Source: Bacilli bacterium
Lineage (GTDB): Bacteria; Bacillota_I; Bacilli_A; RFN20; CAG-826
Direction of reading: 5' to 3'
NCBI GenBank assembly: GCA_017445245.1
Contig: JAFSUM010000014.1
Coordinates: forward strand, 59,366-123,365
Length of the DNA: 64,000 nt
The translations under genes were made by a program, and so were the position numbers. The notes beneath the pieces are model-generated. The model was not told where the DNA came from. It ran no database searches and was given only the letters and a program-made list of their open reading frames with translations. Of the stretch, positions 1 to 64,000 are shown one piece after another; the first letter of the stretch is position 1; the number at the start of each line of letters is the position of its first letter.

Positions 1-3000
1 TTCCTTGGTCGAGAACTCGTCGAAGGAAATCTGGCCGTCCTTGAGGAAGGCAGAACCCTTAAGAACATCGACGAGGGCGCAGAGGACTTCCGTTTCCTGG
101 TCCCAACCATGGGAAGCGGTAATCGATTTGATGACGGATTTAAGGGTTTTTTGCGTCCCTTTCAGGTAGGCGCGGTCCAACTGATCGTCATCGAGGGTCG
201 TCGATTCGGCGCCGGTGTATTTGTCGACGAAGACATAGACGCCGGAGTTCTTGACGAAGGTCAGGATGAGGTCTTCAAAGACCGTGAGTTCGGGTAACTT
301 CTCAGTCGGAGAATAGAGGTCGTTGACCGAGGAAGGATTAAAGACCTTAGAATTACGGGAAGCATAGAAGAGCGGACGGAGCAAGGTATCGGAATCGAGC
401 GTTTCGAAGTTGAAGTTGCCGTCTTTGAGAGCTTGGTTATTCGCGGCGAGTTTGATGAGGCTCACCATGAATTCCGTCTCTTGATCGCGTTGCTTAAGGA
501 CGGCGGAAACGGCGGCACCGCTGCGATCGGTTCCGTTTTCTTCCATCGCGGTGACGAGCTGCTCGGCATTGCGGAAGAACCAGCCGATGTTCGCGTTCTC
601 CGTCTTTATCGAAGAGGAGACCGAGCCGGATTCGAAAGCCTTATAGAAGACGTTCGGGGGCAAGACGGCGCCAAGCGAATCCATCGAGCAGATATCGTTA
701 AGCGCCATGACGAGGGCCGGAACGGATTCAGCTTTGAATTCGGTGAGGCTATCGATGCCGCCAAGGCTATTGAGCGAGGCGACGACTTTGCCGAGTTTGA
801 CGAGTTCGGCGTCCCACCCTTCTTTGGTTTCGGGTAAGGCCATGGCGCGGACGAACGTGGTCGAAAGGGCCTTCTTGTCGGCGACGACTTGGGCGGATTT
901 GCTCGTCCAATAAGCCTCGCCTTTTTCTTCGAGGACCTGTTTGACGGTCTTTCCGCCAAAGGCATCCACTTTCTTCTCGGCATAGTCCGTGAAGAGTTTG
1001 AACTGCGAGTATTCGTTGATGGAGAGCATGATCTTGTCGGTGAAGAAATCATCGAAGACATAAGTACCATCGGGCATGACGAAGATATTCGATTTCGCCA
1101 GTTCGCGGACGAGTTCGATGACCGAAGGATCGAAGACGTCGAGGCTCGAGAGATCGAGGCCGTTGGCGGCGAGGTTCAAGATGGCCTGCATCGCGATGCC
1201 TTCGTTGGCCCAGTCTTCGGGGGTGACGAGGTTCTTATAGGTGACGCCGATCGCTTCGAGGTCGAGGATCTTGTCCGAATCCAAAAGGGTTCCGAGCAGG
1301 TTCGCGTCGAAGAACGGCGGGAGAATCTTGCGCAAGGTGGTCGATTTGCCGATATTGGCAAAGAGTTCGTCGATGCCGACTTTCGAGAGAGTGTCGATCG
1401 CTTCCGTCGAGGAGGATTCGGCAAGCTGGGAGAGTTCTTCGACGATGCCGGTCTCCGCAAGCTGACGGAACACCTGGACCGTGAAGAAGTTATCACGCCT
1501 GGTTCTCAGGTTATCGCCATCCCAATCGCTGGCGAGAGCGACGCCATCGAGAGTCTCATAAGTGATTTCGATACGGGAATCGGGATCGATATCCTTGAGG
1601 AAGTATTGGAGCAAGCTGGCGATGTTATAGTTCGTCACCTCTTTGGAGTCGATCGTATAGACGGGGTTAAGGATCGGCGAACCGGTGAGGATATCCAAAA
1701 GGTGCGTGACCTCATAATGCTTTTCCGCCGTCTCGAACGCGGTCAAGGCGTGGAAGAAGCTATTGGCGTCGACGGTACCGGTCTGGTCGGTCTTGGTGAT
1801 GGCACCGATGCTGGCGAGGACGTCGGGACAATATTTGGCAACCGAGATGATATTGGAGAGTTCTTTGCCAAGGTTCGGGCAGTTGAAGTCCACTTTTTCG
1901 ATGCCCATCTTGCCCAAAGCGCCATCCGCGGCGAGCAAAGGACGGACGTAATGGTTTCCCAAAACGGGAGACATGTACGTCATTAGTTGAGAGGAATCGA
2001 GGTTTTCGATGGCCGTCATGAAGGCATCGGCGATGGTGGGATTGAATTCAATCAACGTGCCATCGGAAGCGAATTCGAGGCCGGGGTGATTCTTATAATC
2101 GGCGAGGAAGGCCTGGCCCGCTTCGCTCTGGGTGAAATCGCCCGCGATGTCGAGGATGTGGCCGAGTTCACGCTTGTAGTTGATTTTCTCTTCGGAGGGT
2201 TTGTCGGGGTCGCCGATGAGACGGTCCGCAATCGCGCCGGTCTGATCGAGGAAGTCGGCGGGATCTTCGGGATCGGTGAGGACCTCTTGATTCAAGGTCA
2301 ACGCGCCGAACTGAAGGGCGGCGGGCAAAACATAGGAAATCAGGTCGGAGTCTAGCAAACAGATGCCCGACTGGCTTTCACCGGCATCGTTCGTGAGCGG
2401 TTCGCCGCTAGCGTCACGTTCGCCGATAAGGGCTTTGATGAGGGCGGGCATGTTCTTCGCGGCATTGGCGAGGAAGTCGGCGACCATTTCGTCTTCGCTA
2501 TTCATCGAAGTATCGGCAATCGCGTTTTTCGGCAAGGCTTCCATCGCTTCTTTCGAGGTGCGGAGGATCTGCGCTTCCTTGAACCAGTCGATTTCGGCAA
2601 AGCGCTTTTCGTTGAGTTCGCCTTCAGCGTTCATCGGCAAGAGGTCGGCAAAGATGGAATCGCCGTTATTCAAATAATCTTGGTAGACAAAGCCCGAAAG
2701 GACGGCGTTGACGTAAGCGCGAGCATCCGCATCTTCGGCCATGCGCTCCTCGATGCGATTAAGGGTCGCACTGGAGAAGGAACCTAAGCCATCATAAACG
2801 GGGACAAAGGTTTCAGCTTCAGCAGATTCGATGGTGTGGACAAATTCCGAGGAGGCGATGCGACCAAACGTCTGCATGCGCGCCTTTTTGGAAAGTTCGA
2901 AGTCGGCGGAGAGACCACTGCCCTGGAATTCTTCTTGGAGGAAGTCGACGTTCTCGGCGATTTCATAGGCCAAAGGCGTCAACGTCTCAAATAGTTCGCC

Positions 3001-3987
3001 ATCCCCTTGGGCGAGAAGATAGAGGGATTGACCGACGAGCAAAGAGGAATGGAGGATGGAGCTCGCGAGGGCGTCGGTCGGCTTCTCGGTGAACAAGACG
3101 GAAGAGAGAGCACCTTCGACGTTGGAGAAGATGCGGACTTCCTTGACGAGGTTGGCCTGATAGGTTTTTCCGTCGACCGTGTAGCTATTCTGGGCGACGA
3201 ACTGGGCGATCTGGGTGTCGAGGGTATCGGTGCCCGCGCCTTTCGTCCACGCAAAGAAGGCTTTGTTGAAAATGGAATTATCGTACGTATTGATGACGTC
3301 GCGCACCAAATTGACCGTCTCGTTTTGAGAGGGTGGGATGACGGCGTTGTTTTTGATGGCGCTGACCAAACCGGTCAACGGGGAGATACCGACGATGGCG
3401 ATGGCAATAAAGGCCAACGCCTCTTCGATCGAGGAAATCCAGCGCTTGGTCGGTTTGCGTTTGGGCTTAGGAATAAAGAACTTGAAGCCGATATGCCATA
3501 GCAAGGTAATAAGGAGGGAACCGATGGTAAGCGTGATGATGGCCCAAACGAAGACGAGGGCAAGGCGAATCAACGAGCCGGCAAGGGCAATCGAATAGTT
3601 CGCAATAGCCGCGGGGGAAGCGTTCAACTTCAACCCATCGTGGAGCAAGGCATATACCAGGTTATAGAGCGTTTCGTAAACCGTGGTGACAGGTACGCTT
3701 ACCTGAGTCCCTTGGTTAAACTCGACGACAATAGGCCCGGCGATCCATTGATGGAGGTCGATACCGCCGACGGCCCCGGAAATCGGACCGAGACACAAAA
3801 GCGGAATGATGAAGAACAAGGCCAGGAAGATGACCCTGTACGTTCCGGACTTCCATCCGCGTAACAAGCCGCGGAGGGCGAGGATCAATATCAAGGCCAA
3901 GACGACGATGAAGGCGACGAGGCACCCCGTATCGATCCACTCAAGAATTTGCTGTTTCGAAATAGACAATAAAATGTTGGTTCCCAT
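1..3987 (-). CDS. Very large membrane-anchored protein, CvpA-like N-terminus (3' end outside window)
   Basis: The minus-strand frame is open without a stop from the ATG at 3987 to the window edge, giving at least 1329 residues. The N-terminus has four hydrophobic segments (about residues 21-38, 51-68, 132-165 and 188-210). A basic turn with the sequence RGLLRG follows the first, a layout like CvpA (colicin V production protein family) domains. The remaining ~1100 residues are acidic, soluble-looking and mostly helical, without a motif I recognise; they are probably extracytoplasmic. A -10-like AATAAT lies 6 nt before the start and there is no Shine-Dalgarno sequence, so the mRNA may be leaderless. 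The C-terminus and function are unknown; the CvpA assignment is by topology only. Confidence 0.75.
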   Translation of the reverse strand, partial: MGTNILLSISKQQILEWIDTGCLVAFIVVLALILILALRGLLRGWKSGTYRVIFLALFFIIPLLCLGPISGAVGGIDLHQWIAGPIVVEFNQGTQVSVPVTTVYETLYNLVYALLHDGLKLNASPAAIANYSIALAGSLIRLALVFVWAIITLTIGSLLITLLWHIGFKFFIPKPKRKPTKRWISSIEEALAFIAIAIVGISPLTGLVSAIKNNAVIPPSQNETVNLVRDVINTYDNSIFNKAFFAWTKGAGTDTLDTQIAQFVAQNSYTVDGKTYQANLVKEVRIFSNVEGALSSVLFTEKPTDALASSILHSSLLVGQSLYLLAQGDGELFETLTPLAYEIAENVDFLQEEFQGSGLSADFELSKKARMQTFGRIASSEFVHTIESAEAETFVPVYDGLGSFSSATLNRIEERMAEDADARAYVNAVLSGFVYQDYLNNGDSIFADLLPMNAEGELNEKRFAEIDWFKEAQILRTSKEAMEALPKNAIADTSMNSEDEMVADFLANAAKNMPALIKALIGERDASGEPLTNDAGESQSGICLLDSDLISYVLPAALQFGALTLNQEVLTDPEDPADFLDQTGAIADRLIGDPDKPSEEKINYKRELGHILDIAGDFTQSEAGQAFLADYKNHPGLEFASDGTLIEFNPTIADAFMTAIENLDSSQLMTYMSPVLGNHYVRPLLAADGALGKMGIEKVDFNCPNLGKELSNIISVAKYCPDVLASIGAITKTDQTGTVDANSFFHALTAFETAEKHYEVTHLLDILTGSPILNPVYTIDSKEVTNYNIASLLQYFLKDIDPDSRIEITYETLDGVALASDWDGDNLRTRRDNFFTVQVFRQLAETGIVEELSQLAESSSTEAIDTLSKVGIDELFANIGKSTTLRKILPPFFDANLLGTLLDSDKILDLEAIGVTYKNLVTPEDWANEGIAMQAILNLAANGLDLSSLDVFDPSVIELVRELAKSNIFVMPDGTYVFDDFFTDKIMLSINEYSQFKLFTDYAEKKVDAFGGKTVKQVLEEKGEAYWTSKSAQVVADKKALSTTFVRAMALPETKEGWDAELVKLGKVVASLNSLGGIDSLTEFKAESVPALVMALNDICSMDSLGAVLPPNVFYKAFESGSVSSSIKTENANIGWFFRNAEQLVTAMEENGTDRSGAAVSAVLKQRDQETEFMVSLIKLAANNQALKDGNFNFETLDSDTLLRPLFYASRNSKVFNPSSVNDLYSPTEKLPELTVFEDLILTFVKNSGVYVFVDKYTGAESTTLDDDQLDRAYLKGTQKTLKSVIKSITASHGWDQETEVLCALVDVLKGSAFLKDGQISFDEFSTKE

Positions 3988-4068
3988 ACTTACATTATTA
4001 TGCGTGCCCCTACGCGCACCATGCAAATAATTTCCACGAAAAAATAGAGAAATGGTAGACTTCTCCCA

Positions 4069-4965
4069 ATGAAGACGTATTTTCGCCGAACTATTTGCCC
4101 GAAATGCAACTCGTCGCACGACCCGATCGAGGATAAATGCCCCCGTTGCGGGGAGCCAAATCCCGAGTTTACGGACTATGACCCTTTTAAGTTTCACCTG
4201 CGGGACACCATCCCTTGGCAGATTCTTTATTTCGTCATCGGTTGGCTAGGTTTCCAACTCCTCGGCATTACCATCCAGATCATCATCCAAGCGGGTTTTG
4301 GCATAAGCCACCCCGAGGCGACCAAAGAAGAATTGGTGGCCTTCATGAATACCGTCGGCGTCAATTTTGCCATCACGGGTATCGCTTATCTGCTTTTATT
4401 CGGGGCCTTCATTCTCATCCTTTGCTTGCGTAAACGGATACATGGGCTAATTAAAACGTTCACGAATTGGCTTCCGTATGTCGTAGGAATCGGCGGCGGC
4501 ATCGCCCTTCTTGGCGTGTCGCTCACCTATGGCCTTTTAGCCGATAGCCTCATGAAACTTGCCAACATCGTTCCTTCGGTCAACGAAAACGAAAGCGCCG
4601 TCCGCGCCATGGTGCAAGGTTTCCCCGTTCTATCGATCTTCCTCTTTGGCATTATCGGGCCTTTCTGTGAGGAAATAACGTACAGAGTCGGCCTATTCGG
4701 CTTCACTTCCCGCTTAGGAAAGGTACTCGCATACATCATTTCCTCGCTCATTTTCGCCTTCATCCATTTCGGCTGGACGACTCTATTCGGCGGAACGCGC
4801 GACGATATTCTCATCGAAGTAATCAACATCCCGAGTTACATCATCGCCGGGCTTGGGCTCGCTTTGCTTTATGACCGCTGCGGCTTCTGCGCTTCCTTAC
4901 TCGCCCACGTCACCAATAATATGGTCTCTGTCATCAGCAATCTCATCGTCGGGGGTGGCGCATAA
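4069..4965 (+). CDS. CPBP-family intramembrane metalloprotease with N-terminal zinc ribbon
   Basis: 298 aa. The N-terminus carries a zinc ribbon (CPKC at about residues 11-14, CPRC at about 25-28). About seven membrane segments follow. The CPBP/Abi (CAAX protease-like) motifs are complete: EEITYR at about 201-206, FIHFGW near 229 and HVTNN near 283, giving the Glu/His/Asn catalytic set. Members are membrane proteases or scaffold proteins, often linked to bacteriocin immunity or signalling; the substrate cannot be read here. The stop overlaps the start of the TraX gene by one base (TAATG), so the two are translationally coupled. A TAGACT -10 candidate lies 7 nt before the ATG with no Shine-Dalgarno sequence. 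Confidence 0.85.
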   Translation: MKTYFRRTICPKCNSSHDPIEDKCPRCGEPNPEFTDYDPFKFHLRDTIPWQILYFVIGWLGFQLLGITIQIIIQAGFGISHPEATKEELVAFMNTVGVNFAITGIAYLLLFGAFILILCLRKRIHGLIKTFTNWLPYVVGIGGGIALLGVSLTYGLLADSLMKLANIVPSVNENESAVRAMVQGFPVLSIFLFGIIGPFCEEITYRVGLFGFTSRLGKVLAYIISSLIFAFIHFGWTTLFGGTRDDILIEVINIPSYIIAGLGLALLYDRCGFCASLLAHVTNNMVSVISNLIVGGGA

Positions 4966-5882
4966 TGCAAGAACGCAACTGGCAAGTCCTTTCGGGCTTC
5001 GTCTTGAAAGTCATCGCCCTCCTCACGATGACGTTCGACCACATCGGCTTTTTCCTGATGTTAGGAAACAATTCGGGAACATCGCTTTACCAAGTCGGCT
5101 TTGTCTTCCGCTGCATCGGGCGCATCGCCTTTCCCCTGCTCATCATGCTCTGCGCCGAGGGCGTGCGTTATAGTCGTCACCCATGGAAGTATTTCCTGCG
5201 TTTGCTCATCATGGACGTCGCCATAAAGCTTGTCATGGTCGTCTATTTGTATGGTATCAACCCGAATTCGTATCCGGGGGCGAACGATGGGGTGATCCAA
5301 GGAAACGCCTTCGCAGATCTCGCTTTGGTGGCTTTAACGCTGATTCTGCTCAAACTGCCCGGCTGGAAAAAGAGCTTGGCTGCCCTACCCATCGCCTTCA
5401 CTTGTCTTGTTTTTGCCATCCAGATCTATGAAACTTCCAAGGGCATGGTAGTCGTTTGGCTGCCCTCGTTTTTAAGACCTGGGTATAGTCTTTTCGGCTT
5501 ATTGATCGCTTTGGGCTTCTATTTTGCCTATCCCATCGCGGACCGCCTTTGCAAGCCTTTACGCGAGGCGATTTCCATGACCGAGGAAGCGTACCGCGAC
5601 ACGAACGCCTACCGCCGTCTAGTCAACGGCATCGGTTCTTTTGCCCTCTTTGCCGTGACGCTTATCTTCTGGGGACTCAGCTATGTCTACTTTGATGGCG
5701 CGGCTTCTTTAAAACCCCTAGACCCCTACTGGATGGGACTACAATCCTATTGCTTGCTCGCGTTGCCCCTGCTCTTCCTCTATTCGGGGAAGCGCGGATA
5801 CGACTCGAAACCCATGCGCTGGATTACCTATTTGTACTATCCGGTGCATATGGCTGTCCTACTCGCCATCTTTTGGTTATAG
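4965..5882 (+). CDS. TraX-family membrane protein
   Basis: 305 aa with about eight membrane segments. The N-terminal signature (TFDHIGFFL, then FRCIGRIAFPLL and a CAEG motif) is that of the TraX family, named for the F-plasmid pilin acetylase. Chromosomal homologues in Firmicutes are common and mostly uncharacterised; an acyltransferase-like role is inferred from the family. The gene overlaps the CPBP protease stop by one base and ends in TAG 24 nt before thioredoxin, so the three genes may form one transcript. No plasmid-transfer genes are nearby, which argues against a conjugation role. Confidence 0.8.
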   Translation: MQERNWQVLSGFVLKVIALLTMTFDHIGFFLMLGNNSGTSLYQVGFVFRCIGRIAFPLLIMLCAEGVRYSRHPWKYFLRLLIMDVAIKLVMVVYLYGINPNSYPGANDGVIQGNAFADLALVALTLILLKLPGWKKSLAALPIAFTCLVFAIQIYETSKGMVVVWLPSFLRPGYSLFGLLIALGFYFAYPIADRLCKPLREAISMTEEAYRDTNAYRRLVNGIGSFALFAVTLIFWGLSYVYFDGAASLKPLDPYWMGLQSYCLLALPLLFLYSGKRGYDSKPMRWITYLYYPVHMAVLLAIFWL

Positions 5883-5906
5883 TACCCTCGAAAGGAGATT
5901 TCACTC

Positions 5907-6212
5907 ATGATCAAACACGTCAAAACCAACGCCGAATTCGAAGAGGCCATCGCTAAAGGCGAAGTCCTCGTGGACTTCTGGGCCACTTGGTGCGGCCCCT
6001 GCCGCATGCTCGCCCCCGTCTTGGAGGAAGTCGGTGCGGAACACCCCGAACTGACGATCGTCAAAGTCGATGTCGACGAAGCGAGCGATCTCGCCGCCAA
6101 ATTCGGCATCTCGTCCATCCCGACCCTCATCCGCTTCCAGGATGGCAAGATCATCGACAAGACCCTGGGTTTCATGCCGAAGCCCAAACTCCTCGCCTTC
6201 CTCGGCCGGTAA
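5907..6212 (+). CDS. trxA: Thioredoxin
   Basis: 101 aa, normal length for a single-domain thioredoxin. The active site WCGPC sits at about residues 29-33 after FWAT, and the cis-proline (SIPT) is at about 74-77. It acts as a cytosolic dithiol-disulfide oxidoreductase, reduced by thioredoxin reductase, which is not in this window. The start is fixed by a strong AAAGGAG site 9 nt upstream. The gene follows TraX closely. No convincing hairpin terminator is visible after the stop. Confidence 0.95.
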   Translation: MIKHVKTNAEFEEAIAKGEVLVDFWATWCGPCRMLAPVLEEVGAEHPELTIVKVDVDEASDLAAKFGISSIPTLIRFQDGKIIDKTLGFMPKPKLLAFLGR

Positions 6213-6221
6213 TTAGCGGCT

Positions 6222-6359
6222 TCAATCGACCAAAACAATATAACCGAACTCTTTTTTGCGTTTTCCGCCCCCGCCAAAATGAGCCCAATCGCATAGATGA
6301 ACGCCGTGCCCATAAGACTTAATATTCCACGCGCATTTGAGGCAACCGAAGATCCCCAT
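6222..6359 (-). CDS. Candidate 45-aa Cys/His-containing small ORF
   Basis: An open frame from ATG 6359 to TGA 6222 would encode 45 aa with a CLKC motif, scattered His residues, a GGGGKRKK stretch and a hydrophobic end. There is no good ribosome-binding site, and another minus-strand frame is also open across the stretch. It is listed because the ~280-base gap between trxA and the next gene otherwise holds nothing recognisable. It may equally be gene debris. I do not recognise it. Confidence 0.2.
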   Translation of the reverse strand: MGIFGCLKCAWNIKSYGHGVHLCDWAHFGGGGKRKKEFGYIVLVD

Positions 6360-6491
6360 TTCAATGCCGTTCTTTCGCAGATTACTCTATGAGTTTTCCA
6401 TAGAACAATAGGAAAAGCAGGCTCTTAAAATCTAAAACTTCAGGTCAGTTTAATTATTGTGATTTCTTTTCTATAAGATATAACGAATATA

Positions 6492-7601
6492 ATGAAGATT
6501 AACCTGGTATTCAAAAAACAAGCCTTTTTGGGTCTCATCGCATTAGTTTTATTTTCATGCGGAAAAGAGGAAAGACCGCTCACTTCAACGAGTGGCTAGG
6601 ATTCTGTCGACACAGCAACAGATTCTAGCGTTTCTTTTGTCCCCGTGTACGGAATAGAAAAAGCCATCGAAACATTTCCGTTGGACAAACCTTATCCCAT
6701 CCCCGGTCAGCCAAACCCACTTCTTCATGCGACAACAGTCATTTGGGACGGCCGTTTCGAAGGCGAAGATGATTATGTGGCCGTACGCAAGGGGGAAGTG
6801 GCAACTTACGAAATCGATTGTGCACTAAGCGAAATGAGTTACCTTTTTGTGTATCTTCCGACTTCGGAATACGAAAAAGCTGCCGATGGCGCTGACTTTT
6901 TCGCTAAAGTTTTTCCCATGGAAACACAGCTCTATTACGAAGGCGGAAATGATGTTGTAGACGGAAAACTAATAACTGGATATCGATTTGCTTATCTAAA
7001 AGGTAACGTACCCACGCCTCTAAGCCAAACAGGGTTACAAGTTTATCAAAGCCCACAGCCCGTTGCGCCGGCAATTATCGGTGATTATGTTCTGGTCTTT
7101 GCCTCCCGCATACGGGAGGTGACCGCTGTCTATGAATTAGGAAGCGGTTTAGTTATCAACAAAAAAGCATCTCTTCTCGATCGTTTCCCTATGAGAATCG
7201 ATGGCGAAGTCGCCGTTGCGTACCCCGCCTATTCGAAGCAGCAACCTTCTAAAATCGATTTCGAAAAGTCATCCCGCCACATCAGTGTGCATGATGCATC
7301 TGAATTAGATGTCAGCCCCTATATTTATTGCTGGACGGGGAGCAGTGACTACCCACTTTTCACCATCGAAACCATTCAAGGACAGGATGCCGTTCGTTGT
7401 CCTATTTCAAGCGGAAATCGCGATTATCTTAATGACAATGCCCTTTCGGGTGGATCAGGTATCTTCGGATCTCACCAGGAGGAGTTCCGCAATATCTTGA
7501 TCGAAAATACCCAACAACGTGAAGATCAATACAACGGCATCAGCGCTGCTTTCAATTACATGCAAATAAAAAAGCTTGTTCAAGAAGCCTACGCGGCCTA
7601 G
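6492..7601 (+). pseudogene. Lipoprotein gene interrupted by an in-frame TAG just after the signal peptide
   Basis: From ATG 6492 the frame gives a lipoprotein signal peptide (lipobox LFSC, Cys at residue 23) and a short Thr/Ser linker. It then hits TAG at 6597-6599 (codon 36) and continues in the same frame for 334 codons to 7601. The body has no recognised domain; a GGSGIF motif near the C-terminus is only weakly reminiscent of serine-protease active-site segments. TAG ends other genes here (for example TraX), so general recoding is unlikely. A nonsense mutation, an assembly error, or restart at GTG 6645 giving an unexported 318-aa form are the options. Base composition is AT-richer than the neighbours, suggesting a different origin. 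Confidence 0.65.
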
Positions 7602-7673
7602 CGATATCGCAGTTTAAAGCGTGGAAAAAGAACAGCAGGGCAATAACGATAGGGCAAAGCCATGCAAAAACTT

Positions 7674-7702
7674 TTGGACATCTCCTGCGCATGTGCTATA
7701 TT
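7674..7702 (+). promoter_or_regulatory. Promoter of the tRNA-Asp/tRNA-Gly unit
   Basis: A -35 TTGGAC (7674-7679) and a -10 TATATT (7697-7702) are separated by 17 nt. The start would fall about 5 nt before the mature tRNA-Asp 5' end. Confidence 0.8.
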
Positions 7703-7713
7703 TGTTGCCGCTC

Positions 7714-7790
7714 GGACCATTGGTGTAGCGGCCTAACATGCTTCCCTGTCACGGAAGAGATCACGAGTTCGAATCTCGTATGGTCCGCCA
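7714..7790 (+). tRNA. tRNA-Asp (GTC)
   Basis: Complete cloverleaf. Acceptor GGACCAT pairs with ATGGTCC, the anticodon loop is CTGTCAC (anticodon GTC), the T-arm reads GTTCGAATC, and CCA is encoded. Only 2 nt separate it from tRNA-Gly, so the two are one transcript. Confidence 0.95.
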
Positions 7791-7792
7791 AC

Positions 7793-7866
7793 GCAGACGT
7801 AGTTCAATGGTAGAACTCCAGCCTTCCAAGCTGGTCACGCGGGTCCGATTCCCGTCGTCTGCTCCA
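7793..7866 (+). tRNA. tRNA-Gly (TCC)
   Basis: Acceptor GCAGACG pairs with CGTCTGC, the anticodon loop is CTTCCAA (anticodon TCC), and the discriminator is T followed by encoded CCA. It is the second gene of the Asp-Gly pair and is followed directly by an intrinsic terminator. Confidence 0.95.
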
Positions 7867-7876
7867 TCCGTAACTT

Positions 7877-7906
7877 CCCCCGTAATAACGGGGCTTTCTT
7901 TTTTTA
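7877..7906 (+). terminator. Intrinsic terminator of the tRNA-Asp/Gly unit
   Basis: The stem CCCCGT/ACGGGG has a 4-nt loop and is followed by a T-rich run. Confidence 0.85.
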
Positions 7907-7949
7907 TCCTCGTCTTCATTCCGAAAACCGAAGATAGTACAATGCCCGC

Positions 7950-8939
7950 ATGGAAGAAAAGAAAAAACACCGCCTTAGCTTAAAAACGCGTAATCGCATC
8001 CTCGCCTACATTAACGCCGCCTTTTCAGTCATTACCATTCTTGCCGGCGTCCTCGTCTTAACGGGATCGGAAATGCAAAACGGCCTCCTTTTCGCCTATA
8101 TCGGCATCGGCGCGGGCGCTTTTATCGCCCTCATCCAGGAAGTCAACGTCCTGATCTTGCGCCATGACAAGCGCTCCATGGCGACCTCCATCCCCTGCAT
8201 CGCAATCTACGTAGTAGTCCTGGTTATACCAGATCTGCCCATGTGGGGATCCGGGACGGAATTGTTCGGTCTCGTCGTCGTTATCATCGCTTCTATTTAT
8301 ATGGCCGTACGCTTTGGCAAACTTATCTACCTGGTCATCGTCAATCGCCCGAAGCACTGGATTCCTTTCATGATCATCCTCGCCGCGATTCTTATCGGCA
8401 GTATCCTCTATATCTGTCTCAACCTCGACCGTCTCGATAACGTCACCTATTACCTTGGTATGTTCCTCGTGGTTGAAGGTCTCATTATCTTCATGATGAG
8501 CCTCGTCTCCGGCGGATCGGCCGTGCGTTTCATCCGTATCCTCGTTCGCACCCACGCAGTTGGCATCATCGTCGGCTTGCTTTTCTTCATGTTGCTCGCC
8601 TCCGTCGTCCTCGCCATGGTCGAACCGGAAATCAAGAATTTTGGCGATGCCATGTGGCACTGCTTCGCCACGATTACGACGATCGGGTTCGGCGATTATT
8701 ACATCGTCTCTTTCCCGGGGCGTATCGTCACGGTACTCCTAGGCATCTACGGTATCGTCGTCGTGGCCTTGATTACGTCGGTCATCGTCAACTTCTATAA
8801 CGACAACCTTGAACAACGCCGTAAAGAAGAGGAAGAGGAAAAAGAAAAAATCGAAGAGCACAAAGACGAGGCCACTTTTGCCGATATCGTTTCGGGCTCA
8901 CCCCATCAAGACGGTGAAGACAAAACCAATTCCGATTAG
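7950..8939 (+). CDS. Voltage-gated-type K+ channel protein
   Basis: 329 aa. About six membrane segments come first, then a pore loop with selectivity filter TTIGFGDYY (about residues 242-250) and a last helix, the plan of a six-TM Kv-like ion channel. GFGD in place of GYGD is a common bacterial variant and fits potassium selectivity. The cytoplasmic tail is a highly charged Lys/Glu coiled-coil-like stretch (about 288-312). TACAAT lies exactly 6 nt before the ATG and there is no Shine-Dalgarno sequence, so the mRNA is probably leaderless. The 3' end overlaps the convergent YhhN gene by 42 bp. Confidence 0.85.
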   Translation: MEEKKKHRLSLKTRNRILAYINAAFSVITILAGVLVLTGSEMQNGLLFAYIGIGAGAFIALIQEVNVLILRHDKRSMATSIPCIAIYVVVLVIPDLPMWGSGTELFGLVVVIIASIYMAVRFGKLIYLVIVNRPKHWIPFMIILAAILIGSILYICLNLDRLDNVTYYLGMFLVVEGLIIFMMSLVSGGSAVRFIRILVRTHAVGIIVGLLFFMLLASVVLAMVEPEIKNFGDAMWHCFATITTIGFGDYYIVSFPGRIVTVLLGIYGIVVVALITSVIVNFYNDNLEQRRKEEEEEKEKIEEHKDEATFADIVSGSPHQDGEDKTNSD

Positions 8940-9578
8940 GGCCTGCGCTAATAAATACGTGAACATGATATAGAAATCGCGTCTACGGATGTCCTTTTTG
9001 AACATCGTAATCGTCAAGATGACATCAGATAAGAGGAAGGACAAAGCACCAAAGACGCATAAGAGAAGATAATCGACCTTGCCTAGGCAGCAAGCGATAA
9101 TCGGGACGATGAGGGCTAGCGACAATACATCGAGATAGAACGCCCCGCCTACGACGAGCTTTTTCTGATGCACGACCCTTCTAGAAATCTGTCCGAAGAT
9201 AAACGGAGACAAGACCGCATAGACCACGATTCCCGCGATGACGCCCCAATGCACAGGGGCGCATAGGCGCACATACTCGATAATATAGACGATATGGCCT
9301 ACGAGGAAGAGCACGAGCCCCAATACGAAAGGCCAGACTTTGTGTTTCTTTAACAAGGAGAAATCCCCTGCCATGCCAAGGAACAAACCGATATAAGGCA
9401 AGGGTTCGGTCGGAATCGCGCAGACGATGCCGATGCCTAGCATCATCGTCGTGAAGCCCTTGGTGATTTTCCGTGGCAATTCTAGTTCCAAGAAGCAGAA
9501 CACCAAGTGGACCAAAGAGACCAAAAGGAAGATGCCGAAAAAGACAAAGCTGACGATAGGGATGCGACTCCAATCCAT
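8898..9578 (-). CDS. YhhN-family membrane protein (lysoplasmalogenase-like)
   Basis: 226 aa, eight or so membrane helices. The motif GMAGDFSLL (about residue 75) and a later LSDVIL match the YhhN/TMEM86 family, whose characterised members hydrolyse the vinyl ether of lysoplasmalogens. The start at 9578 is preferred over the upstream ATG because of an AGAGGT site before it. The gene is convergent with the K+ channel, overlapping its last 42 bp, and divergent from the MFS gene 57 bp away. Whether this organism makes plasmalogens cannot be judged here. Confidence 0.75.
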   Translation of the reverse strand: MDWSRIPIVSFVFFGIFLLVSLVHLVFCFLELELPRKITKGFTTMMLGIGIVCAIPTEPLPYIGLFLGMAGDFSLLKKHKVWPFVLGLVLFLVGHIVYIIEYVRLCAPVHWGVIAGIVVYAVLSPFIFGQISRRVVHQKKLVVGGAFYLDVLSLALIVPIIACCLGKVDYLLLCVFGALSFLLSDVILTITMFKKDIRRRDFYIMFTYLLAQALIGIGFVFTVLMG

Positions 9579-9634
9579 AGAAGTACCTCTTAAACTAAGT
9601 TTACACATTTGGGAGGCGTTATAATAGTTTTGCT

Positions 9635-11017
9635 ATGAACAAAGAACGAAAACTCGGTTCCCGCCGCTGGGCGGCCATTATCCTCATCGGGCTATTCGGG
9701 CAGATCGCCTGGGCCATCGAAAACAACTACATCAACCTTTGGGTCTTCTCCCAGTCCCATGACGCGGCCCACATCACATGGATGACGATGGCTTCCGCGG
9801 TCGTCGCCACCTTAACGACCTTTTTCATCGGCGCTTTGTCTGACAAACTGGGCAAACGCAAAGTCTTTATCGCGGCAGGCTATACCATTTGGGGCCTCAC
9901 GGTCTTCGCGTTTGGCCTCATGTCCTTGACGAATATGGCCAGCCTCGCGGGAGGCGATATCGCAAAAGGCATCATCCTCGTCGGCGTGATGAACGTCGTC
10001 GTCGACTGCGTGATGACCCTGTTTGGTTCCACCGCCAACGACGCCGCCTTCAACGCCTACGTCACCGACGAGACGAACGAAAAGAACCGACCCGTGGTCG
10101 AATCCGTCCTCTCTGTCATGCCGCTTTTCGCGATGGCAATCATGTTAGGCGTAGGCTTAATCCTTGGTATTCCAGGCGAACAAGGAGATATGACAAACGA
10201 AACGTGGGCCAATAAAATCGCGGGACCATGGTTCATCTTTTTCCTAATCTTTGGTATCGCCACCACCGCCGTTGGCATCCTCTCTTTCTTCCTGCTCCCC
10301 AAAGACCACATCCAGCCTAACCGCGAAGACCACTACTTCAAACACATGGTCAAGGGATTCGCCCCGAAAACAGTAAAATCCAACCCCCTCTTCTATATCG
10401 CCCTTCTCACCTTTATGCTCTTTAACATCGCCGTCGATTCGTTTATGCCCTATATCCTCGTTTACGTACAAGGCCTTAAGGAACTAAACGCCTCCCTCGG
10501 GTTTATGGGCGCCATGGCCATCATTTTCGGAGTGGCCGCAGCCGCTGTTTTAGTCATCGGGGCCAATTTGAAGAAACTCGGTGCAATGCGCGTCCTCTTC
10601 CCCTCCATCGGCGTCATGTTCCTAGGTGCCTTGGCATTCTTCCTCGTCGGGGATTCCGCGCTAGGCGTTGTTCTAGCTGGCATTGCCCTTATGAGCGGAT
10701 ATCTATGCGGCACGACCGTCCTAGGTGCCAAAATACGCGACCTGACACCGGAAGAAGACGTCGGTGCCCTCCAATCGGTGCGCATGGTATTCGTCGTCAT
10801 GATCCCGATGATCGCGGGCAGTAACCTCTCCCTCCTCTTCTTCGGTACCAGCGACGTCATCGACCCGTCGACGGGCTCGAAGACCCGTACCCCGAACAAA
10901 TGGATGTTCCTCGTCACGATGATCGCCTGCGCGTTGACTCTTATTCCCGCCATTTGGCTTGCCATCGCGGATAAAAAGACGAACAAACTCGCCTCCGTTC
11001 ATACCGACGAAAAATAA
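9635..11017 (+). CDS. MFS transporter (GPH/sugar-cation symporter-like)
   Basis: 460 aa with twelve predicted membrane helices. The loop 2-3 motif SDKLGKRKVFI (about residues 71-81) is typical of the major facilitator superfamily. The overall look (INLWVFSQS near the N-terminus, a long central loop DHIQPNRED) resembles the glycoside-pentoside-hexuronide/SLC45-like branch. The substrate is unknown; a sugar is a reasonable guess. TATAAT lies 9 nt before the ATG with no Shine-Dalgarno sequence, so the 5' leader would be 0-3 nt. Confidence 0.8.
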   Translation: MNKERKLGSRRWAAIILIGLFGQIAWAIENNYINLWVFSQSHDAAHITWMTMASAVVATLTTFFIGALSDKLGKRKVFIAAGYTIWGLTVFAFGLMSLTNMASLAGGDIAKGIILVGVMNVVVDCVMTLFGSTANDAAFNAYVTDETNEKNRPVVESVLSVMPLFAMAIMLGVGLILGIPGEQGDMTNETWANKIAGPWFIFFLIFGIATTAVGILSFFLLPKDHIQPNREDHYFKHMVKGFAPKTVKSNPLFYIALLTFMLFNIAVDSFMPYILVYVQGLKELNASLGFMGAMAIIFGVAAAAVLVIGANLKKLGAMRVLFPSIGVMFLGALAFFLVGDSALGVVLAGIALMSGYLCGTTVLGAKIRDLTPEEDVGALQSVRMVFVVMIPMIAGSNLSLLFFGTSDVIDPSTGSKTRTPNKWMFLVTMIACALTLIPAIWLAIADKKTNKLASVHTDEK

Positions 11018-11039
11018 AAGCCCGATCTGGAAATCGGGC
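11012..11039 (-). terminator. Intrinsic terminator (LRR lipoprotein gene; also after the MFS gene)
   Basis: GCCCGAT/ATCGGGC with a 6-nt loop. On the minus strand it is followed by a TTTTATTTT run. It also follows the plus-strand MFS stop but lacks a T-run in that direction. Confidence 0.75.
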
Positions 11040-11056
11040 GATTATGTGCGGATTCG

Positions 11057-12922
11057 TTAGGCTCCGTATTGGATTTTTGCTTCGTCGACGTCGGCGAACC
11101 AGTCGAGCGCGAACGCACGCTCGGCGACCTCATCCTTGGTCAAGGGGATGGTGACAAGATTCATCGATGTGCAGTTCTGGAAGATCTTCGAACCGACTTC
11201 GTATAAAGAAGCGGGAAGGCGAACCGTGGCTAGACGCGGGAGATTGCGGAAGGCATAAGAATGGAGGGCAAGGATTTCGGAATGGGAGAAGTCGATTTCC
11301 GTAACCGTCTCCAAGCGAGCATGCGTAAGCGCGCCATGGGAGATCCAGGCGATTTGGTTATCGGCTGGAAGCTCGATGCGGGTGAGTTTTTCACTATTCA
11401 TACCCGTGGGGCCCGCAAAGCTCGAAATGCCGACTAACGGATAGAATTCCGGGAAGGCGGTCAAATCGAAGTCGGCCGCGGTGATTTCCGTCAGGGTCGG
11501 AGCCACTTCGAATAGGCAATACCCCTTGCGATCGGAGAAATACTTGTAGGCCAAATTGCCGATGACCATCGTTTCGTCGATGAGAATCGGGAAGAGTTCG
11601 GTATCGGCGGCGAGGGTGGTGATGTCGACGGGAACGAGTTTGTCCGTCTCATCCTTGACGCCCCAATCGGCAAAGACCTTGCCAGCGGGGATATTCGTCA
11701 CCACGGGAGCCGTATACGTATCGCCTTCGGCGGCTTGGACCACCTCAGTGACGGTCGGATTTGCGAAATCGGGGTGGAACGTGAGGTTATAAACGGGTAC
11801 GTCCTGCGTGAAAAGGAGAGTGACCGTGCAGCCGAATTCGATCTTTTTGTGATCGACCGCACTACCGCGATATCCGCCTTCGTAAAGCTCGCATAGAGTC
11901 GAGGGGAGTTTCTTGCGGAGATCCTTTACGGCGATCTTCATGTCGTCGCCATAACGGGAAGCGACGCCGTCTTTACCTTCGCCAATGCAGGTATAACCTG
12001 TAAGGCCCAAGGCATCGATATCGATGGGTTGGCCATAAAGAACAGTCTGCTTACCCTTGGAGACGGGGGCCGTGTATTCGTATTCTTCCTTCACTTCGTT
12101 ATAAGTGCGAACCTGATAGGAAATATTCACCTGATAAGATTTATCGGTGGCGGTATAACGAGCATCGATACGGGTTTGTTCTTCGAAGCGATACTCCAAG
12201 GCTTCCTGCTTCGTTAAATCGATGCGGGAACGATCGGAAGAGGAATCATAGGTCCAGCCGGGTTTGGTGGACTGACCGGCGATGGAGAAGCGCCACTTGT
12301 CGAAGGTGTAGGTCTTGTAATGGGGATCACGCCATGTGGAATAGTCATTCGGATCGGCGAGAGGATCGTGGTCGGGCGGGGAAAGAAGGGTTTCCTCGAG
12401 TTCGGGTCTATCCTCCTCGGTGAGGTCCTTTGCGTTTTGATTGAAAAGCACACGCCCGTTGAACAGGTTGGTCTCATAGGCATCGCGAGCGGTAATCAAA
12501 TAGTCTTCGAGGTCGTAATCAAACGTGGCAAAGAGCACACAGTCGGACTGGATGTGGCTCAAATCGATCTTCTGGTTGGCGCCGTAATAGCCTTCAAAAC
12601 CCTTGAACGAATACTTATGCCCCTTCTCGGCGGTGCGCGAAGAAGTGCGACCGTTGAAGGAGGAATCGGCAAGCTGGATGCCGCCGATTTTGGCATCCTT
12701 GCCCTTGACGGCGTAGCAATAGCCGACTTTCTTTAATCCCGACCCGGCATAAGGGTTATTGACGTCGATGGTGTAATAGCCGTGCGCGGCGAGGTCTTCT
12801 TCCATTCCGACATAATCGGAATAGATGTTAATCGTATAGTAGTTTTCCCCCGTCAGGCTGCAGCCAGAAAGGCCCGCCAGGAGGAGTGGAGCGACAAAAA
12901 CGAATCCAATTCTTTTCTTCAT
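11057..12922 (-). CDS. Surface lipoprotein with InlB-type beta repeat and BspA-like leucine-rich repeats
   Basis: 621 aa from the ATG at 12922. A basic N-terminus and lipobox LSGC (Cys about residue 20) mark a lipoprotein. The middle contains a Listeria/InlB-type repeat (LTFHPDFANP, later FADWGV, about 365-415). The C-terminal ~150 residues are LRR_5/BspA-type repeats of the form LTRIELP, LATVRLP, NLVTIP. Such proteins are surface adhesins or ligand binders. The longer frame to 13003 is rejected because it lacks a ribosome-binding site and puts 27 residues before the signal. GATAAT lies 7 nt upstream of the chosen ATG, suggesting a leaderless mRNA. Confidence 0.85.
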   Translation of the reverse strand: MKKRIGFVFVAPLLLAGLSGCSLTGENYYTINIYSDYVGMEEDLAAHGYYTIDVNNPYAGSGLKKVGYCYAVKGKDAKIGGIQLADSSFNGRTSSRTAEKGHKYSFKGFEGYYGANQKIDLSHIQSDCVLFATFDYDLEDYLITARDAYETNLFNGRVLFNQNAKDLTEEDRPELEETLLSPPDHDPLADPNDYSTWRDPHYKTYTFDKWRFSIAGQSTKPGWTYDSSSDRSRIDLTKQEALEYRFEEQTRIDARYTATDKSYQVNISYQVRTYNEVKEEYEYTAPVSKGKQTVLYGQPIDIDALGLTGYTCIGEGKDGVASRYGDDMKIAVKDLRKKLPSTLCELYEGGYRGSAVDHKKIEFGCTVTLLFTQDVPVYNLTFHPDFANPTVTEVVQAAEGDTYTAPVVTNIPAGKVFADWGVKDETDKLVPVDITTLAADTELFPILIDETMVIGNLAYKYFSDRKGYCLFEVAPTLTEITAADFDLTAFPEFYPLVGISSFAGPTGMNSEKLTRIELPADNQIAWISHGALTHARLETVTEIDFSHSEILALHSYAFRNLPRLATVRLPASLYEVGSKIFQNCTSMNLVTIPLTKDEVAERAFALDWFADVDEAKIQYGA

Positions 12923-13034
12923 GACAACTATTATCCACGGACGCGCATATTTTTGAAAGCACAATAGAGTGAATACTCTAATTGTTGCCCAACTTTCATT
13001 CAAAGCGTATATTTATCCTCGCGAGGTTTTATCT

Positions 13035-13496
13035 ATGGACAATCGTAAAGTAAACATCTTCCTCGGAATCGCTGCTGCGATCCTTGGCATCGTCTCCATC
13101 CTGACGATGCTTGCCACCTGCTTTGGCGCTTCGGATTTCTCCGATCACCCCTCGACGTTAGGCAACTGCTACAACGTCATGTTCGGCTACCAATCCTATA
13201 ACAGCGTGCCCTTGCTCATCACGGCTTTCGTCCTCCAGATCGTCGGCTGCGTGTTCGCCTTCTTCGGCGGCATCCTCCGTAGCAAGCTCGGCGCTATCGT
13301 CCTTGGAATCGCGGCCATCTGCTTCGCGATCGGCGGTGTCTTCTGGTTTATGTCCCCTGGCGCCTTCCTTAGCATCAACAAAGTTGGCGAAGCCGAAAAC
13401 GTCGTTCTCGGCACGGGCTCCATCCTCACCGCGGTCTTCTCCCTCGGTGGCGGACTCGTGGCCCTCTATGGTGCCTATCGCGCCTTCAAAGCCTAA
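13035..13496 (+). CDS. Small four-helix membrane protein of unknown function
   Basis: 153 aa with four hydrophobic segments and a short extracytoplasmic loop after the first, which contains the Cys-bearing stretch GNCYNVMFGY. The start at 13035 is chosen for the GAGG site 8 nt upstream and because the charged MDNRK start precedes the first helix directly. I do not recognise the family. It is monocistronic, with a strong terminator 22 nt after the stop. Confidence 0.7.
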   Translation: MDNRKVNIFLGIAAAILGIVSILTMLATCFGASDFSDHPSTLGNCYNVMFGYQSYNSVPLLITAFVLQIVGCVFAFFGGILRSKLGAIVLGIAAICFAIGGVFWFMSPGAFLSINKVGEAENVVLGTGSILTAVFSLGGGLVALYGAYRAFKA

Positions 13497-13517
13497 AGGA
13501 TATCCAAAAACGAAATT

Positions 13518-13546
13518 GCCTCGAGAATTCGAGGCTTTTTCTTTTT
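13518..13546 (+). terminator. Intrinsic terminator of the small membrane protein gene
   Basis: GCCTCGA/TCGAGGC stem, GAAT loop, then TTTTTCTTTTT. Confidence 0.9.
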
Positions 13547-13574
13547 AAAAGAAAGGCCGCATTTCGCGACCTTT
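13546..13574 (-). terminator. Intrinsic terminator of the CarD-like gene
   Basis: On the minus strand a 9-bp stem AAAGGTCGC/GCGGCCTTT with a 5-nt loop is followed by CTTTT. It lies just behind the CarD stop. Confidence 0.75.
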
Positions 13575-13582
13575 GGCTATCT

Positions 13583-14071
13583 TTATCTACGCGCGTTCGC
13601 CCGTATGAAGGCCGGCACTTCTTCGACCGGAATACCAAGGGCGAAGCCGAGCTCGCCATAGACGACAGGCGAGGCGCGACTTACGAACTGGGCATCCATC
13701 GAATTGAGGTGGCCATCGCGGGCCTTGCGCTGCAGCGCGCCCTCTAGCAAGGTAGCCAAACGTTCCACATAACCGGAACGGAGAGCTTCTTCGTAAGCAA
13801 GCTTACGGGCCTTCGAATCGACGATGTAGAGATTCGTCGTGATATCGGGCCAGTTTTTCAATAGTTCCAACGCAGTCTTGCGATCGAGGGGGCGACGGAG
13901 GGAATTCGCGTTATCGACGGGCACACGAACGATGTTGTTACGATCGTCGCCATAGTGTGGCGAAAGGACGTAGTAAAGCGTGTTCGGTTCGTCCTCCGAA
14001 AGAGGTTCGATTCCGATGATTTTGCAAACACCGCAATACGTATGAAAGACATAAGTGCCAATGTCGTACAT
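13583..14071 (-). CDS. CarD/CdnL-type RNA polymerase-binding regulator
   Basis: 162 aa. The N-terminal CarD/TRCF RNA-polymerase-interacting domain starts directly (YDIGTYVFHTYCGVCKI), with the conserved YYVLSPHY and VRVPVDN strands (about residues 30-60). The helical C-terminal domain follows, so the domain order is that of CarD, which stabilises open promoter complexes. The start at 14071 is set by AAGGAGGTGG upstream; an in-frame upstream ATG would add 12 residues with no site. It is a single gene with its own terminator. Housekeeping global regulation is inferred from the family. Confidence 0.85.
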   Translation of the reverse strand: MYDIGTYVFHTYCGVCKIIGIEPLSEDEPNTLYYVLSPHYGDDRNNIVRVPVDNANSLRRPLDRKTALELLKNWPDITTNLYIVDSKARKLAYEEALRSGYVERLATLLEGALQRKARDGHLNSMDAQFVSRASPVVYGELGFALGIPVEEVPAFIRANARR

Positions 14072-14193
14072 ATTCGCCACCTCCTTTAATATAAAAAGTA
14101 TAACCAAAAATCGTCAAAATTTCTATCCCCTAAGCCGAAAATAGCAAAAAATCGAATGATTTAGGCCAAATTGCTCGTTATTTCTGCTTCAAA

Positions 14194-14235
14194 ACGGATG
14201 AAGAAAATTGTCACTGAAAACAGCTTTTCATCCGT
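14194..14235 (-). terminator. Possible long-loop terminator of the HypB-like gene
   Basis: Perfect 9-bp inverted repeat ACGGATGAA/TTCATCCGT around a 24-nt loop that ends in TTTTG on the minus strand. The loop is long for a terminator. Confidence 0.4.
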
Positions 14236-14897
14236 CATCTAGCGACTTTATTGCGCAAAAATTCACAAAGTTCTTCCATGCCTTCACCCGTTTTGGCGGA
14301 GACGGGGAAGAAGGTGGCATCGGGGTTCACGTTACGGATGCGCTGCTTGGCTTTTTCGACATCGAAATCAAAGACGACTCGCGCGTCCATTTTGGTAAAG
14401 ACAAAGAAATCGCCCCGGGTGAACATAAGAGGATACTTGAGGGGTTTATCATCCCCTTCCGGAACAGACAAAAGAACCATGTTTGCATTGGCCCCCGTAT
14501 CGAATTCGGCGGGGCAGACGAGGTTACCAATGTTTTCCAAAATGACGAGGTCGAGGTCGGAGACGTCGAGCATGTCGATCGCTTCGTTGGTCATCTTCGC
14601 GTCGAGGTGACATTCGCCGGACGTATTAAGTTGAATCGTCTTCACACCCGTTTTTTCCTTGACGGTCGAAGCGTCCACTACCGCATCCATATCCGCCTCG
14701 ATGACGCCGATGCGAATCTTGTCCTTGAGGCGGTTGATCAAATCCACGAGCAGGGTCGTCTTGCCAGAACCCGGCGAAGACATGACGTTAATAAAATAAA
14801 CGCCTTTCTCTTTGAGTTCCGCGCGTAGTTTCGCCGCACGGAGGTCGTTATTGGCCAATACGGATTGTTTGACTTTGATGACTTTGATTTCGCCCAT
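14235..14897 (-). CDS. hypB: HypB-family GTPase (nickel insertion accessory protein)
   Basis: 220 aa. P-loop SSPGSGKTT (about residues 38-46), metal-switch region ECHLDA, ENIGNLVCPAEFD (about 115-127) and the FTKMD guanine-specificity motif are those of HypB. This GTPase helps HypA load nickel into NiFe hydrogenase. The short N-terminus lacks the CxxCGC site and the His-rich stretch found in some HypB proteins. The start at 14897 has a GGAAAG site upstream; the longer frame is not supported. No hypA, hydrogenase or urease gene is in the window, so its client lies elsewhere or is unknown. Confidence 0.85.
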   Translation of the reverse strand: MGEIKVIKVKQSVLANNDLRAAKLRAELKEKGVYFINVMSSPGSGKTTLLVDLINRLKDKIRIGVIEADMDAVVDASTVKEKTGVKTIQLNTSGECHLDAKMTNEAIDMLDVSDLDLVILENIGNLVCPAEFDTGANANMVLLSVPEGDDKPLKYPLMFTRGDFFVFTKMDARVVFDFDVEKAKQRIRNVNPDATFFPVSAKTGEGMEELCEFLRNKVAR

Positions 14898-15136
14898 AGT
14901 TCGTTCTTTCCTTTCCGAAATCATACGCGAACGCACGCGCAAAATCTATGAATGGTTCTCTTTTCGTCATTCTACTTCCCGTTCAAACAACCCTCGATTT
15001 CTTTGGATAACCCCATACATGGCCTCCTAAAAACGCGATTCTCCAAAACGGAGAAAGCCCTTCTTTAAAAAAGAAACGCAGGTGTAGAGTGCGTTTGCAC
15101 ATACGTTAAGGAACAATTACCGCCGGAGCTAGCAAG

Positions 15137-16081
15137 ATGTCTACCCAAGCCCAGGAAAAAACCAAACGTTGGAATGTGAAAGCCTTCAAGTGGCCTAGCA
15201 TCATCCTCGCCGCCCTCCTCATCGGCGGCGGAACCGGTTTTACCGTAGCCACGACACTCAAGCCACCCTCCTACCAATTCATCGCCGATACCGATGCCTA
15301 TGAGCCTGACCTCCAAACGGCCTACGCCAAATACGAGGCAGCCAAGGGCGGGGCCCTAGAGACGAAGATGACCGTCGACGAGATGATCAACGTCGCCTTC
15401 ATGAAATTCGGCATGGAGGAAGAGACGTGGAGCCGTGGCGTAGGCATTGCCAAGGCGATGGGACTGGTCGACCAAAACATCTGGACCACCACCGTCGCCG
15501 ACCACGGCCGCTACTTCGAGGAATCGATATCGCTATCGAGTTTCGTCAAGATCTACGACCGCATGTTCGAAGAAGGCGAAACCATCACCACCTATTGGGG
15601 TGATAATCCCGACTTCGGTAGTCACCCCAAAAAGGAGATGAGCCGCGACGAGTACAAAGAAGCGATGGGCCGTTACGTCTCCGAAGCACTGGTCTTCGTC
15701 GTATCGGACAAGACGCTGGTCAACGACGAATCACCCGCCTCGGGCCGCCCGAAGACGGGGATCATCAAAGAGAACGGCCGCTTCGTCTTGGAAGCCGAAC
15801 TTAGCCCAAAGCTTGGCACCATCCGCTACAAGAAGCAGATGAAGACCATCTCGGATCTCGCAAGCCAGCCTAGCTTCAACTACTGTCACATCACCGTGAC
15901 GACGGACGAGGACCTGAACCTGATCCGCATGGACACCTATGAGTCCTACACGGCCGTCACAAAGATGGGCCTAGGCTCCGGTGTCGCCGGTAGCCTCTCC
16001 ACCGCCTACTACCACGAACCCGCCCCCTTCGGTTTCCCCGAGCCGGGTTCGACCCTACCCGATTATCCCGAATCCATCTAA
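15137..16081 (+). CDS. Membrane-anchored exported protein of unknown function
   Basis: 314 aa. A cytoplasmic basic N-terminus (KRWNVKAFKW) is followed by one membrane helix (about residues 23-42), then a ~270-residue exported domain with no family I recognise. The C-terminus is Pro/Gly-rich. A GGAG site lies upstream of the ATG. It ends 13 bp before the giant lipoprotein gene and very likely shares its transcript, so the two probably act together at the cell surface. Translation of the second gene starts at a separate strong AGGAGG site. Confidence 0.7.
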   Translation: MSTQAQEKTKRWNVKAFKWPSIILAALLIGGGTGFTVATTLKPPSYQFIADTDAYEPDLQTAYAKYEAAKGGALETKMTVDEMINVAFMKFGMEEETWSRGVGIAKAMGLVDQNIWTTTVADHGRYFEESISLSSFVKIYDRMFEEGETITTYWGDNPDFGSHPKKEMSRDEYKEAMGRYVSEALVFVVSDKTLVNDESPASGRPKTGIIKENGRFVLEAELSPKLGTIRYKKQMKTISDLASQPSFNYCHITVTTDEDLNLIRMDTYESYTAVTKMGLGSGVAGSLSTAYYHEPAPFGFPEPGSTLPDYPESI

Positions 16082-16094
16082 GGAGGAAATAACC

Positions 16095-19000
16095 ATGAAA
16101 ATCAATTTCGCCAAAGGAACCCTTAAGAAGAAGCTCGCTACGGGAGCCCTCGTCATCGCCACGTTTGCGATGTCTGCGGGCTGCGCGTTCTTCCTAGTCC
16201 CCCAGACCATCATCAACGAACGCGATAACCAGAAGTTCGTCGAAGAACCCGAACCCGACAAGACCGGACGTGAACTTTTCATCTCCTCGATGACCAACGC
16301 CGCGACTGCCGGACTTTCCATCGACGCGAAAGAGCTCGTCTTGGAATATGACGGCAAAACCGATTCCAATTCGGTCAAGCACGTCAACCGCATCGATGCC
16401 TCGGGCACCAAGATCGATTTCGCCCTGACCACACTTTCGCTCCATGGCGTCAACTTCGCCTTAACCGCCCCGATTGCCTATAGCGATGCCGGCAACAACA
16501 CCCATTACCGTGGCGTCCACGCCTCGATGATCGACGAGACCATCTACCTCGATCTCTTCGGTGGCAAGAAGGTGGGCGAAGAAATCGTCTACGACAACTC
16601 CTCCTGGGATTTCAAATACAAAGTCTCCCTCGCCTCTTATGATGACGGCACCGTCGATCCCCTCACCGGCGGTATCGGCCAATACGAATATGGCGACCTC
16701 GACTGGTTGCTTGAAGATATCCTCGCCATTCTTACCGAAGGCGGCATCGATATCTCCCTCGAAGGCTGGCTCGACAAGCTCGGCGGTTCTTCCGAAGAAT
16801 CTAGCGAGCCCGCTTCTTCTGGAATTGACACCGACGCCATCCTCGATTCCCTTGGGAACATGGTCGAATATCGTCCTGGCGAAGGCGCGGACCCCTACTT
16901 CATCTGGAATCTCCCTCTAGGTGAGAAGACCATTTCTTTAGGCCTTCGCAGCAACGAGGATTATGAATTCGTCGGCGTCGACCTCCCGGCCGCCTATGTC
17001 TATGACGAAGATTCCGTGGACGCGAATACGGGCGTCACGACCTCCGCGACCCCCAACGAAGAAAAGGCTTGGGAAATCCAAGAAGGCCTCCGTCTAAGCG
17101 CCAAAGCGGACATCGGCAGCTGCGCCGATACCTGGAACCCCGCTTCCTTGCTCCCCGGCCCCGCCGATATCGATTCCTACCGTAACCTCAATGACTCCTT
17201 GGCTCTCTTCCGTTCGATCGCCAAATACGCCGCTAACCCGCAGTTCGGCCTCAACTTGACCCTCGATCTTGGCTATGCGACCGAAACCGAAGCCTTTGAA
17301 GGCTCCCGTACCAAGGTGAAGAAAGACGCTTCCAGCAAAGCCGATTCCATCCGTCTCGTCCTCGATGGCGACGCCGACCTTTCCGGCCGCAAGTTCAATG
17401 GCGCAAAAGGCGCATTATCCTTGCAGAAAGTCGACAAAACCCAAGTTGAAGAACAAATCGTCGCCAGCCATGACATCAACGTTTCCTACCTCTATAACCA
17501 CGAAGCTCAGCAAGGCGATGGCTATCTCGACATCAACGGTTCTCTCTTCAAGGCCCACACTACCAAAACCTACCTCGACGAGTTCTATAGCGCCGTCCTC
17601 GAAGACGCCTTCTCCTCGCCCAATACGCAGGAACAGGCTTCCGACACCAACACGCTCGAACAGGTTCAGACCATTTTGAACAAGCTCGGCATGTCCATCG
17701 ACTCCATCCTCGATAGCGATGTCCTCAAAGACATCGAAAACGGCGTCTACGTCTCCGCTCTCGATCTTCTTGAGACCTTCAAGAACGAAGATAACCTCAT
17801 CACTCTCGTCCTCAACCTCGAAAAGCTCGGCCTAAGCGGCAAGATCTCCGTCACCCTCAAAGGCGTCGAAGAAAAGCAAAGCGACCTCCTCTCCATCAAG
17901 TTCGAAAACATCTCCTTCGCTTCCTTCACCCTTAACGGTGAGCTCAAGACGCGTGACTTCCACCTCGTCACCGCCCCCGCGGACGCGGAGACCTATGATA
18001 CCCTTTGCCATCTTAAGGGCATCGGCGAACAGATCACCGATATCATCGATAAGAAAGCCTTCTCCGCCAATCTCGGCGTGACTCTCTCCGACAACACCGT
18101 CACCGACGAAACCGCGACCAAGCTTTCTCTTAACGGCGGCCTCGCCTTCGCCTTCACCGACGAACTCAAGCAAGGCAAAGCGACCTTTGACATCGAGCAA
18201 AGCCTCACCGACGTCCTCGTCTCCGACCACCGTCTCGCCCTCGACATGAAGTCCGAGTCCAGCTCCTTCGATACTGTTGCCTTCGGCTACGCTTCCGCTT
18301 CTAGTGCTGCCGCTCTCGACGCCAACATGGCTAACGAAGGCAAGAAAGCCAAGATGTCCTTTGGCGGATTCGGTGATACCCTCGACTACCTCATGGACCG
18401 CTTCGAATCGATCGATGACCGCTTCGACCGTCTCTCCGCTTCCATCGCCGGCAACGTCACCGCGGAAGGCCTCCTCGGCCGCCTCGTCGATGGCGAATAT
18501 AGCGCCCTCCTCGAAAAGACCGACATCATCAACGTCGCCGACCTCCACCATGGCGAAGGAGATGACACCTACATCGAAATCAACCCCTCCGCGTTCGGCC
18601 TAGGCGAAAACGATAAGATCGCCGTCACCCTCTCCTACGTCGGCAACACCGCCGAAGAAGAAGGTGGCATCGACGCCCTCTCCATCGATTTGACCTTCGG
18701 CGAAAACGACATCCACGTTTCCTTGGATTCCATTGCCTCCGCCGATGTCGAAAACGCTCCGGAAGGCACCTTCGAGAACTTCGCCGAACTCGATGGCTTC
18801 CACGACATCTCCTTCCTCCCCGAAATCGCCGAATACGCCGTCGGCAGCCTTACCCTGGGCACGATGGCTGGCGAAGAAAACGACGTCTCCGGCATCTCCC
18901 ATTACGGCCTCCAAGGCGACCTCTCCGTCAAGATCGGCACCCACGACCTCAAGATCGGTCTCTTCGATGCCTATGCTTCCGTCGAAGGCGCGGAGACCAA

Positions 19001-19925
19001 GATCTACACCCAAATCAACGACCTCCCCGTCATCCGTGGCGTGAACGCCCCCGACAATTCGCACTACTTCCGTCCCAACGAACTCGAAGGCGCGCGTTCC
19101 TTTGAGATCATGTACTACGCTAACGGTCGCAACCCCGAAGGCGAAGCCCTCCTCACCCGCACTTCCGATTACGGCAAAATCCGCTCCGTCCGCGATGCCG
19201 TCCGCCTCGATGGCAAAGACTTCACCGGCAACCTCCTCGGTTGGCTCGCCCGTTATAGCCTTGGCATCAACGACGAGCTCCTCGATGGCGGCGATAGCGA
19301 ACCGACGAGTAGCGAACCCGCTTCCTCCAGCGAAAGCTCCTCCATTCTCTTCAGCGAACCCGTCCGTATCGAAAAGGTTTTCCACGGCATCACCAAGACG
19401 ACCGACGAGAATAGCGTCGACACCTATGCCATCTCCGTGGATCTCGGCGGCCTCCTCGGCCTTGGGATCCTTGGCGATGCGACCGTCTCGCTCTCCGGAC
19501 GCAGCGTCTTCAATAGCGATAAGTCCGCTACTTTCAAGACCCTCACCGCCCTTAACGTCCACGCCGACGCTTCTTCCAAGTCCGTCAACGGCGGCTCCCT
19601 CCAGCTTGCTTCCGTCGACTTCGACCTCTTCCTCAATAACATCAACGGCGAGGGCGTGATGGAAAACGTCTGGGACAAACCCGCGACCGCCCGTTATAAC
19701 CAGCTCTTCGTCAAGGGTGACGTGCCCGATACCGGCATCCTCGAAGAGGAGAACAAAGGCTTCTTCTATAGTCCCGATCTCGGTCTTGACGGCGAGAACA
19801 ACCCCATCACCGAAGGCTTCACCGATATCCTCGTCACCGAGCTTAACGAAGAAACCCAGACCTTCTTCCACGACTTCCGCTCCCTCGAGAACATCGCCAT
19901 CGGTAACCTCTACCTCCTCCCCTAA
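16095..19925 (+). CDS. Giant exported lipoprotein-like protein, paralogue of 20756-24199
   Basis: 1276 aa from ATG 16095, placed by AGGAGGAAATAACC; the longer open frame upstream is only the preceding gene read out of frame. A basic N-terminus, hydrophobic core and SAGC lipobox (Cys about residue 31) indicate a lipoprotein. The mature part is acidic, rich in alternating hydrophobic/charged strands, with two Ser/Glu/Pro linkers (about 235-245 and 1075-1090). No catalytic motif is visible. Blocks such as SYDDG, then GGIGQYEYGDLDW, recur in the protein encoded 0.8 kb downstream, so the two are diverged paralogues. It probably forms a large extracellular beta-rich structure. The long antisense frames across it are codon-bias artefacts. 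Confidence 0.75.
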   Translation: MKINFAKGTLKKKLATGALVIATFAMSAGCAFFLVPQTIINERDNQKFVEEPEPDKTGRELFISSMTNAATAGLSIDAKELVLEYDGKTDSNSVKHVNRIDASGTKIDFALTTLSLHGVNFALTAPIAYSDAGNNTHYRGVHASMIDETIYLDLFGGKKVGEEIVYDNSSWDFKYKVSLASYDDGTVDPLTGGIGQYEYGDLDWLLEDILAILTEGGIDISLEGWLDKLGGSSEESSEPASSGIDTDAILDSLGNMVEYRPGEGADPYFIWNLPLGEKTISLGLRSNEDYEFVGVDLPAAYVYDEDSVDANTGVTTSATPNEEKAWEIQEGLRLSAKADIGSCADTWNPASLLPGPADIDSYRNLNDSLALFRSIAKYAANPQFGLNLTLDLGYATETEAFEGSRTKVKKDASSKADSIRLVLDGDADLSGRKFNGAKGALSLQKVDKTQVEEQIVASHDINVSYLYNHEAQQGDGYLDINGSLFKAHTTKTYLDEFYSAVLEDAFSSPNTQEQASDTNTLEQVQTILNKLGMSIDSILDSDVLKDIENGVYVSALDLLETFKNEDNLITLVLNLEKLGLSGKISVTLKGVEEKQSDLLSIKFENISFASFTLNGELKTRDFHLVTAPADAETYDTLCHLKGIGEQITDIIDKKAFSANLGVTLSDNTVTDETATKLSLNGGLAFAFTDELKQGKATFDIEQSLTDVLVSDHRLALDMKSESSSFDTVAFGYASASSAAALDANMANEGKKAKMSFGGFGDTLDYLMDRFESIDDRFDRLSASIAGNVTAEGLLGRLVDGEYSALLEKTDIINVADLHHGEGDDTYIEINPSAFGLGENDKIAVTLSYVGNTAEEEGGIDALSIDLTFGENDIHVSLDSIASADVENAPEGTFENFAELDGFHDISFLPEIAEYAVGSLTLGTMAGEENDVSGISHYGLQGDLSVKIGTHDLKIGLFDAYASVEGAETKIYTQINDLPVIRGVNAPDNSHYFRPNELEGARSFEIMYYANGRNPEGEALLTRTSDYGKIRSVRDAVRLDGKDFTGNLLGWLARYSLGINDELLDGGDSEPTSSEPASSSESSSILFSEPVRIEKVFHGITKTTDENSVDTYAISVDLGGLLGLGILGDATVSLSGRSVFNSDKSATFKTLTALNVHADASSKSVNGGSLQLASVDFDLFLNNINGEGVMENVWDKPATARYNQLFVKGDVPDTGILEEENKGFFYSPDLGLDGENNPITEGFTDILVTELNEETQTFFHDFRSLENIAIGNLYLLP

Positions 19926-19945
19926 TCGCTTCTAGGCGAACTCTT

Positions 19946-19970
19946 GCCCCGCTTTGCGGGGCTTTTCTTC
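19946..19970 (+). terminator. Intrinsic terminator of the giant lipoprotein operon
   Basis: GCCCCGC/GCGGGGC stem, TTT loop, followed by TTTTCTTC. Confidence 0.9.
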
Positions 19971-20012
19971 ATTGATGCATTTTCGCGTTGCCACGGCTAT
20001 GATAAGAAGGCT

Positions 20013-20663
20013 ATGGAAAACTTGGCGGAAACGGTCGGAAAGAATCTCGCCTGCTTACGCAAGGCCAAAGGGATGACCCAGCAGGATCTCGCCCGCGAGG
20101 TCCATTATTCGGACAAATCGATTTCGAAATGGGAACTCGGCTATTCGCTTCCTTCCGTTGATATTCTCAAAGACTTCGCTGATTTCTACGGCGTGACCGT
20201 CGACTATTTGCTCACGGAACAAAAAACCGAGGATTTAGAGAAGATCGCCAAGCAAGAAGAAGTGCAGGATAAACAGACCGGAATCAACCACGCGATCATC
20301 ATCGCCATGACCGCATTAATCGTCGTTTCCATTGCAATTTGCGTCTTCTTTTCCGAATACTACACTCCTTTTAAGCCTAGTGTTCCAAGCGCTGAAGAAC
20401 GTAACGGCCTATGGATTATCTTCGTGTGGATGGTGCCCGTCTCCTTGCTATTGACCGGCTTAGAATGCGCCCATTACTACCACAACCGCATCACCAACGT
20501 CGTCATGTTCTCTTGCTTTGCGTGGACGCTACTCATCTCGTTCTGCATTCAATTCGGTTACTATAACGACCGCCCCGAGCCCATCTGGTACATCCTCGTG
20601 GTCGGTATACCGGTCCAAGTCATCCTGATATTGCTAGGCAATTTCCACCGCAAGAAAGCCTAA
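20013..20663 (+). CDS. XRE-family HTH regulator with C-terminal membrane domain
   Basis: 216 aa. Residues about 5-65 form a Cro/C1-type helix-turn-helix (NLACLRKAKGMTQQ, then SKWELG and SVDILKDFADFYG). After a charged linker come four hydrophobic segments, so DNA-binding and membrane domains are fused. Such proteins are common in Firmicutes and are often sensors of surface or envelope state. The start at 20013 is chosen over an upstream in-frame codon because the HTH begins at once. TATGAT lies 9 nt before the ATG; AAGAAGG in between may double as a weak Shine-Dalgarno sequence. Sitting between the two paralogous giant genes, it may regulate them (inference). Confidence 0.85.
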   Translation: MENLAETVGKNLACLRKAKGMTQQDLAREVHYSDKSISKWELGYSLPSVDILKDFADFYGVTVDYLLTEQKTEDLEKIAKQEEVQDKQTGINHAIIIAMTALIVVSIAICVFFSEYYTPFKPSVPSAEERNGLWIIFVWMVPVSLLLTGLECAHYYHNRITNVVMFSCFAWTLLISFCIQFGYYNDRPEPIWYILVVGIPVQVILILLGNFHRKKA

Positions 20664-20680
20664 AACCTTCGATGCCCTGC

Positions 20681-20711
20681 CCTTTCTCCAAATCGGAGAA
20701 AGGGTTTCTTT
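20681..20711 (+). terminator. Intrinsic terminator of the XRE regulator gene
   Basis: CCTTTCTCC/GGAGAAAGG stem with a 5-nt loop, then GTTTCTTT. Confidence 0.8.
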
Positions 20712-20755
20712 AAACCGGATACGCGCACGCTTACCCTTACGCATATAATGCGCGT

Positions 20756-23700
20756 ATGCGTTTATTCGGAGCAGGAAAACATCCATTACGCCTAGCCAAA
20801 AAGGCGCTCGCGTTCCTCATCGCGGCCGTCTCGCTTTCCTGCGCCCCGACCAAAGTCCAGGCCATCGCGCCAAACCCTGCTCATGAAACCGGCTATGGGG
20901 CCGAAGCCATCAAGCATCAGCTAAGCGCCTATTCCCATAACGGGATGCGTCTTTCCTTCGACGAATGTGAAGTCTTTATTCCTTCCAAAGACGAAAACCA
21001 TCCTAACGTCCTCGATTTCGGCGGGGCTAGTGGCGCCCTTCGTCTCCAAAACCTTTCGGTCCATGGTATCGATTTTATTCTCGATGCCCCGTTTTCCTAT
21101 AACGGACTAGACCGATATCTGAATCTATCGCTACTCTCCGATGACCTTTATTTCTCCCTGGATGCGTTAAACGAAGCAGAAACAACCTATAACGTCAAAT
21201 ACCATGCAAATCTGACTTCTTATGACGAAGGCGGAATCGACGACATGACGCAGGGCATCTCCTATTTCGAATACGGGGAACTGGATTATTTCGTCTATAC
21301 CATCCTCCAAACCCTCGGGGTTTCTTCAATCGATCTGAATTGGCATAGCGAGGAGAAAGCCACCTTCGACGCCGAAGCGATTCTTGATTCCTTTGACGCG
21401 ATGGAAGAAGTCGATTCCTCCCGTTTCCGCGTCGATATCCCCATTGGCGAGGAGACGTTGCCCCTAGGCCTGGTCCATGACGGGGATTACGTGCTCACTG
21501 GTATCGAATTCCCGATTCATCAAAGCGGCGTTCCCTCTTCTTATGAATTCTCGAATGGCCTTTCCGTCGATCTCTATGCTCGCATCGAGGATGCGACCCC
21601 CTCTTCCTTCGCCCCGGCCTATGACACGTCCGCCTACGTCGATATCATCGACTCGTTAGCCCTCTTCCGTACCATCGCTTCTTATGCCAACTCCAAAAAG
21701 TTTGGCATCGGCGCTTCCTTTGAACTCCTCCACAGCGAAGATGCCGTCGAAGGCGACGACGACCATTTCGAACGCGAGGCCGTAAGCGAAGCCGCCTATC
21801 TTCGCCTCTCCTCCAATCTCGATTTCTCCTCGTCGTTTATCGATGGGCTGAACGCGGAAATCACCTTCGGCCAACACGGCGGAAACGAATCTGTTTATGG
21901 TATCTATACCACCCAAGCGGAAGACGATACCCGTTTCTACTTAAACCTCGACGAAATCCTCAAGGTCTATACGCCCGTTGACGTCGGCAGCGCCCTCATT
22001 TCCTCCCTTGTCGACGCGTTCTCCGACGAAAGCATCCAAAACGAGGACATCATGAAGCTGCTTGGTGCCCTACTCACTTCTGGCGAAGGCATCCTCAAGG
22101 TCATCGAAGTCGTCAAGGACAGCGACTTTGGAAAGAACATCGAAAACGGTTATTACGAATCCGTCCTCGCCTCCGTTTCCGAACTCGACTTCCAAGATAA
22201 TTCCATCCGTATCGTCATCGACCTCACGAAAGCCGGCCTCCAAGGCACGGCGACCGTTCTTCTTAACGGCACGAGCGAATCGGCCAAACTCGCTTCCATT
22301 ACGCTTTCTAACGTCGGAGCGAAAGCGGATAACGCCTCCAAAACCTCGCTTTATATTAACGGCACCTTGGACATCCTGCCTTACGAAGTCCCCGTTTTCG
22401 ATCCCTCCGAATACGTCGAATTGACGCACCTTCCGGGCTGGGACGAGGAAATCCAAGCCATCGCCGAAACCGATCAATTAAGCGTGACGCTAGAAGGCTA
22501 TGCCCTAAAGACCGGCACCACTTCCGTCATCACCAACAAAGCCGCGAACTATAACCGCACCGAGCAAGGGTTTACCTTCTCGGGTTCTTTGGCCTTCGAC
22601 CTCAAGGAAAGGCTTGGCACCGGTAAGATGACCTTCACCGACCGCAAAGAAGGCTACGTCAATGACCACACCCTCCAAATCGATGTCACCGGGCCAGAAG
22701 GCGAAAACGATACCGATCTTAATGACATGACCGGTTCAGGCAACCAAAACGCGATGTATTTCCAATACGACTCCAAAAACGTCACGGAGACGAAAGGAAG
22801 CACCGCCTACAACAACGAAAACCGTACCGAGCCCGACAATTCGCCCTTAAAAGGCCGTTTCTCCATCCATTCGCTCGATGGCATCCTCAAGGTCGTTCAG
22901 GAGCTCTCCGGCAGCACGGATGTCCGCTTCGAGCGTTTGACCAATCTCATCGGTCGCCTTTCCGCGGAAACTCTCCTCACTAAAGTGATGGCAGGCCAGT
23001 ATTTCGAATTGCTTGCGACTGGCGTCCTCCAAAGCGCAACGATCGAAGAACGAAAGACCACTCTCGTCGTGAAGCCTGGCATCATCCAGCAGAATACCGG
23101 GATGACCTTAATCCTTGGCTATGACACCAACCTCAAGCCCAAGACCATCGAAGTCTATATGACCCTAGAAGGCGATGAAAACGATACCGAAGTCTATGCA
23201 AAGATTACTTTGGGCAACACCTCCTTCCCGGGTTACCAGTTCTCCTCGCACTCTTCTTCCGAGTTTACCGATTTCTCCTCGTTAAAGACCTTGGCCCAAT
23301 TCGCGATCGATACGATCAGTCTCGGTATGACCGACGATACAGCGAATAGCTGGACGACCTATAACCTCACCGGCAGCGCGGACCTCAAGCTTCTCGGGCT
23401 TTATACCGTTACGGTTACCATCAACGTGAACATTTACCTTAAAGGTACCCGCGTCCTCATCTTCGGAACGACCCATATCCCAAGAGTTCTCATCGCCACG
23501 AACGCCGAAACCGCCTGTAACTTCTTCTACGAAACAGACGGGGCGGACGAAGGCGGAACGATGTATCTATGCCGCCACACGGCTGAAAAATATGGTTTCT
23601 TGAATTTACAGACCCGCGACAAAGCCGAACACTGCAAAATCAAGGGCAGCGATTTCGGTGCGCACATCCTCGATTGGGTATGCGGCTACATGCTCAACTT

Positions 23701-24199
23701 CGGCGATACCATCATGGATAGAATTAACGGCGAAGACCAAAGCGTCGCCACCGAGTCGATGCACGGCGAAGACATCATCCGTTCCTTCTCGGTCGCCTCG
23801 GCCTCTTTGACCGCGCCCAGCTGGACGCTTAACATCGACCTCGGTGCCTTGGCCCACACTAGCATCTTAGGCGAGCTCCCCGCGACCATCACGGGCATCC
23901 AAGCCAAGTACATCGGCAGCGATGGCAAGAACTATCAAAAGAACGCCCTTTATTCCCTCAGTGGGCAAACGAGCATCCTAGGCATCGTCATCAAAGCGAC
24001 TCTCAGTTTCAAAGTCGGAAACATCAATTCAAGCAACGGCGCCTATACCGATGCCTGGTATAGCCAAAGCACCTATGCTTACACCAAATACGACAAGACA
24101 AAATATAACGGCACCGCGAATGCCATTTGGAATAGCAGCTACGGCAAAACCAACGCGAATAGCAATTACAAAAACGCGTCGTGGTACGTGACGCCTTAA
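20756..24199 (+). CDS. Giant exported protein, paralogue of 16095-19925
   Basis: 1147 aa. A basic N-terminus and hydrophobic stretch end in a SLSCAP lipobox-like site (Cys about residue 26). Just behind it lies a possible signal-peptidase-I site (VQA), so lipid anchoring is likely but not certain. The mature protein shares order and motifs with the 1276-aa protein upstream: SVHGIDF versus SLHGVNF, SYDEGGIDD versus SYDDGTVDP, ISYFEYGELDY versus IGQYEYGDLDW. It lacks the Ser-rich linkers. TATAAT lies exactly 6 nt before the ATG and there is no Shine-Dalgarno sequence, suggesting a leaderless mRNA. Its stop overlaps the convergent ruvX gene by 4 bp. Function unknown; surface structural role inferred. 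Confidence 0.75.
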   Translation: MRLFGAGKHPLRLAKKALAFLIAAVSLSCAPTKVQAIAPNPAHETGYGAEAIKHQLSAYSHNGMRLSFDECEVFIPSKDENHPNVLDFGGASGALRLQNLSVHGIDFILDAPFSYNGLDRYLNLSLLSDDLYFSLDALNEAETTYNVKYHANLTSYDEGGIDDMTQGISYFEYGELDYFVYTILQTLGVSSIDLNWHSEEKATFDAEAILDSFDAMEEVDSSRFRVDIPIGEETLPLGLVHDGDYVLTGIEFPIHQSGVPSSYEFSNGLSVDLYARIEDATPSSFAPAYDTSAYVDIIDSLALFRTIASYANSKKFGIGASFELLHSEDAVEGDDDHFEREAVSEAAYLRLSSNLDFSSSFIDGLNAEITFGQHGGNESVYGIYTTQAEDDTRFYLNLDEILKVYTPVDVGSALISSLVDAFSDESIQNEDIMKLLGALLTSGEGILKVIEVVKDSDFGKNIENGYYESVLASVSELDFQDNSIRIVIDLTKAGLQGTATVLLNGTSESAKLASITLSNVGAKADNASKTSLYINGTLDILPYEVPVFDPSEYVELTHLPGWDEEIQAIAETDQLSVTLEGYALKTGTTSVITNKAANYNRTEQGFTFSGSLAFDLKERLGTGKMTFTDRKEGYVNDHTLQIDVTGPEGENDTDLNDMTGSGNQNAMYFQYDSKNVTETKGSTAYNNENRTEPDNSPLKGRFSIHSLDGILKVVQELSGSTDVRFERLTNLIGRLSAETLLTKVMAGQYFELLATGVLQSATIEERKTTLVVKPGIIQQNTGMTLILGYDTNLKPKTIEVYMTLEGDENDTEVYAKITLGNTSFPGYQFSSHSSSEFTDFSSLKTLAQFAIDTISLGMTDDTANSWTTYNLTGSADLKLLGLYTVTVTINVNIYLKGTRVLIFGTTHIPRVLIATNAETACNFFYETDGADEGGTMYLCRHTAEKYGFLNLQTRDKAEHCKIKGSDFGAHILDWVCGYMLNFGDTIMDRINGEDQSVATESMHGEDIIRSFSVASASLTAPSWTLNIDLGALAHTSILGELPATITGIQAKYIGSDGKNYQKNALYSLSGQTSILGIVIKATLSFKVGNINSSNGAYTDAWYSQSTYAYTKYDKTKYNGTANAIWNSSYGKTNANSNYKNASWYVTP

Positions 24200-24630
24200 T
24201 CGTCCATCTGGCCGATTCGCTTTAGATAACGCATCAAGATAACCGCCGCAGCCGCGGAGTCGATGTTCTTCTTTTGCTTCTTCGCGTTCTTGCCCGACTG
24301 ATGGAGCAAGGCCGCCGCTTCGACGGTAGAGTTCCGTTCGTCCTGTTTCTCAACGGGAATACCAGGGAAGGCCTCGTTGAGGCTCTCGATAAAGTCCTCG
24401 ACGATCGGGGTCATCTCGCAGGGATCCCCGGAAGGGAAAAGCGGATACCCTATGACGAAATGCTCGATTTTCTCGATAAGCATCAGTTCTTTGATCGCGG
24501 CGATGGCATATTCGTAATGGCCACCGGGAAAGCGCGTTTCCTTTAACGGAGTAACAAGAGAACCGCTGCGCGAAAGGGCGAGGCCAACGCTCCCCTTTCC
24601 CAAATCGATCGAAAGAATGTTTTTGATCAC
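24196..24630 (-). CDS. ruvX: RuvX/YqgF-type putative Holliday junction resolvase
   Basis: 144 aa, standard family length. The RNase H-like fold motifs are present: DLGKGSVGLA (about residues 7-16), VIGYPL (about 59-64), DERNST (about 97-102) and IDSAAAAVIL (about 124-133), which together supply the acidic metal ligands. The family acts in 16S pre-rRNA processing and/or Holliday junction resolution. It starts with GTG; GATAAT lies 6 nt upstream with no Shine-Dalgarno sequence, another leaderless candidate. The 3' end overlaps the giant exported-protein gene by 4 bp. Confidence 0.85.
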   Translation of the reverse strand: MIKNILSIDLGKGSVGLALSRSGSLVTPLKETRFPGGHYEYAIAAIKELMLIEKIEHFVIGYPLFPSGDPCEMTPIVEDFIESLNEAFPGIPVEKQDERNSTVEAAALLHQSGKNAKKQKKNIDSAAAAVILMRYLKRIGQMDD

Positions 24631-24730
24631 GGCAACATTATCGCATAAAAGAAGCAGATGCGGAACAAAGCTGGTTTTTACGCGCTTTTAAGTGCAAAAC
24701 GCCACTCTTTTCGCTTTCACATACATTTAT

Positions 24731-24764
24731 AGAAAAGAAAACGCCTCGCATCACTGCGAGGTGT
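24731..24764 (-). terminator. Intrinsic terminator of the large minus-strand RNA
   Basis: Minus-strand stem CCTCGCA/TGCGAGG closing a GTGA tetraloop, followed by CGTTTTCTTTTC. It marks the 3' end of the structured transcript near 24733. Confidence 0.85.
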
Positions 24765-26173
24765 CCGCTTGGCTTGCTTGTTTAACGTCTTTGTTAGCTC
24801 CAACTCACGACGGGAACGCGCTATTAGTGGTTTACCACGCGGGAGATTCCAACCAACCGCTGTCTTGCGACATCGTCTCTTACCGGTTTGCTAGCTTGAA
24901 CTAGAACCATTCAGAGGCAAGTTTTTGTTTTTCCGGTTTACCGGCGAGGAGAGTTCTTATCTCCCTAGGCTTATCAGGACTTTCCTGGTAAGTCTCGGCT
25001 ACGGCTGAGGGGTACGTCTTCATTCGCCCTCATGCTTTGACCACGTTCCGACTTTGCGATTCAGGGTGGAACGACTTCCTCGAGGACCCGAAGGTCTTCG
25101 GCAGATCTGGCTGAACCAGATTCGAGGCATTTCCAGCGGTTTACCGCGCGCCGAGCCTCTTTTGGCACCAATCAGTTATGAATTCCTGATTGTTTTCGGA
25201 TTCTCCTGATCCCAAAGATCCGAAGAATTCGTATTCCCTTTATTTGGTTTCACCAGCTAAGGGGCCTCGCCCCACCCTTGTTTAGGGGGTGGTTACCGTA
25301 TCGGGCTGGTTCGGTGATTGACCGTCATGCCCGGCGGAGACGAGCTTCTTGCGTTTACGCCGGCCGCTCGATCTTGGCCGTGGGTCTTTCTCCCGATTCG
25401 CGGAATCACTTCCGCATCCTCGATTTATTTTGTTGGTTCTACCAACGAACGGTGGGGATTCCGTTCCGCGCATCGAATTTCTTCGCAGCACGTTGACCGG
25501 TGGGCTTGACGCGGAAGCGCGGTTTCCATCGGGACCGAGGTTTCAGATGGTATCTGATGTATCGGCTATCCCGTTAGGGAGGATTACTCCTTCCTCTTGG
25601 GAGGTTTGCTCGCGGTTAGGCGAGGTCTACCTTCGTCCTTCGTTTTTCCGGTGGTACCGGGGCAAGGAGGATTCTTGCCGGGTATTGGCCCTTCGCTCTT
25701 GCGTTCCTCTTGCTAACGCTTGAGGAGTCTAGGAGCACGCAACGTTTTTCCAGTGTACTGGGTGGGCGTTTCCGTTCCCGCGAGGGTGTCCGATGAAGTT
25801 CGGTTGGCCCTGCTTCCGAATATTCCTTTTCCAAGGCTGTTCGGAGGGTCCCTTTTCTCAAGTTTACTTGCCGCCAGGATCCTGGGCGGTGGCATCTCCT
25901 CATTTCAGGGGAGGCCCTTTGGATCTTCCGTCCTCACGCTGAGAGTCTCGACGCTTTCTGGAAGGCTTCCTCTTTTTTCGGTTTACCGATTGGCTGGAGT
26001 TCCCTTTCTGATGAGATTCAAGTCGCATCAGATCCCTTCTTTCGAAGGAGCAGACCTTTGAGGCTCTTTTCGGCCCTTGGGGCATCTTACATTCCCTTGA
26101 AAAACATCGATGTTATCGACATTTTTTCATTCCCACCATCTTCGAGGATTTGCATCCCCGTTCCTTGGTGGTG
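24733..26173 (-). ncRNA. Putative giant structured RNA (~1.44 kb) built from ~107-nt hairpin modules
   Basis: No convincing gene lies in this stretch. The minus strand has a promoter (26180-26207) and an intrinsic terminator (24731-24764). Small hairpins recur at 24827, 24933, 25136, 25245, 25351, 25432, 25544, 25648, 25750, 25859, 25978 and 26107: 10 of 11 intervals are 81-129 nt (mostly 102-119), one is double (203). Most read NNGG-UAAA-CCNN or a close variant on the minus strand and are followed by A-rich single-stranded linkers. Other helices carry tetraloops that are stable only on this strand: GCAA (26144-26159, 24861-24872), GAAA (26035-26048), GGAA (25825-25836), GUAA (25580-25591), GUGA (25400-25415), UUCG (25085-25096). 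The 5' end folds as CCACC/GGUGG. It is longer than GOLLD, ROOL or OLE RNAs; I cannot assign a class. Confidence 0.7.
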
Positions 26174-26179
26174 ACGACA

Positions 26180-26207
26180 AGTTTATGCCGTTTTATGAGG
26201 AATGCAA
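26180..26207 (-). promoter_or_regulatory. Promoter of the giant RNA
   Basis: On the minus strand, -35 TTGCAT (26207-26202), 16-nt spacer and -10 TAAACT (26185-26180). The predicted start is near 26173. A/T tracts just upstream could act as an UP element. Confidence 0.7.
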
Positions 26208-26240
26208 CACTTTTTTGCAAAATTTTTTTAAAAACTTTTT

Positions 26241-26260
26241 TAGATATATTTATATATCTA
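26241..26260. repeat. Perfect AT palindrome between the giant RNA and pepF promoters
   Basis: TAGATATA/TATATCTA (8 bp) around a TTTA loop, flanked on both sides by a CTTTTTT tract. It lies inside an almost pure A/T stretch (about 26209-26280) between two divergent promoters. It could be an operator, a nucleoid-protein site or simply UP-element DNA. Confidence 0.55.
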
Positions 26261-26298
26261 CTTTTTTAAACTTTTTTTGAAATCGCGGTGCGTTTCCC

Positions 26299-26326
26299 TT
26301 GTAAGTCTTCTTTTGTCCGATAAACT
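26299..26326 (+). promoter_or_regulatory. Promoter of pepF
   Basis: -35 TTGTAA (26299-26304), 16-nt spacer, -10 TAAACT (26321-26326), identical in its -10 to the divergent RNA promoter. Confidence 0.6.
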
Positions 26327-26349
26327 ACCCATCAGAAGGAGGCTATGCC

Positions 26350-28122
26350 ATGGCCAAAGAACAATGGGACCTCTCGGTATTCTTCAAAACGGAAGAAGAA
26401 TTCCTAGAAACCTTAGAACAATTCAAATCCCTCATCCCCACCCTAGCGAGTTATCAAGGACAGCTAACCGACGAAACCAAACTCGCCGAATTCCTCCGCC
26501 TCGACAAGAAAGCGAACCTCTTGCTCGTCCGTTGCTATTTCTTCGCATCCATGCGCAGCGACCGCAATAAGAAGGACGTCGCGAACGCGCAGGATCTCAT
26601 GAAAGTCCATATCGCGATGCAATCTTATGGATCCGCGGTTTCTTTCTTATCGCCCGAACTCATCGCAATCGGAAAAGACAAGCTCACCGACTTCTTGAAA
26701 CGTAACCCCGAGTTCGATGAGTACTCGCACCAATTCGATTCGCTCTTCCTCTCCGTCGACCACGTACTATCCGCGCGCGAAGAAGGATTATTAAGCGCCT
26801 TCTCCCCCGTCACCGGCGGAATCCGTAGTCTCTATTCCCAACTCACCACCGCGGATGGCAAACCCTCGAAAGCAAAACTATCTAACGGAGAAGAAGTCAC
26901 CGTTACGCAAGCCAATTGGACCTCTTTAGTCGCCCATCAGGACAAACAAGAAGACCGCAAGGCCATCTTTGAAGCCCTCTATTCCTATTACGAAGACCAT
27001 AAATCCACCTATGGCGAGATCTATAATCTCACCCTTCAAAGCCAAGTCGCTAACATGCGCACGCGCGGATATAAATCTATATTAGAATCTCATCTCGCCG
27101 GCCAAGCGATTCCTTTGGATGTCTTCCACACCTTGATCAAGACCGCTTCCGAAGGCTCGGCCCCGTTAAAGAAGTATCTCGAAATCCGTCGGAAAGCGTT
27201 TGGTCTAGAAAAGATTCGTTCCTATGACCGTTTCCTCCAACTCGCCAAACCCAAGACCAAATATACCTACGACCAGGCCCGCGAACTCTTCTACGACTCC
27301 ATCAAGAATTTCCCGGAAGACTTCCAAGAGAAGGCCAGGGAAGTTACCAAAGACGGCTATGTCGACGTACATCCTGGCGAAGGTAAGCGTAGCGGCGCCT
27401 ATTCTAATGGCGGCTATGACTTCCACCCCTTTATCCTGTTGAATTTCGTCGGCGAACTCGATGACGTCTTCACCCTCGCCCACGAATCCGGCCACTCGAT
27501 TCATACCCTTTATAGCGAAGAAGGCCAGCCGACCCTCCGTCAGGACTACACCATCTTCGTCGCCGAAATCGCCTCGACCTTCAACGAGCATAACCTCCTC
27601 GACTACTTGCTCCAACGCGGCGATCTCGATAAAGATGACAAGATCTTCCTCCTTCAAAAGGCCATCGACGAAATCGTCAGCACCTTCTACCGTCAGACCC
27701 TATTCGGCCATTACGAATACCTCATCGCCGAGAAAGCCGAAAAGGGCGAACCCATCAACTGGCAGGTCTGCTCCAACGTCATGATCGATCTCTATAAGCA
27801 ATACTATGGAATCGACATCTCCGAAGAGAAGGTCAAACCTCTTGTCTGGGCCTATATCCCCCACCTCTTCAACTCGCCTTTCTACGTCTATCAATATGCG
27901 ACGAGCTTTACCTCTTCGATGTTGCTCTACGCCAAGGTCAAAGCCCAAGAAGAAGGCGCCTTCGAGCGCTATATCTCGCTTCTAAAATCAGGCGGTTCGG
28001 ACTTCCCCGTCGCCCAGGTCAAAGCCGCGGGTGTCGACCTAACGACCCCTGAGCCCTACCTGGCCGTCGTGAAGCGGATGAGCGAACTCGTCGATCAACT
28101 CGAAAAGCTTCTCGCCGAATAA
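26350..28122 (+). CDS. pepF: Oligoendopeptidase F (M3 metallopeptidase)
   Basis: 590 aa, typical for PepF. The N-terminal PepF domain begins at WDLSVFF. The zinc site HESGH (about residues 377-381, followed by SIH) is intact, with the downstream Glu in the FVAEIASTFNE helix (about 399-409). It hydrolyses short peptides in the cytosol. AAGGAGG lies 9 nt before the ATG. It is a single gene between the divergent giant-RNA promoter and its own terminator. Confidence 0.95.
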   Translation: MAKEQWDLSVFFKTEEEFLETLEQFKSLIPTLASYQGQLTDETKLAEFLRLDKKANLLLVRCYFFASMRSDRNKKDVANAQDLMKVHIAMQSYGSAVSFLSPELIAIGKDKLTDFLKRNPEFDEYSHQFDSLFLSVDHVLSAREEGLLSAFSPVTGGIRSLYSQLTTADGKPSKAKLSNGEEVTVTQANWTSLVAHQDKQEDRKAIFEALYSYYEDHKSTYGEIYNLTLQSQVANMRTRGYKSILESHLAGQAIPLDVFHTLIKTASEGSAPLKKYLEIRRKAFGLEKIRSYDRFLQLAKPKTKYTYDQARELFYDSIKNFPEDFQEKAREVTKDGYVDVHPGEGKRSGAYSNGGYDFHPFILLNFVGELDDVFTLAHESGHSIHTLYSEEGQPTLRQDYTIFVAEIASTFNEHNLLDYLLQRGDLDKDDKIFLLQKAIDEIVSTFYRQTLFGHYEYLIAEKAEKGEPINWQVCSNVMIDLYKQYYGIDISEEKVKPLVWAYIPHLFNSPFYVYQYATSFTSSMLLYAKVKAQEEGAFERYISLLKSGGSDFPVAQVKAAGVDLTTPEPYLAVVKRMSELVDQLEKLLAE

Positions 28123-28132
28123 AAGCCTCCCT

Positions 28133-28161
28133 AGCCAAGGTTCCTCGCCTTGGCTTTTTTC
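28133..28161 (+). terminator. Intrinsic terminator of pepF
   Basis: AGCCAAGG/CCTTGGCT with a 7-nt loop and a T6 run. Confidence 0.9.
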
Positions 28162-28163
28162 AT

Positions 28164-28190
28164 AAAGAAAAACGGAGCAATTACTCCGTT
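28164..28190 (-). terminator. Intrinsic terminator of the 338-aa membrane protein gene
   Basis: AACGGAG/CTCCGTT with a 6-nt loop; the minus strand continues TTTCTTT. Confidence 0.8.
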
Positions 28191-28213
28191 TTCCCATACA
28201 AATCACGATTCTT

Positions 28214-29230
28214 TTAGATTTCTTCCGGGCTATAGTGCTTGCGCTTTGGCGCCGGCGCAGGAGCAGGAGCAGGTGCAGCCTTAGGCCTACGCTTGATCGT
28301 CGGTTCGGAAGAAGGGACATACGTCGGAAGGCGAACCTTCGCGCCAGCATCGACGGCTTCCGATTTGGCTTGGATTTCATGGAAGAGGGTACGGCATTCG
28401 AGATAACGACCATTACGGGCATATTCGTCGAAGACCGCTTTCTTCACGTTGGCGTCGCAGAGGCAGGAATAGTAGACGAGGAAGTCATAGGCATCCTGAT
28501 CCATGCGTTCACGGGAGCCAGCCTTCAGCGATTCGGCATGGAGATCGAGCATCATGGAAATCCATTTGCCCCTCTTGTAATCGTTATAGAACCGCTTGCG
28601 GTACGCCTTGCGCGCTTCGGGGGTTCGAAGGGCTTTGAGGTGGCGCTTGCGGAGCTGGTAAATGCGTTCGTACTTGCAAGGATAGTTCACGCAATAGAAG
28701 AGGCCGAAGATCAACGAAATCATCAAGGCGGCGGAGAGACCGAGATTACCGTAAACGAAGACGTAACCAATGATTTCGAAGAACTGTGCCGGGAGCATCC
28801 TGGTCATGTTCTCTGCAAAAGCGGGGATGAAGAGCAATAGTTCGTAGAACGTGACGACCACCGCCATTCCGATAAAGCCAAGCAGCACCCAAATGGCATA
28901 CCACCAATAGGCGTGACGGAAAACAGCCATGCGGCAGGCGACGATTAAGGCAAAGAGATTCGTCACAATCATCGCGACGGGTAGAATGAGAATTAGCCAA
29001 ACCGCTTCTTTGCCGTAGACCATACCGCCAACGGTAAGCTGGAGGTTGGGCAACGTGTCGTACACGTTCCTGCTGATATCGCCGAAATCGAAAGACACCA
29101 AGAAATAGGTAAGACTCGGGACGAGGCAAAGGAGCAAAACGATAAAGCAATAGACCGGAATCCAATGCCGCGGCCTCGTCGGCTGCGACATCTCCAGTCT
29201 CTCAATAGAGACCATGCGCGATTTCTTCAT
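28214..29230 (-). CDS. Four-helix membrane protein with cytoplasmic Ala-Pro tail, unknown function
   Basis: 338 aa. Four hydrophobic segments lie within about residues 20-190, followed by a basic, helical cytoplasmic region (KYERIYQLRKRHLKAL) with a DAYDFLVYYSCLCDA segment. The tail contains an (AP)n run near residue 320 and ends in KRKHYSPEEI. I do not recognise a family. TATAAT is 7 nt before the first ATG with no Shine-Dalgarno sequence, which favours that start over internal Met codons at residues 6 and 14. It is monocistronic, with its own terminator. Confidence 0.7.
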   Translation of the reverse strand: MKKSRMVSIERLEMSQPTRPRHWIPVYCFIVLLLCLVPSLTYFLVSFDFGDISRNVYDTLPNLQLTVGGMVYGKEAVWLILILPVAMIVTNLFALIVACRMAVFRHAYWWYAIWVLLGFIGMAVVVTFYELLLFIPAFAENMTRMLPAQFFEIIGYVFVYGNLGLSAALMISLIFGLFYCVNYPCKYERIYQLRKRHLKALRTPEARKAYRKRFYNDYKRGKWISMMLDLHAESLKAGSRERMDQDAYDFLVYYSCLCDANVKKAVFDEYARNGRYLECRTLFHEIQAKSEAVDAGAKVRLPTYVPSSEPTIKRRPKAAPAPAPAPAPKRKHYSPEEI

Positions 29231-29356
29231 ACTTTATATTATAAGACTAAGACGCTTTGCCTTTCACCATTTTCTATTGAAAATCAAAAGAGTGCTCTTT
29301 GAGGGTGCAAAGATAGCGGCTTCGACATACAATAATCCACGTCACTTGGAGTCCTT

Positions 29357-29905
29357 ATGAGCAAAAACATCCTTATCGTTTATTTCTCCCATGGCGGAGA
29401 GAATCTCATCGAAGATCGCATCGTCGACCTTCATGGCGTCGGTAACACCAAAGTCGTCGCCGAAGCCCTTCAGAAAGCTCTCATAGAAAAAGGTGGCAAA
29501 GCCAACCTCTTCGAAATCGAACCCCTCATCCCCTACGACAAATCCTATGACGCGACCCTCGCCAGGAGCCGCCAGGAATACCAAGACGGCGCGGCGCCCC
29601 TCATCAACGACGGCCCCAATGGCTTCGAGGCCTATGATGTCGTTTTCCTGGGCTACCCCAACTGGTGGGGTACCATTCCCGCGCCGATCCTCTCCTTCGT
29701 CCGCGACCATAACTTCACGGGCAAGACCGTCATCCCCTTCGTCACCCATGGTGGCCAGCGCTTCCTCTACTCGGTCGAAACCATCGCGAAAGAAGCTCGC
29801 GGTGCGACCATCAAAGAAGGCTTCGCCGTTGCGGCGGCCTACCTAAGCGCAGCCCCATCCGTCATCGAGGATTACCTCAAAAAGAACCCCGATTTGCTCG
29901 GTTAA
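29357..29905 (+). CDS. Flavodoxin-like FMN protein
   Basis: 182 aa. The N-terminal beta strand and phosphate loop (ILIVYFSHGGENL, about residues 5-17) bind FMN phosphate. The GYPNWWGTIPAP loop (about 98-109) would stack on the isoalloxazine ring, and the THGG segment (about 129-132) is the last FMN contact. The pattern is that of short-chain flavodoxins with an Ile/Val insertion seen in Firmicutes. It carries electrons or acts as an NAD(P)H quinone reductase-type protein; the partner is unknown. A GGAG site precedes the ATG and a TACAAT -10 candidate lies 21 nt further up. Confidence 0.85.
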   Translation: MSKNILIVYFSHGGENLIEDRIVDLHGVGNTKVVAEALQKALIEKGGKANLFEIEPLIPYDKSYDATLARSRQEYQDGAAPLINDGPNGFEAYDVVFLGYPNWWGTIPAPILSFVRDHNFTGKTVIPFVTHGGQRFLYSVETIAKEARGATIKEGFAVAAAYLSAAPSVIEDYLKKNPDLLG

Positions 29906-29915
29906 TCACAAAAAC

Positions 29916-29936
29916 GCTCTCAAACGAGAGCTTTTT
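29916..29936 (+). terminator. Intrinsic terminator of the flavodoxin gene
   Basis: GCTCTC/GAGAGC with an AAAC loop and T5. Confidence 0.85.
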
Positions 29937-30006
29937 AAATGCAAATCTCTTTAGTAATTTTGTTCGCGCGCTACAATACGCACACGAAAAGAAAGGAAAC
30001 ACATCC

Positions 30007-31368
30007 ATGTATAACAAAAACGCTTGGGAAAAATATGAATCCAAAGACGAGATCTTTGCCTTTGCCGAAGGGTATAAAGATTTCATCACCAAGGGCAAGA
30101 CCGAACGCGAAGTTGTCAAACTTGGCATCGCTCTAGCCGAAGCAAAAGGCTTCCGCCCTCTCGATTCCTTCAAATCCCTAAAACCCGGCGACAAAGTCTA
30201 TGCCGTCAACAAGAACAAGAACATCGCCGCTTTCATCATCGGCGAACAGCCCGTCGAAAACGGCCTCCGCGTCTTGGGTGCCCATATCGACTCGCCCCGT
30301 ATCGACGTCAAGGGCAACCCCCTCTATGAAAAGGATGGCTTCGCTCTTCTAGATACCCACTACTACGGCGGCATCAAGAAGTATCAATGGGTCACCATCC
30401 CCCTTGCCATCTATGGCGTCGTCATCAAAAAGGACGGCACCAAAGTCGAAGTCGCGATCGGCGATAAACCCGAAGACCCCGTCGTCGGCATCACCGATTT
30501 GCTCATCCACCTCTCGGCCGACCAGATGCAGAAAACGGCCGCCAAAGCCATCGAAGGTGAAGACCTCGACCTCACCATCGGTTCTCTTCCCCTCAAAGGC
30601 GAAGACAAAGAACCCGTTAAGAAAGGCATCCTCGCCCTCCTTAAGGATCAATATGGCATTGAAGAGGAAGACTTCCTCTCCGCCGAACTCGAAATCGTGC
30701 CCGCCGGCCCCGCTCGCGACTATGGTCTCGACCGTTCGATGGTCGCCGGCTATGGCCACGATGACCGCTCCTGCGCCTATACGTCCTTGATGGCCGTCCT
30801 CGATTCCAAGACCGAAACCTTCACTTCCTGCGCCGTCCTCGTCGATAAGGAAGAAGTCGGCTCCATCGGCGCGACCGGTGCCCAGTCCAAATGGTTTGAA
30901 AACGTCATCGCCGAACTGATTGCCAAACAAGGCGACTATACCGACCTCAAGCTCCGCAAGGCCTTCACCGCGACCAAGATGCTCTCTAGTGACGTCTCTG
31001 CTGGTGTCGACCCCATCTATAGCTACGCGACCGAACCCAAAAACGCCGCTTGGCTAGGCAAAGGCTTGACCTTCAACAAGTTCACCGGTTCCCGCGGCAA
31101 AGGCGGTTGCAACGACGCCAACCCGGAATACATCGCCGAAATCCGTCAGCTCCTCGACGATGCCAACATCCACTTCCAGTTCGCGGAACTTGGCAAAGTC
31201 GACCTCGGCGGCGGCGGCACGATCGCCTATATCCTAGGCAACTACAACATGAACGTCATCGACGCGGGCATCCCCGTCCTCAACATGCACGCCCCGATGG
31301 AAATCGTCTCCAAAGTCGACCTCTTCGAAGCCTACAAAGGCTACATGGAATTCGTAAAGTTGAAGTAA
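30007..31368 (+). CDS. M18-family aminopeptidase
   Basis: 453 aa, the usual length for aspartyl aminopeptidase-type (M18) enzymes. Zinc ligands and catalytic residues are visible: AHIDSPR (about residues 92-98, first His), GHDDRS (about 248-253), DKEEVGS (about 279-285), DVSAGVDP (about 327-334) and the last His in NMHAPME (about 432-438). It removes N-terminal, often acidic, residues in the cytosol and pairs functionally with PepF in peptide recycling. AAAGGA lies upstream of the ATG and TACAAT further up. Confidence 0.93.
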   Translation: MYNKNAWEKYESKDEIFAFAEGYKDFITKGKTEREVVKLGIALAEAKGFRPLDSFKSLKPGDKVYAVNKNKNIAAFIIGEQPVENGLRVLGAHIDSPRIDVKGNPLYEKDGFALLDTHYYGGIKKYQWVTIPLAIYGVVIKKDGTKVEVAIGDKPEDPVVGITDLLIHLSADQMQKTAAKAIEGEDLDLTIGSLPLKGEDKEPVKKGILALLKDQYGIEEEDFLSAELEIVPAGPARDYGLDRSMVAGYGHDDRSCAYTSLMAVLDSKTETFTSCAVLVDKEEVGSIGATGAQSKWFENVIAELIAKQGDYTDLKLRKAFTATKMLSSDVSAGVDPIYSYATEPKNAAWLGKGLTFNKFTGSRGKGGCNDANPEYIAEIRQLLDDANIHFQFAELGKVDLGGGGTIAYILGNYNMNVIDAGIPVLNMHAPMEIVSKVDLFEAYKGYMEFVKLK

Positions 31369-31375
31369 ACGAAAA

Positions 31376-31406
31376 GGAAGCAACCACGACGGCTGCTTCC
31401 TTTTTC
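31376..31406. terminator. Bidirectional terminator between the M18 peptidase and clpB
   Basis: GGAAGCA/TGCTTCC stem with TTTTTCTTC on the plus strand and TTTTCG on the minus strand; it serves both convergent genes. Confidence 0.8.
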
Positions 31407-31412
31407 TTCGCC

Positions 31413-33539
31413 TTAGTTGGCTAAGGGCTTCGTTAAGACGAGATGGTCATCCTTATCGACATCCAAGACGTATTTGGATTCGGTCGATAGTTCTTCCTTG
31501 ACGATTCGTTCGGCGAGGAAGGTTTCGATTTTATCTTGGATGAAGCGCTTCAGCGGACGGGCGCCAAACTCCTCGGAGAAGCTCGATTCCAGGATGTAGT
31601 CCTTAAGCTTCTCGGTAAAGGCGACGCTGTAATAATGCTCTTCTAGACGTCCAGAGAGTTCGCGGAGCAACTTCTCCACGATGAGGCGCTGGGCGGTCTT
31701 ATCAAGCGGATTGAAGTAGATGATTTCGTCGATACGGTTGAGGAATTCCGGTTTGAAAGTGCGATGAAGTAATGCGTCAACTTCCCCACGATTTCCCCGT
31801 AAAAGCGCCTCCGATCCTAGATTCGACGTCATGATGATGACGGTGTTACGGAAATCGACTAGACGCCCCTGCGAATCGGTGAGACGGCCTTCGTCGAGCA
31901 CCTGCAAGAGTAAGTTGAAGACTTCGGGGTCCGCCTTTTCGATCTCGTCAAAGAGAACGATGGAATAGGGATTGCGGCGTACCTTCTCGGTGAGTTGGCC
32001 TCCTTCTTCGTAACCGACGTAGCCAGGGGCCGCGCCGATTAGGCGGGAGACACTATATTTCTCCATATATTCCGACATGTCGATGCGGATGATGTTGGAT
32101 TCGTTATCGAAGAGGGCTTCAGCGAGGGCTTTGGAAACTTCCGTTTTGCCTACGCCCGTCGGACCGAGGAAGAGGAAACTTCCGATCGGACGAAGCGGGT
32201 TTTTGATACCAGCCCGTTGACGGAGAATGGCGTTGGAGACCAAATTGATGGCCTCGTCTTGTCCGATGACGCGCCTAGCGAGGGTGTTGCGTAAATCGAG
32301 CACCTTTTCTTTATCGCCTTTTTCGATGCGGGAGACCGGAATGCCAGTCATCTTGGAAACGATGACGGCCACTTCTTCCTCGTCTACGGTTTCGTTGACC
32401 AGACGGTCTTTTCCTCCCTCGCCTTGAAGTTGCTTCAAGCGGCGTTCGAGGTCGGGGATGGTCTTGTATTGGAGTTCACTCGCTTTGGCGTAGTCACCTT
32501 CGGAATAAAGGACCGAAAGGTCAAACTGTGCTTTTTCGAGTTTCTTCTTTAAATCTTTGGCTTCGGCAATGACGTGTTTTTCTTCGCCCCAGCGCTTGGT
32601 GAGCTCGTCGAATTTGATCTTCTCGTCTTCGAGATCGCGTTCAAGGGCTTCGAGGCGCTTTCTCGAGGATTCGTCCTGCTCTTTGGAAAGGGCGACCTTT
32701 TCGATTTCGAGCTGGCGGATCTTGCGGTTGCTCTCGTCGAGTTCGGTCGGCATCGATTCGATTTCGACCTTGATGTGGGCGCAGGCCTCGTCGAGAAGGT
32801 CGATGGCCTTATCGGGCAGGAAGCGGTTGGTGATGTAACGATTGGATAAGACAGCCGCGGAAACCAAGGCACCATCGGTGATGGCGACGCCATGATAGGA
32901 TTCGAAGCGCTGCTTCAGACCACGGAGAATGGAGATGGTATCGGCGACAGTAGGCTCGCCAACCATGACGGGCTGGAAACGGCGTTCGAGGGCGCGGTCC
33001 TTTTCGATATATTGTCGGTATTCGTTAAGGGTCGTCGCGCCGATGCAGTCGATGTCGCCTCTAGCAAGCATCGGCTTAAGCATATTGGACGCATCCATCG
33101 CCCCATCCGCTCTACCGGCGCCGACGATGAGATGGAGTTCGTCGATGAAGAGGATGATCTTCCCTTCGGATTCTTTGATTTTGTTTAAGACGGCCTTGAG
33201 GCGTTCCTCAAACTCACCACGGTATTTCGCGCCAGCCAAAAGGGCGCCCATGTCGAGCTCGTAGACGTGCTTCCCCTGCAAAGACGCGGGGACGTCGTTT
33301 TTGACGATACGCTCGGCAAGCCCTTCGACGATGGCGGTTTTGCCAACGCCAGGCTCGCCCAAAAGGACGACGTTATTCTTTGTTTTTCTCGCTAAAACCT
33401 GGATGACTTTGCGAATTTCCTCGTCGCGGCCGATGACTGGATCGATCTTGCCGCTAGAGACGGCATCATTGATATCGCGCCCGAATTTCTTCAGGATTTC
33501 GGGGTCCTTATCGTAAGATGGCACTTGTTCGAATTGCAT
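31413..33539 (-). CDS. clpB: ClpB disaggregase lacking the N-terminal domain
   Basis: 708 aa, versus about 860 in full-length ClpB, because the substrate-binding N-domain is absent. The protein starts only ~20 residues before NBD1. Walker [10 protein letters not shown] (about residues 62-70), a coiled-coil M-domain (about 270-400) and the second Walker [10 protein letters not shown] (about 469-477) are intact. The M-domain separates it from ClpC/ClpA. With DnaK/DnaJ/GrpE it resolubilises aggregated proteins. The short form resembles ClpB of mycoplasmas and the internal-start isoform of other bacteria. GGAGG precedes the ATG and a CIRCE element lies at the promoter, so HrcA control is expected. 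Confidence 0.95.
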
Positions 33540-33583
33540 GATAATTGCCTCCTTGAAACTATTTGTCCCGGGGGACCGACATT

Positions 33584-33611
33584 AGAATAACACAAAAATT
33601 AGCAGTCTCAA
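33584..33611 (-). promoter_or_regulatory. clpB promoter
   Basis: -35 TTGAGA (33611-33606) and -10 TATTCT (33589-33584) with a 16-nt spacer on the minus strand. The -35 lies inside the CIRCE spacer/half-site, so repressor binding would block RNA polymerase. Confidence 0.75.
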
Positions 33612-33625
33612 TAGTAGAGTGCTAA
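33599..33625. promoter_or_regulatory. CIRCE operator (HrcA binding site)
   Basis: TTAGCAGTC, nine bases, GAGTGCTAA. This matches the CIRCE consensus TTAGCACTC-N9-GAGTGCTAA with a single mismatch in the left arm. It overlaps the clpB promoter. Confidence 0.9.
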
Positions 33626-33650
33626 AAATCTATTATTCCTCAAAGAGGAA

Positions 33651-34835
33651 CTATTTTGCGTTTTTGGCTAATAGGGTTTTCGCGGCTTCCCTACCATCTT
33701 TGATGGCGGCGGCGATATTGCGCGCCCCATAACGGCAGTCCCCGATGAAATGAAGGTGCTCATCCTCGGCTTCGCATAGGGCGGAGACCCCACTCTTTTC
33801 GCCGATGGCCATCATAAAGGCATCGCAGGGGAAATCGAATTCGCTGCCCTCGATCACGTGGAAACTCGGGCGACCGGATTCGTCCTTCTCCCCTAGTTCC
33901 ATTTTCACGAGTTTTAATCCAACGAGTTTTTCCCCTTCAAATAAAGGCTCGGCCAAATTGGTGAGGGGCATAAACGCGACTCCGTCTTCTTTCGCTTCGA
34001 AGATTTCTTTCCGCTGGGCTGGCATAGACGCTTCGTCGCGGCGATAGATCAGGGTCACCTTTTTGCCAAGGCGGATAAGGCTACGCGAGGCGTCCATCGC
34101 CACGTTGCCTCCACCCATTACCACGATATGGTGCGCTCCCGGAAGCGGGTCAAACCCGTTTTGGAGATTGAAGGAACGTAAAAAGGGAAGAGCATGTAGG
34201 ATGTATTTCGATGGAACGAGGCCCAAATCGTTTTCTTTTGATGCCCCAACAGCCAAGAGGACTTCGTCATAATCCTTACGAAGCGTTTTCAAAATCTCTT
34301 TGTTGATCGTAACGCCAAAGCGAAAGTTCACCCCAAGGGCATCAAGCCTTTCTTTAATCTGGGCGAGAACCGCTTTGCCCAAACGGAAAGACGGAATCCC
34401 CGTAAGCATCGCGCCACCCAGAGATTCTTCTTTTTCGTAAATCGTTACGTCCGCTCCTTCACTAGAAAGGAACACGGCCGCGGATAAAGCAGAAGGGCCC
34501 GCGCCGACAATGGCAACGTGAAGGCCGTTTGCTTCCTTTTTCCGATACGGGAACGGGTATTTTTGTCCTAAATAAGCTTCAATCGAAGGGAAATCGACCG
34601 GCTTACCTTTGATGCCGCGGACGCAGTGCCCTTTGCATTGACGGTCATGGTCGCACAAAAGCGAGGTGAGTTCCGGAAAGGGATTGGTCGTGTATAGGGT
34701 TTTGGCTGCTTCTTCCTCTTTGCCTTGTTTTAGTGAGGACATGATGGCGTTAATCGCGTTCCCGCAGGGGCAACTCGCCACGCAGCGAGGATTGAGACAA
34801 GCGAGGCAATAACGGACGGTCTCTTCGATTTGCAT
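33651..34835 (-). CDS. GltD-like FAD/Fe-S oxidoreductase (glutamate synthase small-subunit family)
   Basis: 394 aa from ATG 34835. An N-terminal Fe-S domain (CLACLNPRCVASCPCG, about residues 10-25; CDHDRQCKGHC, about 61-71) is followed by an FAD-binding VGAGPSALSAA (about 107-117) and an NAD(P)H-binding VMGGGNVAMDA (about 232-242). This is the layout of the GltD/NfnB/DPD-type electron-transfer family. It would move electrons from NAD(P)H to a partner; neither gltA/gltB nor nfnA is adjacent, so the pathway is open. The longer upstream frame is rejected: TATTAT sits 6 nt before this ATG, consistent with a leaderless mRNA. Confidence 0.85.
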   Translation of the reverse strand: MQIEETVRYCLACLNPRCVASCPCGNAINAIMSSLKQGKEEEAAKTLYTTNPFPELTSLLCDHDRQCKGHCVRGIKGKPVDFPSIEAYLGQKYPFPYRKKEANGLHVAIVGAGPSALSAAVFLSSEGADVTIYEKEESLGGAMLTGIPSFRLGKAVLAQIKERLDALGVNFRFGVTINKEILKTLRKDYDEVLLAVGASKENDLGLVPSKYILHALPFLRSFNLQNGFDPLPGAHHIVVMGGGNVAMDASRSLIRLGKKVTLIYRRDEASMPAQRKEIFEAKEDGVAFMPLTNLAEPLFEGEKLVGLKLVKMELGEKDESGRPSFHVIEGSEFDFPCDAFMMAIGEKSGVSALCEAEDEHLHFIGDCRYGARNIAAAIKDGREAAKTLLAKNAK

Positions 34836-34919
34836 AATCCAATAATACTCCGCCTCGCTTTTTCTACACGCGAAAGTCACGGAGTGCATTTTGCATGCGC
34901 CGCGCATATAATGATTGAA

Positions 34920-35126
34920 ATGGAAGGCTTGAAACAAAACCTCTTCGTATGCCATCGCTGTGGCAAACGTTTCCGCGGACGTCAGGATTATTGCCCTCGT
35001 TGCGGCCAGCCCTTTGTCTACGAAATCGATGGTCTGCTCTACAATTCGATCGGCGACCAAGTCGAACTTAGCCCCGACAAGAAGCGCATCATCCTAAAAG
35101 AAAGAAACAAAAAGCGTCCTCGTTAA
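34920..35126 (+). CDS. 68-aa zinc-ribbon protein
   Basis: A short protein with a classic double CxxC zinc ribbon (CHRC at about residues 11-14, CPRC at about 25-28) and a very basic C-terminus (KKRIILKERNKKRPR), suggesting nucleic-acid or ribosome contact. The start at 34920 is preferred to upstream in-frame codons because TATAAT ends 7 nt before it. Thus the upstream codons would not be on the mRNA. The CDS end is part of the bidirectional terminator stem. Function unknown. The CPBP protease at 4069 carries a similar ribbon. Confidence 0.7.
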   Translation: MEGLKQNLFVCHRCGKRFRGRQDYCPRCGQPFVYEIDGLLYNSIGDQVELSPDKKRIILKERNKKRPR

Positions 35127-35139
35127 GGACGCCTTTCTC
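35114..35139. terminator. Bidirectional terminator
   Basis: GCGTCC/GGACGC stem with a 7-nt loop; TTTCTC follows on plus and TTTTTG on minus. It lies within the last codons of the zinc-ribbon gene. Confidence 0.8.
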
Positions 35140-35618
35140 TATTGAGGTCCGATTTCGTCGGACTTTTTCTTTTCTTCGTCCGCCAAGGCGGCCTCGATGA
35201 CACCTGGAATCGGACGGAACCAATGATAAATCGATTCGAAGATGAACACGGCCCCCAAATAGCAGAGGTCGCCGCCGATGAACCAGCGATAGGGAAGCGT
35301 TTCGGAGCAGCCTTGGGTAATCGCATAGATATCGAAAACTAGTAAAGCAAAGCCGACAGGTAAAACAATCGATTTGTCGAGCATCGAATTCTTCGCGCGG
35401 CGCTTTGGGGAAAATAGGCACCAAAAGAAGTCGACGATGATCCAAAGTCCACCCACCAAAGTGACGTAGGTAAAAGCGTAACGTTTCCAATCCGCGACCT
35501 TGATGACGTCGGTCAGGAAGAGAATACCTAGCAGCAAAAAGACGCCGGCGAAGATCAGATACTCCACCAATAGCAGCAATTTGACTTTCCTAAGTTCGTT
35601 CGTCTGTTCGTTCTCCAT
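35139..35618 (-). CDS. Four-helix membrane protein, unknown function
   Basis: 159 aa with four hydrophobic segments, a charged N-terminus (MENEQTNELRKVK) and a charged cytoplasmic tail (LADEEKKKSDEIG). No family is recognised. TATACT lies 7 nt before the ATG with no Shine-Dalgarno sequence, so the mRNA looks leaderless. It is monocistronic, ending at the bidirectional terminator shared with the zinc-ribbon gene, and is divergent from mntP about 100 bp away. Confidence 0.7.
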   Translation of the reverse strand: MENEQTNELRKVKLLLLVEYLIFAGVFLLLGILFLTDVIKVADWKRYAFTYVTLVGGLWIIVDFFWCLFSPKRRAKNSMLDKSIVLPVGFALLVFDIYAITQGCSETLPYRWFIGGDLCYLGAVFIFESIYHWFRPIPGVIEAALADEEKKKSDEIGPQ

Positions 35619-35717
35619 GGCGACAAGTATACGGGAAAGGTTAAGGAAAAGAAGAGCGAAAAGCGCGAATTGTTATATTTTCCTAACCTTAATGCACAGG
35701 CCTATAATGCTTTCGCC

Positions 35718-36332
35718 ATGGAATGGTTATTGTTCTCGTTCTTGTTCGCCCTCGCGGTGGCGATGGATTGCTTCGTCCTCTCCGTCACCGACGGTTTGAC
35801 CATTTCCGACCTTAACGAAAAGAAATGGCGGCCTTTCTTTATCGCCGCCGTATTCGGTGGTTTTCAGGGCCTATTCCCCCTCGTTGGTTTCCTTTTAGGC
35901 GAAGCCCTTTCCAGCGTCATCGACAAATACGACCATTGGATCGCCCTCGGCTTGTTAGTCGTTATCGGCGGAAAGATGCTCTTTGACGGGATACATGCCC
36001 TCGTCAAACCCGAAGAGAGTTCCCCGCGCAAGTTCTCCATAAAAACCATCTTGCTCCAAGGCGTCGCGGATTCGATCGACGCTTTTGCGATCGGCGTGAC
36101 CATCCGTACGAATATCCAGGCGAGCGCCAACTGGCAGATCTATGTCTGCCTAGGCATCATCGCCCTATGCTCCTTTGGCCTTTCCCTCGTGGGCCTTGTC
36201 GCCGGCAAAGGCATCAACAAGTTGCTCCGCGGCAAATACGAAATCGCCAATATCATCGGCGGCGCCGTCCTCATCACCTTAGGCATCATCATCTGCCTCG
36301 AAGGCACGGGCGTTATTACCTGGGCTTTCTAA
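35718..36332 (+). CDS. mntP: MntP-family manganese efflux pump
   Basis: 204 aa with six membrane helices in two repeats. The conserved AVAMDCFVLS (about residues 13-22), GGFQGLFPLVG (about 50-60) and ADSIDAFAIG (about 118-127) supply the intramembrane Asp residues of MntP/YebN. It exports Mn2+. The start is placed at 35718 because TATAAT ends 9 nt upstream, leaving a leader of 0-3 nt. That rules out a yybP-ykoY riboswitch, which often controls mntP elsewhere. Confidence 0.9.
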   Translation: MEWLLFSFLFALAVAMDCFVLSVTDGLTISDLNEKKWRPFFIAAVFGGFQGLFPLVGFLLGEALSSVIDKYDHWIALGLLVVIGGKMLFDGIHALVKPEESSPRKFSIKTILLQGVADSIDAFAIGVTIRTNIQASANWQIYVCLGIIALCSFGLSLVGLVAGKGINKLLRGKYEIANIIGGAVLITLGIIICLEGTGVITWAF

Positions 36333-36381
36333 TTTGCACTCGCGCCCGTATCCTTAGCGCGTAATTAGAGAGATAAAATAT

Positions 36382-36624
36382 GTCTCGCAAACCATTCTGG
36401 CCGTCGCTTTGTCGCTTCTGCTATTTTCCTGCGGCAAACAGGTGAGTTCATCTTCGTCAGCCGTCTCTTCCGCTAGTTCGTCTTCTGCCGGCACCAGTTC
36501 CGCGGTCCCTTCTAGGGTCAGTCCATCCAGCGAGCCTTCCTCTGGCATGGAAGAAACGATCCCCGTTGAGGAATCCCGAGTCGACGAAACGGAAGAATAT
36601 AGCGAAATCGATACGGAAGACTAA
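36382..36624 (+). pseudogene. Small Ser/Glu-rich lipoprotein with a damaged or cryptic start
   Basis: The frame QTILAVALSLLLFSC-GK (lipobox Cys about 15 codons in) continues through a long Ser/Ala/Pro linker and ends in an acidic tail at TAA 36622-36624. It looks like a small lipoprotein. The only ATG near the 5' end (36380) is in another frame, where it reaches a stop after about 18 codons. In the lipoprotein frame the first ordinary start is TTG 36409, which would cut off half of the signal peptide. A one-base indel between 36380 and 36409 is the simplest explanation; a non-standard start is the alternative. Confidence 0.55.
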
Positions 36625-36628
36625 GCCG

Positions 36629-37990
36629 TCAGGACTCTTGCTTTTTGGGCACACGGTAACCGTATTTTCGTCCGAAGGCATAAATCGTCACCGCGTTCAT
36701 GATAAAGCCCAGGAACTCGCCGATGACAACGCCCCACCAAATACCCTCTCCTTGGAAAAGGAGGGAGCATACATAAATCGAAACCGCCTCGAAGATGATG
36801 AAACGGGCAAACGACAATATGGCGGACACGAGGCCGTTATTTAACGCGGTGAAGAAGGCGCTGCCGAACATGTTAAGGCCTAGAACCAAATAAAGAATCG
36901 AATAAATAAACGAGGCATGGCACGTTAATTGCCGTAGTTCCTCGTCATAACTTGCATAAATATAGGAAAGCGGAATCGTGAGGGCTTCGGCCAAAACGCA
37001 TTCGAAAAGCCCCGCGGCCAAAACGAGGATGACCGCGTTACGCGTCAAGTGGCGAAGGTGTTCTTTATCTCCCTCCCCATAGGCATAGGAAATACGCGGG
37101 GAGATACCCATGTTTAGACCGATGAACATCGCCCCGAAGATCATCCACACGTAGCAGATGATGCCATAGGCCGAGACCCCGTTCTCGCCATAGTATTTCA
37201 TCAGCAAGACATTCATGATCATCGACACGGCCGAGACGACGATCTGGCTCACGAATTCGCTAAAGCCATTCGTCACCATGCGGCCAAGCGCTTTCCATTC
37301 GATCTTCGAGGGTGTCATGCGTAAGGAGGAATTGTTCTTCATAAAGAAATAGATAACGGGGATCAAACCCCCTACCGCTTGTCCGATGACCGTTCCATAA
37401 GCCGCACCGACGCACCCCCAACCTAAGCCGCCGACGAACAAAGCGTCCAATAGAATATTGGCTACGCCTGCCCCAATCGTGACGAGAAACCCTAAAGCAG
37501 GCTTCCCTGACGCGGCGAAAAAGGGCTGGAACATGTTCTGCAAATTAAAGAAGACGACCCCTAGGACCAAGATGCGTCCGTAGCTGACGCAATACGGGAG
37601 CATCGTTTCATCCGCCCCAAGCGCTTTGGCAATATTAGGCAAGAAGAAGACGGTCGATAAGGAAAAAGCTAGCCCTAGGGTTACCGTCGCGACAAAACAG
37701 GTAAAGAAGAGGCGGCGCGCTTCTTCCATCCGTCCTTCCCCCATCCGCTTTGCAACAAGCGCCGTTCCACCCGTGCCCATCATAAAGCCAAGGGAGCCCA
37801 CGACCATGACGAAGGGGAAAATCAAATTGACCGCGGCGAACTGGGTCGAGCCCGCGAAATTGGAAACGAAGAAACCATCCACCACCGAATAGACGGAGAT
37901 GGAGACCATCATGAGAATCATCGGGATGCAGGCATGGAAAAGCCTAGGCAAGCTAAGGCGCTCCGAAATGTCCTGATTCCCGATGGCCAT
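36629..37990 (-). CDS. MATE-family efflux transporter
   Basis: 453 aa with twelve predicted helices in two related halves. GTGGTALVAKRMGEG (about residues 57-71) and the matching second-half region (NMGISPRISYAYGEG, about 296-310) are characteristic of the MATE/DinF-type multidrug/Na+ antiporters. It starts 10 bp after the stop of the NahK-like kinase gene and is therefore the last gene of the nagA operon. An unusual exporter to find there; the substrate is unknown, and it could expel a toxic sugar derivative or drug. Confidence 0.88.
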   Translation of the reverse strand: MAIGNQDISERLSLPRLFHACIPMILMMVSISVYSVVDGFFVSNFAGSTQFAAVNLIFPFVMVVGSLGFMMGTGGTALVAKRMGEGRMEEARRLFFTCFVATVTLGLAFSLSTVFFLPNIAKALGADETMLPYCVSYGRILVLGVVFFNLQNMFQPFFAASGKPALGFLVTIGAGVANILLDALFVGGLGWGCVGAAYGTVIGQAVGGLIPVIYFFMKNNSSLRMTPSKIEWKALGRMVTNGFSEFVSQIVVSAVSMIMNVLLMKYYGENGVSAYGIICYVWMIFGAMFIGLNMGISPRISYAYGEGDKEHLRHLTRNAVILVLAAGLFECVLAEALTIPLSYIYASYDEELRQLTCHASFIYSILYLVLGLNMFGSAFFTALNNGLVSAILSFARFIIFEAVSIYVCSLLFQGEGIWWGVVIGEFLGFIMNAVTIYAFGRKYGYRVPKKQES

Positions 37991-38000
37991 GAGTTAGGGG

Positions 38001-39062
38001 TTACCTGATGTATTTTTTCGACACATCCGCCGTGATTTTGGCTAAATCGTCAAGATGTGTAAGGATATTTTGGGCCAAGGCGATCTGCGTTTTCGCCCGC
38101 ACGAGGTTATGACGGGGATAAGCGACGCCGAAGTAGACGTCCCCGTTAAGGTAGTCGCCAAGGAAGCGCATCGCCAGTTCTTCGGCGATGACGAGGACCG
38201 AATAAGGAAGTAACTCAATCTCTTTTTTATTGACCACGGGGGCCATCATCGAGAGATACCCGTCGATATAAGCTTCATAAAGTGGGAGGTCGACGACGAG
38301 CTTGTTTAGATCGAGGCTATCTTCGTTATCGCCGGTGAAAAGGGAACGGAGCCCATCGCCTACGTCATAAAGGAACGTGCCCTTCATGACCGTGTCCAAA
38401 TCGAGGACGCAGATGAACTTGCCGCTATCCTTATCGAATGCGACGTTATTAATTTTGGGGTCGTTATGCGTAATCGAGAGGGCGATTTCCCCTTTTGCTA
38501 AAGCATCGACCAACAAGGAGTAATCCTTTTCGCGGGAGAGAAGGAAATCCACTTCTGCCTTCGCGTTTTCTAGGCGGCCCTTCGCATCGGCATCCACCGC
38601 TGCCTTGAAATCGAGGAAGCGTTTCTTCGTGTCATGGAAATGAGGAATGACGTCGACGATATCCTTCACCTCGATATCCGAGAGGCCTTGGTGGAAGGCC
38701 CCGAATCCCCTCGCGGCTTCGCGCACCATGTCCAGGGATTCGAGCTTCTCCGGGCAAACGCAATTGGGAATGAACTTATAACCGCGGAAATAATCCTCCC
38801 CGTCTTGGATAAACAAACGCCCATCCTTGGCCGGTACGATTTCAAGGGTCTTCTGCCCCTTAGCCAAAAGGTGCTCGGTGACCAAGCGGATGTTGTTCAT
38901 GAGTCCTTCGATATCGGGGAAGACGTTATGGTTCACGTATTGGAAAACGTAGCGTTGTTGGTCCGTTTCGACCAGGAAGGTCTTGTTGATATGCCCGTTG
39001 CCGTGGCTTTCGATATTTAAGATTTGCCCCTGAAGGCAGAAGCGTTCGAGTAGTTGTTTCAT
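38001..39062 (-). CDS. N-acetylhexosamine 1-kinase-like phosphotransferase (APH fold)
   Basis: 353 aa. The fold is that of aminoglycoside phosphotransferase/choline kinase-like enzymes. A GHINKTFLVE nucleotide loop (about residues 22-31), catalytic loop THNDPKINNV (about 198-207) and metal site LDLDTVM (about 219-225) are seen. The GHIN-type loop and the nagA context point to NahK, which phosphorylates GlcNAc/GalNAc at C1 using ATP. It lies between the ROK kinase gene (1-2 bp) and MATE. NahK is known from Bifidobacterium lacto-N-biose metabolism and is found in gut Firmicutes; specificity for GlcNAc versus GalNAc is not predictable here. Confidence 0.8.
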   Translation of the reverse strand: MKQLLERFCLQGQILNIESHGNGHINKTFLVETDQQRYVFQYVNHNVFPDIEGLMNNIRLVTEHLLAKGQKTLEIVPAKDGRLFIQDGEDYFRGYKFIPNCVCPEKLESLDMVREAARGFGAFHQGLSDIEVKDIVDVIPHFHDTKKRFLDFKAAVDADAKGRLENAKAEVDFLLSREKDYSLLVDALAKGEIALSITHNDPKINNVAFDKDSGKFICVLDLDTVMKGTFLYDVGDGLRSLFTGDNEDSLDLNKLVVDLPLYEAYIDGYLSMMAPVVNKKEIELLPYSVLVIAEELAMRFLGDYLNGDVYFGVAYPRHNLVRAKTQIALAQNILTHLDDLAKITADVSKKYIR

Positions 39063-39063
39063 A

Positions 39064-40440
39064 TCAGTCGAGGTTCGGTAAGGATGCGGCGGCGATCGAT
39101 TGGCCGACGCGGCGCATCGATTCGCTAGGCATGGTGAGGTGGAAATGCGCGTATTCGGGGAAGTCTTCCTCTAACGTCTTCCGCGCATATTCGAGAATGA
39201 TGTCTCCGCCTTTGCCGGAGGTTACGCGGCCGAGCATGATGACGTGCTCGATCTCGTAGAATTCGGCGTAGTAGGCCAAGGCATAGGCGAAATAGACGCC
39301 GATATTTTGGAAGATTTCGATCGCACGGGGATCGTCTTTTTCCATAAGGCTCTGGACGAAGGAAAGCTTCTCGGCCGGCGTAAGGGAAGGATCGACTTCG
39401 ATGCCAGCAGGTTCTAGAAGCTTAATAACCGCGTCTTGAGAGAGGTATTTGCAGCCAACGCCATAGTCTTTGGACCATTCGTCCACGGCGGCATCCTTGT
39501 TGAAATCGATGGGGACGAAGGCCAGTTCGCTAAACCAGCCCGTCAAATTCCCATTCGCATCGACATAACCGCCAGCTTCCGAGGTGCCCATCGCGATGCC
39601 GAGGACATCCCCCGCCTTCAAATCGACCGCGCCGGCAAGAGCCGTGACGTCGCCATCATTAGCCACGACGAAAGGAATCGCATGGCCGAGTTCTTTTTCT
39701 AGGCGCCTCACGACGTTGATATAGGCGTATTTGACCAATTCGAAGTCTTTCTTCGGGACCTTGATGAAGATGCTAGAGACCATGGGGCGGTCCGTAACGA
39801 TGACGCCCGCAGCCGAGATACCGATCGCATCGACGTCTCCGCCAAGCCGTTCCACGCCAAGGCGCATGGCTTTGTAGAGTTCGTCGTAATGATATTGGAC
39901 GTCCTCGTGAGTCTTCGGGTGCCAGACCACTTCTTCGCTGGAGACAACTTCGCCATTGATAACGGCGGAAACCTTGAGGTCGCTGCCACCGACGTCAAAG
40001 CCGATGCGTTTCCCTTCGAGGTGGCCGCCTGCCGCTTCCGAAGAAACGACGGCTTCGGGAATCGTCTTTTCGTCGCATTCGATGACCTGGACCTCGGTCT
40101 CGAAAGTCGTGGACCAGAAATCATAATCGAAGGCACGTAGACCGTCTTTTTGGTAATAGGATTTGATGTTGGAATAAACGATATGGCTCCCGGCGATATA
40201 GATCTTGAAACCGCCGATGACCCAGAGGATCGATTTAATGAGGCGTTCGGTAATCAGGGTATTCGCCTCATCATCGACCCCGTCAGGGAGAATGTCGAAT
40301 TCGCGGCGGTAGATATAGCCACCCGCCCTTTCGACGGCGACGATGAGGTGTTGCTTCTCCTTCGAGGCGGCGACGCGTTTATCGAAAGCACGTAGCTCAA
40401 GGATAGCGGGTTTGAATTGGGGATCTAGGGTCGGACGCAT
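39064..40440 (-). CDS. ROK-family sugar kinase with ~145-residue N-terminal extension
   Basis: 458 aa. The kinase begins near residue 150 with the phosphate-1 motif IGFDVGGSDLKVSAV. AAGVI, then the catalytic VANDGDVTALAG (about 268-279) and GIAMGTSEAGGY (about 289-300) follow as in ROK/ASKHA kinases. The N-terminal extension (ERAGGYIYRREF, HIVYSNIKSYY) has no match I know and is unusual for ROK proteins of 290-400 aa. It is placed 2 bp after nagA and directly before the NahK-like gene, so phosphorylation of an amino sugar such as GlcNAc or ManNAc is likely. A typical ROK zinc motif (CxCGxxGC) is not seen. Confidence 0.8.
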   Translation of the reverse strand: MRPTLDPQFKPAILELRAFDKRVAASKEKQHLIVAVERAGGYIYRREFDILPDGVDDEANTLITERLIKSILWVIGGFKIYIAGSHIVYSNIKSYYQKDGLRAFDYDFWSTTFETEVQVIECDEKTIPEAVVSSEAAGGHLEGKRIGFDVGGSDLKVSAVINGEVVSSEEVVWHPKTHEDVQYHYDELYKAMRLGVERLGGDVDAIGISAAGVIVTDRPMVSSIFIKVPKKDFELVKYAYINVVRRLEKELGHAIPFVVANDGDVTALAGAVDLKAGDVLGIAMGTSEAGGYVDANGNLTGWFSELAFVPIDFNKDAAVDEWSKDYGVGCKYLSQDAVIKLLEPAGIEVDPSLTPAEKLSFVQSLMEKDDPRAIEIFQNIGVYFAYALAYYAEFYEIEHVIMLGRVTSGKGGDIILEYARKTLEEDFPEYAHFHLTMPSESMRRVGQSIAAASLPNLD

Positions 40441-40442
40441 GA

Positions 40443-41576
40443 TTACTTGACCTTCTTTCCGTTTTTGTAGACTTCGACCACGTGGTAATCGGGATCGAGG
40501 AGGACGAGGTCGGCTTTCTTGTTGTTTTCGATGCTGCCGATATCGTCTAGATGAAGCGACCTGGCCGCGTTAGAGGACGTCATCTTGGCCAAGGCAATCG
40601 GATCCGCTCCGGTGATGGAAGCGAGATTACGAAGAGCCTGGTCCATCGAAAGAGTCGAACCCGCGAGAGGGCCGGAAACCAAATAAGCGGCATCGGGCTT
40701 ACGGACGCAATCAAGACCGAAGAGTTGGAATTCCTGTAGGTCGGTATGCTTGACCTTCAGGGCATCCGTAATGGCCACGAAGCGGTCTGGACCCACGACA
40801 TGGTAGAACGTTTTTAAGGTATTGGGGCAGACGTGGACGGTATCGCAGATGACTTCGGTAAACAAGGAATCGAAATACATGGCCGCCGTTACGACGCCGG
40901 GATTGCGGTGATGATGGGGGCTCATCGCGTTATGCGTGTGCGTTGTATTGGTCAAGCCGTGCTTGATCGCTTCTTCGACGTCATCGAAAGTCGCATCGGT
41001 ATGGCCCGCGGCTACCACAACGCCGTTTTTCGTCACATGGGAGATGAATTCCATCGCCCCGTCTTTTTCGGGGGCCATGGCGATATATTTGACGTTCCCG
41101 CCGGAAAGTTCCTGAAGCTTATCAAATTCCTCGATATCGGGATCGCGGATGAATTCGGGGTTCTGGGCGCCTTTGTATTTGAGCGAAATATAAGGCCCTT
41201 CGAAATGGATACCAGCCAAAGAGGGAACGTTCCCCTGCTCTTTGACTTCTTTGACGGTGCGGCAAACTCTAGCAAGCGAATCGAAATCGCTCGTTAACGT
41301 CGTCGCAAGGAAGGTCGTGACGCCTTCTTCGTAAAGACTATCGGCAATCTTAGGATAATCGGAAACCTCGGCGTCCATAAAATCGATTCCGACCGACCCG
41401 TGGATATGAATATCGATGAAGCCGGGGAAGGCGATGAGACCTTCGCGGTCAAACGCTTCTTCTGCCCCGCGGTATTCCCCCTCGCCAATTTCGACGATCT
41501 TCTCGCCTTCGAGGCGAAGATATCCGTCTTGGATAAGACGTGTTGGGGTGACGATGGATAGATGCTTTAGAATCAT
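40443..41576 (-). CDS. nagA: N-acetylglucosamine-6-phosphate deacetylase
   Basis: 377 aa, normal length. GFIDIHIHGSVGIDFMD (about residues 53-69) is the first metal-binding segment; HFEGPYI (about 125-131), AAGHTDA (about 191-197), THTHNAMSPHHHR (about 212-224) and VAITDALK (about 268-275, catalytic Asp) follow. It converts GlcNAc-6-P to GlcN-6-P and acetate in the cytosol. An AAGGAAA site precedes the ATG. First gene of the nagA-ROK-NahK-like-MATE operon, so the set probably salvages host or cell-wall N-acetylhexosamines. Confidence 0.93.
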   Translation of the reverse strand: MILKHLSIVTPTRLIQDGYLRLEGEKIVEIGEGEYRGAEEAFDREGLIAFPGFIDIHIHGSVGIDFMDAEVSDYPKIADSLYEEGVTTFLATTLTSDFDSLARVCRTVKEVKEQGNVPSLAGIHFEGPYISLKYKGAQNPEFIRDPDIEEFDKLQELSGGNVKYIAMAPEKDGAMEFISHVTKNGVVVAAGHTDATFDDVEEAIKHGLTNTTHTHNAMSPHHHRNPGVVTAAMYFDSLFTEVICDTVHVCPNTLKTFYHVVGPDRFVAITDALKVKHTDLQEFQLFGLDCVRKPDAAYLVSGPLAGSTLSMDQALRNLASITGADPIALAKMTSSNAARSLHLDDIGSIENNKKADLVLLDPDYHVVEVYKNGKKVK

Positions 41577-41700
41577 GGGGTTTCCTTAGGAAAGATACGT
41601 AATACAAGCACACGCAGGTACGAAAAGCAAGAAAAAGGGGTTTTTGCGTTGTGGAAGAAGAGGAACCGATAGGTATAATTACGCCAAACGAGGTGCTCTT

Positions 41701-42618
41701 ATGGATCTAACCGCATCGACATTTATCATTCTTTACCTGGTACTGTTCCTCTTCGGTGCGGTTATCGGCTATGGCATCGAGGTTCTCTTCCGTCGCTTCT
41801 TCTCGGCGAAGAAATGGGTCAACCCCGGCTTTTTGATCGGCCCATGGCTCCCTCTTTATGGGTTTGGGGTCGTGGTCATGTTCAGCTTCTGCGTCCTTTT
41901 CCTCGTCGTCCTTCCCGTCGACTGGCCCATCTACAATCCCATCGCCAATTACGAAGGCCGCGTCGCCTCTGGCCCGACCGTCTACGACCTCATCCCCATC
42001 TGCTCGATGGGTTGTTCGTTGATCCTTCTCGAATTCCTCGCGGGTATCATCTTCGTCAAAGGTTTCAAAGTCCGCCTTTGGGACTACACGAACATGAAAG
42101 GCAACGTCCTCGGCGTCATCTGCCCCGTCTTCAACCTCATCTGGTTCGCGATTGCCGTCCTCTACTACTATGGCCTCTCCCCCTTCATCTATCAGGTCGC
42201 GAAAAGCGTGGCGATTTATCTCTTTGGCGATTCGAGCACCCAGCAAGTCGCCCACTTCGGCCTCCTCTTCCTCATCGGCATCATCTATGGTTTCTTCATC
42301 CTTGACCTCGTGAAGTCGCTTAACATCTTCAATTCCGTTAAGCGTCTGGCCAGAGATAGCGGTGTCGCCGAGCGTTACGAACAGCTAAAAGCCAAGCAGA
42401 AACAAATTTCCGCCGTCAGTGCTGCCCGTTTCTATGAAGCCTTGCCCGAAGCGCTCAAAAAGCAAATCGAGAAACGCGAAGAAGGAAAGCAGAACAAAAA
42501 GCCCTCGAAATTCAAATTGTGGCTTAACAACCTCATCCTCATCGATCCGAATAAGACGAAGACGAGCGGGAACTACGATGAGTCTGGTCGTCCGATCAAA
42601 GAAGACAAAACCAACTGA
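41701..42618 (+). CDS. CmpB-type putative ABC-transporter membrane protein (PF06541-like)
   Basis: 305 aa. Five or six membrane helices; the signature GYGIEVLFRRFF, then KKWVNPGFLIGPWLPLYGFG (about residues 22-55) is that of the CmpB/putative ABC-transporter type IV family, with the N-x-GFL-x-GP motif. The C-terminal ~90 residues are a basic, coiled-coil-like cytoplasmic tail. The start at 41701 has a GAGGTG site, and a TATAAT lies 28 nt upstream, an ordinary leader. The family's role is undefined despite the name. Single gene with a terminator. Confidence 0.75.
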   Translation: MDLTASTFIILYLVLFLFGAVIGYGIEVLFRRFFSAKKWVNPGFLIGPWLPLYGFGVVVMFSFCVLFLVVLPVDWPIYNPIANYEGRVASGPTVYDLIPICSMGCSLILLEFLAGIIFVKGFKVRLWDYTNMKGNVLGVICPVFNLIWFAIAVLYYYGLSPFIYQVAKSVAIYLFGDSSTQQVAHFGLLFLIGIIYGFFILDLVKSLNIFNSVKRLARDSGVAERYEQLKAKQKQISAVSAARFYEALPEALKKQIEKREEGKQNKKPSKFKLWLNNLILIDPNKTKTSGNYDESGRPIKEDKTN

Positions 42619-42629
42619 CCCACGAAGAA

Positions 42630-42662
42630 AACCGACCCCCGCTACAAACGGATCGGTTTTTC
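42630..42662. terminator. Bidirectional terminator
   Basis: AACCGA/TCGGTT with a GC-rich long loop. T-rich tails on both strands (TTTTTCG plus, TTTTCTTCG minus) serve the convergent CmpB-like and CobW genes. Confidence 0.7.
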
Positions 42663-42674
42663 GTTGAGAGGCTA

Positions 42675-43919
42675 TCAGATTTCGTCGAGTTCGCGACGGA
42701 TCTGCGCTTCATCGAGGTTCTGCCCGATAAAGACAAGCTTGATGAGGCGGTCTTCGTATTGTTCATCCCAGTCATGGGCGAAGTTACGGTCGTTTTTAAT
42801 CAATTCCTTGATTTGTTCGTCGGTGAGGGAAGCACTATACCAAGGACCTTGTTCGGAGAGGTTACGCTGCTTGCCCGCACTTTCGTAAACATAGGACATG
42901 GTGGGGTTATCCGCGAAATAGACGAGGCCTTTCGCGCGGATGATGCGGTGATGGTCGCTATGCATGGCCCAGGACTCGAACCCATCGAAGTCGAAGGGGC
43001 GGCGACGATAATAGACAAAGGTACCTACGCCATATTCAAGCGCGGTCCCCTCCTCTTCGTTTTCGACCCCTTCGTGGTGATGGTGGTGATGCCCTTCGTG
43101 CTCATGATGGTGTTCTTCGTGTTCGTGATGATGCTCTTCATGTTCGTCATCATCGTCATCTCCGTGGACTTCGATATCGTTATCCCACGAATCGAATTCG
43201 CGTATCCAGGCAGCACTATTCGCGGCCTTTTGGAAATCGAAGAGGTTCGTGTCGATGAGTTTGTCCACGTCGATGTCGCAATAATCGCATTCGAGAATCG
43301 TCGCAACGGGTTGGATGGCGCGGATGGTCATCTTGACGCGTTCAAGTTCCTCTTTGGAAATAAGCGATGCTTTGTTCAAAAGGACCATGTCACAGAATTC
43401 GATCTGCTGGATGACGAGGTTGGCGAGATCTTCTTCGCCGCGGGTCGCTTTCTCTAGCGTTTCCCCACAGCCAAACTCGTCGCGAAGACGAAGCGCATCG
43501 GTGACGGAGAGAATCGCGTCGAGGCGATACGGCTTTACCATGCCACGGCTTTCGTATTCGTTTTCCATGTAGGCGATGGTCTGGGCGATGGGGACGGGCT
43601 CGCAGATGCCGCTGGCCTCGATCATGATGTGGTCGTATTTGCCACAGGAGGTCAATTCGTTTAGCTGCTTGACCAAATCGGCTTTCAAGGTGCAGCAGAT
43701 GCAGCCATTGGAAAGCGGGACGAGGTCATCGTTCTTCGAAGACACGACCCCACTCTTTTCGATGAGGTCGGCATCGATGTTCACCTCGCCGATGTCATTG
43801 ACGACTACCGCGAAATGATGCCCCTTGGCATTGCGGAGAATATGGTTTAGCAGCGTCGTCTTGCCGCTTCCTAGATAACCAGTAATTATTGTGATGGGTA
43901 CCGTTTTGACTTGTTTCAT
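42675..43919 (-). CDS. CobW/G3E-family metallochaperone GTPase with His-rich metal loop
   Basis: 414 aa. G1 GYLGSGKTT (about residues 14-22), the metal-binding CICC (about 72-75, within NGCICCTL), switch II EASGICEP and guanine motif LNKA define a COG0523 GTPase. Between the two domains lies an Asp/His-rich run of about 35 residues (about 250-285) with over fifteen His, a likely metal store. The CobW C-terminal domain closes the protein. Such proteins deliver zinc (or another divalent metal) to clients under starvation. AAGGAGG precedes the ATG; a palindrome at the promoter suggests Zur-type repression. It is divergent from the His-rich lipoprotein gene. Confidence 0.92.
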   Translation of the reverse strand: MKQVKTVPITIITGYLGSGKTTLLNHILRNAKGHHFAVVVNDIGEVNIDADLIEKSGVVSSKNDDLVPLSNGCICCTLKADLVKQLNELTSCGKYDHIMIEASGICEPVPIAQTIAYMENEYESRGMVKPYRLDAILSVTDALRLRDEFGCGETLEKATRGEEDLANLVIQQIEFCDMVLLNKASLISKEELERVKMTIRAIQPVATILECDYCDIDVDKLIDTNLFDFQKAANSAAWIREFDSWDNDIEVHGDDDDDEHEEHHHEHEEHHHEHEGHHHHHHEGVENEEEGTALEYGVGTFVYYRRRPFDFDGFESWAMHSDHHRIIRAKGLVYFADNPTMSYVYESAGKQRNLSEQGPWYSASLTDEQIKELIKNDRNFAHDWDEQYEDRLIKLVFIGQNLDEAQIRRELDEI

Positions 43920-43942
43920 GGTGATTACCCTCCTTCTTTCTT

Positions 43943-43960
43943 ATCGTTACAAGTAACGAT
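43943..43960. promoter_or_regulatory. Zur-like operator at the CobW promoter
   Basis: A perfect inverted repeat ATCGTTAC-AA-GTAACGAT. It begins at the end of a minus-strand extended -10 (TGCTATCAT, 43967-43959) and covers the predicted transcription start, an ideal repressor position. The arms resemble Firmicutes Zur boxes (TCGTAAT-type arms) but are not identical. Confidence 0.6.
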
Positions 43961-44176
43961 GATAGCACGCTTTCCCAAAAGGTATCATCAAAAACGCAAC
44001 ATTGCCTTTTTCGTCATCCGCTAAGAATTCGTAAAAGGGCTTCTCGATATCTTGTTTTCCGCACATAAACCGCGTTTTTCGCCGTTTGTGTTCGTTTTTT
44101 CGCTTTCAAGCCCGAAAGAAAGAATCCCTATTTCGAACGTACCATGCATCGCTTTTGAATCCTAAAGGCGCGCTCA

Positions 44177-44206
44177 TTGGCAAACGCCGTGCGGGCATGT
44201 TATAAT
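44177..44206 (+). promoter_or_regulatory. Promoter of the His/Cys-rich LRR lipoprotein gene
   Basis: -35 TTGGCA (44177-44182), 18-nt spacer, -10 TATAAT (44201-44206) preceded by TGT, an extended -10. The rest of the 309-bp gap between the divergent genes holds the CobW promoter/operator and no further gene. Confidence 0.75.
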
Positions 44207-44228
44207 GACAACATGTAGGGGGTTGAAC

Positions 44229-47200
44229 ATGAAACCTATTAATACACACCGTATTTTGTGCGCCGCGATCGCACTACTTCTTTCCGCTTGCGGCGGAGGC
44301 GGATCCACTCTCGCCAGTTCCTCGGAAGGGACGAGTAGTTCCTCTTCACGCTCTTCCGCAAATCCATCTTCGGAGGCGCCTTCTAGCGAATCGTCGAACC
44401 AGGACACGTCAGTTGCCAGCTCGCATTCGCACGAGGGAAGCTCTTCTTCCGAACATAGCCACGAGCATTCGGAGAGCCATGAACATTCGGAGAGCCATGA
44501 ACATTCCCACCCCTCGGAGCATTCGGAACAATCGGATAGCCATGCCGTAACCGAGCATCAGCCTTCCGTGCCTAGCAGCGAAGATCCTTCGATTTATAGC
44601 AGCGAAGATCCAAGCGTCCCCGACGAATCCTCCGAACCCGAAGAATCGTCCGTCCACGAACACACGTGGAGCACGGATTGGGATCACGATGAAAACGGCC
44701 ACTGGCATAACGCGACCTGCGGATGCGAGGAAATCGCCGATTACGCTTCGCACGATTTCGCCTCGATCGTCCATAATCCCACCTTTGAAGAGGGTGGTTA
44801 TACTGAATTCAAGTGCAAGGTCTGCGGCTACTCTTACGAAGGTGACTTCACCGATCCCCTAGAGCATAACTATTCCTCCGAATGGAGTCATGACGAAGAA
44901 AAGCACTGGCATGCCTGCACCGACGCCGGATACGAAGACGAACGCGTCGATGAAGCAGACCACATCTATGGCGAATGGATCACCGACGAAGAAGCCATGA
45001 TGGACGTCCCTGGCAAAGCCCACCGCGTCTGCGCCGTCTGCGACTATGTCCAAGAAGATATCATCCCCGCCCTTCCCCACGTCCATGACGTCGATTGGGA
45101 ATATAGCGAGATCTTCGTCCCGGGCAGCAGCAGCACCGGCGATGCCACCTTTACGGCGGCGCGCCATGGCGTTTGCTCCCTCTGCCAAGAAGAAGTCGTC
45201 GAAGAGCTCAATTGGCATAATAGCGAAGCCGTCACCATCCCCCTCGACGAATACGACGAAATCATCCACCGCACTTCCATTCCCACCTACAACTACTATT
45301 TGGAAAACGTGGGCACCATGAGCTATTCCTCCTCGGGCCAGTCCACCACCAATAACACCGAAGTGGCCACCGCGGAAGGTTCCGCCCACCGCGTCATCGA
45401 AGCCAAGGTCGCCGAATACACCCTCGACGCGGCCCATATCCGCTCCCTCGCCGGCAGCCAGTCCATCACCATCCAGGGCTTCCGCGCCCCCGGCGAAAAG
45501 AGCTTCCGCTACTTTGTCATCGGCTTCTTGGCCTCGGGCCGCCAGACTATCTACACGGCCAACTGGTTCGGTGTCGCCACGCTACGCATGTACCAGTCCC
45601 AGACCTCCTCTTCCTTATACATGAGCACGGGCATGGTCTATTTCCTCCGCACGGCCGACGAATTTAACGCCATGGTCAGTAGCATGACCGGCGTCGGTTC
45701 GATCACCCTCAAAGAAGACCTCTCGTTCTATCCCAATTACGAACACGACACAAACAGCCACTGGCGGAACGCCATCGTCCCATGGGGTGACTTCCGCGAC
45801 GACGAAGCGCCGCATAGCTTCTCCTCCGAGGTCATCGACCCGACCTTCGAGACGAAAGGCTTTACCGTCCATACCTGCGACGTCTGCGGGTATCAATACA
45901 CTTCCGACTTTGTCGACCCGCTCGAACATAGTTATTCCGAAACCTATAGTTACGACGAAAGCGAGCATTGGCGCGCTTGCATCGACTCAGGTTACGAAGG
46001 CGAATACATCGACCGCGCCGCCCACGACTATGGCGAATGGGACATCGTCGAAGCGGCGGCGATGGACGTCCCCGGTCTAAAGAAACACACCTGCGAAACC
46101 TGCGGCTACGTCGAAGAAGAAGTCATCCCCGCCCTTCCCCACGTCCATAGTTACGAAGACACCTGGAGCGCCGACGAAACGCACCACTGGCACGCTGCGA
46201 CCTGTATCCACGCCGGCACCGAAAAAGGCGACTATGCCGAACACGATTTCGACAGTGGTACCATCACTCCTCCCACCACGACCGAAAAGGGCTACACCAC
46301 CTATACCTGCCAGACCTGCGGTTATTCTTACGTCGACCCCAATAGTTACACCGAAGCCCTCTACGATAGCCAAGTCGGCGACTTCACCTTCGAGTACAAC
46401 TCCTATTACGAAACCTACGCCATCAGCAGCTATACCGGTGACGCGAAAGACGTCTACCTGCCGCGCGAATATGACGGCCACCCCGTCGATTCGATGCTCT
46501 CCAACGACGTTTTCAAGAACATGACGAACATCGAGCACGTCTACGTCCCCGATACTTATAAGTCCCTCGATTTCAGCTACGGATTCCGTGGTTGCACGAG
46601 CCTCGAAGCGATCGTCATCGATCCCAATAACGCCTCCTTCGTTTCCGAAGGGCCAGCCGTCTACACCAAAAACCTGGATACGCTCAAATTCGTCTGCCAG
46701 AAGGCAACGGGCGAACTCGCGTTGCCCGAAGGCCTGGTGACCGTGGATAGTTTCTCCAGCCAAACCGGTGTCACGTCCCTCGTGGTTCCCTCGACATTAG
46801 AAACGTTCAACACCTCCATCTTGGGCGGCAGCAACTTCCCGAACCTCGCCGAGATTTCGGTCGCCGAAGGGAACTCCTCGCTTTCGACCGTCGGCAACAT
46901 CTTGTTCGACAAAGGCCAGACCACGATTCTCTTCGTCCCCAAAATGATCGAAGGCGAAATCACGCTTCCCGCGACCGTCACCGACATCGGAAACAAACTA
47001 TCCAGCCTGCAGAAGGTCACCAAAATCGACCTCTCCTCCTCCGCCGTCACGACCCTAGGCTATGGCGCGTTCCAGAATAACGCGGCCAGCGAAATCCGCT
47101 TGCCCGATACGCTGGAAGTCATCGGTGCCTACGCCTTTGGCAACATGAAGAAGCTGACGAGCCTCGTCATCCCCGAAGGTACCACCACCCTCTACGGTTA

Positions 47201-48653
47201 CGCCTTCTCGGGATCCAACTTGGAAAGTCTCTCCCTCCCCGCGACCCTCACGACCATCGATACCTACGCCTTCTCCAGCATGTCGAAACTCGCGGAAATC
47301 AGCATGAAGGAAGGCAACCCGAACTACACCGTCTATGGTGGTCTGCTCTACGATAGCGGCTTCACCCAAATCATCTGCGCCCCGTCCCAATATGCGGGCG
47401 AAGTCATCATTCCCGACACCATCACCGACATCGGCACCAAGTTCCAGTCGCTTTCCAAAGTGACCCGCATCGTCGTCCCCGACAGCGTCACCGCCCTCGG
47501 AGCCAGTGCCTTCAGCGGTTGCTATAGCCTAAGGGAACTCGTCCTCGGTGCGGGCATCGAAACGATCGCGAACACCGCCTTCCCCTCTTACCAGTCCGCC
47601 CTTTCGAGCATCATCGTCAGCGACGCCAACCCGCACTACACCGCCTACGATGGCGCCCTCTATAACAAGGAACTGACGACCCTCATCCTCGTTCCGATGG
47701 GTTATACCGGACGCTTCGTCTTGCCTGAATCGGTCACGACGCTAGCCAATAACGATGTCTTCCGCATGCGCCCCTACATCTACTCCATCCAACTCAACGC
47801 CAACATCACCGATCTGACCGCGGATAGCTTCTACCAGTGCAACTACCTCCGCGAAATCATCAACCCTGGCAACTGTCCCATCACGAAACCGAGCTCCAGT
47901 TCCTGGACGGTCTACGCCTCCATCGATGACGTCACCACCGTCTCCGACGAAAACGACTTCATCTACACCGACGGCACAAAGGCCACCTTGGCCGGCTACG
48001 CCGGAAGGAACCTCGACATCGTCGTCCCCGAAGGCGTCACCAAGATCGGCGACAGCGCCTTCTTCGGCCTTCCCATCCACTCTCTCACCTTCGCCGACTC
48101 CGTCAGGGATACCGGTGAGCGCATCTGCCAAAACTGCAAAGAGCTGGTCTCGGTTCACTTCGGCGCCGAGCTCATCCGCGTTTGGCAGCTCGCCTTCTAT
48201 GGCTGCGAAAATCTCAAGACCGTGAACCTCGACGCGCCGAAACTCTATTGGCTCTCCGACTCCGTCTTCTATAACACAGGCCTAGAAGAAGTCGAAATCA
48301 CCTCCAAGTTCACCTTGCTCGGCTCCTCCATCTTCTCCGGATGCAAGCAGCTTAAAAAAGCCATCTTCCGCCCCACCTGCTACAAGGCGGAAAAACCGTG
48401 GGAGACATCGGGAAGCTTCGGCGACCGCATGTTCGCGGAATGCCCCAATCTCGAAGAGCTCACCATCGGCTGTACCTTCGAATCCACCTACAGGCTAGGC
48501 TACTTCGCCCTCTACTGCACGAGTCTAGAAACCGTCTATTATGACGGCACGATAGAACAGTTCGAGTTGCTCCAGGGCGACCGCTGGGCCAACAGCACCA
48601 AAGTCACCGTCGTCCACTGCAGCGATGGCGATCTCCCCATCACCCACTCCTAA
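44229..48653 (+). CDS. 1474-aa surface lipoprotein: His/Ser linker, CxxC/His modules and BspA-type LRRs
   Basis: A signal peptide with lipobox LSAC (Cys about residue 18) is followed by a Ser/His/Glu linker (about 25-125) containing repeated HEHSES units. About residues 135-700 hold repeated modules with HxW...HWHxxxC, CxxCGY and CxxCxY motifs, each a plausible zinc site, interrupted by a ~180-residue domain without Cys pairs. From about 725 to the end come some fifteen LRR_5/BspA repeats, alternating IxLPxTL and AFxxxxxL patterns. The start at 44229 has AGGGGG upstream. LRRs suggest adhesion or substrate binding. The divergent zinc-chaperone gene suggests a zinc-linked role, which is inference. 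An 18-bp tandem DNA repeat in the linker may vary in copy number. Confidence 0.85.
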   Translation: MKPINTHRILCAAIALLLSACGGGGSTLASSSEGTSSSSSRSSANPSSEAPSSESSNQDTSVASSHSHEGSSSSEHSHEHSESHEHSESHEHSHPSEHSEQSDSHAVTEHQPSVPSSEDPSIYSSEDPSVPDESSEPEESSVHEHTWSTDWDHDENGHWHNATCGCEEIADYASHDFASIVHNPTFEEGGYTEFKCKVCGYSYEGDFTDPLEHNYSSEWSHDEEKHWHACTDAGYEDERVDEADHIYGEWITDEEAMMDVPGKAHRVCAVCDYVQEDIIPALPHVHDVDWEYSEIFVPGSSSTGDATFTAARHGVCSLCQEEVVEELNWHNSEAVTIPLDEYDEIIHRTSIPTYNYYLENVGTMSYSSSGQSTTNNTEVATAEGSAHRVIEAKVAEYTLDAAHIRSLAGSQSITIQGFRAPGEKSFRYFVIGFLASGRQTIYTANWFGVATLRMYQSQTSSSLYMSTGMVYFLRTADEFNAMVSSMTGVGSITLKEDLSFYPNYEHDTNSHWRNAIVPWGDFRDDEAPHSFSSEVIDPTFETKGFTVHTCDVCGYQYTSDFVDPLEHSYSETYSYDESEHWRACIDSGYEGEYIDRAAHDYGEWDIVEAAAMDVPGLKKHTCETCGYVEEEVIPALPHVHSYEDTWSADETHHWHAATCIHAGTEKGDYAEHDFDSGTITPPTTTEKGYTTYTCQTCGYSYVDPNSYTEALYDSQVGDFTFEYNSYYETYAISSYTGDAKDVYLPREYDGHPVDSMLSNDVFKNMTNIEHVYVPDTYKSLDFSYGFRGCTSLEAIVIDPNNASFVSEGPAVYTKNLDTLKFVCQKATGELALPEGLVTVDSFSSQTGVTSLVVPSTLETFNTSILGGSNFPNLAEISVAEGNSSLSTVGNILFDKGQTTILFVPKMIEGEITLPATVTDIGNKLSSLQKVTKIDLSSSAVTTLGYGAFQNNAASEIRLPDTLEVIGAYAFGNMKKLTSLVIPEGTTTLYGYAFSGSNLESLSLPATLTTIDTYAFSSMSKLAEISMKEGNPNYTVYGGLLYDSGFTQIICAPSQYAGEVIIPDTITDIGTKFQSLSKVTRIVVPDSVTALGASAFSGCYSLRELVLGAGIETIANTAFPSYQSALSSIIVSDANPHYTAYDGALYNKELTTLILVPMGYTGRFVLPESVTTLANNDVFRMRPYIYSIQLNANITDLTADSFYQCNYLREIINPGNCPITKPSSSSWTVYASIDDVTTVSDENDFIYTDGTKATLAGYAGRNLDIVVPEGVTKIGDSAFFGLPIHSLTFADSVRDTGERICQNCKELVSVHFGAELIRVWQLAFYGCENLKTVNLDAPKLYWLSDSVFYNTGLEEVEITSKFTLLGSSIFSGCKQLKKAIFRPTCYKAEKPWETSGSFGDRMFAECPNLEELTIGCTFESTYRLGYFALYCTSLETVYYDGTIEQFELLQGDRWANSTKVTVVHCSDGDLPITHS
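44464..44505 (+). repeat. 18-bp tandem repeat inside the His-rich linker
   Basis: Unit CATTCGGAGAGCCATGAA occurs twice plus a partial copy, encoding HSESHE repeats. In-frame length variation would change only the linker. Confidence 0.7.
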
Positions 48654-48672
48654 TCTTCATAGCCAATGAAAG

Positions 48673-48703
48673 GCGTCACCTCGCGGTGGCGCTTTTCTTT
48701 CTT
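48673..48703 (+). terminator. Intrinsic terminator of the LRR lipoprotein gene
   Basis: GCGTCACC/GGTGGCGC with a TCGC loop, then TTTTCTTTC. Between it and the tRNA-Leu terminator (48704-48911) I see no gene, only weak hairpins. Confidence 0.85.
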
Positions 48704-48911
48704 CGAGAAGTGGCGGATTTGCGGATTTGGCAAAGCGGGACTTTTCCCCGCACTTCGATGGACCCCACGGTTTCCCCTTCGCCCGCTAAAAATACTTAGG
48801 CAAAAGTCGGATTCAAGCCCCCACTCACTCGGGCACAGCAATCAGCACTAATTAGACACAACGTTTCTTTTCTCCAAAGGAACGAAAAACATCTAGTTTT
48901 CACTACCTATC

Positions 48912-48940
48912 AAAAAACTCTCGAGACAGAGTATCGAGAG
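48912..48940 (-). terminator. Intrinsic terminator of tRNA-Leu (CAA)
   Basis: CTCTCGA/TCGAGAG stem on the minus strand followed by T6. Confidence 0.8.
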
Positions 48941-48956
48941 CACTGCTTGAATCATT

Positions 48957-49044
48957 TGGTGCCCAAGGCGGGACTCGAACCCGCACGGACTCATCATCCA
49001 GCGGATTTTGAGTCCGCCGCGTCTACCAATTCCACCACTCGGGC
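48957..49044 (-). tRNA. tRNA-Leu (CAA)
   Basis: Class II tRNA with a long variable arm. Acceptor GCCCGAG/CTTGGGC, anticodon loop CTCAAAA (anticodon CAA), encoded CCA. Confidence 0.95.
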
Positions 49045-49065
49045 AGCACCGTTCGTGCGGCTCAT

Positions 49066-49094
49066 ATTATAAGGATTGGTCCCATGGGGTTCAA
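49066..49094 (-). promoter_or_regulatory. tRNA-Leu promoter
   Basis: -35 TTGAAC (49094-49089), 17-nt spacer, -10 TATAAT (49071-49066) on the minus strand. Confidence 0.85.
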
Positions 49095-49165
49095 CAACAA
49101 ACGAAAAGCGCCCTTTTTCATCGCTGCCAATAGGCAAAAACCCGTTTATGGGTTAACCTTTTCTT

Positions 49166-50899
49166 ATGAAAAGCAGGCTCTTCGTCCTCTTGTTGTTGCC
49201 CCTATCGCTATCCTCATGCGGTGGGAGTTCTATCGTAGAGTATTCCTTCAAGACCTACGAAAAGAGGACCTTGGACATTCATTATTCCGATGCCCTTTTC
49301 GACAAGCCGTCCACCACCGCCGACGTCCGCCTTGCTAGCACAGCCATGTCGATGGCTTTTCTCGCTGGCGCTTGGGAGGACCAAGAAGTCGGGCCAACCT
49401 ATTACATCCATCAGTTTTATGAAAAGGCAGGCATGGAGAAGGAATTCTTCGCGAACTATGATCACCGGGCCACGCCTGGCGAGGTAGCATATAGCTTAGC
49501 CAGCAAAAAGCTCACAAGCGGCAAGAATCTAATTTGGGGCGCGATCCGCAGCGATTTCTACTATGGCGAATGGGCCGATAACTTCAATATCGGCCTAGAA
49601 GGAGACGTTTATGGTTTCCGCGTCCCCGCCGAAAAGGTTTATGGGCAAATCAAGCAATACGTCATCGATAATGCAATCGCGGGCGAGACAGTCATCTATC
49701 TCTGTGGGCTTTCCCGCGGAGCATCGGTCGCCACCCTCGTCGGCGGCATGATCGACGACGATATCGCAAACGGAGTTACCTATGGGCAAGCCTCCATCTC
49801 TTTCGAAAACACTTATGTCTACGGCATCGAGACCCCTGCTCCTTCGCTTAAAACCGATTACGGTCACGCCCGTTACCAAAACATTCATAACTACTTCAAC
49901 ACCAATGACTTGCTCGCCTATTTGCCTTGGCGTAGCTGGGGGTTCCATACACTTGGCCAAAACCATTATTATTCCGACCGCCTTACCGACATCCGTTATT
50001 CCGAACGGCGGAATCGTCTTATCGAAGTGATGAAGAAGACAGGCGGGGAAACTTTCTCCTATCCCGATGCCGTCCTCGTCAATCCTTCTGATTCGAAAAC
50101 GGACGCCTATCCTTCCTATGGCCGGCAGGGAAACCTCCTCATCAATGCGGATGATCCACCTTGGATTGCCTCACGGCAAGAATACGTCGAGAAATACCAG
50201 GACGCGATGATGTGGCTGGCTACCTTTATCTTCGACGATGAGCGTTCCATCTACCTTGGGGATACGTTTAAATCACACATGATTTCCTTTTTGGGCAAGA
50301 GGAGGGAATTGACTTCTGCCATCGATGCATTACGCGAAAAAGACTACGATTCCTTGCAGAATATCGTTCTATCCGTCTGCGACGAAATCATTGAAGATGA
50401 CGGCAAAACCCACGCCATTTTACTCGACATCTTCGTTCACTGCGCCCCTTTGCTCGAGCTAGGCTCAGACCTTTTAATCGCCCAAGGCGAAGACTTTAAT
50501 CCCCTTAGCCTTATGACCTTGATGAGCCCGATGATGGTCTTCCACCGCAGTTCCGTCACCGGGTGGCTATTTGCCTTCGACGGAAACCATGGCTACGAAC
50601 TCGACGAAGAAGGTATCAATGACGGCTCTTATTACCGTCTTGAAGTCAGAGGTCTCACCGCCTTCACCCTTTCCCTAAAAGGCGGGGAGAAACTCTTTGA
50701 AGCCTCCGGGCGAGAAATCGTCTCTTCCTCCTTATCGGCCGAAATCCGTAACGGCATCCTGTCGCTTTACTTACCCAAAAACGGCCAATACGAATATGAG
50801 GCCGCGTCCATCAGTTATCTTTCCCTTTACGAGGTCGAACCGGTCACGTGTAAGGAAAAGACAGTAAAAGCCTCCATGCCGTTAACGGGCACGATCTAA
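49166..50899 (+). CDS. Lipase class 3-like lipoprotein
   Basis: 577 aa. Signal peptide with lipobox LSSC (Cys about residue 18, then GGSS). The nucleophile elbow GLSRG (about residues 183-187, after VIYLC) is the GxSxG of an alpha/beta hydrolase. The following IHNYFNTNDLLAYLP (about 238-252) is the typical lipase-3 region carrying the acid residue, with WGF behind it and a His in GFHTLGQNHYY. The substrate is unknown: lipid, ester or peptidoglycan decoration. The C-terminal ~120 residues form a separate beta-rich domain. No clear Shine-Dalgarno sequence is present. Confidence 0.75.
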   Translation: MKSRLFVLLLLPLSLSSCGGSSIVEYSFKTYEKRTLDIHYSDALFDKPSTTADVRLASTAMSMAFLAGAWEDQEVGPTYYIHQFYEKAGMEKEFFANYDHRATPGEVAYSLASKKLTSGKNLIWGAIRSDFYYGEWADNFNIGLEGDVYGFRVPAEKVYGQIKQYVIDNAIAGETVIYLCGLSRGASVATLVGGMIDDDIANGVTYGQASISFENTYVYGIETPAPSLKTDYGHARYQNIHNYFNTNDLLAYLPWRSWGFHTLGQNHYYSDRLTDIRYSERRNRLIEVMKKTGGETFSYPDAVLVNPSDSKTDAYPSYGRQGNLLINADDPPWIASRQEYVEKYQDAMMWLATFIFDDERSIYLGDTFKSHMISFLGKRRELTSAIDALREKDYDSLQNIVLSVCDEIIEDDGKTHAILLDIFVHCAPLLELGSDLLIAQGEDFNPLSLMTLMSPMMVFHRSSVTGWLFAFDGNHGYELDEEGINDGSYYRLEVRGLTAFTLSLKGGEKLFEASGREIVSSSLSAEIRNGILSLYLPKNGQYEYEAASISYLSLYEVEPVTCKEKTVKASMPLTGTI

Positions 50900-50946
50900 G
50901 CCTTTATTCTCTTTTCCTATTCGCACGTATATCGCATAATACGCCC

Positions 50947-52482
50947 GTGGCTATTCTCGACGTCAACAATCTCGAATTCAGTTACGGCGACAAGGACCTC
51001 TACCTCGGCGCCGAACTAAAACTGAACCCTGGCGAACATGCAGCCCTCGTTGGTATCAACGGGTGCGGCAAGTCGACGTTTTTGAAACTCGTTACCGGCG
51101 AGCTCCGCCCCGACAAAGGAACCGTCACCTGGCAACCTCACGTCACCTACGCCTATCTCGATCAAAATCGCGAGATCGACGGAAACCTTCGCCTCGACCA
51201 ATACCTCTATGGCGTCTACGCGGATCTCTTTGCCAAGGAAGCAGAAATGGAATCCCTCTACGCGAAAGCCGCGGAAGGCGAATACGGCTTCGAAAAACTC
51301 CTCGAGAGAGCCGCGAAGATCGGCGATCAGCTCGTCGAAGCCGATTTCTACGCTCTCCAATCCAAAGTCGGCGCGGTCATCGATGGCCTTGGCTTTCCCA
51401 AAAACACGTTGGATTATCCCTTAAGCAAACTCTCCCCCGGCATGAGAGAAAAGGCTTATCTAGCCAAGATGCTTCTAGAAGAAAAAGACGTGCTCATCAT
51501 GGACGAGCCGACCAACTTCCTCGACGTCGGGCAAGTCGCCTATCTCGTCCAATTCCTCAAAGCCTACCCCCACGCCTTCCTTCTCGTCTCCCATGACGAA
51601 TCTTTCCTAAAGCAAGTAGCCGACGTCGTCTTTTATCTTCGCGCAGGAAAAATCACCCGTTATAAGGGCAGCTTCGATCACTTTCTGGAACAAAAAGAAC
51701 TCGACCTCGCCCAAGCCGAGAAGAACTACATCGCCCAGCAGCGTTACATCAAAAAGGAAGAGCAATTCATCGCGGCTCATATCGTGCGTGCCACCAGCGC
51801 AAAGGCAGCCAAATCCCGCAGGGCAAGACTTGCCCATCTCGAACGTTTAGAAGCTCCCAGTAAAGAAGGAGGCGAAGTCCATTTCCGCTTCCCCTATTCC
51901 CGTGGGACAGGGCGTAATGTCCTCGAAGTCGAAAACCTCGAAATCGGTTATGAAGCGCCACTTCTCTCCCCGATAAGCCTCGAGATTCCAAGCGGTTCCA
52001 AAGTCGCCTTACTCGGTCATAACGGCGTAGGAAAAACCACGTTTATCCGCACGATTTTGTCGCAAATACCATCTCTTTCTGGAAACTTCCGCTTCCACGT
52101 CAATGCGGATACCCTCTATTTCGAACAGCAGGCAAACCTCGATTTATCGATGACGCCTTTCGATTACCTAAAGTCCTTCTATCCCGATTACGATAACGTC
52201 AAAATCCGTTCTGTCCTCGGTTCGGTCGGCGTGCGTGGCACGATCGCGATGCGTCCCTTAAGCGAATTGTCCGGAGGCGAAATCGCCAAGACGAAACTCG
52301 CTCCGTTAACGCAAGAGAAATCCAACTTCCTGATCCTCGACGAACCGACCAACCACCTCGACCAAAAAGCCAAGGATGCCCTCTTCGAAGCCATCGAGGA
52401 TTATCCGGGAACCGTCTTGCTCATCTGCCACGAAAAAGACTTCAGCGACGATCTCGTCGACTTTGAAATCCTCTTTAGCTAA
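50947..52482 (+). CDS. ABC-F family ATPase
   Basis: 511 aa with two ABC domains and no membrane segment. Walker A GINGCGKST (about residues 37-45) and GHNGVGKTT (about 358-366), signature LSPGM and LSGGE, and Walker B LIMDEPTNFLD and LILDEPTNHLD are present. The inter-domain linker (about 235-310) is charged and helical as in ribosome-binding ABC-F proteins. It is a translation factor or antibiotic-resistance type; the subclass is not assignable by eye. It starts with GTG, and CATAAT ends 6 nt before it, a leaderless candidate. The 3' end overlaps the LemA-like gene by 8 bp. Confidence 0.9.
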   Translation: MAILDVNNLEFSYGDKDLYLGAELKLNPGEHAALVGINGCGKSTFLKLVTGELRPDKGTVTWQPHVTYAYLDQNREIDGNLRLDQYLYGVYADLFAKEAEMESLYAKAAEGEYGFEKLLERAAKIGDQLVEADFYALQSKVGAVIDGLGFPKNTLDYPLSKLSPGMREKAYLAKMLLEEKDVLIMDEPTNFLDVGQVAYLVQFLKAYPHAFLLVSHDESFLKQVADVVFYLRAGKITRYKGSFDHFLEQKELDLAQAEKNYIAQQRYIKKEEQFIAAHIVRATSAKAAKSRRARLAHLERLEAPSKEGGEVHFRFPYSRGTGRNVLEVENLEIGYEAPLLSPISLEIPSGSKVALLGHNGVGKTTFIRTILSQIPSLSGNFRFHVNADTLYFEQQANLDLSMTPFDYLKSFYPDYDNVKIRSVLGSVGVRGTIAMRPLSELSGGEIAKTKLAPLTQEKSNFLILDEPTNHLDQKAKDALFEAIEDYPGTVLLICHEKDFSDDLVDFEILFS

Positions 52483-53002
52483 TCAATTCTTTTTTGCGGT
52501 GCCCGAAAAGCCAACCGATCCAGGCGACGGTGGGGATTTTGATCCAGTAGTTATAGGCGGAGACGTCTCCGTTATAAAGCAAACAGGCGGTGCGGAAGTT
52601 CCGTTCCAAGTCGTCTAGAAGGGCCAAGTCGGTCTTTAACCGTTCTTGTCCCGCGCCGGTATAACGGCCGCTTTGGGCGATAAAACGCAGGCACGTCGAA
52701 GCCCCTTTGACCGCAAGAATCGCCTTGCGGACTTCTTCTTCCTTTGGAATGAAATCGACGCCAAGCAAACCTCGGCACGCCTCGATTTCGCTATCGGTTA
52801 GGACGATGCCGCCCTTCTCATAGAGAGCCTGCATGTCGTTAAGAGCACTCGCACGTTCGAGCAAAAGGACGTTAAGGCCCTTGAGCCTCTTTTTGATCTT
52901 GTTCTTGAATTCACGCATCTGGCCCAAGACATAAACGACGATCGCTAGATATGCGAAGGCGACGAAGACCAGGATGAGCAGGATGATCTGGTAAGCTTCC
53001 AC
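52475..53002 (-). CDS. LemA-like membrane protein
   Basis: 175 aa. One N-terminal membrane helix (about residues 6-27), then a helical cytoplasmic domain. The C-terminal pattern YNGDVSAYNYWIKIPTVAWIGWLFG (only its family features YN..V..YN...P are decisive) matches LemA proteins, though the protein is diverged in the middle. Function of LemA proteins is unknown. It starts with GTG and TAGAAT lies 7 nt upstream with no Shine-Dalgarno sequence. Divergent from the HAD gene (107 bp), convergent with ABC-F. Confidence 0.65.
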   Translation of the reverse strand: MEAYQIILLILVFVAFAYLAIVVYVLGQMREFKNKIKKRLKGLNVLLLERASALNDMQALYEKGGIVLTDSEIEACRGLLGVDFIPKEEEVRKAILAVKGASTCLRFIAQSGRYTGAGQERLKTDLALLDDLERNFRTACLLYNGDVSAYNYWIKIPTVAWIGWLFGHRKKELIS

Positions 53003-53109
53003 GCCTGATATTCTAGCAAAGCGAACCGGAAATGAATCACGAAACGATTTCGATGTGCAGTTTTCGCATACCTGTGGCGCGTAGGCGCGAAGTTAGTATA
53101 ATAGTTGGC

Positions 53110-53946
53110 ATGAGCAAGAAACCTATCGTCGCCATCCTTTACGATTTCGACTCCACCCTCTCCCCGACCGACATGCAGGCCTATGGTTTCATTCCCGCGA
53201 TGGGCATGACCCCGGCCGAGTTTTGGGGCCGCACCGGCGAGTTCTCCAAACGGACGGGATGCGAAAAGATCCTTTCCTATCTCTACACCATGCGGGAAGT
53301 CTCGCGCGAGAAGGGCATCCCCTTCACCCGCGAATTCCTCTACGAATGCGGGAAGAACATCCAGTTTTACCCCGGCGTGACCACTTGGTTCCGCCGCATC
53401 AACGAATACGGCGCGAGCAAAGGCATCCAAGTCGAGCATTACCTCGTCTCCTCGGGAAACAAGGAAATCGTCGAAGGCTGCGCGATCGCCGGCGAATTCA
53501 AACAGCTTTATGGCTGCGAATACATCTTCGATCCCAAAACGGGCGAAGCCCTTTGGCCGAAGCTTGCCATCAACTACACCCAAAAGACGCAGTATTTCTA
53601 CCGTATCTCCAAGGGCGTCTATGACACTACCGACGACGATTCGGTCAACCAGAAGCAGACCGAGCGCCGCATTCCCTATCGCAATATCGTCTACATCGGC
53701 GATGGGATGACCGACGTTCCCTCGATGCTCATCGTCAAAAATAACGGTGGCCGTTCGATTGCCGTCTATCCTAAGGGCAGCGAAGAAAAAGGCGCCGCTC
53801 TCCATTCCGACGGACGCGTCAATTTTGCCGCGGTCGCGGATTATTCCGCCGGGAAGCGTCTGGAAAAGATCATGAAGCTCATCATCGATTCGGTCGCGGT
53901 CGGCGAACAGATCGACTACTTCGAAGGGCAGAACCCCGGCGACTAA
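53110..53946 (+). CDS. HAD-superfamily hydrolase
   Basis: 278 aa. Motif I DFDST (about residues 12-16, nucleophile and acid Asp), motif II in LVSSGN (about 114-119), a conserved Lys in the next segment and motif III GDGMTDVPS (about 197-205) show a complete HAD phosphatase. The long cap insertion after motif I fits phosphoserine-phosphatase-like members; the substrate is unknown. TATAAT ends 7 nt before the ATG with no Shine-Dalgarno sequence. It is the first gene of a tight four-gene run (12 bp to ispD). Confidence 0.85.
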   Translation: MSKKPIVAILYDFDSTLSPTDMQAYGFIPAMGMTPAEFWGRTGEFSKRTGCEKILSYLYTMREVSREKGIPFTREFLYECGKNIQFYPGVTTWFRRINEYGASKGIQVEHYLVSSGNKEIVEGCAIAGEFKQLYGCEYIFDPKTGEALWPKLAINYTQKTQYFYRISKGVYDTTDDDSVNQKQTERRIPYRNIVYIGDGMTDVPSMLIVKNNGGRSIAVYPKGSEEKGAALHSDGRVNFAAVADYSAGKRLEKIMKLIIDSVAVGEQIDYFEGQNPGD

Positions 53947-53958
53947 GGAAGGCTAAAC

Positions 53959-54660
53959 ATGGGTATCGGAAAGCATATTTGCATTGCACTCTTCGGCGGT
54001 ACCGGCGAACGTTTTGGCGCGCCTTACCCCAAGCAGTTCGTCAAACTCGGCGACGACCCGATGCTTATCGTCACCCTCCGCGGGCTTTCCAAATGCGTCG
54101 ACATCGACGAGATCTACGTCGTGGCCGAACCCTCTAGCCGTAACGATGTCTATAACCTCATCTTGGCCAACCAGATCAAGAAGGTCAAAGCCATCATGCG
54201 CGGAGGCGCCACGCGCCAAGAGTCCGCGCGCCTCGCCCTCGAATTCCTCAAGAAATCGGGCACCCCGGCCGATGCCATCGTCATGATCGCCGATGGGGAT
54301 CGTCCCTGCGTCGATCCCGAGATCGTCCACCGCTGCTTTTTGGCCGCCGAACAAGTCGGCGCCTCCGTCACCGCCATCCCGATGGTCGATTCCGTCTTGG
54401 TGAGCCGCGATGGGAAAACCGTGTCGGATTATTTGAAAAGAGAACAGGTTTTTGCCGTTCAAACCCCGCAAACCTTCCTCTTTTCCTTGATCTACAAAGC
54501 TCATAAGAAATATCAGAACGTCAAAGTGACCGATGATGCGTCGCTAGTCAAGATGCTCGGCAAGGAGATCGCGCTGGTCATGGGGAGCAAGGATAATATC
54601 AAGATTACCGTGCCCGATGATTTAGCCGCTTATTTATCATGGAAGAACAAGACAAACTAA
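53959..54660 (+). CDS. ispD: 2-C-methyl-D-erythritol 4-phosphate cytidylyltransferase
   Basis: 233 aa. Motifs ALFGGTGERFGAPYPKQF (about residues 9-26), GGATRQES (about 78-85), DGDRPCV (about 110-116), QTPQTF (about 170-175), TDDASL and the C-terminal GSKDNIKITVP (about 210-220) belong to the IspD/TarI cytidylyltransferase family. IspD makes CDP-methylerythritol in the non-mevalonate isoprenoid pathway; TarI makes CDP-ribitol for teichoic acids. No ispF or tar gene is adjacent, so TarI is a real alternative. An AAGGA site precedes the ATG; the S1 gene overlaps its last 22 bp. Confidence 0.82.
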   Translation: MGIGKHICIALFGGTGERFGAPYPKQFVKLGDDPMLIVTLRGLSKCVDIDEIYVVAEPSSRNDVYNLILANQIKKVKAIMRGGATRQESARLALEFLKKSGTPADAIVMIADGDRPCVDPEIVHRCFLAAEQVGASVTAIPMVDSVLVSRDGKTVSDYLKREQVFAVQTPQTFLFSLIYKAHKKYQNVKVTDDASLVKMLGKEIALVMGSKDNIKITVPDDLAAYLSWKNKTN

Positions 54661-55019
54661 ACATACCGAAGGTCGGCGACCTCTATAGTGGAACCGTCGT
54701 CAAAGTGTTCGCGACTTACGCGATACTACTTTTCGATAACGGCTGGACCGGGCTACTCCACATCTCGGAGCTCTCCCATTCCTATATCCGCAGCTTCACC
54801 TCGTTCGTGACCATCGGTACCATCTACAACGTCAAAGTCATCGATTCGGACCCCGAAACCGGGAAGATCCACGTCTCGCTGAAGCAACTCACTTCCGCCG
54901 AGCGCCGCCGCTTCTTCCCCCACGAGCCCGTGCCTGTGGAAGAGGTCTCCTTCGACGCCTTAAAAAACCAACTACCCATTTGGATTGACCAACAGCTTAA
55001 GGAGGAATCGTTCCAATGA
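54639..55019 (+). CDS. S1-domain RNA-binding protein (CvfD/YugI-like)
   Basis: 126 aa. A single S1 domain occupies residues about 10-80 ([20 protein letters not shown], then GLLHISELS and IHVSLKQL). A short acidic/helical C-terminal tail follows. Stand-alone S1 proteins such as CvfD and YugI modulate translation of specific mRNAs. It overlaps ispD by 22 bp upstream and pgi by 4 bp downstream (ATGA), so it is translationally coupled to both. Confidence 0.85.
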
Positions 55020-56296
55020 TTCAAGTCAATGACAAACACATCCGTCGCCAGATCGATTTCGGCGCTTATGAAAAGCGCGTCGACGAAATCCATCGCTCCA
55101 TCGAAGAGCGTACCGGCGCAGGCGCGGATTTTCTCGGTTGGGCCCACTACCCCGAAACCTATGACAAAGAAGAGCTCAAGCGCATCAAAGCGGCCGGCAA
55201 AGAGATTGCCGAAAACTACGAAGTCCTGCTCGTCTGTGGCATCGGCGGTTCCTATTTAGGTGCCCGCGCGGCCATCGAAGCCCTCAACGGCCTCCATAAC
55301 CACAAAGGCCCCGAAATCATCTATTTCGGCCAGACCCTCTCCCCGACTTACGTCAAGCAAGTCCTCGACTATCTCGAGCACAAGACCTTCGCGATCAACG
55401 TCATCTCGAAGTCCGGCACGACGACCGAAACCGCGGTCGCCTTCCGCCTTGCCCGTGACCTTCTCGAGCGCAAGATCGGCAAAGAGAAAGCCGCCAAGGC
55501 AATCTACGCCACGACCGACAAGGAAAAAGGCGCCCTTCTCCAGCTCTGCAAGAAATACGGCTACGAACGCTTCGTCCTTCCCTCCGACATCGGTGGACGT
55601 TATAGCGTCTTCACCGCCGTCGGTCTCCTCCCCATGGCCGCCGCTGGCATCGATATCGACGCCTTCCTCGCCGGTGCCAAAAAAGGCATGGAGAAATACG
55701 GCAAGGCTGGTCTAAACCCCGCTTATGTCTACGGCATCATCCGTCACGAACTCTACAAAACCGGCTATCCCGTCGAAATGCTCGTCACCTATGAACCTGG
55801 CCTCGTCCAACTCGGCGAATGGTGGAAACAGCTCTTCGGCGAATCCGAAGGCAAAGACCACACCGGCCTCCTCCCCGACGCCGCGACCTTCACCACCGAT
55901 CTCCACTCCCTCGGCCAGTTCATCCAGGAAGGAAGCCCCGTCCTCTTTGAAACCGTCCTCGATATCGAAAAGCCCGCCCAGGACGTTGTCATCCCCCACG
56001 ACGCCGATGACCTCGATGGCCTCAACTACCTCGAAGGCAAAACCCTCGATTTCGTCAACAAGAAAGCCCATGACGGCACCCTCGCCGCCCACGAGGAAGT
56101 CGGCAACGTTCCTAACGTCCTCATCACCCTCGAACGTCTCGACGCGGAGGGATTAGGCGAGCTGATGTACTTCTTCATGAGGGCCTGCGCGATGAGTTGC
56201 TACCTCAACGAAGTCAATCCCTTCAACCAGCCGGGCGTCGAAGTCTACAAAAAGAACATGTTCCGCCTTCTCGGCAAGCCGGGATACGACAAATAA
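55016..56296 (+). CDS. pgi: Glucose-6-phosphate isomerase
   Basis: 426 aa, the shorter Firmicutes-type length. Sugar-phosphate signature segments [11 protein letters not shown] (about residues 74-84), [10 protein letters not shown] (about 131-140) and [11 protein letters not shown] (about 192-202) are present, with catalytic Glu in the HSLGQF/QEGSP region (about 298-310). It interconverts glucose-6-P and fructose-6-P in glycolysis. AAGGAGG lies 9 nt upstream of the ATG within the preceding gene. It ends the HAD-ispD-S1-pgi run. Confidence 0.95.
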
Positions 56297-56316
56297 TCTC
56301 GATTTCATCGAACTTT

Positions 56317-56342
56317 AGGGCCTCAAAAGGGCCCTTTTTTAT
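56317..56342 (+). terminator. Intrinsic terminator of the HAD-ispD-S1-pgi operon
   Basis: AGGGCC/GGCCCT with a T6 run. Confidence 0.85.
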
Positions 56343-56358
56343 TTGGAATAAAAAGCGA

Positions 56359-56387
56359 TTGACCCCCTTAATGCTCAATGGTATATT
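56359..56387 (+). promoter_or_regulatory. Promoter of the Val-Tyr-Gln-Lys tRNA cluster
   Basis: -35 TTGACC (56359-56364), 17-nt spacer, -10 TATATT (56382-56387). Confidence 0.9.
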
Positions 56388-56413
56388 TTATGGGCGCGTT
56401 TCAAGCGTCCCGC

Positions 56414-56488
56414 GGATGCTTAGCTCAGCGGGAGAGCATCGCCCTTACAAGGCGGGGGTCGTAGGTTCGAAACCTACAGCATCCACCA
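56414..56488 (+). tRNA. tRNA-Val (TAC)
   Basis: Acceptor GGATGCT/AGCATCC, anticodon loop CTTACAA (anticodon TAC), encoded CCA. Confidence 0.95.
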
Positions 56489-56527
56489 TCTTCCTGGGTA
56501 ATGGGGAGCGCGCAAGAGTCCTGACGT

Positions 56528-56611
56528 GGGTGAATAGCGAAGTGGCCAAACGCGGCTGACTGTAAATCAGCTCCTTCGGGTTCGGTGGTTCAAATCCATC
56601 TTCACCCACCA
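56528..56611 (+). tRNA. tRNA-Tyr (GTA)
   Basis: Class II tRNA. Acceptor GGGTGAA/TTCACCC, anticodon loop CTGTAAA (anticodon GTA), long variable arm CTCCTTCGGGTTC, encoded CCA. Confidence 0.95.
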
Positions 56612-56620
56612 CTCTTTTAT

Positions 56621-56695
56621 TGGGGTGTAGCCAAGCGGTAAGGCAAGGGACTTTGACTCCCTGATGCGCTGGTTCGATCCCAGCCACCCCAGCCA
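56621..56695 (+). tRNA. tRNA-Gln (TTG)
   Basis: Acceptor TGGGGTG/CACCCCA, anticodon loop TTTTGAC-type (anticodon TTG), discriminator G, encoded CCA. Confidence 0.95.
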
Positions 56696-56701
56696 CGGAT
56701 C

Positions 56702-56776
56702 CTCCGCTAGCTCAGTGGTAGAGCACTAGACTTTTAATCCAGGGGTCGCGAGTTCGAGTCTCGCGCGGGGGACCAA
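56702..56776 (+). tRNA. tRNA-Lys (TTT)
   Basis: Acceptor CCTCCGC/GCGGGGG with one G-T pair, anticodon loop CTTTTAA (anticodon TTT), encoded CCA. Confidence 0.93.
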
Positions 56777-56788
56777 CAATGAAAATAG

Positions 56789-56815
56789 TCCGGCAATCGC
56801 CGGCTTTTTTCTTTC
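56789..56815 (+). terminator. Intrinsic terminator of the tRNA cluster
   Basis: CCGGC/GCCGG with an AATC loop and a T6 run. Confidence 0.85.
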
Positions 56816-56830
56816 TATAGACAAGAGATA

Positions 56831-56858
56831 AGAAAAACCGCCGAGGAGGCCCCGGCGG
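56831..56858 (-). terminator. Intrinsic terminator of hpf
   Basis: CCGCCG/CGGCGG on the minus strand with a 9-nt loop and TTTTTCTT. Confidence 0.85.
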
Positions 56859-56878
56859 GGAAAGAAGAAGGAGAATTC

Positions 56879-57421
56879 TTATTTCAATTTGTTTTCGGCT
56901 TGGATGACACCGTATCCACCATCAAGACGCTTGTAGGCGACACAAATCTGATCGTCGTCAGCATCGAGATAGAGGAAGAAACTGTGGCCGAGGGCATCCA
57001 TGCGGGTAATGGCGGCATCGATGGTCATCGGTTCGAGATAGATGGATTTGGTACGGACGATTTCGTCTTCCGCTTCCTCTTCTTCAAGGGATTCGAGGAC
57101 GAAGGATTCGCCTAGGCTAGCCGCTTCTTTAGAGCGGTCCATACGGGTTTTCAGTTTGCGCATCTGGCCTTCGAGTTTGTCGATGGCGAGATCGACGGCC
57201 GCATAGAGGTCGTCGTTTTTGACCTCGGCACGGAGGTCCATGTGTTTGGTGAAGATGGTAATCTCCACCTTGGCGCCGACGGCATAGGAACGCACGACGG
57301 CTCGGGCGAGTACCTCGTCATCGATGACGAAATACTTGTTGAGGCGGGAAAGCTTTTCCTCAAGGACTACGCGAATAGCATCGGTAACCTCGATGTTCTT
57401 CCCAATAATTTGGTATTTCAT
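56879..57421 (-). CDS. hpf: Ribosome hibernation promoting factor, long form
   Basis: 180 aa. The N-terminal HPF/YfiA domain (about residues 1-95; YQIIGKNIEVTDAI, then KVEITIFT and DLYAAVDLAIDKLE) binds the 30S decoding site. The C-terminal ~55 residues (VRTKSIYLEPMTIDAAI, then LGHSFFLYLDAD) form the dimerisation domain that creates 100S disomes. AGGAGGGG precedes the ATG and a TAAAAT -10 candidate lies 31 nt further upstream. It sits behind metK but has a 78-bp gap and its own promoter candidate. Confidence 0.93.
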   Translation of the reverse strand: MKYQIIGKNIEVTDAIRVVLEEKLSRLNKYFVIDDEVLARAVVRSYAVGAKVEITIFTKHMDLRAEVKNDDLYAAVDLAIDKLEGQMRKLKTRMDRSKEAASLGESFVLESLEEEEAEDEIVRTKSIYLEPMTIDAAITRMDALGHSFFLYLDADDDQICVAYKRLDGGYGVIQAENKLK

Positions 57422-57499
57422 ACTTTTGCCCCTCCTAGGGCTTACACCATTATTTTACAAGGTTTGGGGCAAAGATAAATCCATTTAGGGAAAAATCCC

Positions 57500-58669
57500 T
57501 TATCGAGTGATGCCAAGTTCCTTTTGGAGAGCCTCAACTTTATCAAGACGTTCCCAGGGAAGGTCGAGGTCCGGACGGCCGAAGCAGCCATAGATCGCTG
57601 TGTCGCGGTAACGGAAGCAAGGATGGGTGAGGTCGAACTGTTGGATGATCGCACCAGGACGGGCATCGAACACTTTAAGAACGGCATCAAGAATCTGGCT
57701 CTCGGGCACTTTCGCCGTGCCAAAGGTATCGATAAGAATCGAAAGAGGACGGGCAACACCGATCGCATAAGAAAGTTGAATTTCGGCCTTGTCGGCTAGT
57801 CCTGCCGCGACGACGTTCTTGGCGATATAACGCGCGTAATAAGAAGCGGAACGGTCGACCTTGGAAGGGTCTTTGCCCGAGAAGGCGCCGCCGCCATGGC
57901 GAGACGATCCGCCATAAGTATCGACGATGAGTTTCCTTCCCGTTAGGCCGGTGTCGCCGGCAGGTCCGCCGATCGCGAATCTCCCCGTGGGGTTGATGAG
58001 GATTTCGAAATCGGTATTGAGGCCAAACGAAGCGGCGACCGGGATCATGATGCGGTCTTTGATAAAAGAACGAAGCTCGTCCAAATCGGCGTCGTCATCA
58101 TGCTGAACCGACATCAAAACCGTGACGATTCGGGGCTGGTTCAGGTTGGTATAATCGATCGTAACCTGCGATTTCATGTCGGGTCTAGCATGCAAAAATA
58201 CGCCCGATTTGCGAAGATTGGAGGCTGTTCTAACTAATTTATGTGCGATGGAAATCGGTAAGGGCATATAACCTTCGGATTCCTTTGTCGCATAACCAAA
58301 CATAATACCTTGGTCCCCTGCGCCTTGCTCGAGAGGATCGCCTTTATCGACACCTTGGGCAATATCGGGAGATTGCTTTTGAACGCGGACATCGATCTGG
58401 CAAGTATCGGCTCCGATACCCTTTTCGGGGCTCGTGTAACCGATGGAACGAAGGACGTCGCGGGCGATGCCTTCGTAATCGATGTCGCCTTGGCAGGTAA
58501 TCTCACCGCCGATGAGAACATATTCGCGGGTGGTGAAAACCTCGCACGCGACATGGGCGTGAGGATCGAGTCTTAAGCACTCGTCCAAGATGGCGTCGGC
58601 GATCTGGTCGGCGACTTTGTCGGGGTGCCCTTCGGACACCGATTCGCTGGTAAAAAGTTTGCGCTGCAT
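57500..58669 (-). CDS. metK: S-adenosylmethionine synthetase
   Basis: 389 aa, standard length. FTSESVSEGHPDKVADQI (about residues 6-23), GAGDQGIMFGYA (about 116-127), the P-loop-like GGAFSGKDPSKVDRS (about 260-274) and DTYGGSSRHGGGAF region are diagnostic. It makes SAM from methionine and ATP. AAGGAGG lies 7 nt before the ATG. The 5' leader (58690-58830) carries a SAM-I-clan aptamer and an intrinsic terminator, so transcription should stop when SAM is plentiful. Confidence 0.96.
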   Translation of the reverse strand: MQRKLFTSESVSEGHPDKVADQIADAILDECLRLDPHAHVACEVFTTREYVLIGGEITCQGDIDYEGIARDVLRSIGYTSPEKGIGADTCQIDVRVQKQSPDIAQGVDKGDPLEQGAGDQGIMFGYATKESEGYMPLPISIAHKLVRTASNLRKSGVFLHARPDMKSQVTIDYTNLNQPRIVTVLMSVQHDDDADLDELRSFIKDRIMIPVAASFGLNTDFEILINPTGRFAIGGPAGDTGLTGRKLIVDTYGGSSRHGGGAFSGKDPSKVDRSASYYARYIAKNVVAAGLADKAEIQLSYAIGVARPLSILIDTFGTAKVPESQILDAVLKVFDARPGAIIQQFDLTHPCFRYRDTAIYGCFGRPDLDLPWERLDKVEALQKELGITR

Positions 58670-58688
58670 AATAATGCCTCCTTATGGG

Positions 58689-58717
58689 AAGAAAACGCCT
58701 CCCACAACGCGGGAAGC
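58689..58717 (-). terminator. Riboswitch-controlled attenuator before metK
   Basis: CTTCCCGC/GTGGGAGG with a GTT loop on the minus strand, followed by CGTTTTC. The 5' arm CTTCC can instead pair with GGAAG just behind the aptamer (AAGCG/CGCTT extends it), forming an antiterminator. Confidence 0.8.
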
Positions 58718-58731
58718 GATACGCTTACCTT

Positions 58732-58830
58732 CCTTATCGTTCCTCCCGTGGGCGGAGGCTGCGACGAGCACTTACCACTATAGTGGAGTTGCTAACGCCC
58801 CGTTGTCGCATGGGACGTTTCTGGATAAGG
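58732..58830 (-). promoter_or_regulatory. SAM-I-clan riboswitch aptamer, compact form
   Basis: On the minus strand: P1 CCUUAUC/GAUAAGG; P2 ACGUCCC/GGGGCGU with a 10-nt loop containing GCGAC; P3 AGC-A-ACU-CCAC...GUGG-UA-AGU-GCU; the linker GUCGC pairs with the P2 loop as a pseudoknot; P4 CCUCC/GGAGG; back to P1. This order, the P2-loop/J3-4 pseudoknot and the P3 elements GCAAC and GUGCU are those of SAM-I/SAM-IV riboswitches. P2 is short and I see no kink-turn, so it resembles SAM-IV or SAM-I/IV variants more than classical S-boxes. Confidence 0.78.
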
Positions 58831-58880
58831 ATTTTCCTCGTGGGGTATCTTGCCAAAACGATCGATGAATTACAACCCCG

Positions 58881-58910
58881 AAAAAGAAAAGCCCTAACGT
58901 TAGCTAGGGC
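58881..58910 (-). terminator. Intrinsic terminator behind tRNA-Arg
   Basis: GCCCTA/TAGGGC on the minus strand with an 8-nt loop, then TTTTCTTTTTC. It separates the tRNA transcript from the metK leader. Confidence 0.85.
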
Positions 58911-58921
58911 TAGTTGTCTTG

Positions 58922-58999
58922 TGGCGCGCCCGAGGCGACTCGAACGCCTGACCTCAACCTTCGGAGGGTTGCACTCTATCCAGACTGAGCTACGGGCGC
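58922..58999 (-). tRNA. tRNA-Arg (CCG)
   Basis: Acceptor GCGCCCG/CGGGCGC, anticodon loop CTCCGAA (anticodon CCG), discriminator G, encoded CCA. Confidence 0.95.
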
Positions 59000-59014
59000 A
59001 GCGAATCCAATGTA

Positions 59015-59098
59015 TGGTGCCCAAGAGGGGATTCGAACCCCTATGGAATTACCCACTCGCCCCTGAAACGAGCGCGTCTACCGTTCCGCCACTTGGGC
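59015..59098 (-). tRNA. tRNA-Leu (CAG)
   Basis: Class II. Acceptor GCCCAAG/CTTGGGC, anticodon loop TTCAGGG (anticodon CAG), long variable arm, encoded CCA. It lies 12 bp behind the alpha/beta hydrolase stop with no terminator between, so it is probably co-transcribed with that gene and with tRNA-Arg. Confidence 0.93.
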
Positions 59099-59110
59099 AC
59101 GGGAAGAATA

Positions 59111-60061
59111 TTACTCTCCCGAAGAGGGTTTGTCGACATTCTCAAAGAAGTCGAGGATGGACTTCATGAACTGGGGGTCGTCTTGGTTTAATTTGCCGTA
59201 ATCGATTTCGATTTGGTTATCAAAATCGCGGCTTGTAATGTGGTGATCGCGGACCAATTCAAGAATGTAAAGTTGAGCTTCTTTCGTCCAATATGGATTA
59301 TGCCCTGCATCGGGAATAAGTACGCATTGGACGCGTTTATCGTTAGGGAATGCGGCTTTGATTTTTTCGATTCCGTATTTGGGCTCGACCATCGTATCGG
59401 CCTCACCCTGGATATAAAGGACACGCGCGCTTGAAGACGCCACCGCCTTCGTCATATCCGAGGCGGCAAAGGACCCATACCCCCACCGCAATGCTAGACG
59501 AACGAGAGGGCGGAATTTCTCAAGGCGCTTTTCCTTGGCGACCATGATATCGGCGCAGGACGTAAACCCGGCGATCGAGGCGATGGCCTTTACGCCAAAC
59601 TCCTTTCGGCATGCCCCAAGCGCGGTAAATCCACCCCAGCTATGACCCACAACATAACGGTCCAAGCCTTTGGCTTCTTCGTCATGATCGAGGAATTCGA
59701 AAAACGCCTTTTGGGCACCCAAAGACTCGCATAACGAACCGATGCCATGCCCTTCCGACGTCATGCATCCGAGGCAGTCATATCCGTAGACCAGATATCC
59801 ATGCAAAGCAAAATAAGCCATTTCGAGGGAATAAGCCGTATGGCCAGCCCCGATGCCATGGAAGAAAACCACTACCCCTTTATAAGGGCGATTCGGCAGA
59901 AAGAAACGTTCACCCCTCAATAGATGCTTCTTATAAATAAAGGAAAAAGGGGATGTAGAAACCCCAAAGTCTTCACCAGAAAAATAACGTAGTTGCGGCG
60001 CGCCATCGCCACGGAAATCCATCGCCTTTTTCAAAGCGGCTAATAGCAACAAGGAAAGCAT
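59111..60061 (-). CDS. Alpha/beta-fold hydrolase
   Basis: 316 aa. A short N-terminal hydrophobic segment, then oxyanion-type VVFFHGIGAGHTAY (about residues 65-78), nucleophile elbow GHSWGG (about 143-148), acid residue near GEADTMVEP (about 237-245) and catalytic His in PDAGHNPYW (about 270-278). The triad of a serine esterase/acylglycerol-lipase-like enzyme is complete. Its ATG lies 1 bp from the GH3 gene's stop, so it is coupled to it; it may de-esterify the same glycan or glycoside. Confidence 0.85.
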   Translation of the reverse strand: MLSLLLLAALKKAMDFRGDGAPQLRYFSGEDFGVSTSPFSFIYKKHLLRGERFFLPNRPYKGVVVFFHGIGAGHTAYSLEMAYFALHGYLVYGYDCLGCMTSEGHGIGSLCESLGAQKAFFEFLDHDEEAKGLDRYVVGHSWGGFTALGACRKEFGVKAIASIAGFTSCADIMVAKEKRLEKFRPLVRLALRWGYGSFAASDMTKAVASSSARVLYIQGEADTMVEPKYGIEKIKAAFPNDKRVQCVLIPDAGHNPYWTKEAQLYILELVRDHHITSRDFDNQIEIDYGKLNQDDPQFMKSILDFFENVDKPSSGE

Positions 60062-60062
60062 G

Positions 60063-62435
60063 TTAACGCCTCTTGCGGACGATTAAATGGAACAAAGCGG
60101 CGAAGGGTGAGGCATTTGCCAAATCAAGAATCGCCTGAATCGTCTTATCAGAAAGTTTAGCTAGACGCAAATTACGAAGCGGCATTTCCATCACGGCACG
60201 CATGCTCGCTTCGTCGTTTTTGAGCATTTTCGTCGCCTGTGAGATAAGGCGTTTGCCAATCCAGGTCGACGAGATATCTCTTAATGTCGAATTGAGGTGA
60301 TACGGACGCGACCTAGGATCCTTGCAAAGAGGAACGACGCGACCCAATAGGGCTTCGAAAGCATCATCATATTGCCAAAAGCCATCTCGAGGAGGCTGAT
60401 AGTAAATGTGAAGTTTATCGATTTGAGAAGCAAATTCGCGGTCGCCGATGACCTTCACCGAAGCGCGAAGGCGGATGTCTTCGCACGATTCGCCGATTTC
60501 GACGATATATTCGCCGCCCTCGACCCGGAAGGCGTGATCTTCGACATCATAATGTTCGAAAGCACTGCGGCGAAGGGTTAGGGTAATGTCTTTCTTCTCC
60601 CCGTCTTCTAACGGCACTCGGCAATACCCTTGGAGGGTGCGTTTCGCCTTGAAAACGTTCCCGCCATTAGGCTGGACGTAAAGCTGGACGAGAGCCTCCG
60701 CGGCAAAAGTGGAAGCATTGCTGACGGATAGACTGACATTAAGAACATCCGAATCCTTCGAAGGGGAAGAAACCTTCAAGCCCGAGTAACGGAACTTCGC
60801 ATAGCTTAAGCCATGACCAAAGGGGAAACGGATCGCAGTCGATTCGCCCGTCGTGCAGAAATAACGATATCCGACATAGATGGATTCGCGGTAAAGAGAT
60901 TGCGTTTCGTTGCCAGGGAAGATACCAAAGCTAGGCAACTCGTAAGCGCGGGTAACCCAGGTTTCGGCGAGGTGGCCAGACGGAATGGCGGCACCCGTAA
61001 CAAGACGGTAAAGCGCTTCGCCTCCGCCTTCGCCAGGGAAATAGGAAATAAACAAAGCCTTCACCTTATCGATGAAGGGAACTTCGACCGGAGCCCCGGT
61101 CGCGAGGATGACAATAATGTCGTCGCATACTTCCGCAACACGCTCGACAAGCGAGAGCTGCGAACGGGAAAGCATGAGCGATTTGCGGTCAAAACCTTCG
61201 CATTCTTCGTTTTTCGTCGTTCCGAGGAAAAGAATGGCTTTCTTGCTTCTAGCGGCTAAATCTACCGCATCGAGAATAAGAGAAGATTCGTCTTCGTCAC
61301 CCGCCATCGAATAGCCGCGGCAATAAGAAATCTTGCGGTCTGAATTGGCGAGTTCACAAGCTTCTAAGAAGGAAACCGGGCGAGCGGGATTGACCTCGCT
61401 AGAGCCACCGCCGCCAATCGAAGGCATGGCGGCCAGTTCGCCGATGATCGCGACGTCCCTCATGTTCTTTAAGGGAAGCACGCCGTCGTTTTTGGCCAAG
61501 ACGACAGAGCGTTCCGCCGCCTTGATGGCAAGGGCATGAGCCTGTTCACCATCGAAAGGCAACACGCGGGAACGAGGACTATACACACGGGCAGAAAGTT
61601 CGGCGATGCGCTTGACGCTATCGTTGACTCTCGTCGCATAAGAACGGTCGAGGCGGATCGCGGTAAGCAATTCGTTACGGCGCGAACGGAAGCAAGGCAT
61701 CTCGACATCGAGACCATTACGGTGACAAAGAAGCGTGTCATTTACGCCGCCCCAATCCGAGACGACCACGCCATCGAAATGCCACGAATCTTTCAAGGTA
61801 TCCAAAAGGAGTTCTTTGTTTTCGCAGGCATAAGTTCCGTTCACCTTGTTATAGGAAGCCATCACCATCCAAGGAGACGATTCCTCGATGGCGATTTGGA
61901 ATGGCTTAAGGTAGATTTCATGAAGCGCACGCTCATCGACGATTGAGTCGTTGACCATGCGGAACGATTCCTGCGAGTTACAGGCAAAGTGTTTTAAGCA
62001 AGCGGCGACGCCAACGCTTTGAACGCCTTTGACAAACGAGGCGCCAATCATGCCAGAAAGATAAGGATCTTCAGAGTAATATTCGAAATTGCGTCCGCAG
62101 AGCGAATTACGTTTGATGTTGATACCCGGACCGAGGATCGCATCGACCTCGTTGGCCTTGCATTCGCGGCCGATCATCACGCCGACTTCGCTCATTAATG
62201 CGTTATCGAAACTGCACGCGAGCAAAGCGGGGCAAGGATAGGCAGTCGCGGGCAAACCGGTCCCGGCCAAAACGTCATCATCGACTTTGCGTAAACCCAT
62301 CGGCCCATCCGCCACGCGGATCGGCTTGATTTTCAGTCGATAGTTCCCGCGAATCGTCCACGCGCCTTTGCCATAGAGCATGACGGCCTTTTCGCCGGAG
62401 GTGAGCCTTTTGATGATCGATTTGTTTTTCGCCAC
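60063..62435 (-). CDS. Glycoside hydrolase family 3 beta-glycosidase
   Basis: 790 aa, intracellular (no signal peptide). The N-terminal barrel contains KHFACNSQE (about residues 144-152) and the nucleophile region VVSDWGGVND (Asp about 226). The second alpha/beta domain has GGGGSSEVNP (about 343-352), and a C-terminal fibronectin-like domain (about 575-690) is present, with a further ~100-residue tail. It cleaves beta-linked gluco- or related oligosaccharides; the sugar is not predictable. GTG start with TAGAAT 6 nt upstream and no Shine-Dalgarno sequence. Operon with the hydrolase and tRNAs behind it. Confidence 0.9.
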   Translation of the reverse strand: MAKNKSIIKRLTSGEKAVMLYGKGAWTIRGNYRLKIKPIRVADGPMGLRKVDDDVLAGTGLPATAYPCPALLACSFDNALMSEVGVMIGRECKANEVDAILGPGINIKRNSLCGRNFEYYSEDPYLSGMIGASFVKGVQSVGVAACLKHFACNSQESFRMVNDSIVDERALHEIYLKPFQIAIEESSPWMVMASYNKVNGTYACENKELLLDTLKDSWHFDGVVVSDWGGVNDTLLCHRNGLDVEMPCFRSRRNELLTAIRLDRSYATRVNDSVKRIAELSARVYSPRSRVLPFDGEQAHALAIKAAERSVVLAKNDGVLPLKNMRDVAIIGELAAMPSIGGGGSSEVNPARPVSFLEACELANSDRKISYCRGYSMAGDEDESSLILDAVDLAARSKKAILFLGTTKNEECEGFDRKSLMLSRSQLSLVERVAEVCDDIIVILATGAPVEVPFIDKVKALFISYFPGEGGGEALYRLVTGAAIPSGHLAETWVTRAYELPSFGIFPGNETQSLYRESIYVGYRYFCTTGESTAIRFPFGHGLSYAKFRYSGLKVSSPSKDSDVLNVSLSVSNASTFAAEALVQLYVQPNGGNVFKAKRTLQGYCRVPLEDGEKKDITLTLRRSAFEHYDVEDHAFRVEGGEYIVEIGESCEDIRLRASVKVIGDREFASQIDKLHIYYQPPRDGFWQYDDAFEALLGRVVPLCKDPRSRPYHLNSTLRDISSTWIGKRLISQATKMLKNDEASMRAVMEMPLRNLRLAKLSDKTIQAILDLANASPFAALFHLIVRKRR

Positions 62436-62526
62436 GGGAAGATTCTATGGCTTTGCAAAGCAAAAGGAAACACTAACGCAAAGCAATTCGCTTCCATAAT
62501 GAGGAGAAAACGCCCAAAATGTCGGC

Positions 62527-63021
62527 ATGGAAAAAACTCTTTACATCGCCGGCGGCTGTTTCTGGGGCGTCGAAGCCTACTACCGACAGCTAAAAGGCGT
62601 CATCAATACCCGCGTCGGTTATATTAACGGCACCACCGCCTTCCCTAAATACGAAGACCTAAAATCCGGCAAGGCCGACCACGCCGAAGCGGTCCAGATT
62701 ACCTATGACCCCGATATTATTTCGATCGCGGACCTCATGGACCACTACCTCCGCTTCGTCGACCCCTACTCCGTCGATAAGCAAGGACACGACGTTGGCC
62801 ACCAATATCGGACGGGAGTTTATTACACCGACCTGCTCGATGGCGTCGAAGTCAACGAATACCTCCACGCCCACTTGGAACCCGGCTATAAGATCTCGGT
62901 CGAAATGATGCGCAACTTCTTCCCAGCCGAGGAATACCATCAACGCTACCTCGAAAAAAACCCGGGTGGTTATTGCCACGTCGATTTGAACCTGGCTAAA
63001 GGAAACGAGAAGAAAAACTAA
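62527..63021 (+). CDS. msrA: Peptide-methionine (S)-S-oxide reductase
   Basis: 164 aa, single-domain MsrA without an MsrB fusion. The catalytic GGCFWGVEAYY (about residues 9-19, Cys 11) and the HAEAVQITYDP segment (about 56-66) are typical. It repairs oxidised methionine using thioredoxin, encoded at 5907. A CAAAAT lies 6 nt before the ATG and a better CATAAT about 25 nt up; no Shine-Dalgarno sequence is at the right distance. Confidence 0.93.
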   Translation: MEKTLYIAGGCFWGVEAYYRQLKGVINTRVGYINGTTAFPKYEDLKSGKADHAEAVQITYDPDIISIADLMDHYLRFVDPYSVDKQGHDVGHQYRTGVYYTDLLDGVEVNEYLHAHLEPGYKISVEMMRNFFPAEEYHQRYLEKNPGGYCHVDLNLAKGNEKKN

Positions 63022-63022
63022 A

Positions 63023-63065
63023 GAGGTTCGTCAGGGCGTATTGCTGCTGACGGATCTCTTTTTTG
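63023..63065 (+). terminator. Intrinsic terminator of msrA
   Basis: A 12-bp stem GAGGTTCGTCAG/CTGACGGATCTC including G-U pairs, followed by T6. Confidence 0.85.
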
Positions 63066-63123
63066 ACTCTTTTTGCGGTATTTTTTCCTTGAAACACTTA
63101 CAAAAAGCTTTTCTTTTAGATTG

Positions 63124-63468
63124 TTATAGCTCGCGAATGGATGGGGCGAAGAAGAGGACCAATGTCGCGACGAGAAAGCCAGCCCCGCAGATGATAAGCA
63201 AGCCCAAAGACCCCATGTATTCGAGGGCCGCCCCACCGAGTAAAACCGCGATTGGGGTGAGGCCTTGGGAACCGATATTCGTGACGCTAGAGACCTTGCC
63301 GAATTTGTCTTTATCGATAATGCGCATCATCGCGGTCGTCGACAGAACGTTGATGAGGACGATGAAAACACCAATCACGAAATAGATGGCGACGATGGAT
63401 AGTAACAACGGGTTAATCGTTATGACTTTTGGTTGCGTATAAACTAGACCATTAAATGCGCATACGAA
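63124..63468 (-). pseudogene. Truncated MFS transporter, C-terminal ~114 codons
   Basis: On the minus strand the frame is open from behind a TGA at 63469-63471 to the stop at 63124. It encodes the last three or so helices of a major facilitator of the drug-efflux type (ITINPLLLSIVAIYF, then MRIIDKDKFGKVSSV and GSQGLTPIAVLLGGA). There is no start codon with a ribosome-binding site; TTG 63408 is the first possible one. The missing ~300 residues end exactly where the IS66 remnant begins (about 63452-63470), so the gene was cut by an insertion or deletion there. Not expected to be functional. Confidence 0.75.
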
Positions 63469-63575
63469 TCAACGGGCTCGACCTGTACCGCTACCTCGAG
63501 TACGCCCTCGATAACGTCGGGAGGAAGTCGATCGAGGCGATCCTCCCGTACTCGAAGGACCTCGAAATCCGCTAA
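63456..63575 (+). pseudogene. IS66-family transposase C-terminal fragment
   Basis: An open frame of 39 codons from ATG 63456 to TAA 63575. Its sequence (INGLDLYRYLEYAL, then IEAILPYSKDLE) matches the very C-terminus of IS66-type transposases, whose usual pattern is A-NGL-PY-YL--LL followed by LLPW. The rest of the transposase is missing. Codon usage (CTCGAC, TACCGC) is GC-richer than the adjacent intergenic DNA. Together with the truncated MFS gene it marks a recombination scar. Confidence 0.6.
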
Positions 63576-63604
63576 TTTCCGCCATAACGGTATTCAACCG
63601 CCAG

Positions 63605-63627
63605 GCCCAAAACGGGCCTTTTATAAC
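63605..63627 (+). terminator. Hairpin behind the IS66 fragment
   Basis: GGCCC/GGGCC stem with an AAAAC loop and TTTT. Confidence 0.65.
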
Positions 63628-63679
63628 GCTGGGGTGCTAATCGACTACGTTTACCACAAAGCGCATCACAATCACGGGC

Positions 63680-63706
63680 ATAACAAAAGCCGCCCTGAAG
63701 GCGGCT
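63680..63706 (-). terminator. Intrinsic terminator of tRNA-Ala
   Basis: AGCCGCC/GGCGGCT on the minus strand followed by TTTGTT. Confidence 0.8.
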
Positions 63707-63718
63707 ATTGAATCAACA

Positions 63719-63794
63719 TGGTGGACCTTGTCGGGTTCGAACCGATGACCTCCTCCATGCCATGGAGGCGCTCTCCCAACTGAGCTAAAGGCCC
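63719..63794 (-). tRNA. tRNA-Ala (GGC)
   Basis: Acceptor GGGCCTT/AAGGTCC, anticodon loop ATGGCAT (anticodon GGC), encoded CCA. Confidence 0.95.
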
Positions 63795-63816
63795 ATGTAC
63801 GCCGAAGCGCTCACAT

Positions 63817-63845
63817 AATATACCCCTCGACCCGAAACGCTTCAA
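63817..63845 (-). promoter_or_regulatory. tRNA-Ala promoter
   Basis: -35 TTGAAG (63845-63840), 17-nt spacer, -10 TATATT (63822-63817) on the minus strand. Confidence 0.85.
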
Positions 63846-63940
63846 GTACGAAATTTGATTCGACGATTCCAATAGTTAAGTCCGTTTGAAGCCGCGGAAC
63901 TGCGATAACCCCGATAATAGGCCCGGATAACGTAAAATGT

Positions 63941-63976
63941 CCCCTGTTTCCCGACCAAAAGAAACAGAAAGGACAT
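63941..63976. repeat. Imperfect inverted repeat before the last gene
   Basis: ATGTCC...CTGTTTC and GAAACAG...GGACAT face each other around a ~10-nt loop. It could be an insertion-sequence end, an operator or a leader hairpin of the gene starting at 63981. The coordinates are approximate. Confidence 0.4.
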
Positions 63977-63980
63977 AACT

Positions 63981-64000
63981 ATGTTACCACATTGGAAGCA
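63981..64000 (+). CDS. Start of an unidentified gene (runs off the window)
   Basis: ATG at 63981 preceded by AAAGGACATAACT, a good Shine-Dalgarno sequence at the usual distance. Only six codons (MLPHWK) are visible, too few to identify. The inverted repeat just upstream and the nearby IS66 remnant make a mobile-element gene possible. Confidence 0.4.

Follow-up and report, generated by a model that had tools for sequence, protein, structure and literature searches.

A giant structured RNA was identified in the window (the whole 64,000-nucleotide stretch of DNA analyzed here), where comparison of its copies shows a stand-alone, conserved, noncoding, and strongly covarying unit. The RNA family and its covariation-backed fold are almost certainly real, and the reading that we favor, with a probability of about 0.75, is that of a free-standing, tightly folded RNA particle acting in trans, a figure that leaves any step of oligomer assembly aside. 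A sequence-only reading of this DNA had proposed a giant structured RNA outside the classes that it recognized; the absence of an Rfam match, the absence of protein-like conservation, and strong covariation all bear the proposal out.

The RNA lies in a gap of ~1.72 kb that has no plausible gene, between ruvX (24196-24630, minus strand; Pfam RuvX) and the gene for an M3 peptidase (26350-28122, plus strand), and the unit length across the family is ~1.45 kb. Its two domains differ in their degree of conservation. The main features are as follows, the stems counted being those above threshold in the covariation scan described below.

24735..26173, minus strand: giant structured RNA, predicted transcript of ~1.44 kb (23 other copies aligned over the full length; covariation; ends taken from promoter and terminator)
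25164..26172, minus strand: 5' domain, ~1.0 kb, variable in sequence, with covarying helices (helix table; 30 of 41 stems, three of them pseudoknots)
24786..25159, minus strand: 3' domain, ~0.4 kb, the most conserved part and the source of covariance model R1 (8 of 41 stems)
26202..26207, minus strand: -35 element TTGCAT (alignment of copies)
26180..26185, minus strand: -10 element TAAACT, 16-nt spacer (alignment of copies)
24733..24765, minus strand (24761-24744 in the terminator scan): intrinsic terminator, a hairpin that has a GNRA loop, and a U run (paired fraction 1.00 over 10 pairs, 3 of which are compensatory)
26239..26260, no strand assigned: DNA palindrome, 33 bp ahead of the -35 element, the match containing TAGATATATAAATATATCTA (alignment of copies, pattern search, covarying arms)

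The statement in the sequence-only reading that the region has no plausible gene agrees with the alignment. A 95-amino-acid sense open reading frame (ORF; 25616-25903) is open in just 2 of 26 aligned copies, one of which is that of the window, and two antisense ORFs are open in 5 and 3 copies, respectively. When openness in any frame is counted over the same three stretches, the numbers are 4 of 26 for the sense stretch and 11 and 10 of 26 for the antisense ones. No conserved gene was found within the unit among the 26 copies, and protein-like conservation, which had been named beforehand as evidence against an RNA, was looked for in the same copies and was absent.

Signals at the unit ends and the consensus fold

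In most copies, the RNA is preceded by an A/T-rich stretch and a promoter consisting of a TTGAC or TTGCA -35 element and a TATAGT -10 element, with a spacer of mostly 16 nt. The transcription start predicted from the aligned promoter, near 26173, coincides with the coordinate proposed earlier. A simple promoter scan detected no promoter on either strand, and the promoter was recognized solely through the aligned copies; the minus-strand promoter of the sequence-only reading is thus conserved, although the simple scan missed it. The strong minus-strand terminator that had also been proposed was found by the terminator scan and is conserved, with compensatory changes, across copies, including six divergent members that were inspected. 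Since the scan gave 6 terminator-like sites in total against 4.0 expected by chance, the weight of this assignment rests on conservation.

A palindrome of the type TAGATACNNNGTATCTA lies exactly 33 bp before the -35 element in 14 of the 37 fetched pieces (two of which are without the 5' end). The distance is 23 and 43 bp in two further pieces, and inspection by eye added two with 31 and 34 bp, so that about half of the copies have a palindrome and the remaining copies do not. Its arms covary across copies. In the genus (31 genomes), the exact pattern has 20 matches spread over 12 genomes; read backwards, it has 4 matches. Ten of these 12 genomes carry the RNA and account for 15 matches, 12 of which are located upstream of RNA copies; all matches adjoin RNA copies in genomes G000, G002, G003, G004, G017, G018, G024, and G027, and the other three are away from the RNA in G021 and G030. 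The remaining five matches belong to G023 and G029, the two genomes of the 12 in which the RNA was not detected. We infer that a dedicated regulator may bind the palindrome.

The predicted folding energy of the RNA strand is far below that of shuffled sequences (z = -9.5; 40 dinucleotide shuffles); the opposite strand gives a z score of -7.3, and three neighboring coding controls give -0.5 to -1.0 (15 shuffles each). The minus-strand GNRA and UUCG tetraloops noted in the sequence-only reading recur in the consensus structure, in which the window copy has seven GNRA loops (GCAA, GAAA twice, GGAA, GUAA, and GUGA twice) and one UUCG loop. RNAalifold assigns the consensus an energy of -697 kcal/mol, to which covariation contributes a large term. 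Eight consensus hairpins (columns 294, 421, 529, 626, 927, 1145, 1355, and 1465) share a G-URNA-C loop, mostly GUAAAC and often followed by an A-rich stretch; we know of no name for such a module.

Covariation was assessed in structure-blind MAFFT alignments. The first comprised 24 copies with 55 to 98% identity, selected by score and end filters. The second was derived from a core alignment of 29 of the 37 pieces, reduced to 26 by the removal of near-duplicates; four divergent copies (L053, L058, L059, and L118) and four partial ones were left out of the 29. All column pairs were scored by a G statistic with average-product correction and compared with null alignments simulated on a tree, with the substitutions of each branch placed at random columns. 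The script is our own and imitates the R-scape null, without being R-scape itself.

At an E value of <0.05 over all column pairs, all 7 significant pairs (24 sequences) and all 11 significant pairs (26 sequences) fell inside the nested structure, as did 39 of 42 pairs at an E value of <5 with 26 sequences. Within the structure, 73 of 374 pairs (24 sequences) and 72 of 392 pairs (26 sequences) were significant. With 26 sequences, 38 of 68 helices had at least one significant pair, or 37 of 65 helices in the RNA when three helices located at least in part upstream of the predicted start (the palindrome and two reaching the promoter) are excluded. Because two of the three outliers at an E value of <5 neighbored each other in one stem, a blind scan for stacked stems was made, in which 46 stems beat all of 20 simulations, 41 of them nested and 5 extra. 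A stricter scan, run on 25 sequences without the G020 copy and with 100 simulations, left 41 stems that exceed the 95% null maximum, of which 37 are nested and 4 are extra. By place, one of these stems is the palindrome, 30 belong to the 5' domain, 8 to the 3' domain, and one to the terminator, and one is a contact between the domains; the nested stems of the RNA, terminator included, number 36. By this R-scape-style test, covariation is strong, and a lack of it in the proposed helices, which would have spoken against a structured RNA, was not observed.

Distribution and genomic sites

The genome from which the window derives (1.35 Mb; 74% complete) has a second full-length copy with 76% identity. 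The genus is represented by 31 genomes, 19 of which hold one to three copies of the RNA according to a blastn search of 193 genomes; a stray 31-base match (fetched as L061) was seen in G127, a member of another family. When 279 genomes of the order were scanned with covariance model R1 (141 positions), 22 gave a match; 18 of these belong to the same genus and 4 to a single sister genus in the same family, for which 37 genomes were searched. The model finds 18 genomes of the genus rather than 19 because a contig of G012 ends inside the model region. Searches of more than 40 genomes used stricter filters that lose weak matches; under these filters, the window's own genome was the sole match in a class-level sample of 395 genomes, and five of 146 genomes in a family-level sample matched, all of the same genus. 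No occurrence was found beyond the genus and the sister genus in the samples searched.

A 20-base pattern retrieved 27 stretches from a collection of named genomes, all with titles naming Erysipelotrichaceae, Bacillales, or Bacilli bacteria and all from uncultured or metagenome-assembled bacteria. Six titles name the rumen or abomasum, and isolate names with RUG or RUI among the matches presumably indicate the rumen too. Phage and plasmid records gave no matches with two different copies as queries, and viral contigs gave none with three patterns.

Within the genus, ruvX divides the genomes into two groups. The RuvX proteins of 22 genomes have at least 59% identity to that of the window (its own genome included) and those of 7 genomes have 32 to 36%, and the RNA is present in 18 of the 22 and in none of the 7. 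No ruvX was found in G012, which has the RNA, or in G009, which lacks it. The RNA was not detected by blastn in G005, a genome rated 100% complete; nearly all of the genomes are fragmented drafts, and contigs break inside some copies. Four members (L053, L058, L059, and L118) form a divergent branch in which the profile spans 1.59 to 1.73 kb including upstream sequence, compared with ~1.56 kb in ordinary copies; the terminator is retained in each of them. An octamer from the conserved 3' domain, GCGCGCGG, was not found in these four or in L116.

The 37 fetched pieces represent 36 copies or fewer, as the G021 copy is split over two contigs and the two pieces of G020 are perhaps one copy. Grouped by their nearest genes, with split pieces counted apart and one join made at 26% identity, they fall into 30 groups, or about 30 sites. 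The neighbors are mostly ordinary metabolic genes, and because no gene is common to most sites, the RNA probably acts in trans. Of 64 neighbors, 60 were scanned; the scan omitted the four genes of L036 and L039, which nearly duplicate those of L038 and L037. Among the best 25 of 61 Pfam families of adjacent genes, the commonest is the M18 peptidase family, with 5 of the 60 scanned neighbors; a functional link to this aminopeptidase was rejected, as four of the five come from the same side of a single site group. The leading families among these 25 are not phage structural genes, and hits to defense models are scattered among the neighbors.

The site of the window copy is itself variable. In G003, G004, and G027, which carry the RNA at other sites, the M3 peptidase gene is separated from ruvX by roughly 85 to 125 bp and the site is empty, and in G001, G002, G017, and G019 some 1.2 to 1.3 kb of other, gene-like sequence lies between the two genes. 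None of 28 other ruvX loci, examined with flanks of up to 1.5 kb, holds the RNA. On the other side of ruvX in the window, a 1,147-amino-acid ORF (20756-24199, plus strand) without Pfam matches has relatives with 27 to 52% identity that adjoin ruvX in several genomes of the genus.

These sites bear on the alternative that survives best, namely, that the RNA is a selfish gene that spreads by recombination or with a helper acting in trans and whose fold serves its own spread and not the cell. About 30 sites for some 36 copies, the empty window site in three genomes, the patchy presence, and a suggestive mosaic similarity between copies all fit a gene that moves. However, no transposase, integrase, or reverse transcriptase occurs among the best 25 of 61 Pfam families of the neighbors, phage and plasmid records have no match, and no insertion signature was found at the fetched copies, in which neither the unit ends nor target duplications could be discerned. 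Related genomes have some sites in common (G025 and G030; the M18 site), so the RNA is inherited vertically as well. On balance, we consider a selfish gene rather unlikely.

Two copies are of a half-and-half kind. G020 C1 (L035) shares 724 nt at 99.9% identity with the copy of another species, in the 3' half only, and G003 C198 (L046) has the upstream neighbor of one G024 copy and the downstream neighbor of the other. Each sits either on a short contig or at the end of a contig and could stem from real recombination or from a chimeric assembly. At L050 (9017-9076), a 3'-terminal fragment comprising part of the terminator lies ~800 bases downstream of a full copy in G004 and is perhaps an older remnant.

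Pseudoknots and the contact between the domains

The four extra, nonnested stems of the stricter scan are three pseudoknots (PK1 to PK3) and one contact between hairpin loops of the two domains (K1), at the following positions.

25794..25798, minus strand: K1, half in the 5' domain, CUUCA, hairpin loop (covariation stem scan; 1 of 100 null simulations reaches K1)
25018..25022, minus strand: K1, half in the 3' domain, UGAAG, hairpin loop (covariation stem scan)
25455..25458, minus strand: PK1, loop side (0 of 100 null simulations reach PK1)
25417..25420, minus strand: PK1, downstream side (covariation stem scan)
25369..25372, minus strand: PK2, loop side (0 of 100 null simulations; the window copy pairs poorly in the aligned register)
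25340..25343, minus strand: PK2, downstream side (covariation stem scan)
25267..25270, minus strand: PK3, upstream side (0 of 100 null simulations reach PK3)
25256..25259, minus strand: PK3, downstream side (covariation stem scan)

In the window copy, K1 pairs fully and PK1 to PK3 pair just partly in the aligned register. A candidate long-range helix closing part of the 5' domain (columns 178 to 182 with 939 to 943) has no significant pairs and conflicts with PK2. Two further candidates, both compensatory by eye, were rejected: PK4 (columns 611 to 614 with 642 to 645) passed the scan with 20 simulations and failed that with 100, and PK5 (columns 408 to 411 with 435 to 438) reached only the looser threshold of the former and failed the latter. 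When stems were first sought by pair fractions, 28 emerged, including six that lie outside the nested structure and were attributed to chance; the covariation scan superseded this search.

The two sides of K1 change together across copies, as CUUCG/CGAAG, CUUCA/UGAAG, CUUCC/GGAAG (with a shift of one column in one copy), CUCC/GGAG, and CUUUG/CAAAG. G019 has two copies in which both sides have changed, one with CUCC/GGAG and the other with CUUUG/CAAAG. Each pairs with itself; of the cross-combinations, one mismatches and the other might pair by means of two G-U wobbles, so the loops are not fully exclusive. K1 could form within one molecule or between molecules, and the G019 variants lean towards an intramolecular or same-copy contact, short of proof. 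Loops that switch between palindromes, the intermolecular signature of OLE and GOLLD, were not seen in the 26 aligned rows, in which palindromic loops occur as AGCU (23 rows) and GAAUUC (18 rows) with no change of type.

As K1 joins a loop of the 5' domain to a loop of the 3' domain, it argues for one RNA, and the option left by the sequence-only reading of two RNAs in tandem, posing as one, is not favored. The unequal conservation of the two domains would suit such a pair, but the unit has a single promoter at the 5' end and a single terminator at the 3' end, and the partial copies in the fetched loci are at contig ends only, apart from one short 3' remnant. Two tandem RNAs are therefore very unlikely.

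Known RNA classes and a possible mode of action

The whole window was scanned against Rfam, giving ten tRNAs and no match in the RNA region. A search of 4,227 Rfam families with the window RNA and another member likewise gave no significant match to a known class; a match of this kind over the full length is what the sequence-only reading had named as a refutation. Matches to HOTAIR_3, SAM_alpha, and Glutamine-II in a permissive window scan and to mir-287 (E value, 0.024) and MEG8_3 in the scan of the other member were far below gathering scores and were dismissed as chance. Domains of group I and II introns were not matched in Rfam, and no reverse transcriptase is found among the best 25 of 61 neighbor families.

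The same library identified genuine ROOL RNAs, both over the full model, at L089 of G003 (1501-2065, plus strand; 180 bits) and at L090 of G011 (1501-2046, minus strand; 132 bits), and these loci serve as a control for the absence of a match to the giant RNA. Both genomes hold ROOL and the giant RNA at separate loci. No match to the giant RNA reached the gathering score of ROOL (RF03087), and a profile of the giant RNA had no hits in the two ROOL loci at an E value of <0.001. Neither GOLLD (RF02032; window, another member, and the 31 genomes of the genus) nor OLE (whole-library scans) was matched, both searches being made without a positive control.

ROOL is described in PMC12286853 as large and ornate, with pseudoknots and no known protein partner, as having a studied member from cow rumen, and as nonessential in one strain; GOLLD is described there as very large and structured, with kissing loops and many members exceeding 800 nt. 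ROOL and GOLLD form RNA-only multimers and OLE forms a dimer with a kissing loop, according to the same paper, and the length of OLE is given as about 600 nt in PMC9723947. An RNA of ~1.45 kb that is large and ornate, has pseudoknots, occurs in rumen Bacilli, and has ROOL in two genomes of its genus could be regarded as an extreme member of one of these classes, as the sequence-only reading had allowed. That option is not supported: the ROOL and GOLLD models do not match, the ROOL model has 574 positions, the giant RNA has its own covarying contacts and is longer than the sizes cited for GOLLD and OLE, and no link to phages or tRNA arrays was found. The phage or prophage or tRNA-island setting of ROOL was not seen in phage records, viral contigs, neighbors, or the tRNA scan; no tRNA array was found in 35 fetched loci, some of which are short contigs, tRNAs occur in 3 of the 35 and none closer than ~3.6 kb, tmRNA occurs in 2 (~2.2 and 2.5 kb away), and the nearest tRNA within the window is over 15 kb from the RNA. 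Membership in ROOL, GOLLD, or OLE, the last of which it resembles as a large Bacillota RNA, is thus highly improbable, and the likeness to ROOL and GOLLD would be of kind and not of kinship.

A long RNA of Lactobacillus salivarius offers a further comparison. PMC5643018 describes an abundant noncoding RNA of 520 nt, located on a megaplasmid and present in 34 of 45 genomes of one species, the deletion mutant of which is viable. Like the giant RNA, it is a long noncoding bacterial RNA with a patchy presence, whereas the giant RNA has ordinary genes as neighbors and is often present at least twice per genome. The literature that was searched, in which few subscription papers were covered, held no description of such an RNA.

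A cis-regulatory leader or long untranslated region would fit the orientation of the nearest genes, 46 of 64 of which (and 23 of 31 downstream neighbors) are co-oriented with the RNA, but a conserved terminator closes the unit and the downstream genes vary by site, making this reading scarcely credible.

For the favored reading of a free-standing RNA that acts in trans, we propose that the 5' domain (~1.0 kb) and the 3' domain (~0.4 kb) would fold separately, tied by the predicted covarying loop-loop contact. The RNA would be transcribed at a high level, and many copies would be made under the control of a palindrome-binding protein. Several molecules may then assemble together, as ROOL and GOLLD do, into an RNA-only complex; by analogy with these classes, such homo-oligomer assembly is plausible, with the odds somewhat against it. 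The complex would be useful to the cell and probably not essential, because the RNA is undetected in G005. A bolder picture, tentative and on the whole improbable, is that of a ribosome-scale, protein-free RNA machine with two domains and a length of 1.45 to about 1.6 kb, near the size of 16S rRNA, that would be locked by a kissing loop between its domains and would form a homo-oligomeric particle. Paralogues in the same cell would drift to separate loop codes, each building its own particle, and the gene would spread under its own promoter switch.

Few classes of large ornate RNAs without a known job have been recognized (ROOL, GOLLD, and OLE), and they are an open puzzle of bacterial RNA biology. 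The new class is roughly twice as long, lies outside 4,227 Rfam families, has no phage link that we could find, and often occurs in at least two copies per genome. Its natural variants already yield a covariation-backed model with pseudoknots, and the divergent copies in one cell may serve as a natural test of whether these RNAs assemble exclusively with their own kind.
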